Origin: Chamaesiphon minutus PCC 6605
GTDB lineage: Bacteria > Cyanobacteriota > Cyanobacteriia > Cyanobacteriales > Chamaesiphonaceae
NCBI RefSeq assembly: GCF_000317145.1
Contig: NC_019697.1
Coordinates: forward strand, 3,010,385-3,074,384
Length of the DNA stretch: 64,000 nucleotides
Reading direction: 5' to 3'
Below the pieces are notes generated by a model. That model ran no database searches and was not told where the DNA came from. It was given only the letters and a program-made list of their open reading frames with translations. The first letter of the stretch is position 1. The number at the start of each line of letters is the position of its first letter. Position numbers and translations under genes: made by a program. Below, piece by piece: positions 1 through 64,000 of the stretch.

Positions 1-44
1 AAGAGTAGAAGCTGCTGGGGGGATCGATCGTCGATTTTATAGGA

Positions 45-112
45 CTGTAGGGGCGGGTTTATGCTAGCTGATATAGTTTACTATTCGATCTCCAACAAAC
101 CCGCCCTCCCCC
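45..112. repeat. Dispersed inverted-repeat element, copy 1
   Basis: GGGGCGGGTTT on the left and AAACCCGCCC on the right enclose about 35 bases, so the unit can fold into a stem-loop. A second diverged copy lies at 39700-39770, sharing CTGTAGGGGCGG, the GCTAG-TGATAT stretch, TCGATCTC and ACAAACCCGCCCT. Two copies far apart with the same ends mark a small dispersed, MITE-like repeat with no coding capacity. Confidence 0.7.
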
Positions 113-181
113 ACTAGAAAACCTCAAAGGGGTTATGTATATGAGCTACGGCGGAGATCTACCCACCCCGCCCTTTGGGCA

Positions 182-197
182 CCCCTCCAAGGAGGGG
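182..197. terminator. Short hairpin, terminator-like
   Basis: CCCCTCC-AA-GGAGGGG forms a perfect 7-bp stem followed by ATTTTC on the plus strand. It may end a transcript entering from the left edge of the window. The rest of the first 287 bases shows no gene. Confidence 0.4.
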
Positions 198-287
198 ATT
201 TTCTGCCCGAACCTTTGCCTATGAGCTAATTTTCGATCGTATTGAAAGCCGATCTTTTCTGATTTACCATTACTTGAGGATAATTTC

Positions 288-1535
288 ATGCCTGACTTTG
301 ACTTGGGGTGGGTTCGTAGCCAGTTTCCATCGTTGTCTCAAGAACTAAATGGTCAGCCAGTGACCTTTTTTGATGGCCCTGGGGGGACTCAGGTGCCCAG
401 AAATACGATCGCGGCGATGAGTGATTATTTAATTTACTCTAATGCAAATGCTCACGGAGCTTTTATCACCAGCGAACGGACGGATAAGCTAATCAATGAA
501 ACGCGGAGTGCGGCGGCTGATTTGCTGGGCTGTGCTGCTAATGAAATCGTGTTTGGGGCGAATATGACGACCCTTGCTTTTGCCTTCTCACGAGCGATCG
601 GGCGCGAACTACAACCGGGCGATGAAATTATTACTACTAAGCTCGATCACTATGCGAATATCTCTCCCTGGCAGGCTTTGGAAGAGAAGGGAGTTGTAAT
701 ACGTAGCTTAGATATTCGGGTGGAAGATTGTACGCTCGATCTCGATCGACTACAGGAATTACTAACCGATCGTACCAAATTAGTCGCGATCGGTTATGCC
801 TCAAATGCTGTCGGTACGGTTAACGATGTCGCTGCTGTCACCAAACTCGCCCATCAAGTCGGTGCGCTGGTGTTTGTCGATGCCGTCCACTATGTGCCTC
901 ACGGTGCGATCGATGTGCAGGAACTAGATTGCGATTTCCTCGCTTGTTCGGCTTATAAATTCTTTGCACCACATCTGGGCATCCTCTATGGCAAACACGA
1001 GCATCTGAGCCGTTTACAGCCTTATAAAGTGACACCTGCCTCTAATGATGTGCCATCGCGGTGGGAAACAGGTACCCAGAGTTATGAGGCAATGGCAGGT
1101 TTGGTAGAGACGATCGATTATCTGCGCCAATTGGGACAGCAAGTCGCTCCGACGGCTAATAACCGTCGAGCTGCCCTAGTTGCTGGGATGAAGGCGATTC
1201 ATGCCTACGAGCAAGAACTCAGCCGCTATTTGCTCTCTGGGTTAGCCCAGATTCCTGGTTTGACGGTGTATGGAATTACCAATCTCGATCGAGTTAGCGA
1301 ACGCACGCCGACGGTAGGCATCCGACTTGAGGGGTATTCCCCCCACGAGCTAGCGAAAAAGTTGGGCGAGCGGGGCATTTTTACCTGGAATGGTAATTTT
1401 TATGCTGTGGGGGTTACTGAAGCGTTAGGCATTGAGTCCAGCGGTGGTTTGTTGCGAATGGGTTTGGTTCATTACAACACCATTGAGGAAATCGATCGAC
1501 TATTGAAAGCCATAGATAATGCTAGTTCGGGTTAA
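288..1535 (+). CDS. Cysteine desulfurase-like class V aminotransferase
   Basis: PLP-dependent fold-type I enzyme of the class V aminotransferase family, 415 residues, close to the usual size for SufS/CsdA-like proteins. The PLP lysine is in SAYKFF (K224), the cofactor aspartate is in VDAVHYVPH (about D198) and a DHYAN segment lies at 120-124. Family members take sulfur from cysteine or a related substrate; the bulk Fe-S desulfurase function is not shown because no sufBCD or iscU neighbours are present, and the family annotation 'cysteine desulfurase-like' covers proteins of unknown substrate. The ATG is preceded by TTGAGGATAATTTC, which holds a GAGGA ribosome binding site. It is followed after 9 bases by an unrelated small gene. 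Confidence 0.85.
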   Translation: MPDFDLGWVRSQFPSLSQELNGQPVTFFDGPGGTQVPRNTIAAMSDYLIYSNANAHGAFITSERTDKLINETRSAAADLLGCAANEIVFGANMTTLAFAFSRAIGRELQPGDEIITTKLDHYANISPWQALEEKGVVIRSLDIRVEDCTLDLDRLQELLTDRTKLVAIGYASNAVGTVNDVAAVTKLAHQVGALVFVDAVHYVPHGAIDVQELDCDFLACSAYKFFAPHLGILYGKHEHLSRLQPYKVTPASNDVPSRWETGTQSYEAMAGLVETIDYLRQLGQQVAPTANNRRAALVAGMKAIHAYEQELSRYLLSGLAQIPGLTVYGITNLDRVSERTPTVGIRLEGYSPHELAKKLGERGIFTWNGNFYAVGVTEALGIESSGGLLRMGLVHYNTIEEIDRLLKAIDNASSG

Positions 1536-1544
1536 TGGCTGGAA

Positions 1545-1862
1545 ATGTTTGAAATTACTTTATCCACGATGCTTGCCGCAGATGCTATTGCGGCGGCATT
1601 TTTTAGATTAATTCCTGCTGGATTAAAGATCGATGTATTTCCAGAATCAGATACACCTGAAGAAGTAGGCGCGATTTGGGCATGGATGCAAGAGACTAAT
1701 GACCCAGCTTGGCCATGTTCTGTTATGGTTATTCATCATGGTGATGAATGCGAACTCGGTTCTTATCCCGATCTGCGAGTTGCCGAATATATACAGCAAT
1801 GTTTTGGCTGCAATGTTTTTGCAGCATATATAGCCATTCTCAAATTGATGAGGTACAGATAA
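1545..1862 (+). CDS. Hypothetical protein, possibly broken gene (5' part)
   Basis: A 105-residue acidic protein with a hydrophobic N-terminal stretch and two later cysteines. I do not recognise the family. Amino acid use looks like a real protein. It is closely followed by a second short reading frame (1934-2098) that also looks coding, so the two may be halves of one frameshifted gene. Proteins of this general look occur among small immunity-type proteins, but that is a guess from style only. Confidence 0.45.
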   Translation: MFEITLSTMLAADAIAAAFFRLIPAGLKIDVFPESDTPEEVGAIWAWMQETNDPAWPCSVMVIHHGDECELGSYPDLRVAEYIQQCFGCNVFAAYIAILKLMRYR

Positions 1863-1933
1863 TTTCATGCTTTAATTTCTGCCTATATCTAGGGTGTACT
1901 TCACTAACTTGAGAACCGCTATACTACCCATTT

Positions 1934-2098
1934 GTGGGTATTTTAGATCCACAAGATCCTTACTGGGTCCTGGTTCGTGTCAGTGGACAGTGGTATTTTG
2001 CCGATACATGTGGCATCGCACTTATGGAGGACATCCCTGGTACTGCGGAAGTTGAATTGATTCGTCCGATAACAGTCCCAAATGTGTGGATTAACTAA
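1934..2098 (+). CDS. Short protein or 3' half of a broken gene
   Basis: A 54-codon frame from GTG at 1934 to TAA at 2096-2098. It reads VGILDPQDPYWVLVRV, then SGQWYFADTCGIALMED and on to a VPNVWIN end, a protein-like composition with many aromatic residues. The frame is open upstream only to 1913, just after an in-frame TGA. It lies 71 bases after the preceding small gene and 7 bases before the insertion sequence, so it may be the tail of that gene after a frameshift. Confidence 0.4.
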   Translation: MGILDPQDPYWVLVRVSGQWYFADTCGIALMEDIPGTAEVELIRPITVPNVWIN

Positions 2099-2105
2099 TT
2101 AAAAA

Positions 2106-3164
2106 TACAGCAAATTGCGATCGAACGTGCCACAAAATCAGCGAATTTTTTCCAGGTACAGACCACAATGATGGAACCAACTCAAAGCATTATCATCAGT
2201 GATCCTATCGATTGCCACCGAGATCGCTCGCTCGAGATGAGCGGTAGTCCGAGCACCAATAGAACGAAGAATTTCTTTCAATTTAGACCAACATAACTCA
2301 ATCGGAGATAAATCTGGCGAATAGGGCGGGAGAAATTTAACGCTCGCGCCAACAGATTTAATCAACTCCTCAGCGAGCTTAGCGTGATGTCCGGGGAGAT
2401 TGTCCATGACGACAATCGCACCAACCCACAATTGAGGTAATAAAACTCGTTCGATATCAACTAAAAAACTCGCAGTATCCAGCTCGCCCGTTAATGTCAT
2501 AGTGACAATTAATCCTTCATCACTCATTGCGCCAATTAAGGTCAGATTTTTACCACGTTTGCCAGGACAATCATCATAGACTCTTACACCCCCTTCACCG
2601 CGACCATAACGCCTATTCATTGAGAGGTTGACACCTGTTTCATCGATAAATACCAAGTTTCTGACATCAACTTTATCTAACCATTGTCGCCACTCATATC
2701 GTAAATTTTTAACTCTGTGCGTCTGGCGTTCGCTGTCGATTAGAGTTTTTTTTCTTCTTAACTTCCAGCGCTCTAAGGTGCGGCATAAACTAGAAGTGCT
2801 GACTTTTATCCCTAAATCTGATTCAATTACTACCTGCATTTCTCTCAAGTAGATGTCATTTTTTTTAGCTATTATTTGCTTCAAAAGTTCTCGATCGCTA
2901 GCTTTGAGCTTCGACCGACGATCTCCGCCTCGCGGTTTAGGGGCAATCTCTCCTGTTTTCCGGTACTGACATAATCAGTTCCTGATGAAAGATAAGCTTA
3001 CTTTAAATCTTGCAGCTAAGACTCGCTGCGAACCTTCTTGATTTCGATCCGCTTCTAGTATTTTTGTTCGCAAATCTAACGAGTATGCTGCTGCCATATT
3101 TCATTTTTATCTACCTTCCTCTATCTTCCTCTACTTGTGGTTCATTCGATCTCAATTTGCTGTA
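2106..3164 (-). mobile_element. IS630-family insertion sequence, inactivated
   Basis: The ends are inverted repeats: TACAGCAAATTGCGATCGAA at 2106-2125 and, on the other strand, TACAGCAAATTGAGATCGAA at 3145-3164 (19 of 20 identical). Similarity runs weakly on to about 30 bases, ending in CCACAA. TA at both outer ends fits the TA target duplication of IS630/mariner elements. One transposase frame fills the interior and carries a nonsense codon. Length including both TAs is 1059 bp. Confidence 0.9.
2138..3097 (-). pseudogene. IS630 transposase with in-frame TGA
   Basis: Reading from ATG at 3097 gives MAAAYSLDLRTKILEADR and a helix-turn-helix N-terminus up to FIRN, then TGA at 2975-2977 (codon 41), then LCQYRKTGEIAPKPRGGDRR in the same frame through to 2138. 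The catalytic DDE domain is intact: FIDETG, VMDNLPGHH, then PPYSPDLSPIELCWSKLK. The whole would be about 319 residues. Because the frame is kept on both sides, this is a nonsense mutation and not the -1 frameshift used by some IS elements. An internal TTG start at 2884 could still give a 248-residue protein lacking the DNA-binding part. Confidence 0.88.
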
Positions 3165-3319
3165 ATATTCAGTTTGAATCGGCCTTAATATAATCGTTAG
3201 ACTCGATCGAGAGTAGCATTGAAGGTATCGATATCTGTCGTTAAACCCACAAACTGAAGGCTCGATCGCACTCGCGATCGATTTCGATCGGATGTTGTGG
3301 GTATCCGTGCGCCAACACT

Positions 3320-4081
3320 CTACGCGTTAGTTCCCGCCAATTCCATGCCAGGTAAGAAAGTGGCCATGTATTTCTCCACTCCCTTAGGATCGGCCAATAA
3401 TTGTGCTGAAACCTGAGCAGCCTGTTCGCCGGGATAAACATCTTCCTGCTGCTCTACCACAGCTTGTAACGCGGCTCTAGCGACCTCTGCTGGAGCAACT
3501 TTCGGATCTGGCCATGCCTTAGCTAGATCGGTATCGACGGTTCCTGGCATTACGCCGACTACCAGCGTATTCTGTGCTGCCAGCTCCGCTCGGACGCTCT
3601 GCGTCATCGAAATGGCGGCAGCTTTAGAAGCACTATATGAGCCGCTAAATGGTAAATTTACTTTGCCCAAGAGCGATAAGATATTTACAATTGCGCCGCC
3701 GCCTTGGCGATTGAGGATCGGTGCAAAGGCTCGACACATAGATGCCATGCCAAAGTAGTTAACATCCATCTCCGCTTTAGCTGCATCTAAATCTGGAGCC
3801 GAAATGATGCCGTGATTGAGAGAGGTACCAGCATTATTAATCAATAGCGAGACATCGGTACACTTTGCGGCTGCGGCAGCAACGGATTGAGGGTTAGTGA
3901 CATCGAGTTCGATGGGAATAATCTTTTGGGGATCGAGTGCCACGAGATTTTGCAATTTATTAATGCTCCGAGCGCAGACATAAATCTTGGCGACACCTGA
4001 CTGAAGCAATCGATCGACAAAGTGACCGCCAATACCACCATTAGCACCTGTAACAAGTGCAACTGCGTTGTTAAGTTCCAT
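3320..4081 (-). CDS. Short-chain dehydrogenase/reductase (SDR)
   Basis: Classical SDR of 253 residues with a Rossmann fold binding NAD(P). The cofactor loop TGANGGIG is at 11-18, NNAG at 82-85, the catalytic serine near 136, and the YxxxK pair (Y149, K153) in SYSASKAA. The substrate cannot be read from sequence. It is transcribed away from a LysR regulator that starts 177 bases upstream, the usual layout for a regulator and its target. The IS630 element lies about 155 bases past the stop codon. Confidence 0.88.
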   Translation of the reverse strand: MELNNAVALVTGANGGIGGHFVDRLLQSGVAKIYVCARSINKLQNLVALDPQKIIPIELDVTNPQSVAAAAAKCTDVSLLINNAGTSLNHGIISAPDLDAAKAEMDVNYFGMASMCRAFAPILNRQGGGAIVNILSLLGKVNLPFSGSYSASKAAAISMTQSVRAELAAQNTLVVGVMPGTVDTDLAKAWPDPKVAPAEVARAALQAVVEQQEDVYPGEQAAQVSAQLLADPKGVEKYMATFLPGMELAGTNA

Positions 4082-4230
4082 GATTATTGTCCTCTTGCCA
4101 GTTAGTTATTGTTGATGCTGGGAAACAAGCTGCTACCTAGCATGGGTCAGTAAAAAATATTTGTCTGAAGTCAACAAGACGTTTGTGTAGTTCGTCTAGA
4201 CTTACACTACCAAGATCTTGTAAATTAATC

Positions 4231-4271
4231 AAATCGATTGTATGAATAATAGATATTAATGAAATCGATTG
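4231..4271. promoter_or_regulatory. Direct repeat AAATCGATTG, possible LysR operator
   Basis: AAATCGATTG occurs at 4231-4240 and again at 4262-4271, 31 bases apart (three helical turns), spanning the LysR start codon. The first copy also forms AATC-N5-GATT with the bases before it. LysR proteins often bind two such sites in a divergent promoter region. CGATCG-like words are common in this genome, so chance is possible. Confidence 0.3.
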
Positions 4272-5176
4272 AACTAGCTCAGATTGACTTAAATCTCTTA
4301 GTTGCCTTTGAGTCGCTGTTTGAGGAACGCAGCGTAACGGCGGCGGCTCAAAAGCTGTATCTAGGGCAACCAGCCATGAGCGCGGCATTGGGACGATTGA
4401 GAACTTTGTTTGGGGACGAGTTATTTATCCGTGTGGGACGAGAGATGCAACCCACTGCCAAAGCTGTCGCGCTCGCGCCAGGAATTTCTGCCGCACTGCA
4501 CCAAATTCGCCAAACCGTTCGAGCTATCCAAAACTTTGCCCCAGCATCCGACTCGCGCGATTTTACGATCGGGAGCGCAGATTATACGAGCTTTATTATG
4601 CTCCCTAAATTAATTGCAGATTGCGATCGAGCCGCACCCAATCTGAATTTTAGAACGATCGAATTTGAAAAAGATCGCGTCGGCGATCTGCTCGAAACAG
4701 GTGCGATCGATTTAGCATTAGGCGTCTTTCCAAACCCACCTCGGCAAACGACGTGTCTGCCATTATTTCGCGAGCATTTTGTCGGCATCGCGCGGAAACA
4801 TCATCCCGCGATCGTTCGAGAGTCGATTTCTCTAGACGAATTTGTCAGCCTCTCTCACGTTCTAGTTACCATTCGCCGCGATATCACAGGCGAAATCGAT
4901 CGAGCATTGGCCGTTCGCAATCTCCAGCGGCGGATTGTCTTAACGGTGCCTCATGTATTGGTTTTACCTGCTATTATTGCCTCGACCGATGCGATCGCTT
5001 GCGTCCCGTTGCGGATGGCAAGTTATTTTTCTAGACTCGATGAAATTGAATTTTTTGAACTACCGATCGAGTTACCCGCATGGACGGTTTCGATGTTGTG
5101 GAGCAAGTTGAGCGATCGAGATGATGCAAATTGCTGGTTGCGGCAAACTATTCAAACATTATGCACGAGGATCTAA
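4259..5176 (+). CDS. LysR-family transcriptional regulator
   Basis: A 305-residue protein with the N-terminal LysR winged helix-turn-helix (about 8-66, with RSVTAAAQKLYLGQPAMSAAL-type recognition helices) and a C-terminal periplasmic-binding-protein-like effector domain (about 95-300). LysR regulators act as tetramers and usually control the neighbouring divergent gene, here the SDR. The effector is not recognisable. Length and architecture are complete. Confidence 0.9.
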   Translation: MKSIELAQIDLNLLVAFESLFEERSVTAAAQKLYLGQPAMSAALGRLRTLFGDELFIRVGREMQPTAKAVALAPGISAALHQIRQTVRAIQNFAPASDSRDFTIGSADYTSFIMLPKLIADCDRAAPNLNFRTIEFEKDRVGDLLETGAIDLALGVFPNPPRQTTCLPLFREHFVGIARKHHPAIVRESISLDEFVSLSHVLVTIRRDITGEIDRALAVRNLQRRIVLTVPHVLVLPAIIASTDAIACVPLRMASYFSRLDEIEFFELPIELPAWTVSMLWSKLSDRDDANCWLRQTIQTLCTRI

Positions 5177-5391
5177 AGCGATTGGGGAAAGCGGAATAGC
5201 TAGTTTGTGGTGGCTGCATAATTTGAGACGAGCTTATCTTAATATTAGATCCTGTTCCGATCGTACCCATACCGCCACCGATCCACTCCCAACTTCACAA
5301 AAAAATTGCCAGAATCTCACGATCCCAGCAATAAGTATATCTACCTGCAAGCAATTGCAGTCTGTCATCTCGATTTAGGCATCTGCCAAAT

Positions 5392-5946
5392 TTAGAGATT
5401 GCCAGATTGAGCTAATTTGTCCTTGAGTTCGGCTAATTTGCCAGCCCAGCGAGGATCGGGCTGGAAACTTTCGGTGTTGGTACTGCTAGTGTAGGTATTA
5501 TTATTGTTATTGGTCGTGCTTTTAGCTCCTTCCTTGCGAGCACCTTTTTTGCTACCACCACCGCCGCTACTGCGGCGGGGAGTGCTAGTGCTGCTAGCAT
5601 TACCCTTATTGCTGAGATTTGGTTTAGGAACGGTGCTAGGCTCTCTAGGCTCGGTAGATTCGCTAGCTTCGCCGTCTTCATCGTCTTGACCTTTGGCTTT
5701 AGGTAGAGCTTTTTCGATTTTGATGGGTAGCTCTTGGAACATAGCTCCGTTGTACTTTTCGATGATTTGGTCGGCTTGCTCGTCAGTTTCGACGGTGACA
5801 AAGCCAAATCCCCGACACTTACCAGTCTTGCGATCTTTAATGACTTTCACAGAGACTAGCTCGCCAGCATCTGCAAAAACGGTTTGAAGTTCTTCCCGTT
5901 CTACATCAGATTTTGGTAAGTTACCTACATATAAACGAATAGACAT
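5392..5946 (-). CDS. RRM-type RNA-binding protein
   Basis: One RNA-recognition motif occupies residues 3-80, with RNP2 LYVGNL (5-10) and RNP1 KCRGFGFV (43-50). A low-complexity tail follows: acidic, then Gly/Ser/Lys-rich (about 120-140), then Asn/Thr-rich. Cyanobacterial Rbp proteins of this type bind RNA, and several respond to cold or localise photosynthesis mRNAs; which function applies here is not visible. A strong GGAGG ribosome binding site lies about 10 bases before the ATG. The tail is longer than in the shortest Rbp proteins. The upstream 500 bases hold no other gene until the helicase, leaving room for a long leader. Confidence 0.9.
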   Translation of the reverse strand: MSIRLYVGNLPKSDVEREELQTVFADAGELVSVKVIKDRKTGKCRGFGFVTVETDEQADQIIEKYNGAMFQELPIKIEKALPKAKGQDDEDGEASESTEPREPSTVPKPNLSNKGNASSTSTPRRSSGGGGSKKGARKEGAKSTTNNNNNTYTSSTNTESFQPDPRWAGKLAELKDKLAQSGNL

Positions 5947-6454
5947 ATAAAAAATTCCTCCAGAGTGGAATCAAATTAGCTTGCTTGCAGGAGTTCTCCC
6001 AAGGGAGACTCAATTTTAGGTGGAGCCAGAGCAGCCGCAGCAGTGCGATCGTCGTTACATTCATCGCCAGTCGATCGTTTTGGATGCAGAGCCGCTCCCA
6101 TGGAGCATCGAATTGCAGTAAAGTCAAACAATTGCTAGTTGTCAACACTGGGGATGAACCCGCCCATGCGAAGTTTGTGTCCTAGACACTATATTTTAAT
6201 GTTTTTTCACAAACTTTGTGACACCCCTATTTAAATTATCACGTCTGGGTCTTGACGATCGCCAATTCCTCGATCGATTTAGTAAAATTTGATGCCAATC
6301 GTTGCTTTTGTACGCCAAATGTCAAATTAAAAGGTGGGCAATGCCCACCTTCGATCGACGTTTGGATGTAGTTGCCAATGACCAACTAGGATTTAAATAA
6401 GTTTTAGGAGCGATTGAGAGATCCGCAGTGGGATCTCCCCATCACAGCTAACAA
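5947..6454. other. Gene-free region between RRM gene and helicase gene
   Basis: About 500 bases without a convincing gene. It contains the probable 5' leader of the RRM gene. A partial copy of the palindromic coding element seen elsewhere, TTCTCCCAAGGGAGACTC, lies near 5994-6011. The hairpin at 6331-6351 is annotated separately. Confidence 0.5.
6331..6351. terminator. Palindromic hairpin AAGGTGGGC-AAT-GCCCACCTT
   Basis: Perfect 9-bp stem with a 3-base loop. It sits about 100 bases past the end of the helicase gene. The same GGTGGGC/GCCCACC core recurs at 58739-58763 after dps, so it is a dispersed hairpin family used in terminator position. Confidence 0.55.
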
Positions 6455-8014
6455 TTACACGCGTTCTTCGCTGCGGTAGCCGCCTCGGTAGTCGCGGTTG
6501 TCGCGATTGTTATCGCGTTCGTAACGGCTGCTTTCGTTGCGAGGGCTGCTGTCGCGCCGATCGTAACGACCGCCACCATCGTTACTATTGCGGAGGACTG
6601 GTTTACCACCACCGCCACTGCCGCGACGATCGCCACCACCACGAGGTTTGTAGCTGTTAGACCGATCGCGGTCGCGGTCGCGCTCTTGCATTTGGGGTTC
6701 TTCCATATCCAACCAAGCTGGGCGAGTTTGGTCGTATACGAGTTGGAGTGCTGCTGCGGCGACAGTATGCACGTCGTATTCTTCGCTCATTTTGGCGATA
6801 ATCGGCAAGAATGATGCTACCCGTTCGCCGGAGAGAGCTTCTTGAACCTTACCTTGAATCTTCTGAACGTGAGCTGCTTCGACTTGGGCGCGAGTCGGGA
6901 TCTGACAGACCGTGAGGGACTGTTTGACGCGACGTTCGATCGCTTGCAGCTTGCGACGATCGAGGGAGTGAATCAAGGAGATGGCGACCCCTTCTTTACC
7001 CGCACGACCCGTCCGACCGATGCGGTGGATGTAGTTCTCGACGCTATCGGGCAGATCGTAGTTGATGACATGGCTGAGATGATCGACATCTAGACCGCGT
7101 GCGGCAATGTCGGTAGCTACGATCCAACGTACTTTATCGCTACGGAAGCGAGTCAGGAGGCGTTCGCGTTGAGTTTGAGTCAGATCCCCATGGTACTCAT
7201 CCGCGCTGTGTCCGGCAGATTGGAGTTGGTTGGTGAGTTCTGCTGCGGCTTTACGAGTCCGCACAAAGATAATCGCAGACTCTGGCTGTTCGAGTTCGAG
7301 AATGGGTTGGAGTGCTTGAGCCTTAGTCCAGCCGCGAGGGATGAAGTAAACCTGTTGCTGAATTTTAGAAGGTGCTGCTTTAACTTGATCGACGGTGACG
7401 GTGACGGGCGATTTGAGGAAGCGGTTGACCAAGGAGCGGATGGGGGGTGCCATCGTTGCCGAGAAGAACGCTGTTTGACGTTCGGTGGGCAATTTGCTCA
7501 AGATCAGCTCGATATCGTCGATAAAGCCCATACTGAGCATTTCATCGGCTTCGTCGAGTACCAACCATTCAACTTGTCCCAAGCGGAGATGACCGCGATC
7601 GATCAAGTCGATGACGCGTCCGGGAGTACCGACAACCGCAGCTACACCGCTTTCTAAGCGACGAATTTGTAGGTCGATGGCTTGGCCGCCGTAGACAGTC
7701 AAGATCGGCGAGCGACGCTCGTTGCCGCCCAAGAAGGTCTTCATCGCTGCCGATACCTGCATCGCTAACTCGCGAGTAGGCGTCAGGATTAAGGCTTGAA
7801 CGACTGGACGTTGCCAATCCAACCGTTCGATCATTGGCAGGGAAAATGCAGCAGTCTTACCCGTCCCAGTTTGAGATTGGCCGACGACATCTTTGCCAGC
7901 TAATAGATAGGGAATGGCTTGCTCTTGAATATTGGTGGGTTCAGTAATCCCCAGACCTTCCAGTTGTGTAACAATGCGATCGGAAAGTCCAAGGCTAGAG
8001 AAAGAAACGGTCAT
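6455..8014 (-). CDS. DEAD-box ATP-dependent RNA helicase
   Basis: A 519-residue SF2 helicase with all core motifs: Q motif near 26-32, motif I QTGTGKT (48-54), PTRELA (79-84), TPGR (130-133), DEAD (154-157), SAT (185-187) and HRIGRTGRAG (330-339). Residues from about 440 form an Arg/Asp/Gly/Ser-rich disordered tail, as in RNA helicases that tether to RNA. It is related to DeaD/CrhR-type helicases that unwind mRNA and rRNA, often in the cold; whether it is the CrhR orthologue is not certain. The 380-base gap before the start codon may hold a long regulated leader. The RRM gene downstream on the same strand also has a low-complexity tail. Confidence 0.93.
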   Translation of the reverse strand: MTVSFSSLGLSDRIVTQLEGLGITEPTNIQEQAIPYLLAGKDVVGQSQTGTGKTAAFSLPMIERLDWQRPVVQALILTPTRELAMQVSAAMKTFLGGNERRSPILTVYGGQAIDLQIRRLESGVAAVVGTPGRVIDLIDRGHLRLGQVEWLVLDEADEMLSMGFIDDIELILSKLPTERQTAFFSATMAPPIRSLVNRFLKSPVTVTVDQVKAAPSKIQQQVYFIPRGWTKAQALQPILELEQPESAIIFVRTRKAAAELTNQLQSAGHSADEYHGDLTQTQRERLLTRFRSDKVRWIVATDIAARGLDVDHLSHVINYDLPDSVENYIHRIGRTGRAGKEGVAISLIHSLDRRKLQAIERRVKQSLTVCQIPTRAQVEAAHVQKIQGKVQEALSGERVASFLPIIAKMSEEYDVHTVAAAALQLVYDQTRPAWLDMEEPQMQERDRDRDRSNSYKPRGGGDRRGSGGGGKPVLRNSNDGGGRYDRRDSSPRNESSRYERDNNRDNRDYRGGYRSEERV

Positions 8015-8395
8015 AATTTGTTGTTGAGTGGATCGGTATGATTTTGTCTCGAAAATTTAGGAGCTAATATTTAGGAATTAATCAGTACATCAACCGGGGA
8101 AAACATCGTACCCAATATTTGAACCATTCAGTCTGGGGTTAGTGAGAATTTAATAGCAATTCTACACTGATAAAATAAATACTAAATAGTTACAGAATGT
8201 TCGCATCGCTTGCGAGACGCAGATTCTGAGATGAATTGTTGTCGAATAATATCGGTCTTTCTACTGAATTCTAGAGGCTTCGCTCCAATCCAGAATTTGT
8301 TTTAAATTTTGGATTTCACGGTCATTTAGTTCGTATCGCTCTTTTATCATTTTAATACTAAGCTTTGATGCTTGGCATTGCCGGATAACCGATCG
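8015..8395. other. Intergenic region with small coding-like relic
   Basis: On the minus strand a short open frame around 8268-8395 reads RQCQASKLSIKMIKERYELN, then DREIQNLKQILDWSEASRIQ and a stop at 8268-8270. ATG is at the middle methionine. It may be a tiny gene or the start of a lost one. Its end overlaps an imperfect palindrome (8267-8296, ATTCTAGAGGCTTCGC with ATCCAGAAT) resembling the coding element of gatC. The remainder is the probable helicase leader. Confidence 0.3.
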
Positions 8396-9727
8396 CTATT
8401 TCACTGTTGATGGATAAACGATCTTGCCGTGAAGATCGTAGTGGTCGGCTTCATGGATGATGGCAGGAACAATCGACCCAAGGCGGGCACTCCCACTAAC
8501 ATACACTAATCCGTCCACTTCTGGGGCAAATCTAGCAGATCTGCCGATTAACAACCCCGACTCTGGATGCTCCTGTTCGATCAGGACATCCACGGTTTTA
8601 CCGACTTCGCCTTGATTGCGGCGAAGTGAAATCGGTTGTTGCATCGCCATGATTCCATCGCGTCGCTCGTCCATCAGTGCTTGTGGCAATTGATGGGGCA
8701 AGGTAGCGGCTGGAGTTCCATCCTCTGCGGAGAAGGTAAACACCCCAACATGATCGAATTCATGCCGTTGCAAGAATGCTTGGAGGTGTTGGTAGTGCTC
8801 GTCAGTTTCCCCAGGGAAGCCAACGATTAGAGTCGTCCGCATGACGGCATCGGGGAGAGCAGTTTTGAGTTGCTCGATGATGCGATCGTTTACCTGTCCT
8901 TGCCACGGGCGATTCATGGCACGGAGGATTTCGGGATGAGAATGCTGTAAGGGTAGATCTAAATATGGCAGCACGTTAGCCGTTTCTTGCATGGCTGCAA
9001 CTACCTTGGGTGTTAATCCCGTGGGGTAGGCATAGTGCATTCTAATCCAGGGAATGTCTACTTGCCCCAGAGCGCGCAGCAATTCGGCTAACTTCGGTTC
9101 GCCATAGATATCGATCCCATAGTTAGTAGTGATTTGGGAAATTAGGATTAGCTCCTGCACTCCTTCATCTGCCAATCTTTGTGCTTCAGCGACGATCGAT
9201 TCGATCGTTCTCGATCGCTGTTTGCCCCGCAAATGCGGGATGATGCAAAAAGCACAGCCATAGTCGCAGCCTTCAGCCACGCGCAAATAGGCGACACCCT
9301 CAGTCGTCGTCCGATAGCGCGGCGTAAATTCGTCGGCGATATAAGTCGGTTCGGCACTGACTTCTACAACTCTTTCACCGCCTTGACTGCGTTCGATGAC
9401 ATCGACAATTTTGTGATAGTCGCCACTCCCGACAACGGCTACCGCTTCGGGAATTTCTGCTAATAGCTCGGCTTGGAAATGCTGCGCCATGCAGCCAGTA
9501 ATGACAATTTTTTTATCGGCTTCAGCAAGTTCTACCAAAGTGCGAATCGACTCGGCTCTAGCAGCATCGATAAAGCTACAAGTATTGACGATAACATAAT
9601 CTGCTGCGGTTTCGTCAGCATCTACTTCATAGCCCGCTCCTACGAGCAGCCCCAGCATGTGTTCGCTATCAATACGGTTTTTTTCGCAACCTAAATGAGA
9701 TATTGCAATGGTCGGCTTGTTGCCCAT
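8396..9727 (-). CDS. rimO: Ribosomal protein S12 methylthiotransferase RimO
   Basis: Radical-SAM methylthiotransferase of 443 residues that adds a methylthio group to the conserved aspartate of ribosomal protein S12. The N-terminal UPF0004 domain has the three cluster cysteines C14, C50 and C79. The radical-SAM motif CDYGCAFC gives C154, C158 and C161. A C-terminal TRAM domain (about 375-440) binds RNA or protein. The start [15 protein letters not shown] and the overall pattern are RimO rather than MiaB. ATG at 9727; complete length. Confidence 0.95.
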
Positions 9728-9816
9728 GTAGTCTTGAGTTATTTGTCTCCAGCAGTAACGTGGTGGTTTTTTCAGTTACTAGCTCAAACTTGCATTTGGT
9801 TTCACTCCGCCCAAAT

Positions 9817-10104
9817 TTAACCTGATAACTGTCTTAAAATCCTCGCTTTATATCTTATCACAATGTTGCGAAATGTAAAACGATCGATTTTTAGTAGAAG
9901 TCCACAGGGATAAGGCAGAAGAGATGGTGGAATTTCACCAGAACGAGCAGCCAAGACAGATTTAAACAGAAAATCAAGAATATTACGCTCTTGCAGACTA
10001 AGCGAACAGACAACAGTGAGCAACCCAGACACAAACTTTCTGCCAGCAACAGAATCTGAGTTGTTTCGATCGTTAGCGAGAATTAGCAGAATCGATCGAT
10101 GCAC
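9817..10104 (-). pseudogene. C-terminal remnant of a transposase (IS66-like)
   Basis: A 95-codon frame containing NDRNNSDSVAGRKFVSGLL and LSLQERNILDFLFKSVLAA, which resembles the C-terminal end of transposases of the IS66 type, where a terminal helix with LQERN-like residues is common. There is no catalytic domain upstream, so this is a decayed fragment. No clear inverted repeats were found around it. Family assignment is by eye only. Confidence 0.45.
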
Positions 10105-10290
10105 TCAGCGCGAAACTTCTGTGATACCAAAAATTACAAATCAGTAACTTGGATTACTAACTCCAGACAGTTGAGCTACTCATGCCCAATTTGTGGATAA
10201 TATATAGATGAAGATGGAGTCTGGCAGTTTGGTCATACCCAAGCTTGAGTTGGTGCGGTAATCGCCAGCGGCCTAATTTAAACGCAAAAC

Positions 10291-11139
10291 GTGAATTTAA
10301 AGCAAACTTTTAACACTACTGAGCCGATTATTGGCGTAGTTCATCTGCTGCCCCTGCCGACCTCTGCGCGTTGGGGCGGTAGCCTCAGTGCGATTATCGA
10401 TCGCGCCGAGCAAGAGGCTGTCGCACTGGTTTCTGGCGGCGTGGATGGAATTATTGTCGAGAACTTTTTTGATGCCCCTTTTCCGAAAAGTCGCGTCGAT
10501 CCGGCTGTAGTCAGTGCGATGACGACGGTGGTGTCGAGATTGATGCACTTAGTGGCAGCACCGATCGGGATTAATGTCTTGCGAAATGATAGTCTTAGTG
10601 CCATGGCGATCGCCAGTTGTACGGAAGCGGCATTTATTCGCGTCAATGTTCTCTCTGGTGTAATGGCAACGGATCAGGGTTTAATTGAAGGCTGTGCTTA
10701 CGAACTACTTCGCTATCGTCGCGAATTGGGCACTAATGTCAAAATCATGGCCGACGTCCTCGTCAAACACGCGCAGCCCCTCAGTTCGAGCGATCTAACG
10801 ACGGCTGTGGGCGACACGATCGATCGCGGACTAGCCGATGCCATCATTCTCTCGGGCTTGGCGACTGGCAAGCCGCCGAGCCTCGAAGATCTTCAAGTTG
10901 CCAAAGCTGCTGCTGGCGACACCCCCATTCTTGTCGGTAGCGGTGCAGATTGCAATAATATTAATAGCCTGATGCAGTTTGCCGATGGAGCGATCGTATC
11001 GAGTTCGCTCAAACGTCAAGGCAAAATCGAGAACTCAATCGACCCAATTCGCGTCAGTCAATTTGTCGAAGCAATGCGTCAGGATCTAAATAGTCAATCC
11101 GTGCGCCGTGCGATCGACTCGATGAAAATTCATAAGTAG
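10291..11139 (+). CDS. btpA: BtpA family protein, photosystem I biogenesis
   Basis: A 282-residue protein of the BtpA/SgcQ family with a predicted TIM-barrel fold. The start PIIGVVHLLPLPTSARWGG and the later GGVDGIIVENFFDAPF and VGSGADCNNINSLMQ segments are typical. In Synechocystis BtpA is a peripheral thylakoid protein needed to stabilise photosystem I reaction-centre proteins. The start is GTG at 10291; no better ATG lies in frame. The TAG stop (11137-11139) is also the first part of a heptad repeat array leading to the VKOR gene. Confidence 0.9.
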   Translation: MNLKQTFNTTEPIIGVVHLLPLPTSARWGGSLSAIIDRAEQEAVALVSGGVDGIIVENFFDAPFPKSRVDPAVVSAMTTVVSRLMHLVAAPIGINVLRNDSLSAMAIASCTEAAFIRVNVLSGVMATDQGLIEGCAYELLRYRRELGTNVKIMADVLVKHAQPLSSSDLTTAVGDTIDRGLADAIILSGLATGKPPSLEDLQVAKAAAGDTPILVGSGADCNNINSLMQFADGAIVSSSLKRQGKIENSIDPIRVSQFVEAMRQDLNSQSVRRAIDSMKIHK

Positions 11140-11267
11140 GCTTTAGGTATTAGGCTTTAGGCTTTAGGCTTTAGGCTTTGGGAGTGAAGACGCAAGCGTC
11201 TTGCTAATTATTCATACTAATACCTAATACCTAACACCTAATCCCTAACACCTAATACCTAATCCCT
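11137..11267. repeat. Inverted heptad arrays filling the btpA-VKOR gap
   Basis: Starting at the btpA stop codon, copies of TTTAGGC-type heptads run to about 11180. A core follows with the perfect hairpin AAGACGC-AA-GCGTCTT (11187-11202). From about 11216 CCTAATA/CCTAACA/CCTAATC heptads continue up to the ATG at 11268. The two arrays are roughly complementary, so the transcript could fold end to end. No Shine-Dalgarno sequence is present before the VKOR start. Confidence 0.85.
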
Positions 11268-12215
11268 ATGATGAAACGTCGTCAAGTTCCCTGGATCTAT
11301 CAATACTCGCGATTGCTAATTGGCTCGATCGCAATTTTAGGTATTTGCGTTACCGCCTATCTGACATGGGTAAAACTCATTAACAACGGTGCATGTGGGA
11401 CGGAAGGCTGTCAGATCGTGCTAGCTAGCCCCTTTGCCAATGTAGGTAATTTTCCGCTGACAGGCTTGGGATTAGTGAGTTACGTCATTGTCGCCGTGAT
11501 GGCATTTGCACCTACACTCATCGATCCCAAAAGCAATAAAGCCGCTCACAATCAGCTCAATAACCTCACCTGGTTGGGGCTATTTCTCGCTGGCGTCGGG
11601 ATGGCTGTATTTAGCGGCTATCTAATGTATCTGTTGGCTTTTGTTATTAAAGCGGCGTGTCCGTTTTGCATTGCTTCGGCAATTTTTACCTTGGCAATTT
11701 TGGGATTGACAATTATCGGTCGAGATTGGGACGATATCGGTCAACTGATATTTTCAGGAACCGCAGCAGGTTTAGGGGCGATTATCGTCTCATTGATACT
11801 TTACAATACGGCAGTCGGTGGCGAAATCAACTCGCTCTCACCGATTACCGCCCCGGAACCGGGGATCGGTTGGGAAATTAAATCGACATCAGGAACGGCG
11901 GAGATCGAGCTAGCTAAATATCTCGCCAGCAAAGACGTGAAAATGTATAGTGCTTACTGGTGCCCACATTGCTACGAACAGAAGCAGTTATTTGGCAAGC
12001 AAGCTTGGGAACAAGTCCCCAATGTTGAATGTGCCGCCGATGCCAAAAAGAACCCACAGCCACAAGTTTGCACTCAAGCTGGCATTAAAGGATTCCCCAC
12101 TTGGAGTATCAACGGGAAACTAGATACTGGAGTGAAGAAATTGGCAAAACTTGCGGAATTAACTGGCTATAAGGGCGATACTGCTTTCAAATACGATCGA
12201 TTGTTTACCCGATAA
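11268..12215 (+). CDS. VKOR-thioredoxin fusion, disulfide-forming enzyme
   Basis: Vitamin K epoxide reductase homologue fused to a thioredoxin-like domain, 315 residues, as in the cyanobacterial and plastid (LTO1) enzymes. The membrane part spans about 15-185, with the loop cysteines C43 and C48 and the active CPFC at 131-134 near the quinone site. The soluble domain (about 205-310) has WCPHC (C232, C235) and faces the lumen or periplasm. The enzyme makes disulfides by passing electrons from thioredoxin-fold partners to quinone. Two more thiol-redox genes follow. ATG at 11268 or 11271. Confidence 0.93.
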   Translation: MMKRRQVPWIYQYSRLLIGSIAILGICVTAYLTWVKLINNGACGTEGCQIVLASPFANVGNFPLTGLGLVSYVIVAVMAFAPTLIDPKSNKAAHNQLNNLTWLGLFLAGVGMAVFSGYLMYLLAFVIKAACPFCIASAIFTLAILGLTIIGRDWDDIGQLIFSGTAAGLGAIIVSLILYNTAVGGEINSLSPITAPEPGIGWEIKSTSGTAEIELAKYLASKDVKMYSAYWCPHCYEQKQLFGKQAWEQVPNVECAADAKKNPQPQVCTQAGIKGFPTWSINGKLDTGVKKLAKLAELTGYKGDTAFKYDRLFTR

Positions 12216-12369
12216 CCTTAATTACGAGCGGGGATTTACTGGCGGATTAGATGCGATCCCCTTAGCTAAAAGCGTGTGGCTCTGGCTTTGTGTCAATTAG
12301 CAACTTGTGCGATCGACATAAATAGTTTATATATTTTAAGAATTGCTAAACATCACTCACTTTAACTGA

Positions 12370-12939
12370 ATGCTTTCAAAAAAATTGCAGCTACTTGAGT
12401 ATACCACCGCAAATCTGGTTAAGGCTGTGGCGATCGGTATGGCGTGCGCGCTAGCTGGAGCGGGAGTCTGCGCGCAGCCCACCAACCCCACACTACCGAA
12501 ACCATCGGTACCAAACCCATCAGTACCGACTGTTACGCCAGCACCTAATTTAGATATCCGACCGACTGGTGACAACCCTACTCAGCCGAGCGATAACCAG
12601 AGTAAATCGATTAAAGTTGATACAACTTCTGGAGCCTCAGAAACTGCGTTAGTAGAATATTTAGCAGCTAAGAATGTGATATTTTACGGTGCTTATTGGT
12701 GCGATCACTGTCAGAAGCAAAAATCTCTATTTGGAGCTACTGCTGCTACTAAATTAACCTACATCGAATGTTCTGTCGATGGTGACAATTCCCAACGTAA
12801 GTTGTGCAAAGAACGGAATATCAAAATGTTTCCAACTTGGGAAATTGACGGGAAATACTATCCTGGAACCAAAGATCTCAAAGAACTGGCAAAACTTTCA
12901 GGTTATCGAGGGCCGACAAATTTTAAGTATCAGAAATAA
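12370..12939 (+). CDS. Exported thioredoxin-like protein, paralogue of VKOR C-terminal domain
   Basis: A 189-residue protein with a hydrophobic export signal (about 14-35, likely cleavage after VCA), a Pro/Ser/Thr linker (38-78) and a thioredoxin-like domain with WCDHC (C111, C114). Its last 100 residues match the C-terminal domain of the VKOR protein just upstream feature for feature: VEYLAAKNV, YGAYWC-HC-KQK-LFG, IKMFPTWEIDGK and a LAKLSGYRGPTNFKY end. It is probably a free redox partner that arose by duplication of that domain. Confidence 0.85.
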   Translation: MLSKKLQLLEYTTANLVKAVAIGMACALAGAGVCAQPTNPTLPKPSVPNPSVPTVTPAPNLDIRPTGDNPTQPSDNQSKSIKVDTTSGASETALVEYLAAKNVIFYGAYWCDHCQKQKSLFGATAATKLTYIECSVDGDNSQRKLCKERNIKMFPTWEIDGKYYPGTKDLKELAKLSGYRGPTNFKYQK

Positions 12940-13190
12940 ATCTTATTAATTTTTGGGGATCGGAGATTGCGGCTCTCGATCGCCTTTGTTTCCCAACATT
13001 TTAAACAGAAAAGACAGCAGATTGGGAAATTCTTGCTAGATCTGGAGCCTGTCAATCTATCTCTCGTCTTTATTTTTTAAATCGGGATTAAGTAATTTAG
13101 TAAACTAGCTCAGAATTAATTTAGCTGACTCATTCGATCGCTATTGGCATTATTATAATTCCATCAACTTACCCCGATCTAATACAGAAA
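12940..13190. other. Intergenic region, nothing recognised
   Basis: About 250 bases with no gene, strong hairpin or repeat that I could support. It probably holds the promoter of the DsbA-like gene. Confidence 0.4.
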
Positions 13191-14081
13191 ATGAATTATT
13201 TACTCAATTTGTGGCGATTGCCAATTTTATCATTGGTACTTTCATCTTTGATTTTGGGTGCCATGCCCGCTCAAGCAGACAGCCAGAGCAAACGCATCGC
13301 TCCGATCGTCACTGCTGAAAAGTCCATCGCCGCAGAGCAACTCATCCAGCCTGGTGTCGAGCGTAATTTCTCAGCTACAGATCGCATTGTTACTAGTGAA
13401 ACTCGCCTCGCTCAATCGGTAAAAGTCACGCCACAACTAGAAAAACAAATTCTCGAAGTAATTCGCCGAAATCCAGATGTGTTGCTCGAAGTTTTACAAA
13501 AATATGCCCTAGAGCAACAACAAAAAGAGCAAAAAGCTCAGGCTGAAGCACTCAAGCAAGCGCGGCGCAATACCAAAGCCTTAATTGGCAATTCTCCAAC
13601 AACTGGCGCGAGCCAGCGACAAATCGTAATGGTAGCATTTTCAGATTTTCAATGCCCATTTTGTGCCACAGCCGATCGCAATGTCAAACAATTTATGACA
13701 AAGCACAAGGATAAAGTTACCCTAGTTTATAAGTATTTCCCGCTGACTCAAATTCATCCAGAAGCTTTACCCGCAGCTCGTGCTGCCTGGGCAGCCAATA
13801 AACAAGGTAAATTTTGGGAATATCATGATGCTTTATATGCCAATCAAGCTAAATTAGGTGAAAGTTTTTATGTCGAAACTGCTAACGCGCTTAAACTAGA
13901 TCTCAAGAAATTTAATGCCGATCGCAAAATCGCCGATGATGCGATCGTAGAAGATTTTAAGCTCGGGCGCAAACTGGGGGTCGATGGTACTCCAACATTT
14001 ATTTTGAATGGGGAAGTCGTGACTGGAGCCGCGTCACTAGCAGATTTAGAAAAAGCCTTGGCACAAGTTACGAAAAAATAG
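13191..14081 (+). CDS. DsbA-like periplasmic thiol oxidoreductase
   Basis: A 296-residue exported protein. Residues 1-29 are a signal peptide ending in AQA. A helical, Gln/Lys-rich segment (about 80-130) precedes a DsbA/Thioredoxin_4-type domain with the active site CPFC (155-158), the helical insertion of DsbA, and the cis-proline loop GVDGTPTF near the end. Such proteins oxidise or isomerise cysteines in exported proteins. Being the third redox gene after VKOR and its thioredoxin paralogue, it is the obvious substrate oxidase recycled by VKOR, which is an inference from position. It has its own gap of 250 bases. Confidence 0.9.
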   Translation: MNYLLNLWRLPILSLVLSSLILGAMPAQADSQSKRIAPIVTAEKSIAAEQLIQPGVERNFSATDRIVTSETRLAQSVKVTPQLEKQILEVIRRNPDVLLEVLQKYALEQQQKEQKAQAEALKQARRNTKALIGNSPTTGASQRQIVMVAFSDFQCPFCATADRNVKQFMTKHKDKVTLVYKYFPLTQIHPEALPAARAAWAANKQGKFWEYHDALYANQAKLGESFYVETANALKLDLKKFNADRKIADDAIVEDFKLGRKLGVDGTPTFILNGEVVTGAASLADLEKALAQVTKK

Positions 14082-14227
14082 TTGGATGGGTGAATAGTGG
14101 ATAGTGGATAGCTGTATGTAGTTATCGAAATTAAGTGTTAGCTCGTGCCTGTAAATTAGGAATTTAGCCCCTATTCCCTATTCCCTATTCCCTATTCCCT
14201 ACTCTTTACCCTCTACTCCCTATTCTC
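14082..14227. repeat. Heptad arrays between DsbA-like gene and thiE
   Basis: Just after the stop, GTGGATA-type heptads (GGATAGTGGATAG, about 14084-14112). Then about 50 unique bases, then CCCTATT heptads (five in a row from about 14168) continuing as CCCTACT/CCCTCTA units to the thiE ATG. G-rich after the stop and C-rich before the start, the same polarity as at 11137-11267 but with a different heptad. Confidence 0.8.
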
Positions 14228-15286
14228 ATGAACGACACCTCTCTAGCATCTCTCCAACCTGCCGTCTGGCGCATTTTAGATGCAAATTTCGATCGAGCGC
14301 GGGAGGGATTGCGCATTATTGAAGAATGGTGCCGATTTGCCCTCAATCATCAGGCGATGGCAAACGAGTGCAAGCAGATGCGTCAGGAGTTGGGGATGTG
14401 GCATACGCCAGAAATTCGCGCCGCGCGGGATACCGCCAGAGATGTGGGTACCACGCTGAGTCATCCCCGCGAGGAACAACGCACGGGGATCGAACAACTC
14501 CTGCAAGCAAATCTTTGTCGGGTGCAAGAAGCCTTACGCGTCATCGAAGAATATGGCAAACTTTACTCACCTGCCATTAGCAGTGGCTCCAAGCAGATGC
14601 GCTACCGCGTATATGCCCTCGAAAGCAATCTCCTCAACTATCGTCGCCGTCAATTGCTAGCTAATTCGCGATTGTATTTAGTCACATCAGCCGCCCCAGA
14701 TTTACTCCTGCGCGTGGAAGCAGCGTTGCAAGGGGGATTGACTTTAGTGCAATATCGCGATAAGCAAAGTAACGATACCGATCGATTGGCGATCGCCAAA
14801 CAGATGTGTCAACTCTGCCATCATTATGGGGCATTATTTATTCTCAACGATCGCGTAGATCTGGCACTGGCAGTCGATGCCGATGGCGTCCATTTGGGGC
14901 AACAAGATATCTCGATCGCACTAGCCAGACAAATCCTCGGCGCACAAAAAATCGTCGGTCGCTCGACCACTAACCCAGAGGAAATGGAACGCGCTATCAA
15001 AGAAGGTGCCGACTATATTGGTGTCGGACCAGTATACGAAACGCCTACCAAAGCTGGCAAAGCTGCCGCAGGGATTGAATACGTTCAATATGCTGCTAAA
15101 AATGCGACCGTGCCTTGGTTTGCGATCGGTGGGATCGATAATACTAATTTAGATGATGTGCTCAAAGCTGGCGCGCCTGGGGTCGCAATGGTACGTGCGA
15201 TTATGAATGCCGAAAATCCCACTCATGCCGTGCAGTTTTGTCTGGGGATGTTAAATCGAGTTCCGCAGGTAGGGTTTAGGCTTTAG
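14228..15286 (+). CDS. thiE: Thiamine-phosphate synthase with N-terminal ThiD2-like domain
   Basis: A 352-residue thiamine phosphate synthase that joins HMP-pyrophosphate and the thiazole phosphate to give thiamine phosphate. The N-terminal about 135 residues (RILDANFDRAREGLRIIEEW) are the extra domain seen in cyanobacterial ThiE proteins. The TIM-barrel ThiE domain follows (about 145-345), with VQYRDK, NDRVDLALAVDADGVHLGQ and GVGPVYETPTK. The last four residues GFRL and the TAG stop are encoded by the first units of a TTTAGGC repeat array, so the C-terminus has been set by the repeat. thiS follows, fitting a thiamine operon. Confidence 0.93.
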   Translation: MNDTSLASLQPAVWRILDANFDRAREGLRIIEEWCRFALNHQAMANECKQMRQELGMWHTPEIRAARDTARDVGTTLSHPREEQRTGIEQLLQANLCRVQEALRVIEEYGKLYSPAISSGSKQMRYRVYALESNLLNYRRRQLLANSRLYLVTSAAPDLLLRVEAALQGGLTLVQYRDKQSNDTDRLAIAKQMCQLCHHYGALFILNDRVDLALAVDADGVHLGQQDISIALARQILGAQKIVGRSTTNPEEMERAIKEGADYIGVGPVYETPTKAGKAAAGIEYVQYAAKNATVPWFAIGGIDNTNLDDVLKAGAPGVAMVRAIMNAENPTHAVQFCLGMLNRVPQVGFRL

Positions 15287-15363
15287 GCTTTAGGCGTTAG
15301 GCTTTAGGTATTAGGCTTTAGGCGTTAGGCTTTAGGATTTAGGCTTTAGGGTTTAGGGTTTAG
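15272..15363. repeat. TTTAGGC heptad array after thiE
   Basis: About 13 units of GGCTTTA/GGCGTTA/GGATTTA/GGGTTTA type, starting inside the thiE coding end and running to about 28 bases before thiS. Only the G-rich half is present here; there is no C-rich half before thiS. Variation is mostly at two of the seven positions. Confidence 0.85.
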
Positions 15364-15391
15364 GAAATTCAGGAATTTTGGTGATAATTTT

Positions 15392-15688
15392 ATGGTAGAC
15401 GATCGACAACATCAGGCTGACAATTCTTCACTAGCAAGTCCAGACGAATCCTCAATCCCCAATCCCGAATCCCCAATCCTCGATCGAATCGAATTACAAG
15501 TCAATGGCGAAAGTCATACCTGTGCGCCCAAGACAAATCTGCCCCAACTATTAGTGCAAATGGGTCTCAATCCCAGGCTATTGGCCGTAGAATATAACGG
15601 AGAAATTTTGCATCGGCAATTTTGGGATGAGACAGAAATTAAACCTCACGATCGATTAGAAATTGTGACGATCGTCGGTGGTGGTTAG
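15392..15688 (+). CDS. thiS: Sulfur carrier protein ThiS
   Basis: A 98-residue protein: a polar N-terminal extension of about 28 residues, then a beta-grasp ubiquitin-like domain (IELQVNGESHTC to LEIVTIVGGG). ThiS carries thiocarboxylate sulfur on its C-terminal Gly-Gly for thiazole synthesis; here the end is VGGG. An internal start is possible but no better ATG is visible. The next gene begins 1 base after the stop if its ATG is used, so they are likely cotranscribed. Confidence 0.9.
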   Translation: MVDDRQHQADNSSLASPDESSIPNPESPILDRIELQVNGESHTCAPKTNLPQLLVQMGLNPRLLAVEYNGEILHRQFWDETEIKPHDRLEIVTIVGGG

Positions 15689-15689
15689 T

Positions 15690-16130
15690 ATGGAAGTCAA
15701 TCTAGCGGGGATCGAGGATCTAGACGAGATCGCAAAATTGTTCGATTGCTATCGAATTTTTTATCAACAACCATCAGATCTTGAAGCTGCACGCAATTTC
15801 TTGCAACAACGTTTCGATCGAGGTGATGCTCGGATCTTTGTCGCGCGCATCGATGCCCAAATAGTCGGATTCACGCAACTTTACCCCAGCTTTTCATCAG
15901 TTGCCATGAAACCCATCTGGATTTTAAATGATTTATTTGTTAGTAAAGCTTATCGCAATCGGGGTGTGGCCAGATTGCTGATGGGGGCAATGGAAAATTT
16001 TGGGCGTGAGACAGCCGCAATTCGCATCATCTTATCGACTCAAGTTGCTAACACTGCCGCTCGATCCCTTTATCGTTCGTTGGGATATATTAAGAATGAG
16101 GAGTTTCATCAATATACGCTGTCTTTGTAG
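15690..16130 (+). CDS. GNAT family N-acetyltransferase
   Basis: About 146 residues with the Gcn5 fold: the beta-4 core ILNDLFVSKAYRNRGVARLLM holds the acetyl-CoA loop (R/Q-x-x-G-x-A form), and a final LSTQVANTAARSLYRSLGY gives motif B. GNAT enzymes move acetyl groups from acetyl-CoA to amines; the substrate is unknown. I chose ATG at 15690, directly after the thiS stop; two in-frame GTG codons at 15678 and 15681 would overlap thiS. Confidence 0.88.
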   Translation: MEVNLAGIEDLDEIAKLFDCYRIFYQQPSDLEAARNFLQQRFDRGDARIFVARIDAQIVGFTQLYPSFSSVAMKPIWILNDLFVSKAYRNRGVARLLMGAMENFGRETAAIRIILSTQVANTAARSLYRSLGYIKNEEFHQYTLSL

Positions 16131-16152
16131 TTAGGAAGATAGATTTTGAATT

Positions 16153-16527
16153 ATGAATGTTAATCCCGATCGAAATGTTCTGGGTACCGAACTTGAGACT
16201 TGCTGTACCTCGCCGATGACTGGATTTTTTCGCACGGGTGTCTGTGCCACAGGCCCTCAAGATCGGGGTACTCATGTGGTGTGCGCGCGCGTTACTACGG
16301 AATTTTTGACATACACTAAAGCCCAAGGCAACGATCTGAGCACCGCCGTTCCATCTGCTAATTTTCCAGGTTTAAAGCCTGGAGATAAATGGTGTCTGTG
16401 TGCGTCGCGGTGGAAAGAAGCTCTAGATGATGGTGTCGCACCACCTGTGGATTTAGCAGCCACACATAGTAGCGCGCTTAAGTTTGTAAGTTTGGCAGAT
16501 CTTCAGCAACATGCAATTTCTGGATGA
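16153..16527 (+). CDS. DUF2237 family protein
   Basis: A 124-residue protein matching the DUF2237 pattern: NVLGTELETCCTSPMTGFFR near the start, HVVCARVTTEFL, SKGNDLST-like, and PGDKWCLCASRWKEA. The family is widespread in bacteria and has no assigned function. Conserved cysteines at about 17, 18, 28, 42, 77 and 79 suggest metal or redox chemistry, which is an inference. It overlaps the following NUDIX gene by four bases (ATGA). Confidence 0.85.
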   Translation: MNVNPDRNVLGTELETCCTSPMTGFFRTGVCATGPQDRGTHVVCARVTTEFLTYTKAQGNDLSTAVPSANFPGLKPGDKWCLCASRWKEALDDGVAPPVDLAATHSSALKFVSLADLQQHAISG

Positions 16528-16958
16528 GTAATAATTTACCGATTGAAGTAGCGATCGCGATTCTACCCCACGAGGGGAAGTTCCTAATGCAATTGCGGGA
16601 CAATATTCCGACGATTCTTTATCCAGGTTTGTGGGGTTTATTTGGCGGACATATCGAGCCAGATGAAACTCCCGAAATTGCTGTCGAGCGCGAAATATTA
16701 GAGGAAATCGGCTATCAGATCGCCGAACCCAAAAAGTTTGGCTGCTATAGTGACGATCGAATTATCAGACACGTTTTCTACGCGCCGTTGACGGTAGAAA
16801 TCGATAAGTTAGTGCTCAGTGAAGGCTGGGATCTAGGACTGATCGGTCCGGTTCAAATCGAGGCGGGTTTTGCCTATTCGGCGATCGCAGGTGAAGAACG
16901 TCCGCTGGGGGCAGTGCATCAACAGATTATGATGGATTTTATTGAATGGTGGGCTTAG
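16524..16958 (+). CDS. NUDIX hydrolase
   Basis: A 144-residue NUDIX protein. The box GX5EX7REUXEEXGU is met exactly from G42 to Y64 (GHIEPDETPEIAVEREILEE then IGY). These enzymes cleave nucleoside diphosphates linked to another group, using Mg2+ held by the box glutamates. The substrate is not predictable. The ATGA overlap with the DUF2237 gene implies translational coupling. Confidence 0.92.
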   Translation: MSNNLPIEVAIAILPHEGKFLMQLRDNIPTILYPGLWGLFGGHIEPDETPEIAVEREILEEIGYQIAEPKKFGCYSDDRIIRHVFYAPLTVEIDKLVLSEGWDLGLIGPVQIEAGFAYSAIAGEERPLGAVHQQIMMDFIEWWA

Positions 16959-16980
16959 ATCGCAGATCGATAAGATGAGT

Positions 16981-17868
16981 TTATGTTATTTCATGTGCTT
17001 TGATGATGACATTCAGGGCAATTACGATAAACACCAACATTCCGATTGGCTGTGCTCCAGCTATTAACACGGGGAAAATTAGGGAGGAGAAATAGGGCAA
17101 TAGCATTGTATAAGATGATTTTTGTCGATCGAATCGCGAGCGCGGATACCAAGTTCGGATGAGCGAAACTAACACAAAGTAGCTAATGACAAACATTAGA
17201 ACAATTTTGCCGCTCATCCACCAGTATTCAGATGAATGTATGCCTAGATTGACATACTCGCCACTATTTTGCCGAACTAACAGCAATCGCTCGATACTAA
17301 AAAGACTCAATCCACCGATCGCTGATAAGATGACACTCAGAACGATCGATGGTAATGGAAATCTCATCGTTCCTACCAAAGCATAGAGATATAATAAGCC
17401 AATCTGAATCACCGAAACTAGATCGCCTATCCAGTCATGGGGTGCGATTTCGGCAACTCGAATGCTGGCAACAACATCCAGTGGTAATGCTAAAAAAACT
17501 GCCCAATAAATTAAAATTGGTACGCCGATTAATTTGCCAACTACAATCTCTAGTGGTTTAGCTGGTGAAAGTTTGACAATATTGAGAGTGCCACTCCGCA
17601 TCTCGCGATCGAAATCTTGGGCGATCGAAAAAATGCCACCAATTGCCAACACCAGCCAGATTTCTTTGTCGAGTAATTCAGATAAATTCAGCCACCATTT
17701 GGGGGAGTTATAGATGCAAATCAGGCCAGAAATGGTAAATGTTATCCATTGCATTATTATCGAAATTACTGTGACAATCGCGATATTTAGCCAATTTAAC
17801 CGCGATTTAAGTTCGCGAACTAATTGGGGATTCCACAGGCTCAAAGGCTCGATAAATAGCTCTAGCAT
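16981..17868 (-). CDS. ABC-2 type membrane permease-like protein
   Basis: A 295-residue protein with about six hydrophobic segments. The N-terminus (NPQLVRELKSRL) and the segment REMRSGTLNIVKLSPAKPLEIVVGK are the patterns of ABC-2 transporter permeases, where a short cytosolic helix contacts the ATPase. No ATP-binding gene is adjacent, so its partner would be encoded elsewhere. The transported substrate is unknown. Confidence 0.7.
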   Translation of the reverse strand: MLELFIEPLSLWNPQLVRELKSRLNWLNIAIVTVISIIMQWITFTISGLICIYNSPKWWLNLSELLDKEIWLVLAIGGIFSIAQDFDREMRSGTLNIVKLSPAKPLEIVVGKLIGVPILIYWAVFLALPLDVVASIRVAEIAPHDWIGDLVSVIQIGLLYLYALVGTMRFPLPSIVLSVILSAIGGLSLFSIERLLLVRQNSGEYVNLGIHSSEYWWMSGKIVLMFVISYFVLVSLIRTWYPRSRFDRQKSSYTMLLPYFSSLIFPVLIAGAQPIGMLVFIVIALNVIIKAHEIT

Positions 17869-17870
17869 TG

Positions 17871-18027
17871 TTAATTTATCGTCAAATTCAGACGGATATT
17901 AAATGGTTTACATTAGGTAATCTGGAGTATGGTTTGCGTTCTAGTTTAGATGAATTTGGGGCGAGACAACAATTTGGATTTCAAACATTCCCTTGCCGCA
18001 CTTACCGTCATTAACCAGAAATCATTG
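17871..18027 (-). pseudogene. Decayed tandem copy of the dnaJ 3' end
   Basis: The strand-wise reading gives GF-VNDGKCGKGMFEIQIVV and then stops, against [20 protein letters not shown] in the intact neighbour. At DNA level GTTAATTTATCGTCAAAT at the start of this stretch matches GTTAATTCATCGTCAAAT at 18029, and CGACAATTTGGATTTC in dnaJ has the counterpart CAACAATTTGGATTTC here. About 155 bases were duplicated in tandem and have since diverged with small indels. Confidence 0.85.
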
Positions 18028-19059
18028 TTAATTCATCGTCAAATCTAGACGCGGATTAAATGATTCGATCTCGCGTAACTTTTGGTAGAGTTCGCGTTCG
18101 GTTGGAGACAAATTTTTGGGGACGACAATTTGGATTTCGAGTAACTGATCGCCGCGCTTACCATCATCAGCCGGAAATCCTTTGCCCGCCAGCCGTAATT
18201 TTTGGCCGGAGGTGATGCTTTGCGGCAGACTGATTTTGACTAACCCATCCAAAGTCGGTACTTCGACAAATCCACCCAAGACGGCTTCGGCTGGCGTTAC
18301 TGGCAATTGACAATAGACATTTATCCCTTCGAGTCTAAAGTATTGATGGGGTGCGACATTAATTTTGAGATAAAGATCGCCGCCTGCGATCCCCTGTCCG
18401 CGCAGGCGAATTTTTTGTCCGGGGAGCATACCAGGGGGCATTTCTACTTCTAGAGAACGGCCATCTTCTTGAATGGTAATACGTTCGCGCCCGCCCTGAT
18501 AAGCTTTATCGAGCGGTAATGTCAGTTCGGCTTCGAGATTCTTGGGACGTACTTGGGGTGGTGCTTCGGCGAAGGTATTGCGCTCGCCCATTCGATCTGG
18601 ATCTCCCTCGCGGCTGGTGCGGCGTTCGCTAGTACGCGGATTGCGCGCGGTTTGGGTCGTACCTCGATCGGTTTGAGCGTCGTTACTAGGATATCGATCT
18701 CGATTATTACCGTTATTTGAGTCTTTTTTGCGGCCTAATAATCGATCGATAAAGGTATTAAAATCATCACTAAAATCATCCTCATCCGCTCTTTCTCTGG
18801 GAGGATTAGAAGTAGTCGATCGCTCGCGATTTTTGCGCCAAAACCCCGTAAATTTATCGTATTGAGATCGCTTGGAGCGATCGGATAAAATTTCGTAGGC
18901 TTCGCTAATATCTTTAAATTTGTCTTCAGCAGCTTTATCGCCAGGATTGAGATCTGGGTGATATTTCCTTGCCAGTCGCCGAAATGATTGTTTGATTTCA
19001 TCGGCGGTAGCATCCCGCTTTACACCCAATAGCTCGTAGTAATTGCGAATGTCTTGCAT
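18028..19059 (-). CDS. dnaJ: DnaJ-type co-chaperone (dnaJ3 type)
   Basis: A 343-residue J-protein. The J domain (4-70) has HPD at 34-36, which stimulates the DnaK ATPase. A Ser/Arg/Asp-rich linker (about 78-165) replaces the Gly/Phe region, and the zinc finger is absent, giving a class B (CbpA-like) protein. The two beta-sandwich substrate-binding domains and the C-terminal region follow. It lies directly downstream of a dnaK on the same strand, the arrangement known for dnaK3-dnaJ3 in cyanobacteria. The ATG is preceded by CCTAAAGCCTTCC repeat sequence instead of a normal ribosome binding site. Confidence 0.92.
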
Positions 19060-19200
19060 GGAAGGCTTTAGGCTTTAAGTTTTAGGTTTTGGGTTTTAAG
19101 TTTTAGGTTTTAGGTAAGGGATCGGAATTAGGGTTTCCACTCGAACGGAAAAGACAGAATCTCAACCCTAAAGCCTAAAGCCTGATACCTAACACCTTCC
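19060..19200. repeat. Inverted heptad arrays between dnaK3 and dnaJ3
   Basis: Read on the coding (minus) strand: after the dnaK TAG come GTGTTAGG, TATCAGG and CTTTAGG units, then a core of about 50 bases, then CCTAAAA/CTTAAAA/CCTAAAG heptads up to the dnaJ ATG. It has the same polarity and the same sequence family as 11137-11267 and 32283-32471. The arrays are degenerate but complementary. Confidence 0.85.
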
Positions 19201-21807
19201 CTAATACCATTCATCATCATCATCCCAATCATCGCGAATCGGCTGGACATTGTTGGGATTAGAGCGAGGATTGAGGTTGTTATTTTGAGGGGACGAACGC
19301 CGCACATCGGTGCGAGGATTGCGATCTGGGGCGGGTGCGGGTCGAGAATTCATGCTGCGACTATCTGGAGGGATTACTGCACGTCCCGATGGGTTTGACG
19401 ATCGCGGATCGTTGTTCTGACGGGGTTGCGGTGGATTGCGATCTTCATCTCGCCGCTGTTGTGGCGGTTGCTGTGGCGCGTCATCTAGATAGTCATCATC
19501 GCGCTGGCGAGATCGATCGACATTATTATTCGTTGGTGGCGTCCGGCGAGGATAATCGTCTTCTCTGCGCGAGTTTGGCGCATAGTTATTATCGTCCCGA
19601 CGAGTGGGATAACGCTCGTCGCGAGTATAACGATCTTCATTATTATCCCGATAAGTCGATCGATCTTGTCTGTCGGGATTATTATTCCGAGGCGTGGAGC
19701 GACTATCGTTGCGCCGATCTCTAGACGGATCGGCATAGGGATCGCGCGGATTATTATAGTCTCGATCGCGGTAGGGATCTCTAGGCGGCTCGTAGCTTTG
19801 GGGTGGTAGCGCGCCGCGATTGGAATAACCAGAATAATCGTTCCCACGGTTATCGTAGTAGGGATCTCTAGGACTGCCGTAAGGATTGCTATAGAGATCG
19901 CGATTGTTATAATTGTCGCGATAATTATATTCCTCATCATCGCCCACAAAGATATCTTTGAGCGTGCCGAGAATGCCCTTGTCCTCTTCTTCGGTCAACA
20001 TCCGCACCTGACGGCTAAAATCATAAAGTGCGTCATCTAATTCGCTTTTGACTTCATCGACTAAGCGTTCGTCGTTATCGGCTAGAGCCTCCCGCAGTTC
20101 GCGGATCAGTCCTTCGATTTGTTTGCGCTGCGCGTTGGCAAATTGCATCCCAAATTCTAAGGCGACTTCGCGCAGTTGACGTTCGGCTTGATAAGTTAGA
20201 GCTTCGGCGCGGTTGCGTTTATCGACTTTTTCCCGTTTTTGCTTATCGCTAGCGGCATATTGTGCGGCTTCGTCAATCATCCGTTTGACTTCTAGTTCGC
20301 CTAAAGTCGAGGCACCTTGAATCGTCACAGTTTGTTCGCGTCCGGTGGTGCGATCCATCGCCGTCACTTGGAGAATGCCATTGGCATCCACATCCAGCGA
20401 TACCTGGACTTGGGGAATCCCTTTTGGTGCGGGTGGAATTCCGGTGAGTTTAAACCGTCCTAACGATTTATTATCAGCCGCCATTTCGCGTTCGCCTTGA
20501 ACGACATGAACTTCTACCATCGTTTGGTTATTTTCCGAAGTGGAAAATATATCCGATTTCCGCACGGGAATCGTCGTATTGCGCGGGATGAGCTTTTTCA
20601 TCACGCCGCCAATGGTTTCCAACCCCAATGAAAGGGGCGTCACATCGAGCAGCAAGATATCTTTAACCTCGCCAGCCAATACTCCCGCTTGAATTGCCGC
20701 ACCGACAGCCACGACTTCATCAGGATTGACATTTTGATTGGGACGTTTGTTAATAAAACTACGTACCAACTCCTGCACCGCTGGAATCCTCGTCGAACCG
20801 CCGACTAAGACGACTTCATCGACATCGTAGGCACTTAATTGAGCGTCACTCATCGCCCGTTTGACAGGCCCGCGCAGCCGCGCGATCAAATCGGCACACA
20901 AATCCTCAAATTGAGCGCGACTGAGCCTAGTTTCGATATGTTTGGGGCCTTCTGCGGTGGCCGTGATAAAGGGTAAATTGATATCGGTGACCATCACCCC
21001 AGACAGCTCGATCTTGGCCTTCTCAGCCGCTTCTGTCAGCCGCTGGAGCGATTGCCGTTCCTTCCGGAGATCGATATTTTCGGCAGCGAGAAATTCTTCA
21101 GCCAGCCAATCGACGATCTTGCGATCGAAATCCATGCCGCCGAGCTGAACGTCGCCACTAGTAGACTTAACCTGAAAGACACCATCGCCGACTTCTAACA
21201 CCGACACATCAAAAGTACCACCGCCTAAGTCAAAGACCAAAATCATCTCACTTTGACGCTTGTCCAACCCATAAGCCAGCGATGCAGCAGTCGGCTCATT
21301 GAGAATTCGCAACACATCCAATCCCGCAATTTTTCCGGCATTTTTAGTCGCTTGGCGTTGGGAATCGTTAAAATAAGCAGGTACGGTAATTACGGCACCA
21401 GTCACAGCTTCGCCCAGATACCGACTAGCTTCGTCAGCTAGTTTCTGCAAAATCATCGCCGAAATCTCTTCTGGTGCATACTCCCGATTTTGTTTTGGGC
21501 ATTTGATTTTGACATTGCCATCATCATCCTTGCGGATGGTAAAAGGCACTTGCTTAGATTTGGGGCTGAGTTCGCCATATTTGCGCCCCATAAACCGTTT
21601 GACCCCATAAAATGTATTCTGGGGGTTTAATTCTGTTTGCCGCCGTGCCATCTGTCCGACGAGGCGTTCGCCGTCTTTGCTGAAACCAACTACGGAGGGA
21701 GTGGTACGCATACCTTCTGCATTGGCAATTACCACTGGTTTTCCGCCTTCCATGACAGCTACCACTGAATTGGTGGTACCCAGGTCGATGCCTACTACTT
21801 TACCCAT
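19201..21807 (-). CDS. dnaK: Hsp70 chaperone DnaK (dnaK3 type) with long disordered tail
   Basis: An 868-residue Hsp70: ATPase domain with IDLGTTNS (6-13), [13 protein letters not shown] and [12 protein letters not shown], then the substrate-binding domain (about 390-510) and helical lid. Standard DnaK has about 635 residues; the extra 230 or so are a tail of Arg, Asp, Asn, Tyr, Pro and Ser with no hydrophobic core and no EEVD-like end. Cyanobacterial DnaK3 proteins are known for C-terminal extensions and thylakoid association, so this is probably dnaK3, paired with the dnaJ downstream. The tail's net composition (RDRN-type repeats) suggests RNA or membrane-surface binding, which is an inference. 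Confidence 0.94.
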
Positions 21808-21920
21808 CCGCTGCTTCCCTTTGTATGACTAAATTTGTCACAAATATTGGTTTTATTTTATCCGATCGCGTAGCGTACCTGTAAGGTAATCGATCCACCG
21901 TTCGGGTGGGGATAGCACTA

Positions 21921-22056
21921 CTTTAGGGGTTAGGCTTTAGGCTTTAGGCTTTAGGGCTTAGGCTTTAGGCTTTTGGGATGAAGCATCACTCTGTAATTAT
22001 CTAACGTCTCAAACCCATATACCGATAAAGTACTTAGAGCTTAAAGCCTAACACCT
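21921..22056. repeat. Inverted heptad arrays upstream of an unknown gene
   Basis: TTAGGCTTTAGGC-type units (21921-21975), a core (GGGATGAAGCATCACTCTG and about 40 more bases) and a short C-rich array ending AAAGCCTAACACCT directly before ATG at 22057. Here the flanking genes diverge (dnaK starts at 21807), so the G-rich half does not follow a stop codon. The core begins GGGATGAAG, similar to GGGAGTGAAG in the btpA locus. Confidence 0.8.
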
Positions 22057-22521
22057 ATGAATCTAGACCAACAGGTACAAGCATTAATTGATGGTGCGCC
22101 AGATGTTGAAAGCCGCCTGAGTGTGACGGCGATCGCGCCGATTTTACAACAGTTCGCAGCCACATTACCTCACATCACATATTATATTTGCCAAAGTCCG
22201 CAGGGTGAATGGGTCATCACCACCTTACGCAACCAGCTCAAACCCAATCTCGAAATTCAAGTGATGTATGCGTTTACAAGTGTGGAGGACGTGCAAAAAT
22301 TTAACAGTGGCTTACTAGCAAGTTCGCTGGCCATCGAAGTACCAGTAATTCAGCTCATCTTTTATTTGTTAGCCTTCCCCGAAATCGATCGATTGGTGTT
22401 TTTGAATGATTCTGAAGATTTAAATAAAGGACAAGAAATAACTCGCGATAGTTTGGAAGAATCGATCGCCAGAAAACTCGATCGCGATCGATCGTCTCAG
22501 TTACCACCAGATGTTTGTTAG
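22057..22521 (+). CDS. Conserved-looking hypothetical protein
   Basis: A 154-residue protein, probably soluble and cytoplasmic, with no signal peptide. I do not recognise the family. The middle (SVEDVQKFNSG and VPVIQLIFYLLAFPEIDRLVF) looks alpha/beta, and the C-terminus is charged. Its start codon is fused to a heptad array, with no Shine-Dalgarno sequence. It diverges from dnaK. Confidence 0.7.
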   Translation: MNLDQQVQALIDGAPDVESRLSVTAIAPILQQFAATLPHITYYICQSPQGEWVITTLRNQLKPNLEIQVMYAFTSVEDVQKFNSGLLASSLAIEVPVIQLIFYLLAFPEIDRLVFLNDSEDLNKGQEITRDSLEESIARKLDRDRSSQLPPDVC

Positions 22522-22590
22522 TAAAGTTTGCTTTATCTAAATAAAAAAATATCGATCCAAATAGTTTGAGCAAAATATTATTTAGACTGA

Positions 22591-23124
22591 TTAAATTTTG
22601 ATGATAAAACTATCGCGGAGATGAAAATTAGGTTCCGTGCCTTTGTGAGCTAATGCCCAATAACTTATTTCATCTCGCTCGGATTTAACTACGGTTGAGA
22701 TCGCGATTTCTAGTTGGCGTTCGGCGGAGATAATTTTAGTCAGATCCCACGAGCCAGAGAGTGAGAGGGTATCTAATTGTCGATCGATCTGCAATGGTAA
22801 CTCTGTAAATGCACTTTCGGCTCGCAATCCTTGGCGATAATCGTCGAGTATAAATACATTCCAATCTCCAGAAGGTGAGAGATTGAATTCCCAATAATTT
22901 GCTTCGCCTGGAGATCCAATAAAGAACTCAAAACAAGTATGTTCCCACAGCGCAAATGTGCGGGTAGGTGAGTCGGAAGGAGGTAAAATTACTACCGAGT
23001 CGAGATCGCCTTGAAGTTGGTATTCGATCGAGAGAATGCCATTAACTCGCTCGACTCGACCGCCGATTTTTACCTGTGGTAGACTGCGATCGGTTGGAAA
23101 AGGATAAAGAGTAAAATCGCTCAC
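22591..23124 (-). CDS. DOMON-like domain protein
   Basis: A 177-residue all-beta protein resembling cyanobacterial DOMON-like domains, with ALWEHTCFEFFIG and YWEFNLSPSGDWNVF in the middle and YWALAHKGTEPNFHLRDSFI at the end. DOMON folds bind sugars or haem; no ligand residues can be named here. The start is GTG overlapping the TGA of the upstream kinase gene (GTGA), so the two are translationally coupled and likely act together. Confidence 0.8.
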   Translation of the reverse strand: MSDFTLYPFPTDRSLPQVKIGGRVERVNGILSIEYQLQGDLDSVVILPPSDSPTRTFALWEHTCFEFFIGSPGEANYWEFNLSPSGDWNVFILDDYRQGLRAESAFTELPLQIDRQLDTLSLSGSWDLTKIISAERQLEIAISTVVKSERDEISYWALAHKGTEPNFHLRDSFIIKI

Positions 23125-24218
23125 GCTCGTAATTCCTCGATAATCGATCGAATGGTGGTTTCTTGGGCTTCAATACTAGCAGTAAGCTGGAACTGGACTA
23201 AGGCTCGATCGAGATTGTGCTGTGGATACTTGACTTTGAAATATACACTTCCGGCTAAATAATCGGTAAAGAAACGCAATCCTAGTTCGAGCGCAATTAG
23301 CCGAATCCCATCGAATAGATATAGATAATCTTGTGCTGTCAAAAAGCCGCTCGCTTGCGACAGATAACCCTCCAAAATTGCCCGACACATGTGGGGATCG
23401 AATTGCACCTGCTTCCAGTCTTTGGTTTCCTCGCCGAGCGGATTGCAACCCGATCGCAGACAATCGCCGATATCGTAGTGTACCAGTCCGGGTTTAACCG
23501 TATCGAGATCGACGATCCCGATCGCCTGTTGGGTGGTGGTGCAAATCATGATGTTATTGACCTTAGGATCGCCGTGAATCGGTCGCAATGTTAGCAGACC
23601 GTCGTTTTTAGCATCCTCTAAAACTCGCGCCCATTCCTGACGCTCCTGGACAAATTTGAGGCAATATTCTACGTCAGGATCGCGCTCTACTTTTGTAGTA
23701 GGCAATACGCGGTGGTAATGTTCGAGATATTTTGGCGTGATATGAAAACCTTCGAGGGTATCGGCTAATCGTGCTGGATCGAGATCGCTAATTAAAGAGT
23801 GAAATCTTCCCAAGGCATAGCCAACTTCGCGTCCGTGTTGGATATCCTGGATGATATCGATCGATTCGGAGTCATCGATAAAGCTAATCGCGCGCCAAAA
23901 GGAGCCGTCGGGTTCGACCCAACTATCGGCACCTGCTAAGGTAAATAATACCTGCGGTACCGCCCAACGTCTCTCGGTGGTGGTTTCTTTCGACAACTTA
24001 TCAGATATATGCTGGGTAAAGATCTGCATATTCTGCATCACCAGCGCGGGTTGTTGGAAGACGTGGGTATCGATCCGTTGCAGTACGAAGTGCGGTGTCG
24101 TCTTATCCGCGATCGTCACCAGAAACGTATCATTGATATTGCCACTCCCAAAGGCGCGAACGGCAATAACTTCTTTCGATGCTGCAAATTGTTGGGCGAT
24201 AGTAGTCAGACGATCCAA
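23121..24218 (-). CDS. Phosphotransferase of APH/choline-kinase fold, NahK-like
   Basis: A 365-residue small-molecule kinase. The catalytic loop is HGDPKVNNIM (Brenner motif HxDxxxxN) and the metal site is IVDLDTVKPGLVHYDIGDCLRS. This last pattern is close to N-acetylhexosamine 1-kinases, so a sugar substrate is plausible. The start is TTG; upstream ATG codons run into stops. It overlaps the DOMON-like gene by four bases. A possible sugar-binding partner supports carbohydrate metabolism, by inference. Confidence 0.82.
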   Translation of the reverse strand: MDRLTTIAQQFAASKEVIAVRAFGSGNINDTFLVTIADKTTPHFVLQRIDTHVFQQPALVMQNMQIFTQHISDKLSKETTTERRWAVPQVLFTLAGADSWVEPDGSFWRAISFIDDSESIDIIQDIQHGREVGYALGRFHSLISDLDPARLADTLEGFHITPKYLEHYHRVLPTTKVERDPDVEYCLKFVQERQEWARVLEDAKNDGLLTLRPIHGDPKVNNIMICTTTQQAIGIVDLDTVKPGLVHYDIGDCLRSGCNPLGEETKDWKQVQFDPHMCRAILEGYLSQASGFLTAQDYLYLFDGIRLIALELGLRFFTDYLAGSVYFKVKYPQHNLDRALVQFQLTASIEAQETTIRSIIEELRA

Positions 24219-24247
24219 GGTTCTACCTGAGAAATAACATGCCTAAA

Positions 24248-25210
24248 TTATCGCGTAACTTGTTGCATCGATTTGTTTTCTAGCGATTCGACTAAAGATT
24301 TTTCTTCTAAGGCGATCGAGTTATGCTCGGTTACCATTTGGTTGTAGGTATCTGTTTGAGCGGTGAGTTGGCTGACGAGTTGATTGTAATTTCTGACTCG
24401 ATCGTTAAAAGTAGAGATGCGGAAACCATAATCGCCTTGAGGATTTGCCACAATCGCGGTTTGCAGCGTCGAGCGTTCTGATTCGATCGTTTGCGCCTCT
24501 TGTTTTACCTGTGCGGATAATTGCTCTAGTGCCGATTTGCGCGTTATCAACTGCTGATTGAGGATTTTCGCCTTGGCTCGGAGCGCGGTAAAAACGCCTT
24601 CATAACGTTCGGACAGAGCTACGACTGTCGATCGATTGGTAAAATAAGCGCGATAATATTCTTCTAGTTCGGGGCTGAGAGCGTTGACTTCTGTCCCTAA
24701 AATTGAGTGTAGTTCGTTATCTACCGATTTGGGATCTTGATTATTGTAAGTTGCGACTAATTTAAGAATGCGGGGATTTTGAAGTTGGCTTAATGCCTGT
24801 TGTAATTGTTTGTTAATTTTACTTTGCTCGAAGATCGACATCCGCTGATATGCAACATGCAGCATCTCGTGCGCCGCAGTAACTTCCATCACTCCTTTCA
24901 ATCGAGGATCGGTAACTTCTTGGAGAAAAATGCCTTTGCGAACGACATAGCAACCCAAAACGATCGTGTGTTCGGAACTCTTGCACAGATTGAGTGACGC
25001 TCTCTTAGATTCGATCGTCGGGTTATTGACGTAAAATAACCGCTGTGCTAATGGCGTCATCGTCGTAGTGGTGGCAAGTCTGGTGATTTCTGAGGATGGA
25101 CGGTAGGCAGCAAGCCTACTCCAATCTTCGAGTTCTTGAGTAAACCTAATTCCGAGGATAACGACAGCTATAATGGTTGCAATAATCAGATAACGTTTGA
25201 GTCGTTTCAT
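24248..25210 (-). CDS. Membrane-anchored HExxH protein with coiled coil
   Basis: A 320-residue protein with one N-terminal membrane helix (about 6-22, LKRYLIIATIIAVVILGI). A zinc-protease-like HEMLH (114-118) sits in a helix, followed by a long helical region with heptad-like Leu/Gln patterns (about 190-310). The HExxH with a preceding AA is typical of metallopeptidases, but a third zinc ligand cannot be assigned and no family name is certain. ATG at 25210 was chosen over a TTG at 25228. Confidence 0.65.
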   Translation of the reverse strand: MKRLKRYLIIATIIAVVILGIRFTQELEDWSRLAAYRPSSEITRLATTTTMTPLAQRLFYVNNPTIESKRASLNLCKSSEHTIVLGCYVVRKGIFLQEVTDPRLKGVMEVTAAHEMLHVAYQRMSIFEQSKINKQLQQALSQLQNPRILKLVATYNNQDPKSVDNELHSILGTEVNALSPELEEYYRAYFTNRSTVVALSERYEGVFTALRAKAKILNQQLITRKSALEQLSAQVKQEAQTIESERSTLQTAIVANPQGDYGFRISTFNDRVRNYNQLVSQLTAQTDTYNQMVTEHNSIALEEKSLVESLENKSMQQVTR

Positions 25211-25501
25211 ATCAGAGCGAAAGGCCAACTATATATATTTAAAGATTTAACGATCTTGCCGCTTCCACTCTAACAAGGGATTACCCTGTGTGGGTATAAA
25301 ATACAGATGGTAGAAGACAAAAGATCGAAACCCAATCGTTTCTTACCCATTACCTATTACCCATCCACTCATCCACCCTCGATCCAGCAATGCCAATTTT
25401 GTTAAACTTAGTTGCGATCGCCCGATCGAAATCGATCGAGTGTGATAGATTGCTTTATAAGTACAGACAAATTCAACCTTAATTTTTGAGAGCGAGTGGC
25501 A

Positions 25502-25711
25502 ATGCAGAACGATTTCGCCCAAACTGCCCTAGAGATGCAGTTAGCAGCAGGTGAGGAAATGAGTGACTATGTAGCCCATCTACAAATGCACATGGCACTT
25601 CAAGCACGCAATCTCGTACCTACGCTCACTAATGCAGTTGACAGTCGGGAGTTGTTTTTACATCAGACTCAAGCTCATTTTGAAAAATTGGCATCTCGCC
25701 AAGTGTGCTAG
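25502..25711 (+). CDS. Small hypothetical protein
   Basis: A protein of 69 residues from ATG 25502 (or 71 from GTG 25496), almost wholly helical and rich in Gln, Met, Ala and His, with no membrane segment. AGAGCGAGTGGCA before the ATG offers a weak GAG ribosome site. I do not recognise it. It stands alone between the HExxH gene and cobA, which point the other way. Confidence 0.5.
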   Translation: MQNDFAQTALEMQLAAGEEMSDYVAHLQMHMALQARNLVPTLTNAVDSRELFLHQTQAHFEKLASRQVC

Positions 25712-25791
25712 CTCAGTCGCACGAGTTTAACTAGATTAGTGCTTAGTTTCGACCCAGTGTACCCTCAGATCGTAGGGTATGTTGGGTTTTG

Positions 25792-26571
25792 CTACGTTAA
25801 TGCGCCGCCTAGGATTTCGTGTAGCCGAACGACATTGCCAATTACAGCGATCGATGGCGCGCTAAATTTTTCGGTTTCGACTCGATCGACGACTGTGGCT
25901 AAACTGGCGATCAGGACTTGCTGTGCGGGGGTGGTGCCCCAGCGTACCAGCGCGATTGGCGTATCGTCAGCTAAACCAGCCGTAATTAACTCGTGAGTAA
26001 TGCGATCGAGATTGTGTACGCCCATATATACGACAATCGTTTCAGCACTATGAGCAATCGCGCTCCAGTTGACTCCAGGACGGTATTTACCAGCCATTTC
26101 GTGCCCAGTGACAAAAATAACTGAAGAACTATAATTGCGGTGCGTCAGGGGGATGCCAGCGTATGCTGGAGCCGCAATTCCTGATGTTACACCGGGCACT
26201 ACTTCGACAGGGATTCCTGCTGCGATGATATCTTCCATTTCTTCACCACCGCGCCCGAAGATAAATGGATCGCCACCTTTGAGCCTCACGACGACAGCTT
26301 GTTCGCGAGCTTTGGCAATTAATAATTCGGTGGTTTCATTTTGGAGCAGGGAATGTCTGCCCATCCGTTTGCCAGCATCAATTTTCTCGGCATGGGGCGA
26401 GATGATGGCAATAATTTCGGGACTGACTAAGGCATCATAAATCACTACGTCAGCCGATTCTAATAATACTTTACCTTTAATTGTCAATAAGCCCGGATCT
26501 CCAGGCCCTGCACCGACTAAATAGACTTTACCCACTATTTCTGTCACCTGTCCTCTGTCTGGATTTTGCAC
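25792..26571 (-). CDS. cobA: Uroporphyrinogen-III C-methyltransferase
   Basis: A 259-residue SAM-dependent tetrapyrrole methylase making precorrin-2 for siroheme (and cobalamin). Diagnostic stretches are VYLVGAGPGDPGLLTIKG at the start, VVRLKGGDPFIFGRGGEE, PGVTSGIAAPAYAGIPLTHR and FVTGHE. It lacks the CysG fusion domains, so oxidation and chelation must be done by other proteins; a CbiX-type chelatase gene lies 230 bases upstream on the same strand. The GTG at 26571 is the earliest start; a GTG at 26547 after AGAGGACAG is a good alternative. Confidence 0.95.
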   Translation of the reverse strand: MQNPDRGQVTEIVGKVYLVGAGPGDPGLLTIKGKVLLESADVVIYDALVSPEIIAIISPHAEKIDAGKRMGRHSLLQNETTELLIAKAREQAVVVRLKGGDPFIFGRGGEEMEDIIAAGIPVEVVPGVTSGIAAPAYAGIPLTHRNYSSSVIFVTGHEMAGKYRPGVNWSAIAHSAETIVVYMGVHNLDRITHELITAGLADDTPIALVRWGTTPAQQVLIASLATVVDRVETEKFSAPSIAVIGNVVRLHEILGGALT

Positions 26572-26801
26572 TAATTTTAGAAGATGGCTTTTGATGTAAT
26601 TAAAAGGGATGGCGGATCTGCGATCGATTGCTAGTCTCTTCCCGCCCTAAGATTTATAGAGCATGGTTAAAAACCATTACTTTTTTAACCGCACAGGCGC
26701 ACACAGCGCAGAGGGAGCCAAAAAAGCTATAGTATTTAAGCAGTAAGGAAGTCTGAATCAGGAGATCGCCTGTTTACACCCACCCCTTACAGATATATGT
26801 T
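26572..26801. other. Gap between sirB-like gene and cobA with alternative hairpins
   Basis: No gene. Around 26663-26690 two mutually exclusive stems are possible: ATGGTT with AACCAT, or GGTTAAAAA with TTTTTTAACC. A degenerate repeat of GCGCA/GCAGAGG words follows, a type common in cyanobacterial intergenic DNA. This region would be the cobA leader if cobA is read from its own promoter. Confidence 0.35.
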
Positions 26802-27545
26802 TTAAATAGTTTTCTGGAAATCGATCGATCCTAAAATTTTGCCAATCGTGTTTACTAACGCTGGACTATTGCCAATCGACTCGCCGAACACTAATCGTAC
26901 CTGTGGATACTGCTGTTGTAATTGTGCGGCTGACTCAGCAATGGCGTCAGTGATGCCTCCTGGGAACAAAAAGTAAGGTAGAATCCCAATTTCTGTAGCA
27001 CCTGCGGCGATCGCGGCTGCAACTCGATCGGCTAAACTAGGCGGCACCGACCAATAAGCAGCGACTAAATCCATTCGCTCGGCCAATCGTTCGACGATCT
27101 CATTGCTACCAGATCTGCGGCTACCATGAGATAAAATAATACTCTGACTGGGTAGGCTCGAACGGTTCTGTGCGAACAAATTGGTAAAATCGGGATCTGA
27201 GCCAAGGAAAGATGTCACTTTTAACTTCACTTTATCGCCAATTTCGTGCTGAGCAAGTGCCACCTCGGTGGGGATATCTTCCATTACATGTACGCCAGGA
27301 ATTAAAAAGAGTGGTAGGATAACCACTCGATCGATCCCGTCGCCACATTTATGGGCAAAATCGCTAATTTGCAGGTGTAATGGTTTGTCAGCCAATTCTA
27401 GTTGTGCTGTCGCAACGCTCGTTGGCGAGCTATCTCCGCTAGCTGGTGGTAACTGCAACCGTAATTGCGCTACCAATCGATCGATCGCGATTTGCGGACG
27501 CGGATCGCGACTGCCATGAGAGACTAATAAAAAAGCGTCGGCCAA
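26802..27545 (-). CDS. Sirohydrochlorin chelatase, CbiX/SirB-like
   Basis: A 247-residue two-lobed chelatase. Each half begins with a metal-site motif: LLVSHGSRDPRP near residue 6 and IILSHGSRRSG near 135, and the N-terminal half has LPLFLIPGVHVMEDIP with the second histidine. It inserts Fe2+ (siroheme) or Co2+ into sirohydrochlorin. cobA lies downstream on the same strand, and siroheme is the cofactor of nitrite and sulfite reductase; narB is also in this window. The start is TTG, directly joined to CACTATCCACTAAC repeat sequence. Confidence 0.88.
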   Translation of the reverse strand: MADAFLLVSHGSRDPRPQIAIDRLVAQLRLQLPPASGDSSPTSVATAQLELADKPLHLQISDFAHKCGDGIDRVVILPLFLIPGVHVMEDIPTEVALAQHEIGDKVKLKVTSFLGSDPDFTNLFAQNRSSLPSQSIILSHGSRRSGSNEIVERLAERMDLVAAYWSVPPSLADRVAAAIAAGATEIGILPYFLFPGGITDAIAESAAQLQQQYPQVRLVFGESIGNSPALVNTIGKILGSIDFQKTI

Positions 27546-27618
27546 GTTAGTGGATAGTGAATAGTGGATAGTGAATAGTTATAACATTTATGACGATCTA
27601 TTTCATTTCGATCGGGGA
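27546..27618. repeat. GATAGTG heptads upstream of sirB-like gene
   Basis: GTGGATAGTGAATAGTGGATAGTGAATAGT occupies 27550-27579: four heptads. On the coding strand of the sirB-like gene this is a C-rich CACTATC array touching the start codon. Confidence 0.75.
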
Positions 27619-28512
27619 TTACTTCAATAGCTTTGTAAATTCGCGATTGGATTTGCTCAACCTAGCTTTGAGTTTAATCCCAAATCCGATCGCCAGTCCG
27701 ATCCCGATTAGATTGCTCGGTTCGGGTACGTTGGTAGTATTGGTAGTTATAGCGATCCTGCTAATATCCACACTCGCACCCGCAGAAGTCGTATTGTCGC
27801 CTAAGAAAATAAAGTTAGGATTCGTGTAACTATTCCCAACACCAACAGCGGCAGTATAGTTCCGCAATGCTCCAGCTAGTAATGTATTGCTACCATTTTT
27901 GAGGGTGTAAGTGTCCCCAAAGACAGTTAAATCATAGGTGTTCAGGCTAGATAGGAGCGTACCGATAGTGGTGTTTCGTTCGACAATGCTATTGAAACTA
28001 GCATCATTCTGAGCAAAAATATCGGGAATGTTCGATCCATCTTTAGTGTTGGGATTTCTAAATCCTATTTCAATTCCTCGATTGTCATTACCCAAGACGA
28101 GCGCGCTAAAACCAGCACGGAAGTCTCCATTTGTACCATTATTTGTCTGGGAATTAACTTTGACTGTAAAACTAAGTGTATACCCAGTATTGCGATCTAA
28201 AGTTGGAAATTGCGGGTTGACAATAGTGGTAAAACCAGTCAGATTATTGTTGTAATTAGTATAGCCAGCATAAGTGAATTCAGAAGTATTTGTATTGAGA
28301 GTGGTAACACCACCGCCCGCACTTTGCGATGCACCACTACCCAGACTGATAAAATTTAAGTAGGGATTTGGTGCGTTAAAAAGATTTGGCGTCACGCCCG
28401 ACGCGCCATCATAAAGTACAGTAGTCACAGCATTAACTCGATCGACACTTCCCACTCCTACAATACTAGATACAATAATCCCTGCAATTGCGACCCAAGA
28501 CTTTAGCTGCAT
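27619..28512 (-). CDS. Exported PEP-CTERM sorting-domain protein
   Basis: A 297-residue extracytoplasmic protein. Residues 1-28 are a signal peptide. The body is Asn/Thr/Gly-rich and beta-like (probably a concanavalin-type fold). The C-terminus has the sorting signal VPEPSNLIGIGLAIGFGIKL followed by basic residues, the PEP-CTERM pattern: motif, membrane helix, basic tail. Such proteins are handled by exosortase in other bacteria; cyanobacteria often carry them as cell-surface or exopolysaccharide-related proteins. Function unknown. Confidence 0.85.
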   Translation of the reverse strand: MQLKSWVAIAGIIVSSIVGVGSVDRVNAVTTVLYDGASGVTPNLFNAPNPYLNFISLGSGASQSAGGGVTTLNTNTSEFTYAGYTNYNNNLTGFTTIVNPQFPTLDRNTGYTLSFTVKVNSQTNNGTNGDFRAGFSALVLGNDNRGIEIGFRNPNTKDGSNIPDIFAQNDASFNSIVERNTTIGTLLSSLNTYDLTVFGDTYTLKNGSNTLLAGALRNYTAAVGVGNSYTNPNFIFLGDNTTSAGASVDISRIAITTNTTNVPEPSNLIGIGLAIGFGIKLKARLSKSNREFTKLLK

Positions 28513-28870
28513 TGGCGATACCTCGTAGATAGTTAAAACATAGATTTGCTCTTATTATGCTAATTGTAGTAGCCAGATCTAACTATTTTTAAGAAATATT
28601 ACAGATTATCTGCTAGATAGCATTCATCGACAATTTGTAAGCGATCGAGCGGTTAAATTTTCCTGAACTCACGATGTCGAGCGTATTAACACAGCTAAAC
28701 TTGCGATCCCACTGTCGGCGAGAGTGCGTTCCGATCGCTTTATGGGAGTAGTGCGAGCATATAATTAATCGGTTGCTAAGTATTCTTAATAAAATCGGGG
28801 ATGCCGTACCGCTACTGCGGAGCTGAAAGGTACGGCATCCCCCGCACCAAAATATTTGAGGATTTAAAAG
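28513..28870. other. Gene-free region upstream of the epimerase gene
   Basis: 358 bases between divergent genes. The only marked structure is the hairpin at 28797-28842 (listed separately). The rest is AT-rich and probably holds promoters for both sides. Confidence 0.5.
28797..28842. repeat. 14-bp perfect hairpin
   Basis: GGGGATGCCGTACC, an 18-base loop, GGTACGGCATCCCC. It is located 28 bases before the epimerase ATG, so it would lie in the 5' leader of that mRNA or be an upstream dispersed repeat. Confidence 0.7.
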
Positions 28871-30046
28871 ATGAATTACGATTTTAAAGAACTGGCACAG
28901 CTCTACAAAGATACGCTGCTAAATAACGTGGTGCCATTTTGGGAGCAAAACTCGATCGACTGGGAGTGTGGCGGCTACTATACTTGTCTCGATCGATCGG
29001 GCAAAGTCTACGATACCGATAAGTTTATCTGGCTTCAAAACCGTCAGGTGTGGACGTTTTCGATGTTGTACAATCGGGTGGAGCAGCGCAGTGAATGGCT
29101 CAAGATTGCCGGACACGGTGCGAACTTTTTGGCCGAGCACGGGCGCGATTTGCAGGGAAATTGGTATTTTGCCCTCGATCGAGCGGGACAGCCCCTCGTA
29201 CAGCCTTACAACATCTTCTCTGACTGTTTTGCGGCAATGGCTTTCAGTCAATTCGCCCTCGCCGATGGCGAATCTTGGGCGAAAGATGTCGCGCTGCAAG
29301 CGTATCAAAATGTGCTGCGGCGCAAGGACGATCCCAAGGGTCGCTACAATAAAACCTACCCCGGTACTCGATCTCTCAAATCTCTCGCCATCCCGATGAT
29401 TTTAGCCAATCTCACCTTAGAAATGGCTTGGTTATTGCCAGAGGAAGAACTCGACAGAGTGTTGGATCTGACTGTCAAAGAAGTGATGGGAGACTTTCTC
29501 GATAAAGAGCGCGGCTTAATGTACGAGCATGTCGCTCCCGATGGCAGCCATGTGGATTGTTTTGAGGGTCGATCGCTCAATCCCGGACATGGGATCGAAG
29601 CAATGTGGTTTATTATGGATATCGCCAACCGCCGTCAGGATACTGGCACTATTAACCAAGCTGTCGATGTCGTGTTAAACATCCTCAACGTTGCCTGGGA
29701 TGATAAATATGGCGGCATCTATTATTTCATGGATGCTGACGGACATCCGCCCCAACAATTAGAGTGGAATCAAAAGCTGTGGTGGGTACATGTCGAAACT
29801 CTCGTCGCGCTGGCAATGGGGTATCGGCTCACTGGTAGAGCGGAATGTTGGGACTGGTACTGCAAGGTGCATGAGTATACCTGGAGCCATTTTGCAGATA
29901 CAGAACATGGCGAGTGGTTTGGCTATCTCGATCGTCAAGGCGAAGTTTTACTCGATCTCAAAGGCGGTAAATGGAAAGGCTGTTTCCACGTACCCCGCGC
30001 TTTGTTGATGTGCTGGAGGGAGTTTGAGAAATTGGGTAATGGGTAG
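28871..30046 (+). CDS. N-acylglucosamine 2-epimerase (AGE) family protein
   Basis: A 391-residue (alpha/alpha)6-barrel sugar epimerase. Typical stretches are [32 protein letters not shown] with its catalytic histidine, and [19 protein letters not shown]. Family members epimerise GlcNAc/ManNAc or related sugars such as cellobiose. It is upstream of an exopolysaccharide-like module, so it may supply a sugar for that polymer, an inference. The last codons (LGNG then TAG) lie in GGGTAAT repeat units, so the C-terminus is encoded by the start of a heptad array. Confidence 0.9.
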
Positions 30047-30102
30047 ATGGGTGGATGGGTGGATGAGTAATAGGTAAGGGTAATGGGTAATGAATGGGTA
30101 GA
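30034..30102. repeat. GGGTAAT/GGGTGGAT tandem array at the epimerase stop
   Basis: ATTGGGTAATGGGTAGATGG continuing as GGTGGATGGGTGGATGAG and GGTAAGGGTAATGGGTAATG. G-rich heptads and related units begin inside the last codons of the epimerase gene and run about 55 bases beyond its TAG. Confidence 0.8.
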
Positions 30103-30326
30103 TCTTAATTTGGAACTGCGTTCCTACCCCCGCTCCCCGCTGTCTGGATCGCTCGTAACCGTCGCGAAACCCGACAAGCGCATCGCTCCCCCCTCCCCCA
30201 AACTGTCATAAAATCGATATACTAAGTTACCAAAATAAGATTTTCATCCGGTTATCGAGGTAGATCGAGCGAATAAGTAAGCCAGAGCTGGTTAGTAGTA
30301 AGTATTTTAAACCTAAGGAATTGGAC

Positions 30327-32285
30327 ATGATTCGCATTCTCCTGGTGGATGACCAGAAGAGCATTCGGGAACGCTTGAAGTCTTTGCTGGAGACCGAACC
30401 AGACTTCGACATCGTGGGAATGGTAGACAATGGCTATGATGCGATCGAGCAAGTCAAATTGCTGCTTCCTGATGTAGTGCTAATGGATATGGAAATGCCA
30501 GACATCGATGGCGTACTGGCTACCAAAATTATCGCCCACAGTTCCCTCAAAACTAGAGTCCTAGTACTCAGCAGCTACGATAGCGACGAGTATGTTGCTG
30601 ATTCGATCTATGCTGGTGCGAATGGCTATATTCTCAAGGGTGCGCCAGCTCAAGAAATTTGCGATGCCGTCCGCTTTGTCCATCGGGGATACATGCAGAT
30701 CGCGCCAGGATTGTTTGAAAAATTCATTCCCAACAAGGGGAATGGAGTATTGGATTGGAAGCCCAAAACTGCCAACACGCAACTATCGAGTGGCAAATTT
30801 GATGCTCCTGGCAGCTTGGAGCTGACGGGTATTAATAAGTTCGATAAAGCTACTGGGAGCAAATTGTTAGTACCAGGTTCGGAATTCGATCGACCTTCAG
30901 AATTAATTTTAGACGTCACGGCTTTAGCTCGATCGCGCAAATCGATCGGCTGGTATCAAGCTGCCGCACTGGTAATCGCCGGATTGGGACTGACATTTTC
31001 GATCTACCTCCTTCGCCAAAGTTTAAATAAACCCGCCGCGATACCAGAGCGTCAAGATCGATCGCAACAATTACACAATCTGCCATTTACTGGCAAAATT
31101 GAGCCGCTACATATCACTAACATCGATACGACGGTGCCCGGTTTGGTGTTGACATTACCGATTAAAGTCGGACAATCGGTCAATTATGGCGAGCGATTGC
31201 TCACTATTCGCAATATCGATGCCGAACGTGCCAATCAAACCAAAATTCTCCAACAACGGCAAATCACTGCCGAACGACAACAAGCTGCACTCCAGCAAAC
31301 AGCCGCGCTCCAGCAACAGCTACTACAGCAGCAACAGATCCTCATCGGCGAACGCCAAGCCGCCGCTGGACGGATTAAAACAGTCGAACAGGCGATTTCT
31401 AGTTATCAACGCAATTTAGCTCCCCTGCGCCAACAGGTAGCCGACGCGAACATCCAACTCAATGCCATCTCCGCACAGCCAGAACCATTACCTCTGGCTC
31501 AAAAGCGCGAAGCGATCGTCCGCGCGCAGGCAATCTACGATCTCGCGGTAGCTACCTACGAGCGAATGGCGCGCTATCAGAGTGAAGGCGCGATCTCTCA
31601 AGAACGGCTCGAACAAGCCGAAAAAGAGCAAATTGCCGCCAAATCCGACTTGAATATTGCCCGCGCCGATTATGACAGGCTGAGTACAGCCGCCCGAACT
31701 GCCACAACCAAACAAGCCGCTCAAAACCAATCGGCGCGCCTGCAACAACAATTAGCACTCAAAGAACAAGCCGAACAACTCCAACAACTTCGGGCACAAC
31801 TCCAAGCTGCAAAATCGGACTATCAACAACTGGGGACTAAGCTGCAACAATTGCAACAACAAAAAGTTAAACCGATCGCCACAAGTGCGCCAGTCAGCCA
31901 AAAACCCGTGCTAGAAACAACCACGATCGATATTTTCGCCCCCGTGACGGGGATGGCAATCGAAATTCCCGTCGCGATCGGCGATCGGGTTTTTGCTGGT
32001 AGTAAATTAATGAGTATTACCGATCCCAAAAAGCTTAAAATCGGTGTAGATTTAGAATCCCAACAAGCCGCACTCCTCAAACCCGGACAAAAGGCGATCG
32101 TCAAAGTGGGTACTGCGATCGAAAGCCAAGAATTAACCGCCCTAGTCACCAACATCGCGCCCTCATTCCTAGGTGGAGCCGCTCCCACAGAGAATCGATT
32201 GACTCAACGCATCCAAGTTGAATTTACCAATCCTAAATCTACCATCCTCATCGGTCAAACTGGGACGGTGTATTTTCTGAAATAG
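30327..32285 (+). CDS. Response-regulator receiver domain fused to HlyD-type adaptor
   Basis: A 652-residue protein with an unusual order. Residues 1-120 are a NarL-type receiver domain: acidic pair D8-D9, phosphoacceptor D54 in VVLMDMEMPD, Ser/Thr switch near 82, K104 in YILKGAP. A linker of about 85 residues leads to one membrane helix (209-229), then a membrane-fusion protein: lipoyl-like half motifs (about 260-300 and 535-570), a long Gln/Ala-rich coiled coil (about 300-510) and a beta-barrel end. HlyD proteins join an inner-membrane exporter to an outer-membrane channel; here phosphorylation in the cytoplasm could act on the periplasmic adaptor. AAGGAATTGGAC before ATG 30327 supports this start over TTG 30321. 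Confidence 0.9.
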   Translation: MIRILLVDDQKSIRERLKSLLETEPDFDIVGMVDNGYDAIEQVKLLLPDVVLMDMEMPDIDGVLATKIIAHSSLKTRVLVLSSYDSDEYVADSIYAGANGYILKGAPAQEICDAVRFVHRGYMQIAPGLFEKFIPNKGNGVLDWKPKTANTQLSSGKFDAPGSLELTGINKFDKATGSKLLVPGSEFDRPSELILDVTALARSRKSIGWYQAAALVIAGLGLTFSIYLLRQSLNKPAAIPERQDRSQQLHNLPFTGKIEPLHITNIDTTVPGLVLTLPIKVGQSVNYGERLLTIRNIDAERANQTKILQQRQITAERQQAALQQTAALQQQLLQQQQILIGERQAAAGRIKTVEQAISSYQRNLAPLRQQVADANIQLNAISAQPEPLPLAQKREAIVRAQAIYDLAVATYERMARYQSEGAISQERLEQAEKEQIAAKSDLNIARADYDRLSTAARTATTKQAAQNQSARLQQQLALKEQAEQLQQLRAQLQAAKSDYQQLGTKLQQLQQQKVKPIATSAPVSQKPVLETTTIDIFAPVTGMAIEIPVAIGDRVFAGSKLMSITDPKKLKIGVDLESQQAALLKPGQKAIVKVGTAIESQELTALVTNIAPSFLGGAAPTENRLTQRIQVEFTNPKSTILIGQTGTVYFLK

Positions 32286-32471
32286 GCTTTAGGCTTTATG
32301 ATTGAGACGCCAGCATCTTAGTTCTGAATAATATTGAATAGCTAATTCCTGAAGTCTTGCTCCTAACACCTAACACCTAAAGCCTAACACCTAATACCTA
32401 AAGCCTAAAGCCTAAAGCCTAAAGCCTAAAGCCTAAAGCCTAAAGCCTAAAGCCTAAAACCTAAAACCTAG
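32283..32471. repeat. Long CCTAAAG array between REC-HlyD and PelF-like genes
   Basis: TAG of the upstream stop begins TAGGCTTTAGGC. A core of about 60 bases follows, then from 32362 fifteen uninterrupted heptads CCTAANN (eight consecutive CCTAAAG at 32397-32452, flanked by CCTAACA, CCTAATA and CCTAAAA variants), then CCTAG and the ATG at 32472. It is the longest and purest array in the window. The core has TGAGACGCCAGCATCTT, similar to the core at 11181-11205. Confidence 0.92.
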
Positions 32472-33977
32472 ATGAAGCCTTGCATTCTGCTGACAACCGA
32501 GGGTACCTATCCATTTTTGGGTGGGGGTGTAAGTACGTGGTGTCATGAATTGACCCATAATATGCCAGAAGTAGATTTCAAGCTGCTGGCGATCGTGGCG
32601 AATCCTTATCTACCTCAGCAGTATCAACTCTCAGCCAATGTCACGCAAGTCCTCAAGGTGCCGCTGTGGGGCATGGAAGACCCGATCGAATATGGTTGGC
32701 GGTTTCCGTTTTCTCGTGCCTTAAAGAGCAAAATTGCCACCACTGGGACGATAATTAACCAACGATTTATCCCTCTATTCGAGCAACTTTTAAAAGGGAT
32801 TTTATTGCCAGATTTGATGGATATCGATACGCTAGGTCAGACGTTTGTCGCGATTCACAAATATTTTCTGCGCTATGACTACCACAAAACGATGATGTCG
32901 ATCGAGGTATGGGAATGTTTTCAAAAACTGGCTACTACAGCTTGGCAATCTCAAGTTAAACCCGATCGCATTACCCTAGGGGAGATTGCCGAAACACTCA
33001 AGCTGCTATATCGGCTACTAATCCCTCTGCACGTTCCGATTCCTGCTGTCGATTTAATTCACTCGTCAGCAGCTAGTTACTGTGGTTTACCAGGAATAAT
33101 TGGCAAGCTGGAATATCGAATTCCCTATTTACTCACCGAGCACGGTATTAATATTCGCGAGCAATATCTCAATCTTCGCACTTCGATTCCGTCTATTTTC
33201 GTGCGTCGCTTTTTACATTATCTCGTCAGTGCAGTGGTGAAATTAAATTATCATTTTGCGGATCTTATTTTGCCAGTCTGTACCTATAATACCCGCTGGG
33301 AACAGTGGTGGGATGTACCTCCCGAAAAAATAAAAGTTGTTTATAATGGTGCCAACCCAGATAAATTTAAACCTCAAAACTATCCTCCCAACGATCGACC
33401 CGTCGTTTTGAATATGGGACTGATTTTCGCGCTCAAAGGACAATTAACTTTAATTGAAGCTGCGGCAATCGTGCGCGAGACGTTTCCCGATGTCGAATTT
33501 AGACTTTATGGTAAACCCACCGACTTAGATTACTTTGCCCGCTGTCAACAAAAAGTTCGCGAATATGGATTAGAAAAAATTGTTAATTTTGCTGGGTTTA
33601 CGAGCGAGCCATTGCGGGCTTATAGCGAGGGTGATGTTGTGGCGATGTCTAGTGTCTCTGAAGGTTTCCCGTATGCAGTTATCGAAGCCATGTTTTGTGG
33701 CTGTGCGATCGTCTCTACCGATGTTGGTGGCGTTCCCGAAGCCTTGGGCGATACTGGTTTATTAGTGCCAGCCGATCGACCGAGCGAGCTAGCTAATGCG
33801 ATCGTTAAATTGCTAAGTTTAACTCATCAGCAGCGAAAACAAATGGGTGTCAAATCTCGACAGCGCGCAATCGAACTATTCACTCAAACAAAATGCGTGC
33901 AAACATATCTCGATACTTATCTGCAATTAATTCGACAAGCTCGAATTGGTGAATTGAAGATGAATAATAAAATATGA
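32472..33977 (+). CDS. PelF-like GT4 glycosyltransferase
   Basis: A 501-residue retaining glycosyltransferase of GT-B fold. The N-terminus (LLTTEGTYPFLGGGVSTWCHELTH) matches PelF-type enzymes, which polymerise the Pel polysaccharide from a UDP-sugar. The C-terminal half has the GT4 EX7E motif in SEGFPYAVIEAMFCG and the following STDVGGVPEAL. No membrane segment, as expected for a cytosolic PelF. It overlaps the next gene by 4 bases (ATGA). Other pel genes (pelA-E) are not in the window. Confidence 0.88.
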   Translation: MKPCILLTTEGTYPFLGGGVSTWCHELTHNMPEVDFKLLAIVANPYLPQQYQLSANVTQVLKVPLWGMEDPIEYGWRFPFSRALKSKIATTGTIINQRFIPLFEQLLKGILLPDLMDIDTLGQTFVAIHKYFLRYDYHKTMMSIEVWECFQKLATTAWQSQVKPDRITLGEIAETLKLLYRLLIPLHVPIPAVDLIHSSAASYCGLPGIIGKLEYRIPYLLTEHGINIREQYLNLRTSIPSIFVRRFLHYLVSAVVKLNYHFADLILPVCTYNTRWEQWWDVPPEKIKVVYNGANPDKFKPQNYPPNDRPVVLNMGLIFALKGQLTLIEAAAIVRETFPDVEFRLYGKPTDLDYFARCQQKVREYGLEKIVNFAGFTSEPLRAYSEGDVVAMSSVSEGFPYAVIEAMFCGCAIVSTDVGGVPEALGDTGLLVPADRPSELANAIVKLLSLTHQQRKQMGVKSRQRAIELFTQTKCVQTYLDTYLQLIRQARIGELKMNNKI

Positions 33978-35515
33978 CCAATCATCTCCTCCAAAACTTA
34001 ATCGATTCAATTTATACCAATTATCCTAATGTTTGCGATCCTTGGGAAATAGTTGCAATCGTCGAAGCTTTGGGATATACAGACAAAACAATTGAGAGTG
34101 ATTTTGGCTGTCCTAATGCCCTGGTCTTGGGTCAATTTATATATGCACAGCGAGAGCAATTTCCATTTGCTGAAACAGCAACCCGATTCGACAAAGGACA
34201 GCCCACATTTAAGGATGAATTAGATATTTTTTTCGCTCAATTCTTTCACAGTTTTATTTACACAATTCCATTCATAATTTTATTAATACTAAATTATTTA
34301 CCAGTAGATAAGACGTCAGATTTTCTACCGCCAGAACTCAACTCATTATTTGGGTTTGTGACGATGGCTAGTCTGATCGCTAGCGGCGGTTTTGTGCAGA
34401 TGATTAGCCGTAGAGGTTTATTTTATATCGGACTAAAAGCTAATGCACAAGCCAATCGGATTTGTAATTCGATTCTAGCGATGGGAATTTTCACAACTAT
34501 TTTACTCAGCTCGTTTGGAGTTCTGTTTAGCTTTTACCAAGAGATTGCTACCGATCGATATACGATCGTTGCCGGAATTTACTACTTAGTTCTCAGCATA
34601 ATTTGGATGTTATTCGCAATCGTCGGACTCCAAAATCGATTTGCAGCCCCAACTATTTTAATCGGCGTCACTTGTTGCTTTTTTATATTTCGATTTTTCT
34701 TTAAGTTAAGTGCGCTAGAATCACAAATAGCGATGATATCGATCGCCTTTGTCTCTTTAATAGTATTGTTTATATTCAACCAGATCGAGCATCGATCGAT
34801 TAGACCAAAGTTCGGACAAATAGTACCATTACCACGGCTGAGCGTTCTTATTTATTTATTGATTCCTTACTTTTTATATGGAATCGTGTATTTTGGATTT
34901 ATCTTTGCAGATCGATTGGTTGCTAACATTGCTGTAGCTGGTCACCTGAGAGCGATCGCAGGCAATAACCTAGATTACCAAAACAGTATGGACTTAGCAT
35001 TACTAAATCTATTACTCATCGTTCCCTTTGTCGAATATTGTAGCTACAAAATGGTGATGTTTTGGTACGATCGAGCTAAAAACATGACTTTGGCCGAGAT
35101 CGATGGCCTGTCTTGGCAATTACAAAAAAAATACTGGTTACTATTAAGCCGCATCTTATTATACTTTGGCTTGCTGATGTCGATCGTCATCATTTTATTA
35201 TCTATTTTGCAGCGCAGTCAAATAGATAATGCTTTGACAATTTTTGCCTGCTTAGGCTATTTACTATTCGCAATCGGTTTATTTAATACCGTGATTTTAC
35301 TCAGCCTCGATCGACTGTATGATATTCTAGGAATACTAACAACAGCCACAATTATTGACTTTATTGTTGGCTACTTACTCAGTAGTTTATTCGGCGTATA
35401 TCTCGCCGCGATCGGGTTGGTTATTGGCGCGAGTTTCTTTGCCATTACTTCCAGTCAAAAGATTCTTAAAGCGATCGAGCGACCTGAATATTGTTATTTT
35501 TATAGTGGATATTGA
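33974..35515 (+). CDS. Polytopic membrane protein of polysaccharide module
   Basis: A 513-residue protein with a soluble N-terminal part of about 80 residues and roughly twelve hydrophobic helices from about residue 88. It is coupled by a 4-base overlap to the PelF-like gene, the place where pelG (a MOP-superfamily transporter) sits in pel operons. I cannot match it to PelG by motif, so PelG-like is a positional inference; flippase or polymer transporter are the likely classes. Strongly AT-rich third positions and hydrophobic composition are as usual for such proteins. Confidence 0.75.
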   Translation: MTNHLLQNLIDSIYTNYPNVCDPWEIVAIVEALGYTDKTIESDFGCPNALVLGQFIYAQREQFPFAETATRFDKGQPTFKDELDIFFAQFFHSFIYTIPFIILLILNYLPVDKTSDFLPPELNSLFGFVTMASLIASGGFVQMISRRGLFYIGLKANAQANRICNSILAMGIFTTILLSSFGVLFSFYQEIATDRYTIVAGIYYLVLSIIWMLFAIVGLQNRFAAPTILIGVTCCFFIFRFFFKLSALESQIAMISIAFVSLIVLFIFNQIEHRSIRPKFGQIVPLPRLSVLIYLLIPYFLYGIVYFGFIFADRLVANIAVAGHLRAIAGNNLDYQNSMDLALLNLLLIVPFVEYCSYKMVMFWYDRAKNMTLAEIDGLSWQLQKKYWLLLSRILLYFGLLMSIVIILLSILQRSQIDNALTIFACLGYLLFAIGLFNTVILLSLDRLYDILGILTTATIIDFIVGYLLSSLFGVYLAAIGLVIGASFFAITSSQKILKAIERPEYCYFYSGY

Positions 35516-35610
35516 GATAGTTGATAGTTGATAGTTGATAGTTGATAGTTTAGAGAACAAGTTCTCTAAATCGCTACCCATCCACCCATCCACCCATCCA
35601 CCTATTTACT
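35516..35610. repeat. Convergent terminator region with GATAGTT and CATCCAC arrays
   Basis: GATAGTT heptads (five, 35515-35549), then the perfect palindrome TTTAGAGAAC-AA-GTTCTCTAAA (35549-35570), then ACCCATCC/ACCTATT units (35575-35610). It lies between convergent genes, so the hairpin can terminate both. It again shows the order G-rich array, hairpin, C-rich array. Confidence 0.8.
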
Positions 35611-35619
35611 CATCTACCA

Positions 35620-36306
35620 TTAACTCCCTGCCTTCGACTCTCGTTCGCGTTGTTTTAAGATATCGATACCCCAGGAGGTACCGAGTCTGGTAGCTCCGGC
35701 GAGGATGAGTTCGACTGCTTGGGTGTGGGTGCGAATGCCGCCAGCAGCTTTGATGCCGATTTGGTCTTTGGTGAGATCCTTGAGAAAGCGGACATCTTCT
35801 ACCGTCACGGCTCCCGCCCAACCCGTACCTGTTTTGAGCATCCGTGCGCCTGCTTCCATACATATTTGAGCGGCAAGTTCTTTTTCTGACGGAGTTAGTA
35901 ACGACATTTCGAGGATTGCTTTTACCGCTAGCCCTGTCGATTCGCAGATTTCCCCAATTTCGCGGTGTACGTCGTCTACTTTGCCCGCCTTCAACCAGCC
36001 GATGTTGATGACGACATCTAGCTCTTGGGCACCATTTTCGGCTGCTTCTTGAGCCTCATAAAGCTTGGTAGCTGTCGTCGTGGCACCTGATGGGAAACCA
36101 ATGACAGTGCAAATCTGCGGTTTCCTGCTATGCAATAGGCTGGTAACTTGCCGCACGTAGCAAGGATTGACGCACACAGCCGCAAATCCAAATCGCTCTG
36201 CTTCTTGACACCACTGTTCTACCATCGCAGGAGTAGCGGCATTACCCAGCAAGGAATGATCGATATATGGGGTGATGTCAATGTTTTTGGATTCTTCGAT
36301 TGGCAT
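35620..36306 (-). CDS. deoC: Deoxyribose-phosphate aldolase
   Basis: A 228-residue class I aldolase cleaving 2-deoxyribose 5-phosphate to glyceraldehyde 3-phosphate and acetaldehyde. The Schiff-base lysine is in MLKTGTGWA, the second active-site lysine in [11 protein letters not shown], and the aspartate in [14 protein letters not shown]. Length is normal for the short bacterial form. The ATG follows TCTCCCCGCTCCCCACCAAA on the coding strand, repeat sequence with no Shine-Dalgarno. Confidence 0.95.
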
Positions 36307-36350
36307 TTTTGGTGGGGAGCGGGGAGAGGGGGAGACTGGGAGACTGGGGG
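36307..36350. repeat. GAGACTGG octamer array before deoC
   Basis: GGGGAGCGGGGAGAGGGGGA followed by GACTGGGAGACTGGGGG. Period is about 8. On the deoC coding strand it is C-rich and ends 4 bases before the ATG. Confidence 0.75.
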
Positions 36351-36412
36351 ATAGGATGAGGAAGTAGCTAAATTAGAACGCAGTTCAACTATTCACGATT
36401 CACGATTCACTA

Positions 36413-37048
36413 TCAACGAATTTGAGATAACACATATCGCAATCTGTCATAATCATCCTTAAGAATGAGGCTGACAGTGCGTCCGGCTGTGACTAACCAC
36501 GATCGATCTCGCGCTCGTAATTGATGGATTTCCCGAATGGTGGCGGCGGTGAGAGCTTCGACTGGCGCGCCTTGTACCTGTAATAATGTCCTTAGAAATT
36601 CTAACTGTTCGCTGAAGCGAATAATCTCTTCTTTATCGCATTGATACACCCCCTGGTGGATTTGAGGCGGGCGGGGCGGCAAGTATTGATACATTTGCCC
36701 GTTATCGTCCTCAAAGCCGATAATCGCGGCTTTAAATTCGGTTTTGAGCATGGCAAAAATCTGGGGTTGTTCTTCTCTGAGTTCGTCTAGAGACATTCCC
36801 AACGCACGGGCGCGATGTACCGAATCGATCGGGGCAGTGGTAGCATGATAAACCACCGCCAAGATTTGATTGCCTGTTTCTTCATCTGCTGCTTTGACAA
36901 TACTGCCAAAAGTGGGCATGATTGCGAGTTTGAGATCTTCTGGTTCTAGACATTGAGCCAAAAATTCGCAGGTAGATGTCTCGATTACCTCAGCAATGTG
37001 CTGGGGATTTTTGGTACCGATACTGAATTGGGGAAGGGGTAGACGCAT
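36413..37048 (-). CDS. Conserved hypothetical protein, possible HAS-barrel protein
   Basis: A 211-residue soluble protein. The first about 100 residues (SIVKAADEETGNQILAVVYHATTAPID) look like the small beta-barrel (HAS-barrel) found in HerA-type and some cyanobacterial proteins; the second half is helical, with IHQLRARDRSWLVTAGRTVSLILKDDYDRLRY. The assignment is tentative. The coding-strand sequence before the ATG is a CCCAGTCT array. Confidence 0.6.
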   Translation of the reverse strand: MRLPLPQFSIGTKNPQHIAEVIETSTCEFLAQCLEPEDLKLAIMPTFGSIVKAADEETGNQILAVVYHATTAPIDSVHRARALGMSLDELREEQPQIFAMLKTEFKAAIIGFEDDNGQMYQYLPPRPPQIHQGVYQCDKEEIIRFSEQLEFLRTLLQVQGAPVEALTAATIREIHQLRARDRSWLVTAGRTVSLILKDDYDRLRYVLSQIR

Positions 37049-37083
37049 TGCAGGGGTGGGGAGACTGGGAGACTGGGAGACTG
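37049..37083. repeat. GAGACTGG octamer array before the HAS-like gene
   Basis: GGGGAGACTGGGAGACTGGG and one more GAGACTGGG unit. It is the same octamer as 36307-36350 and again C-rich on the coding strand, directly before a start codon. Confidence 0.8.
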
Positions 37084-37104
37084 GGCGATGCTAATGTTAA
37101 ACAA

Positions 37105-37800
37105 TTATAAATTTGTTGGGTCGATGCCTAATTCCTGTAGTTTTGCGGCTAGTATGGCAGCGCGTTGTTCGGCAGTATTGGCACGTTGTTCGGCAGTATT
37201 AGCACGTTGTTCGGCTGCTTGACGAAGCAGATCTAGCTCGACAAAACTTAAAAATGGTTGACCGTCAGGGCGATAAATTTGGAGGGTATCGGGTTCGAGA
37301 CTAAACCGAATTCCTAATTGCGGACTCACCCAACTCTGTGGTTCCTCTATCGATTCTAACCTGCCATCAGTCCTCATCCAGCCCGCAAAGTCAGTTCGGT
37401 CGGGGTCGTAGATATAATATTCGGTGACGCCGTATCGATCGTAAAAACTTAACTTTCGCTGCATTTCTGCCAGTCGATTTCCTGGCGATAAAATCTCGAA
37501 GACTACTTGTGGTGGAACCCCCGCTTCTTTCCATTGCTGGTAAGAACCTCTATCTCCTTTCGGTCTGCCGCTCGCGACCATGATGTCGGGTGCTTGGCGA
37601 ATGGTATTATTACCTTCGACTGGATACCACAATAAATCTCCCGCGACGAATACATCGGGATTTTCGGCATATAGGAGTTCGAGATTTTCCTTGATGGTGA
37701 CAATCCACCGAAATTGCTTGGTATTGTCAGACATTGGATTGCCGTCGCAGTCGGGATAGATAATCTCGGTAGTAGTTGAATTAAGGATGGGTGCGACCAT
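37105..37800 (-). CDS. Uma2 family (DUF820) restriction-endonuclease-fold protein
   Basis: A 231-residue member of the Uma2/DUF820 family, greatly expanded in cyanobacteria. Core residues include the PDIMVASGRPKGDRGSYQQW stretch, VFEILSPGNRLAEMQRKLSFY and GVTEYYIYDPD, giving the D...E-x-K nuclease-like site (K in MQRKLSFY). Function is unproven. The C-terminus has AEQRANT twice and then AEQRAAILAAKL, a 21-bp tandem duplication that extends a coiled coil. Confidence 0.88.
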   Translation of the reverse strand: MVAPILNSTTTEIIYPDCDGNPMSDNTKQFRWIVTIKENLELLYAENPDVFVAGDLLWYPVEGNNTIRQAPDIMVASGRPKGDRGSYQQWKEAGVPPQVVFEILSPGNRLAEMQRKLSFYDRYGVTEYYIYDPDRTDFAGWMRTDGRLESIEEPQSWVSPQLGIRFSLEPDTLQIYRPDGQPFLSFVELDLLRQAAEQRANTAEQRANTAEQRAAILAAKLQELGIDPTNL

Positions 37801-37839
37801 ATTATGTTAGCTCGCTCGGTACTACTCTAGATTGTAACT

Positions 37840-38640
37840 ATGGATAATCGAGTGTTAAATTGGGATCGCGATCGATCGACTGATATATCGACAACTTGGC
37901 GACTTATTCCACCGATTCTCCCTGGGAGAGGCTACGCCAACGATGCTACCGGAGCGATGCAAATGGCGATCGATCGGTGGTTGATACACCAACATATTCT
38001 AGGCCAAATTCCACCGACATTACGCTTTTATACCTGGTCGCAGCCGACGATTTCACTAGGATATCACCAACGACACTATCCAGAGCATTGGGCCTCTCTA
38101 GTATGGCACGAACGACCGATCGAAATCGTCAAACGTCCCACAGGCGGACGTGCCGTGTTACATCAAGGCGATCTGACTTACGCCTTCATCGGTTCGGGAT
38201 TTACAGGTAAAAGAGTAGAAATATATCAGCAAATTTGTCAGTTTCTTATCGACGGTTGGCGATCGCTCGGCATCGATCTACAATATGGTATGGCAGGAAA
38301 AGGTTATATTCACAATCCCAATTGTTTCGGTACGTCTACCAGTGCGGATCTAGTTTGTGCAGATGGTTATAAACTCATCGGTAGTGCCCAACTGATAAAA
38401 TCTGGTGCAATTCTTCAACATGGTTCGATGCGACTCGCTCCCGATTTAGAGTTATTTGAAAAAGTGTTTGGCGAATCTATATCTGCGCCACCTGCATCGA
38501 TTTCCCAATTAAATACTCAAACGATTATTAATGCTCTGACTATTGCTGCTCGAAGCAATTTTCAGATGGATTTTGATGTCCGAGAACTGTCCGATCGAGA
38601 ATTGTCGGAAATTTATAGTCAAGAGCTAGCTCTAGATTGA
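37840..38640 (+). CDS. Lipoate-protein ligase A family protein
   Basis: A 266-residue member of the biotin/lipoate ligase family, which attaches lipoate or octanoate to dehydrogenase subunits. RPTGGRAVLHQGDLTYA carries the nucleotide/lipoate loop, and YKLIGSAQLIKSGAILQHGS holds the conserved lysine region. Residues about 27-37 (LPGRGYANDA) are encoded by a copy of a palindromic element also found in gatC, and seem to be an insertion before GAMQMAIDRWL. Confidence 0.87.
   Translation: MDNRVLNWDRDRSTDISTTWRLIPPILPGRGYANDATGAMQMAIDRWLIHQHILGQIPPTLRFYTWSQPTISLGYHQRHYPEHWASLVWHERPIEIVKRPTGGRAVLHQGDLTYAFIGSGFTGKRVEIYQQICQFLIDGWRSLGIDLQYGMAGKGYIHNPNCFGTSTSADLVCADGYKLIGSAQLIKSGAILQHGSMRLAPDLELFEKVFGESISAPPASISQLNTQTIINALTIAARSNFQMDFDVRELSDRELSEIYSQELALD
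37915..37945. repeat. Palindromic coding element inside lipoate ligase gene
   Basis: ATTCTCCCTGGGAGAGGCT then ACGCCAACGATG. Near-identical units lie in gatC (59972-60001, reverse strand) and the YugP-like gene (52252-52280, reverse strand). TCTCCCTGGGAGA is an internal palindrome. Confidence 0.8.
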
Positions 38641-38675
38641 CTGCGCTTTGACGCGATCGCTCCAATCCGAAAATC

Positions 38676-38810
38676 CTATTTGACTATAGTTTTTGGAGTA
38701 GATTTATTGAAATCTTTAACTGGTGTAGGTATAAAAAATCCAATTCCACCAACTGCGAAACCAATTAGCACGATCGCTACACCTGCAAAGATTATAAATT
38801 TAGTCATCAT
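38676..38810 (-). CDS. Small single-span membrane protein, 44 residues
   Basis: From ATG at 38810 (a second ATG follows at once): MMTKFIIFAGVAIVLIGFAV, then GGIGFFIPTPVKDFNKSTPK and TIVK. One hydrophobic helix covers about residues 4-27, with a polar C-terminal tail. AAAAGGATCGA before the ATG gives a good AAGGA ribosome binding site, which supports a real gene. Function unknown; it resembles DUF2905-like small membrane proteins in general form. Confidence 0.7.
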   Translation of the reverse strand: MMTKFIIFAGVAIVLIGFAVGGIGFFIPTPVKDFNKSTPKTIVK

Positions 38811-38892
38811 TCGATCCTTTTAGATCCATACTAATCATATAGTGGAGTTTGCGCAATTTGTCAAATTCCCAGTCAAGCCAAAACATTAGAAA

Positions 38893-39588
38893 ATGACTAT
38901 CGATCGCAAGTGGAGATCCAAGAAAAAAAGAGCGTTAGAAGTATTGCTCAGACTGAAACGATTGTATCCAAATGCCACTTGTAGCTTAGATTATATAACT
39001 CCGGTTCAGCTTTTGGTTGCGACGATTCTCTCGGCTCAGTGTACAGACGAGCGAGTGAATAAAGTTACTCCAGCATTATTTGCCAGATTTCCCGATGCTC
39101 GATCGATGGCGTATGCAGATATTCTCGAAATTGAAGAATTAGTCCGATCGACTGGATTTTATCATAACAAAGCTAAAAATATTCAGGGTGCTTGTCGTAA
39201 GATCGTTGAGGAATTCGACGGAGAAGTGCCGCAATTGATGGAGCATTTATTGACATTACCAGGTGTCGCTCGCAAAACTGCTAATGTGGTTTCTGCTCAT
39301 GCTTTTGGGAATATTCAAGGCGTTACTGTCGATACCCATGTCAAACGATTGACTAATTTGCTGGGACTGACTAGCCATCAAGATCCAATTAAAATCGAGC
39401 AGGATTTAATGAAGCTGATTCCTAAAGTTGATTGGGAAAATTTTTCAATTATGACTATTTTTCACGGTCGGGCTATTTGCAATGCGAGAAAACCCAATTG
39501 TCTTGAATGTGAGTTAGCCGAACTTTGTCCGTCAGCAAATCGAGTAATTAAGACTAAAACACGTTCTAATATCAATGTGGATCTGTGA
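38893..39588 (+). CDS. nth: Endonuclease III
   Basis: A 231-residue base-excision repair glycosylase/AP lyase for oxidised pyrimidines. The helix-hairpin-helix LPGVARKTANVV has the catalytic lysine, with the aspartate in VDTHVKRLTN. The [4Fe-4S] cluster cysteines are in CNARKPNCLECELAELCP (C-x6-C-x2-C-x5-C). Complete and of normal length. Confidence 0.96.
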   Translation: MTIDRKWRSKKKRALEVLLRLKRLYPNATCSLDYITPVQLLVATILSAQCTDERVNKVTPALFARFPDARSMAYADILEIEELVRSTGFYHNKAKNIQGACRKIVEEFDGEVPQLMEHLLTLPGVARKTANVVSAHAFGNIQGVTVDTHVKRLTNLLGLTSHQDPIKIEQDLMKLIPKVDWENFSIMTIFHGRAICNARKPNCLECELAELCPSANRVIKTKTRSNINVDL

Positions 39589-39610
39589 GCACTGCTTTTC
39601 GTTTAAGAAC

Positions 39611-39670
39611 CGCTAGCGACTGAAGTCACCGCTAGTGATGATGCAAAGTCCGCGTAGGCGGACTGACTAA
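39611..39670. repeat. Dispersed GCGACTGAAGTC element, copy 1
   Basis: CTAGCGACTGAAGTCACCGC, then TAGTGATGATGCAAAGTCCG and CGTAGGCGGACT. The second copy is at 61511-61584. It contains the small palindromes GACTGAAGTC and AGTCCGC/GCGGACT. Confidence 0.75.
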
Positions 39671-39699
39671 TTTTTAGATTAACCGAGATAGTATTGGAT

Positions 39700-39770
39700 C
39701 TGTAGGGGCGGATTTAAGCTAGTTGATATCAATGTGACTAGTCGATCTCAAACAAACCCGCCCTTCCCAT
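39700..39770. repeat. Dispersed inverted-repeat element, copy 2
   Basis: CTGTAGGGGCGGATTTAAGC at the left end and CAAACAAACCCGCCCTTCCC at the right. It is the partner of 45-112, with about the same spacing and internal TGATAT and TCGATCTC words. Confidence 0.7.
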
Positions 39771-39901
39771 TAGCAGATTTCAATAGGGTTCTTAAGGGGA
39801 GGCTGGAAAAAGTAAATATCTGTAGCAGTAATTTAGTTAGCTAGTAAAATATTTACTAAAATATACGATTGTATATTGTTTTTTACTTTCTAGATAAGAA
39901 G

Positions 39902-41473
39902 TTAAGCTTTAATTTTTAAATCCTTTAAAATTGCTAATGCCGCGATCGATCCTGTGGCGCAACCACCCTCCATATAACCTTGAGCTTCGATCGAGCAATG
40001 TTCGCCGACAAAGAATAGATTGCCGACTCTTTCGCCTTCCGCACCAGCAAACTTCGTCCATTGTCCGACTAAGTAACAGGAGTAAGATCCTTTAGCATCA
40101 GGATTATCGACCCAGTTGGTAATTAGCGATGTATTGGCAGCTAAATTTTTGACTCCAGGAAAAATTCGATCGAATTGTGTTATTAATTGACTATTGGTAG
40201 CAATGGGTTTGGAACGACTGAGTTGTACGCCCAAGTTGCCACCGCTAAAGCTGGTAATCAGTCCTGCTTGAGTATCTGTATATCTACTTACTTCCCAAGT
40301 TTCTCTAGTGTCTAGATCGCTAAAAGATTGACCGTTAGATTTATACTTAGTCCGCCATAATTTATCGCTATAACTCGTAATTACTTTAGTATTCGTCCCA
40401 TAGCCTATTTCTTTTATTGCAGTTCGTTTAGCTGCTGGCAACTTGACGCCAATATCGATTTGTCTGAGGATGTTAAATGGTAATGCGAGAATGACGCGAT
40501 CGAATACATATTCTTTGCTAGTGTCGCCTGCTCGTAAGCTGACGCGATAGCGATTATTAGGCGTAGAACGAATCGATTCTAGACGAGTGTTTTTCTCGAT
40601 GCGATCGTTAAATTTAGCAGCTAGTCGATCGACGATCTGTTGGTTGCCGCCTCGAACGTGATATCGCTGGTCGCTACTGCCAAATATTTCAATTTTATTC
40701 GTGTCTTTGCCAATTAATAATAATAAGTTAATGGCTGATTGACGATCGACATCTAATCCGTATTCATTAGTATAGGCTATCTCGATAAATTGACGCAAAA
40801 TCGGATCGCGACAATAACGAGCGAGATAATCTGTAATAGAGAGTCGATCGAGTTGACGAGCGCGTAGATTTTTAGACTTATAATTTACTTCACCGATTGC
40901 TTTAACATCGCGATCGATTTGTTTGGCTAGCGGGATAAATGCTTTAATTAATTCACTTTCTTTAACAATTCGATTATCGAAGAACCAGGTATCTGTAGTT
41001 AAACCGCGATCGCTAGTTACTAAATCGGCTGTGACTAAACCTAATTCCTTGGCTAATTTCCGAATGTATTGATGTCCAGAATCGATAAATTCACCACCTA
41101 ATTCTACCGTCGTTGGTGTGCCTAGTGCCTTGGCTCGACTGAGAATTCTCCCCCCGACGCGATTGCTGGCTTCGACAACTCGGATTGGTACGCCAGATCG
41201 ATCGAGATAATAAGCTGCCGTCAATCCGGCAATTCCTGCACCGACAATCAATACAGGTGGCGTGGCTGCATCGACTTGGCGATCGAATTGATGCTCCAAT
41301 ACCACCGCAGATACGGCACTAGCTGCCGCCAGAGAGCCTTGTAATAGTCGGCGACGACTGATTTGCCTTTCCCAGATTTCTAAGGCTGTTGCTGGCGAAA
41401 TCCGCTCGCGAGCGGCAAATCTGGCGATTTGATAGCCACGTCGTAACATCTGAATTAAAGGAGTTTTAGCCAT
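39902..41473 (-). CDS. Tat-exported flavin amine oxidase
   Basis: A 523-residue FAD-dependent monoamine-oxidase family protein. A twin-arginine signal SRRRLLQG (39-46) precedes a hydrophobic stretch, so it is exported folded with its FAD. The dinucleotide fold VLIVGAGIAGLTAAYYLDRSG (GxGxxG at 78-83) ends in VVEAS with E101, and RVGGRI follows. The C-terminal FAD contact is FVGEHCSIEAQGYMEGGCATG. The substrate could be an amine or L-amino acid. ATG at 41473 was chosen because the frame upstream lacks protein-like composition. Confidence 0.9.
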   Translation of the reverse strand: MAKTPLIQMLRRGYQIARFAARERISPATALEIWERQISRRRLLQGSLAAASAVSAVVLEHQFDRQVDAATPPVLIVGAGIAGLTAAYYLDRSGVPIRVVEASNRVGGRILSRAKALGTPTTVELGGEFIDSGHQYIRKLAKELGLVTADLVTSDRGLTTDTWFFDNRIVKESELIKAFIPLAKQIDRDVKAIGEVNYKSKNLRARQLDRLSITDYLARYCRDPILRQFIEIAYTNEYGLDVDRQSAINLLLLIGKDTNKIEIFGSSDQRYHVRGGNQQIVDRLAAKFNDRIEKNTRLESIRSTPNNRYRVSLRAGDTSKEYVFDRVILALPFNILRQIDIGVKLPAAKRTAIKEIGYGTNTKVITSYSDKLWRTKYKSNGQSFSDLDTRETWEVSRYTDTQAGLITSFSGGNLGVQLSRSKPIATNSQLITQFDRIFPGVKNLAANTSLITNWVDNPDAKGSYSCYLVGQWTKFAGAEGERVGNLFFVGEHCSIEAQGYMEGGCATGSIAALAILKDLKIKA

Positions 41474-41631
41474 AAAGTCGCAGTTTGACAACGATATCTC
41501 GATCGATAATGTATTTCTGCTGTATTTTATATGACTGAATGGCTCCATGCTTATGCAAAAATAGACTCTGGCGAATGCATTTATCGCAAGGCAATGTAAA
41601 AACTGTAACAAGAACTACCAATACATGTCTA

Positions 41632-41673
41632 GCATTACCGTAACTTAAATGTGCATTACCATAACTTAAATGT
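41632..41673. repeat. 21-bp tandem direct repeat
   Basis: GCATTACCGTAACTTAAATG plus T, then GCATTACCATAACTTAAATG plus T: 20 of 21 identical, back to back. It is 160 bases upstream of the amine oxidase start, where a duplicated regulatory site could lie. Confidence 0.85.
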
Positions 41674-42057
41674 GCTGAAATCGATCGCCAGTTGACACTA
41701 ATGACTGAATCGATATTTTCAGTTGTTGTCTTCGTGGCTATAGCCCGATCTAAAGGGATTACTTTCTTTTAGAAATGAGTATCGAACCTTGCGTCTCACT
41801 TGGGTTGCTTTTTTTCTCGCCTTCATGTGCTGGTTCAACTTTGCCCCGTTTACTTCGGTCATCGGCAATGAATTGCATTTTAATGAAGCGCAAGTAAAGA
41901 ATTAGGGTAATCGTTCGACCTAAATTAGTCGGATCGTAATAAGGCTGGGTAGATCGATAATTATCTATCCAGCCTTGCGATATTTTTAGTATTCTCAAAC
42001 ACAGAATATTGCAGGTAGAATCGGTACTTTGCAGATCTATACCCAAAATTCGCACAA

Positions 42058-42100
42058 CCCCTATTCCCTATCCCCTATCCCCTACCCTCGACCCTCGATC
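42058..42100. repeat. CCCTATC heptad array before narB
   Basis: CCCCTATTCCCTATCCCCTA continuing as TCCCCTACCCTCGACCCTCGATC and then ATG. C-rich, on the coding strand, touching the start codon, without a Shine-Dalgarno. Confidence 0.8.
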
Positions 42101-44305
42101 ATGAGTGACACAACCAAAACACTTTGCCCCTACTGCGGTGTCGGCTGTGGGTTAGAAGCTTCTCCTCCCGCCCAACCAGGGAAATCCATCAATCGGGATA
42201 GTATCGGTACCCCGATCTGGAAAGTCATGGGCGATAAAGCGCACCCTTCCAGTCAGGGCATGGTCTGTGTCAAAGGGGCGACGATTAGCGAATCGTTGTA
42301 TAAAGATCGGTTGATGTATCCGATGGTACGAGATAATCTCGACCAACCTTTCAAACGGGCAACGTGGGAAGAAGCCTATACGCGAATTGTCGATCGGATT
42401 GAAACAGTCTTAGATACCCACGGTGCCGAAGGCATCTGCATGTATGGTTCGGGACAATTTCAGACTGAAGATTACTACGCCGCCCAAAAATTGCTCAAAG
42501 GTTGCTTGGGTACGAATAATTTTGACGCCAACTCCAGACTCTGTATGTCTTCGGCGGTATCTGGGTACATCCAGAGTTTTGGCGCAGATGGGCCGCCATG
42601 CTGTTATGATGACATCGAAAAAACCGACTTTGCTTTTCTGATCGGCACTAATACCGCCGAATGTCACCCGATTATTTTCAACCGTCTGCGGAAACATCAC
42701 AAAAAACACGATCGTGTCAAAATGGTCGTCGTCGATCCGCGTCGCACGGCAACCGCCGAAGCCGCAGATATCCATCTGGCGATTACGCCCGGTACGGATA
42801 TCGATTTATTAAATGGGATTGCTTATCTACTCCTGCGCGCGGGGAAGATAGACCAACAATTTATTGAATCTTGCACTAGCAACTTCCCTGCCTTCACCGA
42901 AGTCGTCCAACATTATCCCCCCGAAATAGTCGCGTCGAAATGCGGTATTTCTCAAGCAGATCTGGAACAAACGGCCAAATGGTGGAGCACATCTCAAAAT
43001 ATCCTTTCTTTCTGGTCGATGGGCGTCAACCAATCTAGTGAAGGTACCGCCAAAGTCCGCCACATTATCAACCTCCATCTGATGACCGGACAGATTGGTA
43101 GACCGGGTGCGGGGCCATTTTCACTCACCGGACAACCCAACGCTATGGGCGGACGCGAAGCTGGCGGACTCGCCCACATCCTCCCCGGCTATCGCCTAGT
43201 CAAAAATCCCGCCCAACGCGCCGAAATCGAGAAACTCTGGAATCTACCCGAAGGTAGAATCGCCCCTACCAGTGGTAAAACTGCCTGGGAGATGATAACA
43301 GGTCTAGAGACAGGATCGGTAGGCTTGCTGTGGATTGCAGCTACCAATCCAGCAGTCAGTATGCCAGACTTGGAGCGGACGAAAGCGGCCTTATTACGAT
43401 CGCCGTTTACGATCCATCAGGATGCCTACTATCCCACCGAAACCGCTAAATACGCCCACGTCCTCCTCCCCGCTTCCCAGTGGAGCGAGAAGACGGGTGT
43501 AATGACCAATTCCGAGCGAACGATCACGCTCTGTCCGGCATTTAGAATGCCACCGGGCGAAGCCAAAGCCGATTGGGAAATCTTTGCCGAAGTCGGTCGC
43601 CGACTGGGCTTTAAAGAGCAATTTTGGTTCCAAACTAGTGCCGATGTCTATGCCGAATTTACCAAACTCAGCGCGGGTCGTCCTTGCGATGTCACGGGAT
43701 TAAGCCATCAATTTCTCAAAGACAATGGCCCTACCCAATGGCCGCACCCCACAGGTTGCAAAACCCAGTATGGGAAACGCCTCTACACCGACCTCCAATT
43801 CAATCATCCCGACAAACGCGCCAAATTTGCCGCCTGCCACTCCAAAGGACTCGCCGAGCCACCAGACCCCGACTATCCATTCGTGCTGACAACAGGACGT
43901 TTATACGGCCACTGGCACACGATGAGCCGTACCGGACGCATCCCCAAAATCCAACAGATGCACCCCGATCCCTTCATCGAAATCCATCCCCGCGACGCTG
44001 CCAGATTGCAGATCGAAAATGGCGAAATGGTCGAAATTCGATCGCGTCGCGGTACGGGTAGATTTCCCGCGCTAATTACTGCCGCCATCAATCGCGGGAC
44101 TGTTTTCGTGCCGATGCACTGGGGCGAACTATGGGCAAAAGACGCCGAAGCAAATCTATTTACTCACGATGCCGCCTGTCCCGATTCGTTGCAACCAGAA
44201 CTCAAAGCTTGTGCGGTGCAATTAGTACCCGTTAAATCGATCTTACCAGCATCGGCGATTCCGGTTGGGGTGCCCCAGAAAGTATCGAGCAAATTGGGAG
44301 TTTAG
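42101..44305 (+). CDS. narB: Assimilatory nitrate reductase, ferredoxin-dependent
   Basis: A 734-residue molybdopterin enzyme reducing nitrate to nitrite with electrons from ferredoxin. The N-terminal [4Fe-4S] cluster is held by C9, C12, C16 and C56 (CPYCGVGCG ... MVCVKG). MGD-binding stretches [16 protein letters not shown] (active-site cysteine for Mo in this loop) and NTAECHPI follow, and the C-terminal dinucleotide domain has [17 protein letters not shown]. In many cyanobacteria narB is in the nirA-nrt-narB operon; here it stands alone. The siroheme genes for nitrite reductase are 15 kb away. Confidence 0.95.
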
Positions 44306-44431
44306 GATAATAGATAGTTAGGATATGTGGTAAGACACACCTTTTCTAAATCGATCGACTCGATCGTTCATCGCTAATTAGATAAGAATTAGTGACGAGC
44401 GTTAGAATAGTAGATCGAAATTTTATCGCAC

Positions 44432-45049
44432 ATGAAACTATCGCAAATCCTCTCCCAACTCTTAGTCGAATATGCCGAGCGACCTTTGCCGCTATCGATC
44501 TTGCTCGAACGCTCTGGTACTAACGGGTTTGGGACGATCGCCGGAATCTTAACAATCCCGATGCTCATTCCCCTGCCGATTCCCTTGGCAGGATTTTCGA
44601 CATTAGTGGGTAGTGGAATTATTTTAGTTGGTTGTCAGCTAGTTTTAGGCTACTCGAAACCTTATTTACCCAAGCGCATTGCGCGAATAGAACTATCACC
44701 TACTGCTTCGCAAAAATTGCTCAAAAATATCAATCGGTTGCTCCAACCTTTAGAGCGCATGTCCAAAAATAGGTTTTCTCGCTTTAGTAATAGTTGGTGG
44801 GGATACCGTATTATTGGGATGTGTTTGGCATGGGATGCCCTATTGATGTCGCTACCATTACCGATTCCCCTGACTAATCTCGTCCCGGCATACACACTAT
44901 TATTTCTCGCGATCGGCTTATTAGAGTCAGACGGATTATTTATTTTAATTGGCTATGGAATGACGATGGTGACAACTATTTTCTTTGCTAGTATTGCTGG
45001 CACAATTTGGCAATTAGCAATTCAGGCTTTCTCATATATATGGCCATAA
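44432..45049 (+). CDS. ExoD family exopolysaccharide synthesis protein
   Basis: A 205-residue membrane protein of the ExoD family: N-terminal SQILSQLLVEYAERPLPLSILLE, then several hydrophobic helices with the family's repeated PMLIPLPIPL and SLPLPIPLTNLVPAY motifs. ExoD was named from rhizobial exopolysaccharide mutants; its molecular role is not known. It is not near the polysaccharide module. Confidence 0.88.
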   Translation: MKLSQILSQLLVEYAERPLPLSILLERSGTNGFGTIAGILTIPMLIPLPIPLAGFSTLVGSGIILVGCQLVLGYSKPYLPKRIARIELSPTASQKLLKNINRLLQPLERMSKNRFSRFSNSWWGYRIIGMCLAWDALLMSLPLPIPLTNLVPAYTLLFLAIGLLESDGLFILIGYGMTMVTTIFFASIAGTIWQLAIQAFSYIWP

Positions 45050-45114
45050 TTTAATTCGATGTCGGGGTTTTCAACCTGACGGTCATTGACACGGCAGTTG
45101 CGATCGTCTCAATG

Positions 45115-45321
45115 TTACTGTCGATGGCGAATGGCCAGATTGCTGTCTGGCTTTACGTGCATTTGCTCCGTTTGCACTAACTGTTTGATTGCAACGATTT
45201 CTTGTTGGCATTCTGGGAATAAAGCAATAGTTTTGAGATCGTTAATGCCCATCTGAATGACTAATAAATTGGGTTTTAAAGGTTGAGAATAATCTGCGCT
45301 AGCATCTGAAGATTTTGGATT
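45115..45321 (-). pseudogene. Relic of an SGNH/GDSL hydrolase gene
   Basis: Open minus-strand frame: NPKSSDASADYSQPLKPNLL, then VIQMGINDLKTIALFPECQQ, then EIVAIKQLVQTEQMHVKP and a stop at 45115-45117. A TAA lies just before its first codon and there is no start for a full protein. The VIQ-GINDLKTI-LFPE pattern is that of the N (block III) region of SGNH-family esterases. Only about 68 codons survive. Confidence 0.6.
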
Positions 45322-45416
45322 TTAGGTAAGATAATATAGGCAGATCGAACGATATACTTACAACCTCGATCGTCATCATCTGCTTTCAGATAGCAATCCT
45401 ATTCAAATATATCTAA

Positions 45417-46274
45417 ATGAAACCGACAGCTACTCTATTATTTTCTTGCCCGGATCGTCAGGGCTTGGTTGCTAAAGTTGCCAATTTTATTTATGCCAAC
45501 GGCGGTAATATCGTTCATGCCGACCATCATACCGATTTTAATGCTGGCTTATTTTTGACTCGAATCGAGTGGCAGATTGAAGGATTCAATCTACCTCGCG
45601 AATTAATCGCTCCAGCTTTTGGGGCGATTTCTCAACCTTTAGGTGGTACTTATCAAATTCGATTTTCCGATACTATTCCTCGGATGGCAATTTGGGTCAG
45701 CCGTCAAAATCACTGTTTATTAGATTTAATTTGGCGACAGCAGGCACGAGAATTTTCAGCAGAAATCCCTCTGATTATTAGCAATCATCCCGATCTCGAA
45801 CCGATCGCCAAGCAATTTGGGATCGATTATTATTACTTGCCAATTACTAAAGATAATAAAGAAGCACAGCAACAACGACAACTAGAATTACTGAAAGAGT
45901 ATCGCATCGATCTGGTGATTCTTGCTAAATACATGCAAATTATCAGTCCCGAATTTATCGACACATTCCCCAGTCACAATATTATCAATATCCATCACTC
46001 TTTCTTGCCTGCCTTTGTCGGTGCCAATCCCTATCACAAGGCTTACGAGCGCGGGGTGAAGATTATTGGGGCGACGGGTCATTATGTGACTTCAGAGTTA
46101 GATGCTGGGCCGATTATCGAGCAAGATGTGGTCAGAGTTACCCACCGCGATGAAGTGGACGATTTGATTAGGAAGGGCAAAGATCTCGAACGGATCGTGC
46201 TGGCGCGAGCGGTGCGGCACCATCTTCAAAATCAGGTGTTGGTGTATGGGAATAAAACTGTGGTATTTGATTAG
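45417..46274 (+). CDS. purU: Formyltetrahydrofolate deformylase
   Basis: A 285-residue hydrolase releasing formate from 10-formyl-THF, balancing one-carbon pools and feeding PurT. An N-terminal ACT domain (TLLFSCPDRQGLVAKVANFI) is followed by a formyltransferase-fold domain. INIHHSFLPAF has the catalytic asparagine and histidine, and TSELDAGPIIEQD the aspartate. Complete. Confidence 0.95.
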   Translation: MKPTATLLFSCPDRQGLVAKVANFIYANGGNIVHADHHTDFNAGLFLTRIEWQIEGFNLPRELIAPAFGAISQPLGGTYQIRFSDTIPRMAIWVSRQNHCLLDLIWRQQAREFSAEIPLIISNHPDLEPIAKQFGIDYYYLPITKDNKEAQQQRQLELLKEYRIDLVILAKYMQIISPEFIDTFPSHNIINIHHSFLPAFVGANPYHKAYERGVKIIGATGHYVTSELDAGPIIEQDVVRVTHRDEVDDLIRKGKDLERIVLARAVRHHLQNQVLVYGNKTVVFD

Positions 46275-46321
46275 GATGAGTAGAGACAATCGCTCGATTG
46301 TCCCTACCGAGGGTTGTGAGT

Positions 46322-47080
46322 TTAAACTTTAGCCAGCTCTAGGCTAAAAGGCTGCCAAGGTTGAGGATCGATCGTTTTAGTGGCTAGAGACTTAGATGTG
46401 AGTAAGTCTGCAAACTCGGCAACCGTACCTTCTGCTGTCAAAATCGACATCAGTAACCCCTCGAATTTGATATCGCCACCAGCGGCTGTGGGCACGATAA
46501 ATTTAGGTTTGAGGAGTTCGCACAGTGCTATTGCGCTGGCTTTTCCTTTGATGACAGGACCGAGCAGAGGCAGCTTGAGATCGATTAGTGGGGTAATGAC
46601 AATATCGATCTCTGGTTCTTGGGAGAGCGTCGGCGAGTGATAGCCGTGGGGTTCGTAGTAAAGACTGGTCCCATCTGCGCGCAAGATATAACCATTTTCG
46701 ATCGCAGTGGGGCCGACTGGCGAGCCAGGAACAGCTTTAATATCGATCTGGGCAAAGCGATAACTCTCACCGGGAGCGAGGGCAGTAACTTGTTGGTAGC
46801 CGAGTTTCTGGACTACTTTAGCCGCGCTGGGCGAACCGACGACGGGGATCGATCGATCCAAGACTTCTAAAGTGGGGATGTGGGCGTGGTCGGGCAGTCC
46901 TTGGGAGAGTAAAATTAGATCGATATTCGCGGGTATGGGTCGATCGATGGTTTTGCTACCCAGAAACAGCCACGGTAGATCGCCAAAGCTGAGATTGCCC
47001 ACCAGCCAAGGGTCTAATAAAATATTTTTACCGCCCAGTTCGATGAGCCAAGAGTTACTGTCGAGCCAGGTAAGTTGCAT
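46322..47080 (-). CDS. Metallo-beta-lactamase-fold protein with altered metal motif
   Basis: A 252-residue MBL-fold protein of the UlaG-like group (WLDSNSWLIELGGKNILLDPWL at the start). The usual HxHxDH metal motif is here LSQGLPDHAH, so the first two histidines are Gln and Leu while D and H remain. Related cyanobacterial and plant proteins share SQG-x-x-DHAH, so this is a family feature and not a mutation. The enzyme may bind one metal or be non-hydrolytic. Function unknown. Confidence 0.8.
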   Translation of the reverse strand: MQLTWLDSNSWLIELGGKNILLDPWLVGNLSFGDLPWLFLGSKTIDRPIPANIDLILLSQGLPDHAHIPTLEVLDRSIPVVGSPSAAKVVQKLGYQQVTALAPGESYRFAQIDIKAVPGSPVGPTAIENGYILRADGTSLYYEPHGYHSPTLSQEPEIDIVITPLIDLKLPLLGPVIKGKASAIALCELLKPKFIVPTAAGGDIKFEGLLMSILTAEGTVAEFADLLTSKSLATKTIDPQPWQPFSLELAKV

Positions 47081-47222
47081 AAAGTTTTTAGATCTGACAT
47101 ATACTTAATATAATTTAACACTTCATCGATCTAGATTGCTATATGTTTGCATTTGGCGACCGCCGTTTAGGCGGCGCGCAAGCTTCGGGATGTACTTACT
47201 AGTGGATAGTAAATAGTAAATC

Positions 47223-48452
47223 GTGAATAATTCATTGCCAGAAATTTGGAATTGTCCCGAAGCGTTTGAGTTTGTTTGTACGCAGAAGTGGGATAGTTTA
47301 GCTTCGACAGATCTCGACAATGTGCGTCATTGCAATGTGTGTAACGAGCGCGTTTATTGGAGTGCCAATCCTGAAGAATTTGTTACTAATAGTAAGCAGG
47401 GGCGATGCGTTGCCGTACCGAGAACGGCGATGCCATTAGATGGCGAACTAGCGGGGAGAGTCAGTCCTGAATATTATCGAGATCGAGCGAACCACAAAGC
47501 CGAATATCAGCTTTGGCGGAGTGGTTGGAATTTAATTCTCGATCGCGATCCATTTTTTATTTTATGCTTAATTCGGAAAGGTTATCCCGATGCTTTAGAG
47601 CTGTATATCGAATTAGCGACTAAGTTACCAGCCGAACGCGAACTCACGCGTCGAGCGCATATTTTATTAGCTCGCTCGGACGATCGTCAGCCGTTCGTAC
47701 AGTATCTATTAAATATCGGGTGCATCGATGAAGCGATCGCCATTACCAGATCTACTCAAAATCGTTCGATTGGCAATAGCACGATTCGGACATTACTACG
47801 CATGAATCTAGTTACAGAAGCTCGACAACTTCTGCCAGTGCTCGATCGCCATGATTACTGTCGATGTATCTGTGCGATCGCCGATAAGATGTCAGAATTA
47901 GGACAACATACAGCAGCGATCGAACTATATGAAAATTATCTCGCCGATATTACTAATAATTTCACAGATCTGGAAATGCAAATTTCCAATCGGCTGTTAG
48001 ATGTACGACTGTTAGAGTTATTTAGTAACTTAGTTGTCGATTTTCCCGCAGAAGCAGATTTTGTCAAAAACACCTGTGAAGTATTAGCTGACAAACCGCG
48101 TCGCAAAAAGTTTGTAATCTATCTGCTCGATAGCAAACACATCGATCTTGCAGTCGCGATCGCCAAAACGCTCGATTGCGATTCGCATCTATTGATGTAT
48201 CTGGTAGCAAGATTTAGCGAAATAAATGAAGTTGAGGCAGCTCAAAAAATTGTCTCGTTCCAAGCATTCGGACAAGCCCAGTTCGACGGTTTAAACTGGA
48301 TTATCAGTCGGCTGCGATCTTCACACCAAATTAGCAGAGCGATCGAGGTTTGCCAGTGGTATTTGGCTAATATGCAAAATATCCCTACCGATCTTGAGGC
48401 TGAAGTTGTGCAACAAATATCGAGTTTGCGATTGCAGCTAGATCGATCGTAA
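47223..48452 (+). CDS. Unknown protein: Cys-rich N-terminal domain plus helical repeats
   Basis: A 409-residue protein starting at GTG. Residues 5-66 hold C11, C19, C37, C40 and C62 in a pattern (CTQKWDSLASTD--NVRHCNVC--RVYW ... GRCVAV) seen at the start of various bacterial proteins and probably a zinc- or disulfide-stabilised module. From about 100 the protein is all-helical with TPR/HEAT-like repeats (DEAIAITRS, TAAIELYENYLADI, DLAVAIAKTLD, SRAIEVCQWYLANM). It is probably a protein-interaction scaffold. Confidence 0.75.
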   Translation: MNNSLPEIWNCPEAFEFVCTQKWDSLASTDLDNVRHCNVCNERVYWSANPEEFVTNSKQGRCVAVPRTAMPLDGELAGRVSPEYYRDRANHKAEYQLWRSGWNLILDRDPFFILCLIRKGYPDALELYIELATKLPAERELTRRAHILLARSDDRQPFVQYLLNIGCIDEAIAITRSTQNRSIGNSTIRTLLRMNLVTEARQLLPVLDRHDYCRCICAIADKMSELGQHTAAIELYENYLADITNNFTDLEMQISNRLLDVRLLELFSNLVVDFPAEADFVKNTCEVLADKPRRKKFVIYLLDSKHIDLAVAIAKTLDCDSHLLMYLVARFSEINEVEAAQKIVSFQAFGQAQFDGLNWIISRLRSSHQISRAIEVCQWYLANMQNIPTDLEAEVVQQISSLRLQLDRS

Positions 48453-48532
48453 ACTGCTCCCAGTCAGTCAATAGTTTTAACCATCGATCGCGATCGAACT
48501 CTACTCTAACAACCCAATTATCAATTAATTTA

Positions 48533-49873
48533 ATGAGTATCGCTCGTCAAGCCGCTACATTACCTTTACCACCAGGTCGAACCGGACTACCCTGGATTGG
48601 TGAAACTCTTTCATTTTTGCTCGATCCCGATTTTGCTACCAAGCGGCGACAAGAGCATGGAGCGATCTTTCGGACGCATATTATCGGGCGTCCGACAGTT
48701 GTGATGAGTGGTGCGGCGGCGAATAAATTTATTTTATCGACTCATTTCGACAAGTTTTCTTGGCGCGATGGTTGGCCGGATAATTTTAAAGAATTATTGG
48801 GGGCATCATTATTTCTCCAAGAGGGTGTAGAACATCAGCGCAATCGACGATTGTTGATGCCAGCTTTTCATGGCAAAGCATTGACAAACTATGTCTCTAC
48901 CATGAATGAAATTACCGATCGATATCTCGCAAAATGGTCGCAGACAGGTAATTTAACCTGGTTTCCCGAACTCAAAAATCTTACCTTTGAAATCGCCAGT
49001 GTGTTATTAATTGGCAGCGAACCTGGTGCGGAAACTATCGAATTGAGCCGCCTGTTTACCGAACTCACTAATGGGTTATTTACAATTCCGCTGAATTGGA
49101 GTTATACGACCTATGGGCGCGCTGTAGCCGCTCGCGACGTTCTACTCGCACACATCGAAAAAGTCGTCTTAGAACGGCAGCAAGCCCCCACTCAGGACGC
49201 ATTGGGACTGCTGGTGCAGAGTCAGGATGAAGAGGGCAATCGACTCAGCGTCGCCGAACTCAAGGTGCAAGCATTATTATTGCTATTTGCCGGACACGAG
49301 ACGACGACATCGCTAGTTTCCTCGCTATGCTTGGCACTGGCGCGACATCCAGAGATTCTAGCTACAACCAGAGCCGAACAGGTACAAATAGGATTAGATG
49401 CACCGATAACGATCGATAGTTTAAAGCAGATGACTTATCTCGATCGAGTCTTGCGGGAAGTAGAGCGGATGTATCCGCCAGTCGGGGGTGGATTTCGCGG
49501 CGTCACCGAAGAATTTGAATTTAATGGCTATCGAGTGCCTAAAGGTTGGCAAGTTTTGTATCGGATTCCCGAAGCGCATTACGACGCGGAGATTTATCCC
49601 GAACCAGATACTTTCGATCCTGACAGATTTGCGCCGGAGCGATATGAATACAAACCTTCAGACTATAATTTTGCCACTTACGGCGGCGGTTCCCGAATTT
49701 GCATCGGCATGGCATTCGCCCAGATGGAACTCAAAATTATCGCCGCCAAGCTGCTGCGCCATTACAGTTGGGAACTTTTACCCAACCAAAACCTCACTCT
49801 CGATCCGATTCCCACACTCCACCCCCGCGATGGTTTAAAAGTCAAGTTTGAAAAGTTAGACATGAGTGCATAA
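48533..49873 (+). CDS. Cytochrome P450, CYP120-like
   Basis: A 446-residue P450 mono-oxygenase. The opening LPLPPGRTGLPWIGETLSFL resembles Synechocystis CYP120A1, which hydroxylates retinoids. The I-helix oxygen motif is FAGHETTTS (about 251-259), the K-helix ExxR is in REVERMYPP, and the haem loop FATYGGGSRICIG puts the haem cysteine at C390. No membrane anchor, as in soluble bacterial P450s. Redox partners are not adjacent. Confidence 0.93.
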   Translation: MSIARQAATLPLPPGRTGLPWIGETLSFLLDPDFATKRRQEHGAIFRTHIIGRPTVVMSGAAANKFILSTHFDKFSWRDGWPDNFKELLGASLFLQEGVEHQRNRRLLMPAFHGKALTNYVSTMNEITDRYLAKWSQTGNLTWFPELKNLTFEIASVLLIGSEPGAETIELSRLFTELTNGLFTIPLNWSYTTYGRAVAARDVLLAHIEKVVLERQQAPTQDALGLLVQSQDEEGNRLSVAELKVQALLLLFAGHETTTSLVSSLCLALARHPEILATTRAEQVQIGLDAPITIDSLKQMTYLDRVLREVERMYPPVGGGFRGVTEEFEFNGYRVPKGWQVLYRIPEAHYDAEIYPEPDTFDPDRFAPERYEYKPSDYNFATYGGGSRICIGMAFAQMELKIIAAKLLRHYSWELLPNQNLTLDPIPTLHPRDGLKVKFEKLDMSA

Positions 49874-50017
49874 TTATTGGACAGACACTTGGTGCATCTG
49901 CTTAACTATTGACAACGACCTGGTCGCCTAAATCCTGTATATTGTAAAAATTCTAGCCTAGACAGTCTGAAAATTTTGCTAAGATTGAAAAGATTGAGAT
50001 TAAATGTACACCAACAG

Positions 50018-50248
50018 TTACTCGACATGATAAGCGGTGATTACAGTTTGCCTATCAAAACTGTAGATAGATTCAACACGCTGATAGTCTGGATGTCCCC
50101 ACCAAATCTTCGATCTACCTGCTTGTGCTGGTGCCGATCCGACTTGACTATAGCCAGCCGCAAACATCCTATTTTCAAATTCTGCTGCGGGTAAAGTCCT
50201 AGTACAAAATTCAGGTAATCCATCTATTTGGTGTTTATCTAAGGTCAT
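50018..50248 (-). CDS. Small hypothetical protein
   Basis: 76 residues from ATG 50248 (a TTG at 50257 is possible). It ends SKIWWGHPDYQRVESIYSF then DRQTVITAYHVE, a beta-strand-rich ending like those of small RelE-fold or DUF4258-like proteins, but no partner antitoxin is visible. Composition is clearly protein-like. It sits alone between the P450 and an orphan frame. Confidence 0.6.
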   Translation of the reverse strand: MTLDKHQIDGLPEFCTRTLPAAEFENRMFAAGYSQVGSAPAQAGRSKIWWGHPDYQRVESIYSFDRQTVITAYHVE

Positions 50249-50429
50249 ATTTTTCAATGGTTTTCAAAATTATTGAGGCTAACTAATTTTTCATTGTCTG
50301 TCTTTTGTAAGGTACTATAGTGTGCAACTAGATCGATTCCCTGGTGTAGTCTCGACTAGTGTTACCACTAATTGACGATCGACTAGCAAATACGCTAAAT
50401 TAGAATCAGTACCAACAAAAAATAGTTGC

Positions 50430-50705
50430 ATGAGCTTAATTACCCCCAATGCATCTACTAGCGATCGGGGCAAATCCAAATCGGACGAGTTGCGTGTTGT
50501 AGCTTATAACATAGATATGCTTTTTCCCGGTCTGTATATCTGGGTAGGCTCGCTCGTTTTCAGATTGGGCGGACAAGAGCCTGATGACGCCCCTTATCGT
50601 TATCCAGGAACGGTAAATAGTAAATACGGGATTGCGCTCGTACTTCCTGGCTATAAAATTTTTACAACATATAAGGGATCTTTCGACAATCGCTCGACTA
50701 TGTGA
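50430..50705 (+). CDS. Orphan hypothetical protein
   Basis: A 91-residue frame with protein-like central part (VVAYNIDMLFPGLYIWVGSL then VFRLGG and ALVLPGYKIFTTYKGSF). No recognised domain, no clear ribosome binding site. It could be a degraded gene. Confidence 0.35.
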   Translation: MSLITPNASTSDRGKSKSDELRVVAYNIDMLFPGLYIWVGSLVFRLGGQEPDDAPYRYPGTVNSKYGIALVLPGYKIFTTYKGSFDNRSTM

Positions 50706-50844
50706 AGTCTTTTAATTTTGCTTTTTCTTGATGAATGAAAGAATAACCTAAATCTACCGTAATGTAGAAAATCGGTCGAGAGTGCTGTTTGGTCTACTAC
50801 AGAGCTGAAGCGCAAAAGACTAAGAATCGATCGATACGCTGACA

Positions 50845-51000
50845 CTAATTATCTGAATAACGAAATCGCTCGATCTTGCCAATTTTAGCTAGTCTCTCAG
50901 CGACATCGCGAATGCCCTCAAAATTGTCCCAAGTATTAATGAAATTGTGCCTTACGCAGTCTTCCAACAAACCGATCGCCAGCGGGTTAGTGATGGTCAA
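50845..51000 (-). pseudogene. Coding-like fragment antisense to the next gene
   Basis: A minus-strand frame ending at 50845-50847 reads NPLAIGLLEDCVRHNFINTW then DNFEGIRDVAERLAKIGKIE and RFRYSDN. The last 32 residues lie outside any other gene and look like a real C-terminus. The upstream part overlaps the start of the peroxiredoxin-fold gene and reaches a stop near 51039. Probably the tail of a lost gene. Confidence 0.3.
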
Positions 51001-51759
51001 ATAGTACCGATACTGAGTGGTTGTGAAGCCAGACGCTTGCTATTAATTGTCTGTCCGCAATTAGGCGATTTCGACAGTCTCGAATATGCTTGGTGGCTGC
51101 AACGCGATCGTCAACAACTCGAAGAGACAGGTTTAACAATTAGAATGGTGGGAGTTGGCGATCGATCTGCCGGATTAAAATTCTGTGAATTTACTGGATT
51201 TCCCCCTGAATGGTTATTTGTCGATCCCAATGCCAAATTACACCTCCAACTCGATCTTTATCCAGGCTTGTCGCTGAAATTACCTGGATTTAATGCCGCT
51301 GGCAATGCTTGGTTCAATCTAATTTTAATGTGTGCGGGCATCGGTAGTCCTGGTACGCTGCGCGAGGTATTTCGCGGTTATACAGGCGATCGCTCTGCAC
51401 CGCAATTAATTCAAGATGGAGAGATTGTAAAGGCGAAACCGTTACCGCCGATCGAGGGTTCATTTTTTAAGTTAGCGGGTGGAACTGGTTTTCAGAGACC
51501 GTTTGAATTAGCAACCTTAAGGCTGCGAAATATGGCGGAGGTAATTGGCAATTGGAACACTTATGTACCCGATCCTACTTATCTGACTCAGCGGGGAGGA
51601 ACTTTCTTATTTAAAGAGAATGGAGAGTTGGTCTACGAACATCGCGATCGGGGGATTCTCGGTTTTGCCACTAATATGAGCCAGCCACTCTCGTTTTTAA
51701 AAACTGAATTTGCCCTGACCACAATTCCTTCTGAAGTCTGCGAGCGGGAGCAAGCGTAA
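50947..51759 (+). CDS. Peroxiredoxin-fold (AhpC/TSA-like) protein
   Basis: A 270-residue protein of the AhpC-TSA_2-like group: FQQTDRQRVSDGQIVPILSG near the start, LLIVCPQLGDFDSLEYAWWL in the place of the catalytic loop, and GNAWFNLILMCAGIGSPGTL and GGTFLFKENGELVYEHRDRG later. The usual peroxidatic Cys of the PxxxTxxC loop is not where expected, though a Cys precedes PQLGDF. Function as a peroxidase is therefore uncertain. The start is GTG. Confidence 0.78.
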   Translation: MPYAVFQQTDRQRVSDGQIVPILSGCEARRLLLIVCPQLGDFDSLEYAWWLQRDRQQLEETGLTIRMVGVGDRSAGLKFCEFTGFPPEWLFVDPNAKLHLQLDLYPGLSLKLPGFNAAGNAWFNLILMCAGIGSPGTLREVFRGYTGDRSAPQLIQDGEIVKAKPLPPIEGSFFKLAGGTGFQRPFELATLRLRNMAEVIGNWNTYVPDPTYLTQRGGTFLFKENGELVYEHRDRGILGFATNMSQPLSFLKTEFALTTIPSEVCEREQA

Positions 51760-51815
51760 AATTAGTAGTCTACGGCGTAAATCTAGTTACTATTCTGGTG
51801 GGGAGCGGCTCGCAG

Positions 51816-51834
51816 CCGGGAGGTTTCCTCCCGG
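51816..51834. terminator. Hairpin CCGGGAGG-TTT-CCTCCCGG
   Basis: Perfect 8-bp GC-rich stem, 3-base loop, 57 bases past the peroxiredoxin-fold stop. Terminator-like, without a strong T-run. Confidence 0.5.
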
Positions 51835-51903
51835 ATTATGCGAGACAAGACAGCGGGGAGTGTGAAATAGTAACCTAACTTGCGCCGCTCAATACTAGTA
51901 TGC

Positions 51904-51941
51904 GAAATGAATCGAGCGATCGAAATCGCTCGATTCATTTC
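51904..51941. terminator. Perfect 17-bp hairpin at the end of the YugP-like gene
   Basis: GAAATGAATCGAGCGAT, loop CGAA, ATCGCTCGATTCATTTC. It lies between convergent genes and overlaps two bases of the minus-strand TGA (51940-51942). It is symmetric, so it could end transcription from both sides. Confidence 0.75.
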
Positions 51942-52833
51942 AATCAAATAATCGTTTGACGGCACCAAAACGAAGATAGCTCAATCCAGCAAAAATCAGG
52001 AATTTTCGTGCTGCCTTCAGTTGCCGCTCATTCAAAATCTTACGATCTTTTAATAGGTGCATTGCTCGTATAGACGCATCAATTTCAGTTAGCAAAATAA
52101 CTGCTCGACAGACAAACATGCAGCAGATCGATGGCGGTATTATAATAAAGATCGAGAAGAGAACAATCAAGAAAATTGTATAACTAAATAAATATTTTAA
52201 TAAAATAACTCCTCGCTTTAAAATAGAGCAAATCGAGCTACCAAGATAATTTCGTTGGCGAAGCCTCTCCGAATGAGAATCGTAAAATCGAGGCTGATTG
52301 AAATATTGTCGATTTAAATCTGTTCCATGAGATTGAAGATAATTGTTTTGAATTTGAGATTTCCATAGTGGTATTCGGTCGGATTTTACAAATGTTCCGA
52401 TCTGCACCAGAAAACTACACAATAAAATAAAGTATTCACTAAAACGACCGAGATATAGAATCGGAGTCTTTCCCAGTAAGCTAATAAGTTTTTTCTCGAA
52501 TTGTGGCTGAAGAGCGTGCCCGACTTCATGTGCAGCAATCGTCACTGCTACAACAGTTTGAGAGTGAGCAACATTTTCCGATAAACCAACCAAATTTAAG
52601 TACAAGCTATAGCAATTAACTTCATCTTCTCTAATGCAAACCTTGATATCTGTGCGGTTACGATCGCGCAGGATCGATCTAGCAATATTGATACTCATCA
52701 TCCCAGTCTGATTATTTTCTAGTAAAGTGCGCTTTAAGTGAGGATTCGATCGAGGCATTAGATTGTCGAGTTTTCTCTCAAGCTCATGTGTAGACGGATC
52801 GAATCTACTGTCATAGACATTATTTATTGGCAT
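51940..52833 (-). CDS. YugP-like zinc metallopeptidase, membrane-bound
   Basis: A 297-residue protein similar to the neutral zinc metallopeptidase family of B. subtilis YugP. HEVGH is at 102-106 in VVAVTIAAHEVGHALQ, and the later TEIDASIRAMHLL matches the family's E-D-A-S-x-R-A segment. Two or three hydrophobic helices (about 120-145 and 215-250) fit a membrane protease. Between them lies a hydrophilic stretch of about 60 residues that looks inserted; it includes SHSERLRQRN, encoded by the palindromic element at 52252-52280. Confidence 0.82.
   Translation of the reverse strand: MPINNVYDSRFDPSTHELERKLDNLMPRSNPHLKRTLLENNQTGMMSINIARSILRDRNRTDIKVCIREDEVNCYSLYLNLVGLSENVAHSQTVVAVTIAAHEVGHALQPQFEKKLISLLGKTPILYLGRFSEYFILLCSFLVQIGTFVKSDRIPLWKSQIQNNYLQSHGTDLNRQYFNQPRFYDSHSERLRQRNYLGSSICSILKRGVILLKYLFSYTIFLIVLFSIFIIIPPSICCMFVCRAVILLTEIDASIRAMHLLKDRKILNERQLKAARKFLIFAGLSYLRFGAVKRLFD
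52252..52280. repeat. Palindromic coding element inside YugP-like gene
   Basis: On the minus strand ATTCTCATTCGGAGAGGCTT then CGCCAACGA. It is read in a different frame from the copies in gatC and the lipoate ligase, giving SHSERLRQR instead of GRG-AND. Confidence 0.7.
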
Positions 52834-53079
52834 CGATCGATTCTCCAGTTATATGTGCTGACAAAGCTATTTAACTGCCGTTGTCAGAGCTATAACTTCC
52901 TATTGGGTAGATTCGAGCGATTTATTTAGATTTACACAAACAAAATTTCCCCAGGTTTTTAAAAAGCCATTCCGAGAGTGCATGACGATCGAAAACACAC
53001 CCAATCGGATCGGTAAGGCTTACAATTCAAACGGCGGCAGGTTTTGCTATTACTACACTACCCCTACGAGGTCTCGATC
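52834..53079. other. Divergent intergenic region, nothing recognised
   Basis: About 245 bases with promoters for both sides presumably, but no motif I can support. Confidence 0.4.
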
Positions 53080-53754
53080 GTGCGTTTTCTTTACACTGGA
53101 ATTGGTTTTTATATTGCCTTTCAAGGATTGACTGCTGCTGTGGCAGCACCACAGTCGCTGCCACCCACCCCACAGCAGATGCCCAGCCTAGCACTGCTTC
53201 AAGGTAAAACAGTCATTCAGGGTAATGGCGTAGAATTTACAGTTCCGAGTGGATTTGAGGGTGGTGTGCCTTCTAATGCTCAGACAAAAGCGATTACCAC
53301 CGAAGCGACTAAGATGTTTCCCTCGATGGCTACATTTGGCGATTTACTAGAGAGCGATCCCAATATCCTCAGAGCGATTGCGATTAATACCACTAGAGCC
53401 GATAATCCAGAGATCGTAATCGTTACGCGGCTACCAGTTCCTGCCACTGTGTCATTAAAAGAGATCGAACAGATGATGTCACAAATGTTGCCTTCGATGT
53501 TGCCGCCAGAGTTTAAGCTAGTCAACAGCAAAATTACCAATGTCGGCTCGCGATCGATCGTCTTGTTGACTGTCGATGCCAACATTCAAGGCTCCAAGTT
53601 TAAAGAATCGATCGGATTGTTTAGAGAAGGTAATGAGATCTTTCAGGTAACATACGTCTATGCCAACGCAAATTCACGTCAAGCGATGCCGATCTTCAGG
53701 CAGATGATTGGTAGTTTCAAAGCTACTGCTTCAGTATCTACAGCCAAGCCATAG
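53080..53754 (+). CDS. Exported hypothetical protein
   Basis: A 224-residue protein with a signal peptide (MRFLYTGIGFYIAFQGLTAA then VAAPQ), a Pro/Gln linker (about 22-40) and a soluble alpha/beta domain (NGVEFTVPSGFEGG to FRQMIGSFKA). The domain looks like the PsbP/DUF1795-type fold with a terminal amphipathic helix, but this is not certain. The start is taken as GTG 53080, nine bases after ACGAGG; the frame upstream is unlikely. Confidence 0.65.
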   Translation: MRFLYTGIGFYIAFQGLTAAVAAPQSLPPTPQQMPSLALLQGKTVIQGNGVEFTVPSGFEGGVPSNAQTKAITTEATKMFPSMATFGDLLESDPNILRAIAINTTRADNPEIVIVTRLPVPATVSLKEIEQMMSQMLPSMLPPEFKLVNSKITNVGSRSIVLLTVDANIQGSKFKESIGLFREGNEIFQVTYVYANANSRQAMPIFRQMIGSFKATASVSTAKP

Positions 53755-53935
53755 GGCTAAATCTTGCCGAAATCGGCGTACAGAAGGTAAGATCGCTACA
53801 AACGCATTCGATCGACTATCTAACTCGATCGAATGCAACATAATCGGTCGAAATATCGTCACGATCGTTACTAATTGTTAAAATCGATTTAGCAGTTATC
53901 GCTCCTACTCAGATCGCTAATTTGGTACAAGATTT

Positions 53936-54781
53936 ATGTTAGTAAGAGTAGCTTCACTCTATCACTGGTTGCAGCGATGGTGGTTGTATGCCAGCCTCTC
54001 GATCCTCACTATCGGTATTGTTGCCTTGGGACAACCCCAGCTCGTGCGAGCGGCGGAATGGTGGCAAATACTCATTCAAGGTGCCCAAATTATTCAACTA
54101 TCGAATGTTTCTGACGCTCAAGAAGCTAGTCTGGGTGCCGAAACCAATCGCTCTATTCTCAATCAAGTGAAACTTTATCGCAATCCGGCTGTGGGTAGTT
54201 ATATCGATAGCATCGGTCAAAGATTGGCCAGAAATAGTGGCAGACCAAATATTAGATACACTTTTCAAGTCGTTGAAGACAATGCCATCAACGCTTTTGC
54301 GACGATGGGTGGTTACGTATATATCAATACTGGGACGATTAAAGCCGCAGATAATGAAGCACAGCTAGCTGGCGTCATCGGTCATGAAATCGGACACATT
54401 GCCGGAAAACATTCGCTGCAACGGGTCAGACAATCAGCTATCGCTCAAGGTATCAGTTCGGTAGCTGGAGTCGATCGCGATCGAATCGTCCAAATGGGCG
54501 TCCAAGTGGCTCTGACGCTCCCTAACAGCCGTCAGGATGAATATGACGCCGATCGTCGCGGCTTGACGATGTTGATGCAAACTGGGTATGCGCCTAGTGG
54601 GTTACCTGAGTTTATGCGAAAATTAGCCAATAGTAATTCGGCTCCAGAATTTTTGAGCAGTCATCCCGCCGCTGGCGAACGGGCGACCAGACTTCAAAAT
54701 ATGATTCCCGCCGCTTATCGGAATCGAACTGAAGGCTTAAATGCTAGTGTTTATAAGCAAAATTTACGCAATTTCTTTTAG
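53936..54781 (+). CDS. M48 family zinc metallopeptidase, BepA/YfgC-like
   Basis: A 281-residue exported protease. A hydrophobic segment near 17-38 serves as signal or anchor. The zinc site is HEIGH (150-154) with the downstream DEYDADRRGL carrying the third ligand. It resembles the protease half of BepA, which degrades misassembled outer-membrane proteins; the TPR half is missing. A strong terminator hairpin follows 17 bases after the stop. Confidence 0.9.
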   Translation: MLVRVASLYHWLQRWWLYASLSILTIGIVALGQPQLVRAAEWWQILIQGAQIIQLSNVSDAQEASLGAETNRSILNQVKLYRNPAVGSYIDSIGQRLARNSGRPNIRYTFQVVEDNAINAFATMGGYVYINTGTIKAADNEAQLAGVIGHEIGHIAGKHSLQRVRQSAIAQGISSVAGVDRDRIVQMGVQVALTLPNSRQDEYDADRRGLTMLMQTGYAPSGLPEFMRKLANSNSAPEFLSSHPAAGERATRLQNMIPAAYRNRTEGLNASVYKQNLRNFF

Positions 54782-54797
54782 ACAAGCTAATAAAGAC

Positions 54798-54830
54798 ACA
54801 AACCCGACTTCTTGGAGAAGTCGGGTTTGT
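54798..54830. terminator. Terminator hairpin ACAAACCCGACTTC / GAAGTCGGGTTTGT
   Basis: 14-bp perfect stem, loop TTGGA, between convergent genes. The same CCCGACTT...TTGGA...AGTCGGG design recurs at 59450-59476, so the hairpin belongs to a dispersed family. Confidence 0.85.
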
Positions 54831-54854
54831 CGTGTGGATTGGTAGCAGTAAAAG

Positions 54855-55754
54855 TTATAGATAAAAGCCTACAGCCAATAACAACCCACTGGCAAAATGC
54901 AGCCGCACGGCTAGATATTTACAGGTTCGTACTCGCTCTGGTCGATCGTGATATTCCGAGACAAAGTTGGTTAATTTAATTGCCAAAGGTAAGCTCAAAA
55001 AGATTAATAAAGTGGCAACTGGAAACAATCCACTTGCGACCCCAACCGCCGAAAGAGCGTAAATACTAGCAGTACTCCATTTCAACACCACCGCACCAAT
55101 TTTCGTACCCATCCGCACGATCGGCGATAGTTTACCAGCCGCGAGATCGTCTTTGACTTGATGAAAATGGGAACAGAATAAAATAATGCTAGTAGAAATA
55201 CCGATAACTAGTGAAGCTAACAAATTAGCGATGGACCACGATTGGGTTTGACTATAATAAGCCGCACTCAGAGCCAAAGGGCCAAAACAAATCGTACAAA
55301 TTATTTCGCCCAAACCTTGGTAGCCCAATCGGAACGGAGGGCCTTGATAACTATAGCCCAAAAAGCAACTCAATAAGACGATTTCGACAACCGTAAGATC
55401 TTGTTGCCACCAAGAAATCGTCGCAATCCCAGTTATTCCCAACCCTAAAAATAAGTTTCCCAACCAGAACATCAAATTGCGATTGCCAGTGAGATTTACT
55501 ACTGACTCAGCCTTATTGATATCGATCCCAGTATCGCTATCATACACATCATTACTAATATTTAGCCATGCAATAATTGCGATCGCCGATAATAAAAAAG
55601 TCCCTAAAATATTGAGATCGATCGCTTGAGTCTGGGCATAAGCCACAGCAGATCCCACCGTAATGGGAATAATTGCGACAGTATACATGGGTGGCTTGAT
55701 TGCCGCCAACCATAACTTCGACTTGGGTTGAACGACCGACTCAAATGTAGTCAT
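54855..55754 (-). CDS. menA: 2-carboxy-1,4-naphthoquinone phytyltransferase
   Basis: A 299-residue UbiA-superfamily prenyltransferase with about eight membrane helices. The first aspartate-rich motif is NDVYDSDTGID, followed by NRNLM; the second is FHQVKDDLAAGK. It attaches the phytyl tail in phylloquinone synthesis, the photosystem I secondary acceptor. Length and motifs fit cyanobacterial MenA. ATG at 55754 preferred over TTG at 55760. Confidence 0.92.
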   Translation of the reverse strand: MTTFESVVQPKSKLWLAAIKPPMYTVAIIPITVGSAVAYAQTQAIDLNILGTFLLSAIAIIAWLNISNDVYDSDTGIDINKAESVVNLTGNRNLMFWLGNLFLGLGITGIATISWWQQDLTVVEIVLLSCFLGYSYQGPPFRLGYQGLGEIICTICFGPLALSAAYYSQTQSWSIANLLASLVIGISTSIILFCSHFHQVKDDLAAGKLSPIVRMGTKIGAVVLKWSTASIYALSAVGVASGLFPVATLLIFLSLPLAIKLTNFVSEYHDRPERVRTCKYLAVRLHFASGLLLAVGFYL

Positions 55755-55966
55755 AATCAAAATAAAATTTAAAATAAAATTTAGAGTTTTAGCCCGATCT
55801 TCTTAGAGCTACTCAATCGTAACTGTTGTGCCAATCTCCACTCAAAAAAGATAACGAATCGTAACTACTCTCGATCTGTCGATCGGTAGAGAGGAGCGGG
55901 CTGCACTCTATATCTAATTAGCTATAACACGTCGCCAATTCGCCAATTGGTGCATCGCCAAGAAAA

Positions 55967-57187
55967 TTAACACGTCAAGCTGCGATTCAAGCATCGCTCG
56001 TACTGCCCGACCAAATCGATCGCCAGATTGAGGTCTGTAGGGCTGCTGTAGAGTACCGCGCGCGCCCGAGTAGCTAAATCCATCAAAATCGGATCTTCGG
56101 CCTTCCCCTTGGCCAGAGCCTTGGCTGAGAGCGCGTCCAATCTGCCCCGCAATTCTTGTCTGGTATCGATCGGGAGGCGATTGGCGGTGAGTGCTGCTGT
56201 CGCCGCGACAGTGTACGCCTGCACCTTCTGCATCCAATTCGTCAAACCAACGCGCACGGCGAGAATTGTCCCAGCGGCAAATTTGGCTTTCAACCGTTCC
56301 AGCCAGCGTTCTAGTTCGGCAATTTCTTCGCTAGGTATGGACGAGAACGTTGGCAAACCATGACTAATCTTAGACTGACTTTCGGTATAAGCGGCGATCG
56401 AGTCTCGATCGAGCTGTCGTAAATACTGGAGCGATGGCAAAGCAGCGGCAAAATCGGCTTGCAATTGTTGGCGTTGCTGGGCGAGAGATTCGAGTTCGCG
56501 GCGCGCATTATCAATTAACGGGGTCAGATCTTGCGTAAACGCTAGATTTAAACCCAAAGGATCTCGATCGATCTGAAGCTGAAGATCGGTAAAATTAGCT
56601 TGAGCAGTTGCTAATGATGGAGGGACATCTACTTGTAAGTTCTGGGCTAATTGTTGCAACTCTGCAAGCGATCGATGCGTGACGATTAACTTTGATTCTA
56701 ATTCTGTCCAGGCTATTTCTACCGCCACAAAAGTATCTCTAGCAATCGCAAATGCCACCATCATCCGATTCAATAAATCTTCCAGAGAAATCGATCGAGT
56801 TTGACGTTCGAGAGCGACTAAATCCCTCTGAGCTAATGGTGTTTGAGCCTCCGGTAACTCGATCGATAGTCCCAACAACAACTGTTCGATCTCCTGCAAC
56901 TGGCTATCGCTGATAAACAAGGACGGTAATTCCTTTCTCAATCTACACGCCCGATCGATCTGTCGATTAAATAATTCCAAATAATCAAATAACCGCTCGA
57001 TCGCCGTCAACGCCGTACTTGCCTGTTGCTGCGTCGTTCCTGTAACATTGCTGGGCGGATTACCCGATCCACTCAAGCGTTGATAAGCAGGTAAATCGTA
57101 CAATTCCAACAAATTTCGATTGGCAGCATCACTCTTTTGTTGCCAGTCTGTCAATAGTCGATCGATTTGCGATAGAGTCAGACCCAT
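55967..57187 (-). CDS. Hypothetical coiled-coil protein downstream of aroE
   Basis: A 406-residue, almost entirely helical, Leu/Gln/Arg-rich protein with no membrane segment. Several long coiled-coil stretches (about 60-130, 180-270) are evident. I do not recognise the family. It starts 10 bases after the aroE stop on the same strand, so the two are one operon. An upstream extension of 30 codons would overlap aroE and looks non-coding. Confidence 0.75.
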   Translation of the reverse strand: MGLTLSQIDRLLTDWQQKSDAANRNLLELYDLPAYQRLSGSGNPPSNVTGTTQQQASTALTAIERLFDYLELFNRQIDRACRLRKELPSLFISDSQLQEIEQLLLGLSIELPEAQTPLAQRDLVALERQTRSISLEDLLNRMMVAFAIARDTFVAVEIAWTELESKLIVTHRSLAELQQLAQNLQVDVPPSLATAQANFTDLQLQIDRDPLGLNLAFTQDLTPLIDNARRELESLAQQRQQLQADFAAALPSLQYLRQLDRDSIAAYTESQSKISHGLPTFSSIPSEEIAELERWLERLKAKFAAGTILAVRVGLTNWMQKVQAYTVAATAALTANRLPIDTRQELRGRLDALSAKALAKGKAEDPILMDLATRARAVLYSSPTDLNLAIDLVGQYERCLNRSLTC

Positions 57188-57197
57188 ATTATTACAA

Positions 57198-58094
57198 TCA
57201 CTTCGATAAATGTTCGAGTAAAGCCTGACGCATAATATCGCTCGGAGCCGCTTGCTGCAACCACAATTCAAACGCAATTGCCCCCTGCTGAATTAACATC
57301 TCCAACCCATCGATCGCGATCGCACCATGCCCTTGAGCCAATTGTAAAAACTTAGTCGGACGTGGAGTATAAATCAAATCGTAAGCGATCGAATTAGCTC
57401 CTATTTTAGCCATCATCTCCCCACTAATTGGACTATCCATCGTATGTGGGTGCATCCCGATCGGCGTACTATTAACCAATAACAGATTTTCTCGATCGAT
57501 AAAAGTACCCAATTCATCCCATAAATGAACGTACAACTCTACAGGTACGGGTACATCGCTAGCAAGCCTACCAAGCTGAATATCCTGCCAACTCTCCCCA
57601 AACGCTGCTAATTTCGCTGCATCCCTACCAAATACACGAATGCTGCGACAGCCCAACTGATGGCACCCCGCCACCACAGCCCGCGCCGCCCCACCATTAC
57701 CTAAAATTAGTGCCGTCGTCTCGCCCCAGTCCCGCGTCATTGCCTTCAGGGGGGCGATAAACCCGGGAATGTCTGTATTCGTACCATGCCAGCCTTCAGG
57801 TGCGTTCCAGATGGTATTTACTGCCCCTACCGCCTTTGCTAGCGGACTAATATCTTTGAGCAGAGGCATCACTGCTTGCTTATGCGGAATCGTCACGCTG
57901 CATCCCACCACACCGATGGCGGCGAAGCCAGCTAGTGCGGTAGCTAGATTCGCTGGCGTGACATCAAATGCCACATATCGATAATCCAAACCCAAGGCTG
58001 CGATCGCGGCATTGTGCATCACAGGCGAAAATGTATGGGCGATGGGATTGCCGATGACACCTAATAATTTTGTGGTACCAGTAATTTGAGGCAT
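57198..58094 (-). CDS. aroE: Shikimate dehydrogenase
   Basis: A 298-residue NADPH-dependent enzyme of the shikimate pathway. The N-terminal substrate site is GNPIAHTFSPVMHNAAI, the catalytic lysine is in SVTIPHKQAVMPLL, and GAVNTIW and GTNTDIPGF follow. The nucleotide fold is ALILGNGGAARAVVAG. The first gene of a two-gene operon with the coiled-coil protein. Confidence 0.95.
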   Translation of the reverse strand: MPQITGTTKLLGVIGNPIAHTFSPVMHNAAIAALGLDYRYVAFDVTPANLATALAGFAAIGVVGCSVTIPHKQAVMPLLKDISPLAKAVGAVNTIWNAPEGWHGTNTDIPGFIAPLKAMTRDWGETTALILGNGGAARAVVAGCHQLGCRSIRVFGRDAAKLAAFGESWQDIQLGRLASDVPVPVELYVHLWDELGTFIDRENLLLVNSTPIGMHPHTMDSPISGEMMAKIGANSIAYDLIYTPRPTKFLQLAQGHGAIAIDGLEMLIQQGAIAFELWLQQAAPSDIMRQALLEHLSK

Positions 58095-58249
58095 GAAAGT
58101 TAGGGGTGAGGGAATTGGCGCAGACTCGATCGTCTAGATTTACTTGAGTCTATTTGTAAAGTGTATGTATCGCGACTGTGGTTCTATCGATCGAGATCGG
58201 TAGAATATTAAGTACGGATTGGTAAATATTCTGAGGATTACTAACAACC

Positions 58250-58723
58250 ATGATGCAAGTAGATATTGGAATCGACGCAGATACTCGCCAGGAAATCGCC
58301 GACGGGTTATCGCGGTTGCTCGCAGATACATATACTTTGTATCTCAAAACTCATTACTTCCATTGGAATGTTACCGGGCCGATGTTTCAAACGCTCCATC
58401 TGATGTTTGAAACTCAGTATACCGAATTAGCTTTAGCCGTAGATCTAATTGCCGAACGGATTCGCGCATTAGGGTTTACCGCCCCTGGAAGTTATACCGA
58501 GTATGCCAAATTAAGTTCGATTCCCGAGACGACTAGCGTACCCAAAGCTACAGAGATGATTAAACTCCTCGTCGAAGGACAAGAAGCTGTCTGTCGCACT
58601 GCTCGATCGATCTTTCCTGTTGCCGAGAAAGCTAGCGACGAACCGACTGCCGATTTACTCACCCAACGGTTACAATTACACGAAAAAACTGCCTGGATGT
58701 TGAGAAGTTTATTAGAACAATAA
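58250..58723 (+). CDS. dps: Dps family DNA-protecting ferritin-like protein
   Basis: 157 residues forming the Dps four-helix bundle, a 12-mer that oxidises Fe2+ and protects DNA. The ferroxidase site between subunits is seen in [13 protein letters not shown] (H35, H38 region) and [13 protein letters not shown] (D65, E69). A GAGG ribosome binding site precedes the ATG. It lacks a long basic N-terminal tail, so direct DNA binding may be weak. A palindromic hairpin follows the stop. Confidence 0.93.
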
Positions 58724-58738
58724 TCAATTTATTTCACA

Positions 58739-58763
58739 GGAGGGTGGGCAGTGCCCACCCTCC
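58739..58763. terminator. Hairpin GGAGGGTGGGC-AGT-GCCCACCCTCC after dps
   Basis: Perfect 11-bp stem, 3-base loop, 15 bases after the dps stop. It shares GGTGGGC-A-T-GCCCACC with the hairpin at 6331-6351. Confidence 0.7.
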
Positions 58764-58814
58764 AGAATATTTGATACTTACTTTTCAGATATCCTCTCGC
58801 TAGCAGAGACTCGC

Positions 58815-59438
58815 ATGAATGAAGATCGTACCGTGCAGCTACAAGAATTAATGCACAAAGTCGGCATTAGTAGCTTTAAAAAATTGTACCAATTGACTGG
58901 AACTTCCGATCGCACGATTCGGAAGCTGCGATCGCGCGAAATTGGCACCCTACAATGGCAAACACTAATTAATATTAGTAACACTTTACAGATCTCGATC
59001 GACGAACTGATTAGTACATTTGGTAAGCAACCTAGCTCTAATTCCGATCGCCAAAAACTAGCGACTCTCCAACAAGAATATCAACATCTCCAGCAACAAT
59101 TACAACAGCAGCGAGAGACGCTCCAAGCCGAATTTCAATACCAAAGCTTGCAAACCTTAGAATCTTTTTTGACTTACTTTCCTGCCGCTAAATCTGCCGC
59201 TACCAAAAATCCAGATTTCCCAGCTAGTAAAATCTTCCCCTTAGTGCAATCGATCGATCGACTCATTCACCAATGGGATGTCACCGTAATTGGCGAAATT
59301 GGCTCCGAAGTCGCCTACGATCCTCGCTGGCATCAATTAATCGAAGGAACTGCCCAACCTGAGGAATCGGTAACCGTTAGATATGTCGGCTATCGACAAG
59401 GCGATAAGCTCATATTTAGAGCCAAAGTTAGTAATTGA
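58815..59438 (+). CDS. Helix-turn-helix protein with GrpE-like C-terminus
   Basis: A 207-residue protein with three parts. An XRE-type helix-turn-helix (about 8-66: GTSDRTIRKLRSREIGTLQW then QTLINISNTLQISIDELI); a coiled coil (about 80-120, Gln-rich); and a C-terminal GSEVAYDPRWHQLIEGTAQP then EESVTVRYVGYRQGDKLIFR, which resembles the beta-domain end of GrpE. GrpE is the nucleotide exchange factor of DnaK. Such a fusion would link DNA binding to Hsp70 control, but the GrpE resemblance is by eye. Confidence 0.65.
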   Translation: MNEDRTVQLQELMHKVGISSFKKLYQLTGTSDRTIRKLRSREIGTLQWQTLINISNTLQISIDELISTFGKQPSSNSDRQKLATLQQEYQHLQQQLQQQRETLQAEFQYQSLQTLESFLTYFPAAKSAATKNPDFPASKIFPLVQSIDRLIHQWDVTVIGEIGSEVAYDPRWHQLIEGTAQPEESVTVRYVGYRQGDKLIFRAKVSN

Positions 59439-59449
59439 TTGGCAATATT

Positions 59450-59476
59450 AACCCGACTTATTGGATGAGTCGGGTT
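59450..59476. terminator. Terminator hairpin AACCCGACT / AGTCGGGTT
   Basis: 9-bp stem with loop TATTGGATG followed by TGTC. It is 11 bases after the HTH/GrpE-like stop. Same family as 54798-54830. Confidence 0.75.
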
Positions 59477-59565
59477 TGTCATTACAAAAGGTAAGCAAAA
59501 TTAGGAGTTTAAATTCCGATCTCAAAAACCTAACGATGATTATCGATTATCAATTATCGATTAAA

Positions 59566-59820
59566 TTAAGCAGGTGTACTTTGTAAATCCGGTCTTTCTT
59601 CAGGTAAAATTGCCCCCTCGATCGGACAAACTTGGATGCAAATTCCGCAGTCAATACAGGTAGAAAAATCAATCCAATACCAATCTGTACCCAGCGTATT
59701 TTTCCCTGGGCCTTCATGAATACAGGCAACCGGACAAGCCGCTACACAGTCAGCTATACCTTCACAAACATTGGTAACGATCGAGTGGGACACGAGTTCT
59801 TCTCTACTAATAATCGACAA
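59566..59820 (-). CDS. Ferredoxin with two Fe-S cluster motifs
   Basis: An 84-residue bacterial-type ferredoxin. Cysteines are C19, C25, C29 and C33 (C-x5-C-x3-C-P-x2-C) and C55, C58, C61, C65 in CIDCGICIQVCP. The second motif binds a [4Fe-4S] cluster; the first has the longer spacing seen in cyanobacterial 7Fe/8Fe ferredoxins. Soluble electron carrier; partner unknown. Confidence 0.9.
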   Translation of the reverse strand: MSIISREELVSHSIVTNVCEGIADCVAACPVACIHEGPGKNTLGTDWYWIDFSTCIDCGICIQVCPIEGAILPEERPDLQSTPA

Positions 59821-59854
59821 TAATTAATGGTAACGCAAATCGATCGACAGATGG

Positions 59855-60163
59855 CTAACTCATGATTTTTGGCACTTTGAAAAAATCAGTCTCGCGATCG
59901 GGAGCCGCTGCATAGATTCCTTCCAAATTTTGGTAAGATAACAGCTCATCGCGGCGAGTAATATTACTCATATCGTTGGCGGAGCCTCTCCCTTGGAGAA
60001 TCGCTCTAGTTGTCGGTTCGACATTATCGGTATCTAGTTCGCTCAACTGCTCGAAATAGTCAAGAATACTACTCATCTGTCCGGCATACTGTTCTTCTTC
60101 GGCTGGAGTAAGTTCCAATCGAGCGAGGAGGGCTACTTTGTGGACTTGTTCGCGATTTAGCAT
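59855..60163 (-). CDS. gatC: Asp/Glu-tRNA amidotransferase subunit C
   Basis: A 102-residue GatC, the stabilising subunit of GatCAB, which converts Glu-tRNA(Gln) and Asp-tRNA(Asn). [19 protein letters not shown] and [20 protein letters not shown] are typical, as is the end DFFKVPKI. Residues 56-65 ([10 protein letters not shown]) are extra: GatC proteins normally read TTRAI-x-x-SNITR. The extra DNA is the palindromic element at 59972-60001. Before the ATG lies a C-rich CTCCCCGT array. Confidence 0.93.
59972..60001. repeat. Palindromic coding element inside gatC
   Basis: On the minus strand ATTCTCCAAGGGAGAGGCTC then CGCCAACGAT. It is in frame and adds about eight residues relative to ordinary GatC. 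TCTCCAAGGGAGA is the palindromic half. Confidence 0.85.
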
Positions 60164-60169
60164 GAATTG

Positions 60170-60287
60170 GTGGATGGGGAGAGGGGGAGACGGGGAGAGG
60201 GGGAGACGGGGAGAGGAGGATAGTGAAACTAGTCGATATTTCCTTTACCCTTTACCCTTTTCCCTTTCCCCTAAAGCCTAAAGCCTA
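60170..60287. repeat. Repeat arrays between ycf3 and gatC
   Basis: On the coding (minus) strand: after the ycf3 TAA, TAGGCTTTAGGCTTTAGGGG and AAGGGTAAAGGG units; then about 25 unique bases; then alternating CTCCCCGT/CTCCCCCT octamers to 60177 and CATCCACC before the gatC ATG. G-rich after the stop, C-rich before the start. Confidence 0.85.
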
Positions 60288-60809
60288 TTAAAAATATATA
60301 TCTAGTTGAGAGCGTCCGGTAGTCTTGAGCCAGTTTTGGGCTTCGATGTAGTTGTTGGGAGCGATTTTGATGGCTTGAATCCAGTACTCGGCGGCTTTGC
60401 CCAGTAGAGCCTCGCTAGCTGTCATATCGCCTGCATCGGCGGCTTTTTCGCCTTGATAGTGATAGATGACAGCAATGTTATTTAGGGCTTGACATAGGCG
60501 AGAATTGAGTTCGACGGCTTGAAAATATTGATTCAGAGCGCGCTCGTGTTCGCCATTACTGGCATAGATCAAGCCCATATTGTACAAAATATAACTGCGA
60601 TCGTAGTCATTTTCCTCTAGTCGCAGGGCTTCTTCGTAGTTATCGAGAGCTTCGGCGTATTCACCATCAGCTTGAGCGGACATGCCATCGCGATAATACA
60701 CAAACGCCTCTTTCGCCCGCTTATTGGTAGGCATAATCTTCAGGAGAATGTCCGCCATCACGGTAAAGCTTTTATCGATGAAGTTGTCGTTCTTCTGGGT
60801 TCTTGGCAT
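60288..60809 (-). CDS. ycf3: Photosystem I assembly protein Ycf3
   Basis: 173 residues with three TPR units (about 35-68, 72-105, 120-153), peripheral to the thylakoid, chaperoning photosystem I assembly. [20 protein letters not shown] and [23 protein letters not shown] are the family signature, with the [19 protein letters not shown] stretch. Normal length. btpA and menA in the same window also serve photosystem I. Confidence 0.96.
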
Positions 60810-61040
60810 GGCTAGATTAGAGGTAGGGACGAAATCCCGACTAATATTTAAGGTATTTTTACTTATAGCTATCTATTTTACCGTTCTGGGAAATGAAACC
60901 AAGGGCTAGTAACATTTCTCCATAGCCGTATTTGAGGGTTCGATCGCGGTAGCAGGTCGATTCTTCTCGCTCCAACTTTTGGCCGCCTACAATGGAGCTT
61001 AAATACTTATTTGCCCACTTCATCATTTACAAATCGCCCA

Positions 61041-61484
61041 ATGCTTAGCCAAATATTCGACGTTGCTAATTTATTCGTCCTGCCATTCTGGGCATTAATC
61101 ATCGTCTTACCAAAATGGGAGATTACCCGCAAAGTAATTTCCTCGCCCCTCCCATTCATCGCCCTGGCTGGATTGTATCTCTATCTACTCGTTGTCGCTG
61201 TCAATCCCGAATCAGCTCAAGCTCTTGCCAATCCCAAACTATCCGACATTGCCCGCTTTTTCGCCGATGAAGGGGCTGCTGCTGTCGGTTGGGTGCATTT
61301 CCTCGTCATGGACTTATTTGTCGGGCGATACATCTATTTAGAAGGGCAAAATAAAGGCATTATTACGACTCATTCACTGATTTTGGGTCTATTCTTTGGC
61401 CCCCTGGGACTATTATCTCATCTAGTTACGAGCGCGATCGTCACTCGAATCAAAAACCCCACACCGACTTCCGAGCCGGGATAA
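61041..61484 (+). CDS. ABA4-like (DUF4281) membrane protein
   Basis: 147 residues with four membrane helices (about 5-22, 34-53, 82-105, 115-140). IFDVANLFVLPFWALIIVLP and EGAAAVGWVHFLVMDLFVGR match the ABA4 family, whose plant member is needed for neoxanthin formation. Cyanobacteria lack neoxanthin, so the role here is open, though a carotenoid link is plausible. ATG at 61041 chosen over an upstream TTG. Confidence 0.85.
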   Translation: MLSQIFDVANLFVLPFWALIIVLPKWEITRKVISSPLPFIALAGLYLYLLVVAVNPESAQALANPKLSDIARFFADEGAAAVGWVHFLVMDLFVGRYIYLEGQNKGIITTHSLILGLFFGPLGLLSHLVTSAIVTRIKNPTPTSEPG

Positions 61485-61510
61485 AACCCGATCGAGTACG
61501 CTTTTTGTTA

Positions 61511-61584
61511 GTCAGCGACTGAAGTCGCCGCTAGTGATGCAAAGTCCGCCTTTGCCTACGACACGCTACGCAAACGCGGACTAA
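61511..61584. repeat. Dispersed GCGACTGAAGTC element, copy 2
   Basis: GTCAGCGACTGAAGTCGCCG, then CTAGTGATGCAAAGTCCGCC, with an added TTTGCCTACGACACGCTACG and a CGCGGACT end. It matches 39611-39670 apart from this extra 20-odd bases. Confidence 0.75.
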
Positions 61585-61691
61585 TTTGAGACAAGAAATT
61601 AAGCTAACCGAGTCGGGATAAAAGCCGATCGCCAAAATGTGCTGACTCCATGTAGACTGAGGAATGAAAAAATCGGGTGTGAGTCTACAAT

Positions 61692-63128
61692 ATGCCGCAG
61701 TTATTTCTGTCCCGTCAGCAAGTGGCCACAGCCTGCGGGTGGTTATTGATGCAATTATCGATCGCCATGCCGTCGCTGGCGCAGCCACAAGTCGCTCCAC
61801 CCCCAGCACTACCAGCGGTTTGCTCCAGCCAACTGACTACAGCCATTAATGCGATCGTCGAGCGACCGGAATTGCGTCGCTATCGCTGGGGAATTGTCGT
61901 CCAGACATTAAATGGCACGAGTCAGCTTTATAATCGAGATGGCGATCGACTGTTTATTCCCGCTTCTAATGTCAAGCTAATTACCACAGCAGTGGCTCTG
62001 CGCCACCTCGGTGCGCCAATGCGCTTGCGGACTTCTGTATATCAGCTACCGAGTACTGGCAATAAATTTAATCTGTTAGTGGTAGGTAGAGGCGATCCGA
62101 GTTTGACCGTGACTGGTTTAGACTCGATCGCGCAACAACTCAAGCAACAAGGCAGAGATCGGATCGGTCAAATTAGCTTCGATGATGGTTATTTTCGCGG
62201 CGAACCAATTAACGGCGATTGGGAATGGGGCGATTTATCGACCGATTATGCACCACCAATTAATGGTTTGATGTTCGGTCAAAATTCTAATCCACTCGTC
62301 GTTAGCTCGCAACAAATTGGAATGCCGCTGACATATACCTGGAAAGATCCCAGTTTAAATAATTGGCAAATAGAAAACCAAAGTTTGACAGCTCCAGCTA
62401 CCGAGCAAAATACTGTCAATGCAAGTGCGGTTTTTGGTAAATCAACGATTCGGTTGACGGGTAAGCTTGCCCTCAATTCTACTCCTACCCAAATCGATCT
62501 GCCGCTAGTCAATCCAGCCCAGTCTTTTAGTACTGCCTTTGCTCAAAGTTTAACTCGATCGAGCATCACGATCGACAGTACGCGAGTAGTATCGGGACAA
62601 AATAGTACTAATTTGCCAGAAATTGCCGCGATCGATTCACCGCCAATTGCCGAACTAATTAGCGAAACAAATCAGCGCAGTAATAATGTCTATGCTGAAG
62701 TTTTACTAAAATCGATCGGTAGAACTCATCCCGAACATTTTAGCAGTAGTCAAGATACCAGTACTCTAGGTATTGCCCTATTCAAACAAAATCTCACGGC
62801 AATGGGTGTAGATCCGCAAGCCTATAGTCTCCGTGATGGCTCTGGTTTGTCTCGACATAATTTAGTTGCACCGACTGCTTTCGTGCGTGTCCTATCGGCA
62901 ATGGCAATCTCCCCCACCGCCCAAATTTATCGGGACTCCTTACCCGTTGCAGGCATCAGTGGCAGCCTCAAAAATCGGATGAAAGGGACTTTAGCCCAAG
63001 GCATTGTCAAAGCAAAAACGGGAAGTTTGAGTGGAGTGGCTAGTCTCTCTGGCTATATCAATCCCCCTCAATATTCCCCACTAGTATTTAGTATTATCCT
63101 CAATAGACCTATCCTAAAACCTGTGTAG
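61692..63128 (+). CDS. dacB: D-alanyl-D-alanine carboxypeptidase, PBP4 type, 3' end likely altered
   Basis: A 478-residue class C penicillin-binding protein acting in the periplasm on peptidoglycan. The signal peptide ends near SLAQ (30). SxxK is S92-K95 in PASNVKLITTAVAL, SxN is in QRSNNVYAEVLL, and KTG is in KAKTGSLSGVASLSGYI. The end PLVFSIILNRPILKPV stops abruptly; family members usually continue about 30 residues after the SI-(L/V)-N stretch with a helix. The change coincides with the start of the IS5-type element, so the true 3' end has probably been cut off. Confidence 0.85.
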   Translation: MPQLFLSRQQVATACGWLLMQLSIAMPSLAQPQVAPPPALPAVCSSQLTTAINAIVERPELRRYRWGIVVQTLNGTSQLYNRDGDRLFIPASNVKLITTAVALRHLGAPMRLRTSVYQLPSTGNKFNLLVVGRGDPSLTVTGLDSIAQQLKQQGRDRIGQISFDDGYFRGEPINGDWEWGDLSTDYAPPINGLMFGQNSNPLVVSSQQIGMPLTYTWKDPSLNNWQIENQSLTAPATEQNTVNASAVFGKSTIRLTGKLALNSTPTQIDLPLVNPAQSFSTAFAQSLTRSSITIDSTRVVSGQNSTNLPEIAAIDSPPIAELISETNQRSNNVYAEVLLKSIGRTHPEHFSSSQDTSTLGIALFKQNLTAMGVDPQAYSLRDGSGLSRHNLVAPTAFVRVLSAMAISPTAQIYRDSLPVAGISGSLKNRMKGTLAQGIVKAKTGSLSGVASLSGYINPPQYSPLVFSIILNRPILKPV

Positions 63129-64000
63129 CAGACTCAGCATAGGTTCCGAACGATAGACACTTCACAGTGTATTCTATATGTTTCCCCAATCAGTTCTAGG
63201 AGTCCAGCTAATTACTATTAAAAACTAGCCCATTAATTGCCATTTTGTATTTTTTGTATTTACGAGCTTCTTTACTATCGTCAAACTGCTAAAATCAATG
63301 TTCCCAGTCGCAATCTAACTAATCCACATATTGTTAGTATTACTTCTTCATATTTATTCCCCTTCATCCGGAATCTTTCTTTGGCCGCCCTAAATATCTT
63401 GATTAGGCGAATGACATGTTCTACATATATTCTTTCACTAGATATTTCCTTGTTCACCTCTTTTTGTAGATCTGTTAATTCTTTTCCTCTTGGCTTCTTC
63501 TGAGGAATTTTGATATTAATACCACCTTGATATCCTTTGTCTCCGGTAAATTTCTGCTCAATATTAAATTTCTTTTGCTGTTCTCTAAATATACTAATAT
63601 CACTAGTCTTACCTTGTTTGCCCACCTCTACATCGACTAAATCTTTTCCTGATGGTAATGTAATTACCTGCCCTTTAAATGTGTGTTGCTTTTTCTTTCC
63701 TGAATAATATTCTTTCTGCACCTGATTGTCTTCAGGTCTTTCTCTCGGCTGTTCCCAACTATCTACAATCAACTCATACTCGGCGAGCATTTCTTTCACC
63801 ACTGCCAATTCTTCTCGGTCTTTTCTTGCTCCCTCTATTAGGCTAGATGGTAGTATTTTTCTCAGGATTTTTATCCAGTAATTAAATGTATCATTCGCTT
63901 CTGTTTTGGAAACACTAAATTGCAACCCTAGGATTTCAAATGTCGGCAAATGCCTTAGATAAAATACACACAAACATATTTCTTCCTCTAAGGTGAGTTT
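63105..64000 (-). mobile_element. IS5-type insertion sequence, truncated by the window edge
   Basis: The element's 3' side lies in the window: a transposase ending at 63281 and about 170 non-coding bases to the point where dacB loses similarity (about 63105-63110, near ACCTATCCTAAAACCTGTG). The outer left end is an estimate because the other inverted repeat is beyond position 64000. Confidence 0.7.
63281..64000 (-). CDS. IS5/DDE_Tnp_4-type transposase, partial
   Basis: C-terminal 240 or so residues of a DDE transposase, open to the window edge (KLTLEEEICLCVFYLRHLPT at the far end). Catalytic segments: LIVDSWEQPRERPEDN then KEYYSGKKKQHTFKGQVI, FTGDKGYQG, and the glutamate in ISSERIYVEHVIRLIKIFR. 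The first motif is VDSWEQP where VDATEQP is common, with the aspartate kept. No stop or frameshift is seen in this part, so it may be active. Confidence 0.88.
   Translation of the reverse strand, partial: KLTLEEEICLCVFYLRHLPTFEILGLQFSVSKTEANDTFNYWIKILRKILPSSLIEGARKDREELAVVKEMLAEYELIVDSWEQPRERPEDNQVQKEYYSGKKKQHTFKGQVITLPSGKDLVDVEVGKQGKTSDISIFREQQKKFNIEQKFTGDKGYQGGINIKIPQKKPRGKELTDLQKEVNKEISSERIYVEHVIRLIKIFRAAKERFRMKGNKYEEVILTICGLVRLRLGTLILAV

Follow-up and report, generated by a model that had tools for sequence, protein, structure and literature searches.

The outputs of two-component systems are mostly transcriptional or enzymatic. Within the 64,000 nt of Chamaesiphon minutus PCC 6605 DNA analysed herein (the window; NC_019697.1, positions 3,010,385 to 3,074,384), a gene located at 30327..32285 on the + strand encodes a 652 aa protein in which a receiver domain is joined, via a transmembrane helix, to an HlyD-type periplasmic adaptor, raising the question of what a phosphoacceptor domain might control from within an export machine. 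The source genome (G000) comprises 6.76 Mb on 3 contigs, with the window being chromosomal. The reading that we favour, and which we regard as an evenly balanced proposition, is that of an orphan response regulator which, through its adaptor output, gates a Pel-like polysaccharide exporter post-translationally via phosphorylation of D54.

The adaptor gene is a single open frame, running from an ATG at 30327 to a stop codon ending at 32285, with AAGGA situated 7 bases before the ATG and an alternative in-frame TTG start possible at 30321. Pfam analysis identifies Response_reg (PF00072) at residues 4–116 (E 8.8e-25, 87.5 bits against a cut-off of 30.2), alongside HlyD_3 at residues 536–634 (E 3.1e-13, 50.8 bits against a cut-off of 22.2) and HlyD_D23 at residues 477–638 (E 1e-10, 41.7 bits against a cut-off of 30). 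Beyond these there is no further Pfam domain in the protein at E 0.01, including no DNA-binding or helix-turn-helix domain. The receiver, which is of NarL type, occupies residues 1–118 (30327..30680, +), within which D8, D9, D54, S82 and K104 can be read directly, and is followed by a conserved tail (residues 119–135) and a linker (residues 136–205) that is variable between congeners and, from its pLDDT, probably disordered (together 30681..30941, +). A transmembrane helix at residues 210–231 (30954..31019, +) coincides with the hydropathy peak of the protein (residues 211–229), and the periplasmic adaptor encompasses residues 233–652 (31023..32282, +). The original prediction of an intact phosphoacceptor site (D8, D9, D54, K104), sharing its chain with a periplasmic adaptor and with no DNA-binding output, is thus upheld by one ORF with Pfam domains at both ends, a single transmembrane helix, and the residues themselves.

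An AlphaFold2 model of the protein (10 rows; mean pLDDT 63.5, pTM 0.31) is better for the adaptor than for the receiver and linker, with the receiver half being too poor for use and pLDDT falling below 50 over residues 121–209. It places one helix at residues 210–231, followed by a beta/lipoyl-like part with a coiled-coil hairpin at residues 297–513 (31215..31865, +). The best Foldseek matches of the adaptor model are EmrA, MacA and ZneB (E 4e-16 to 4e-13), with AcrA and MexA also returned; TM-scores for the best rows are low (0.2 by whole query, 0.36–0.58 by target) and rmsd values large, so these matches support a predicted adaptor type but fall short of a detailed fit. At the hairpin tip, assigned using what we take to be the residue spacing of the RLS motif, a motif scan reveals R413-Y417-S424 (31563-31598, +), i.e. 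R-x3-Y-x6-S. Amongst 13 orthologues, the strict RLS form is found in 4 and the Y form in 6, whilst 3 have neither, which counts against the favoured reading. RLS is a named adaptor signature in PMC8277102. TolC-type (OEP) channels are present in all 6 of the 6 genomes searched.

The search for this architecture and its neighbours that had been proposed as a check returned 14 orthologues and showed that the linkage to pelF and to a flippase gene is conserved. Of 100 relatives, 11 carry the adaptor half, as do 3 of the 386 genomes in a draw across the phylum, with the window's own genome belonging to both sets; the 14 distinct orthologues derive from these two sets and Hydrococcus rivularis (L028), with L025, L026 and L027 (apparently the contigs of G002, G004 and G009) not counted twice. 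Orthologues from Chamaesiphon and from distant cyanobacteria share a continuous architecture, displaying 29–76 % identity to the window protein. An intact receiver is present on the same chain in 11/14, with DD, D54 and K104 all kept in 10; G173 has ED in place of DD, together with D54 and K104. The receiver of G046 is degenerate, with EQ replacing the acidic pair and the aligned D and K still there, whilst the G316 adaptor (520 aa) is a frame with no receiver, its adjoining upstream gene encoding a phosphoglucosamine-mutase-type enzyme. The loss in G316 and the decay in G046 may represent one event or two, as forks are open in both trees. The G008 orthologue is cut by a contig end. With regard to plasmids, none of the 1135 records matched covers 80 % of the query, and the matches listed span 20–39 % of it, starting in the receiver. 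An assembly or frame artefact, one of the outcomes named in advance as fatal to the original prediction, is rejected by the continuous orthologues in other genomes and by codon-level constraint.

The receiver is under strong purifying selection. When the window is compared with three congeners, dN amounts to 0.022–0.026 for the receiver and 0.185–0.254 for the adaptor, such that the former lies 8–10 times below the latter in all three pairs; synonymous change is near saturation in these comparisons and replacement change in the receiver almost nil. The pattern extends to other pairs, with receiver and adaptor dN values of 0.009 and 0.134, respectively, for G004–G006, and 0 and 0.091 for G001–G006. 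Such slow evolution, combined with an intact site, would favour real phospho-signalling, and retention of the site in 11/14 orthologues together with low receiver dN argues for a phospho-gated exporter. Weighing against phospho-gating are the absent and degenerate receivers of G316 and G046, and the lack of a linked kinase: no kinase domain was found within 160 kb of the adaptor gene, window included. The closest chromosomal HATPase_c found is ~165 kb away; of the 81 matches to this domain along the chromosome, 22 lack a receiver within 5 kb.

The same observations lend something to a different explanation, namely that the receiver acts independently of phosphorylation, as a scaffold or targeting domain that dimerises the adaptor, anchors PelF or positions the complex, with the site being kept for the sake of the fold. 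Adaptor and pelF do persist where the receiver is degenerate (G046) or absent (G316), and a linked kinase is lacking, as would be expected of a scaffold; however, most orthologues retain D54, K104 and the acidic pair, at very low dN, and we consider this explanation somewhat unlikely. Judging by the G316 protein and by that of G046, in which the acidic pair is lost, phospho-control may be dispensable for adaptor function. Given loss or decay in two lineages, the receiver of the phospho-gated exporter that we favour is, by comparison of these genes, apparently a control added to a machine able to run without it. The direct phospho-control of an export channel put forward originally therefore stands in part: the intact site, the shared chain and the link to pelF speak for it, whilst the control itself is something that we infer, and a linked kinase is lacking.

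Downstream of the adaptor gene lies pelF (32472..33977, +), encoding a GT4 glycosyltransferase of 501 aa that matches NCBIfam PelF (NF038011) at 125.2 bits, against a cut-off of 100, as well as Pfam DUF3492. The two genes are separated by a tandem repeat of approximately thirteen CCTAAAG heptamers (32362..32470, +), with short heptamer arrays also occurring at 30033-30092 and 35516-35550. pelF is directly 3′ of the adaptor gene in 12/14 loci. The exceptions are G006, where the adaptor gene ends one contig and pelF and the flippase gene end another, and G002, where the adaptor gene is followed by a long dnaE-like gene and pelF sits on a different contig. Overlapping pelF by 4 bases in the window is a gene for a flippase-like protein of 513 aa (33974..35515, +). 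A homologous protein with ~12 transmembrane helices follows pelF in 11 of 12 loci, with the G005 and G008 copies cut by contig ends; at G173 a Spherulin4 gene takes this place, and no flippase is found among the ORFs listed at that locus.

The flippase-like protein of the window has no Pfam or NCBIfam match, and the PelG model (PF16933) finds nothing in 6/6 genomes of the adaptor set. The same model matches G111, G135 and G144, distant genomes with canonical-scoring pelF, at 1e-84 or better. Identity as a true PelG by sequence is accordingly rejected, with PF16933 failing and an hhalign profile comparison being weak (E 0.29). An AlphaFold2 model of the protein (mean pLDDT 74.8, pTM 0.73) aligns to MATE transporters and WzxE with Z of 20–25 over ~400 residues (VIA-align), and its predicted fold is that of the MOP superfamily, which PelG presumably shares. 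Outside of the MOP match, and before the membrane part, is a conserved N-terminal stretch of ~75 residues (33974-34200) that could be a docking domain.

Of the 100 relatives, 12 carry pelF and 11 the adaptor, with all 11 common to both; the twelfth pelF genome is G003, where the gene is at a contig edge. In the 386-genome draw, 6 carry pelF: the adaptor is present in 3 of them, and the remaining 3 are distant genomes whose PelG is canonical. This co-occurrence (11/11 relatives, 3/3 in the phylum draw) and the pelF linkage in 12/14 loci argue for a Pel-like exporter, as do the adaptor fold, RLS-like tip, OEP channels, MOP fold and sugar genes near relatives' loci. Set against a Pel-like exporter are the failure of the PelG model, the poor hhalign value, the lack of a flippase at G173 and the non-adjoining pelF of G002.

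Spherulin4-type hydrolases are tied to GalNAc polymers, and genes for these lie near the G093 and G173 loci. RTX proteins with a polysaccharide deacetylase domain are found near G316 and G046, a phosphoglucosamine-mutase-type gene (which we take to be glmM) directly upstream in Hydrococcus and G316, and an NAD-dependent epimerase gene (presumably galE) near Hydrococcus and G173. Sugar enzymes near some relatives' loci thus point to a Pel-like polymer. In the window itself, the only sugar gene next to the set is that of an N-acylglucosamine 2-epimerase (28871..30046, +; NCBIfam AGE, 674 bits), upstream of the adaptor gene, so the amino-sugar reading rests partly on relatives, and the favoured reading is to that extent weakened. 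By synteny, the 2-epimerase gene adjoins the adaptor gene in four Chamaesiphon loci (window, L012, L013, L015) and not in L014, making its membership of the gene set uncertain. Divergent from it, at 27619-28512, is a gene for a PEP-CTERM protein with a choice-of-anchor Y domain.

When compared to Pel itself (P. aeruginosa pelABCDEFG; B. cereus pelDEADAFG), the Chamaesiphon set is alike in having PelF next to a polytopic flippase-like protein, and some relatives' loci have separate hydrolase and deacetylase genes nearby. It is unlike Pel in that a receiver-HlyD adaptor leads the set and the flippase fails the PelG model. PelD was found above cut-off in none of nine genomes (9/9), in each of two model searches in which no control matched. 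Elsewhere, Pel is under post-translational control through c-di-GMP and PelD, according to PMC7112168, which by analogy would be consistent with post-translational gating here.

EmrA, MacA and ZneB serve drug or metal pumps, and their standing as the best structural matches is one reason to ask if the adaptor serves some other export, such as drug, lipid or protein efflux via an unlinked pump, with the sugar genes being mere neighbours. That related receiver-adaptor proteins adjoin C39-ABC exporters is another. Yet pelF is directly linked in 12/14 loci, and the adaptor and pelF co-occur across distant cyanobacteria, leaving this explanation improbable. The adaptor does resemble EmrA, MacA and HlyD in its transmembrane helix, lipoyl/barrel part and long hairpin with a candidate RLS-like tip; unlike them, it bears a cytoplasmic N-terminal receiver and is linked to a MOP-fold protein and not to an MFS, ABC or RND pump. 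Release of the receiver by proteolysis, to act as a soluble regulator whose amount the fusion merely ties to that of the exporter, could draw on a linker that is long, fast-evolving (49–58 % identity between the window and three congeners) and of the very low prediction confidence typical of disordered stretches, but is highly improbable given one continuous frame in independent genomes, no conserved internal start and a released piece with no DNA-binding part. Separate production of the receiver is similarly contradicted by conservation across genomes, and no methionine of the linker is conserved amongst aligned orthologues, giving no sign of a separate adaptor start.

In the phospho-gated, Pel-like exporter that we favour, the machine would consist of PelF as cytoplasmic glycosyltransferase, the MOP-fold protein as inner-membrane flippase, and the receiver-adaptor. 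PelF would polymerise the putative chain, the MOP protein would pass it through the inner membrane, and the adaptor would hand it to a candidate TolC-type outer-membrane channel encoded elsewhere. An unlinked histidine kinase would phosphorylate D54, changing the dimerisation or docking surface of the receiver on the cytoplasmic side. The phosphorylated receiver might then either favour oligomerisation of the adaptor and formation of the envelope channel, or dock PelF and the flippase to the adaptor, the direction of gating being likewise conjectural; in each case export would be switched without transcription. If true, a receiver hard-wired to an export-channel adaptor lets secretion answer a kinase without gene expression, and the orphan receiver, with one acceptor residue and three genes, offers a compact system for asking whether polysaccharide export can be phospho-gated where other bacteria use c-di-GMP. 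The receiver-HlyD architecture was not found in the literature searched (titles and abstracts, with subscription journals mostly outside coverage), and the searched text of PMC4594306 contains neither HlyD, receiver nor response regulator as whole words. The parts themselves are of known kinds; what appears to be new is their combination, in which the output of a response regulator is an export adaptor, within a Pel-like set whose flippase is not PelG by Pfam model.

Other envelope export proteins carry related receivers as well, which for the most part group separately from those of DNA-binding regulators. A contig scan, from which the best 80 of 421 matches were considered, and whose patterns favour MI(R/K)IL(L/I)VDD and VL(M/L)D(M/L)EMP, revealed amongst these 80 a receiver with HlyD_3 (Pfam) in L030, L032, L034, L038 and L042, with L031 and L037 resembling L030 by sequence, and, in L029 and L035, a receiver on a two-transmembrane coiled protein with a sub-threshold GNVR match. 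Like the window protein, L029, L030, L032, L034, L035, L038 and L042 have a same-type N-terminal receiver, then a transmembrane helix and an envelope protein. The neighbours differ: a pelF set in the window, glycosyltransferase clusters for L029 and L035, and C39-ABC exporters for L032 and L038, which lie after ABC transporters with C39 peptidase domains. No recognisable transporter adjoins the L030, L031 and L034 loci, and L033 consists of a receiver, a transmembrane helix and a sub-threshold BON match. Within the best 80 of 421, NarL/LuxR-type cyanobacterial regulators have receivers 44–58 % identical to that of the window over the matched stretch, with the same acceptor residues; they differ in that the window protein has an adaptor output replacing the helix-turn-helix (HTH). 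The window receiver has DxEMP and S82, whereas in the cyanobacterial HTH rows MP is preceded by different letters and residue 82 is mostly T.

In a tree of 61 receiver rows, 16 of the 24 with membrane outputs form one group (88/89, not starred), the other 8 lying elsewhere, and the 31 HTH rows form one group (89/88, not starred). These labels were assigned by length, motif and hydropathy, with the 'membrane' row L071 having no predicted transmembrane helix and the 'HTH' row L078 being truncated at 135 aa; the branch of L011 is very long. A single origin of all membrane-output receivers is unsupported, as no fewer than 3 changes on the tree are required to account for the 24 rows. D54 is kept in all 31 HTH rows among the best 80 of 421, where EMP follows D54 in 20/24 membrane rows versus 0/24 cyanobacterial HTH rows, a contrast that is partly selected since the scan pattern favours DxEMP. 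At E 1e-52, a model of 14 membrane-output-type receivers gives 63 matches in 49/386 genomes; 6 of these 63 (4 genomes), among them the four best, are in open frames of at least 600 aa. As the model was built from membrane-output-type rows, these counts show rarity more than preference. That several types of export protein bear a related receiver is suggestive of a control module that can be reused. It is possible, though we would rate it a little short of even, that a cyanobacterial receiver lineage left transcription and became a plug-in phospho-switch on Pel-like, C39-ABC and Wzy-type co-polymerase-like machines, replacing c-di-GMP/PelD in the Pel-like case.

A number of these loci display features of their own. 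The L029 (8001-10178) and L035 (3843-5939) genes encode receiver-TM-coiled-coil-TM proteins inside glycosyltransferase clusters, and are possibly receiver-fused chain-length regulators; the L035 gene lies, among glycosyltransferase-like genes, ahead of one whose product has a sub-threshold O-antigen-ligase match, and a third such copy is found in G357 (L123). L032 (419-8442) presents an ABC transporter with cyclic-nucleotide-binding and C39 peptidase domains, followed by the receiver-HlyD adaptor, a rotamase and, two kb downstream, a Nif11 gene, possibly forming a signal-controlled peptide export set. For L033 (8001-9044), the acceptor position aligns to Asn (MNMEMP), and its receiver is, from this residue, probably not phosphorylated there. 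Finally, the Calothrix receiver-HlyD gene of L038 (1961-4210) harbours an in-frame insertion of ~40 residues near the receiver end.
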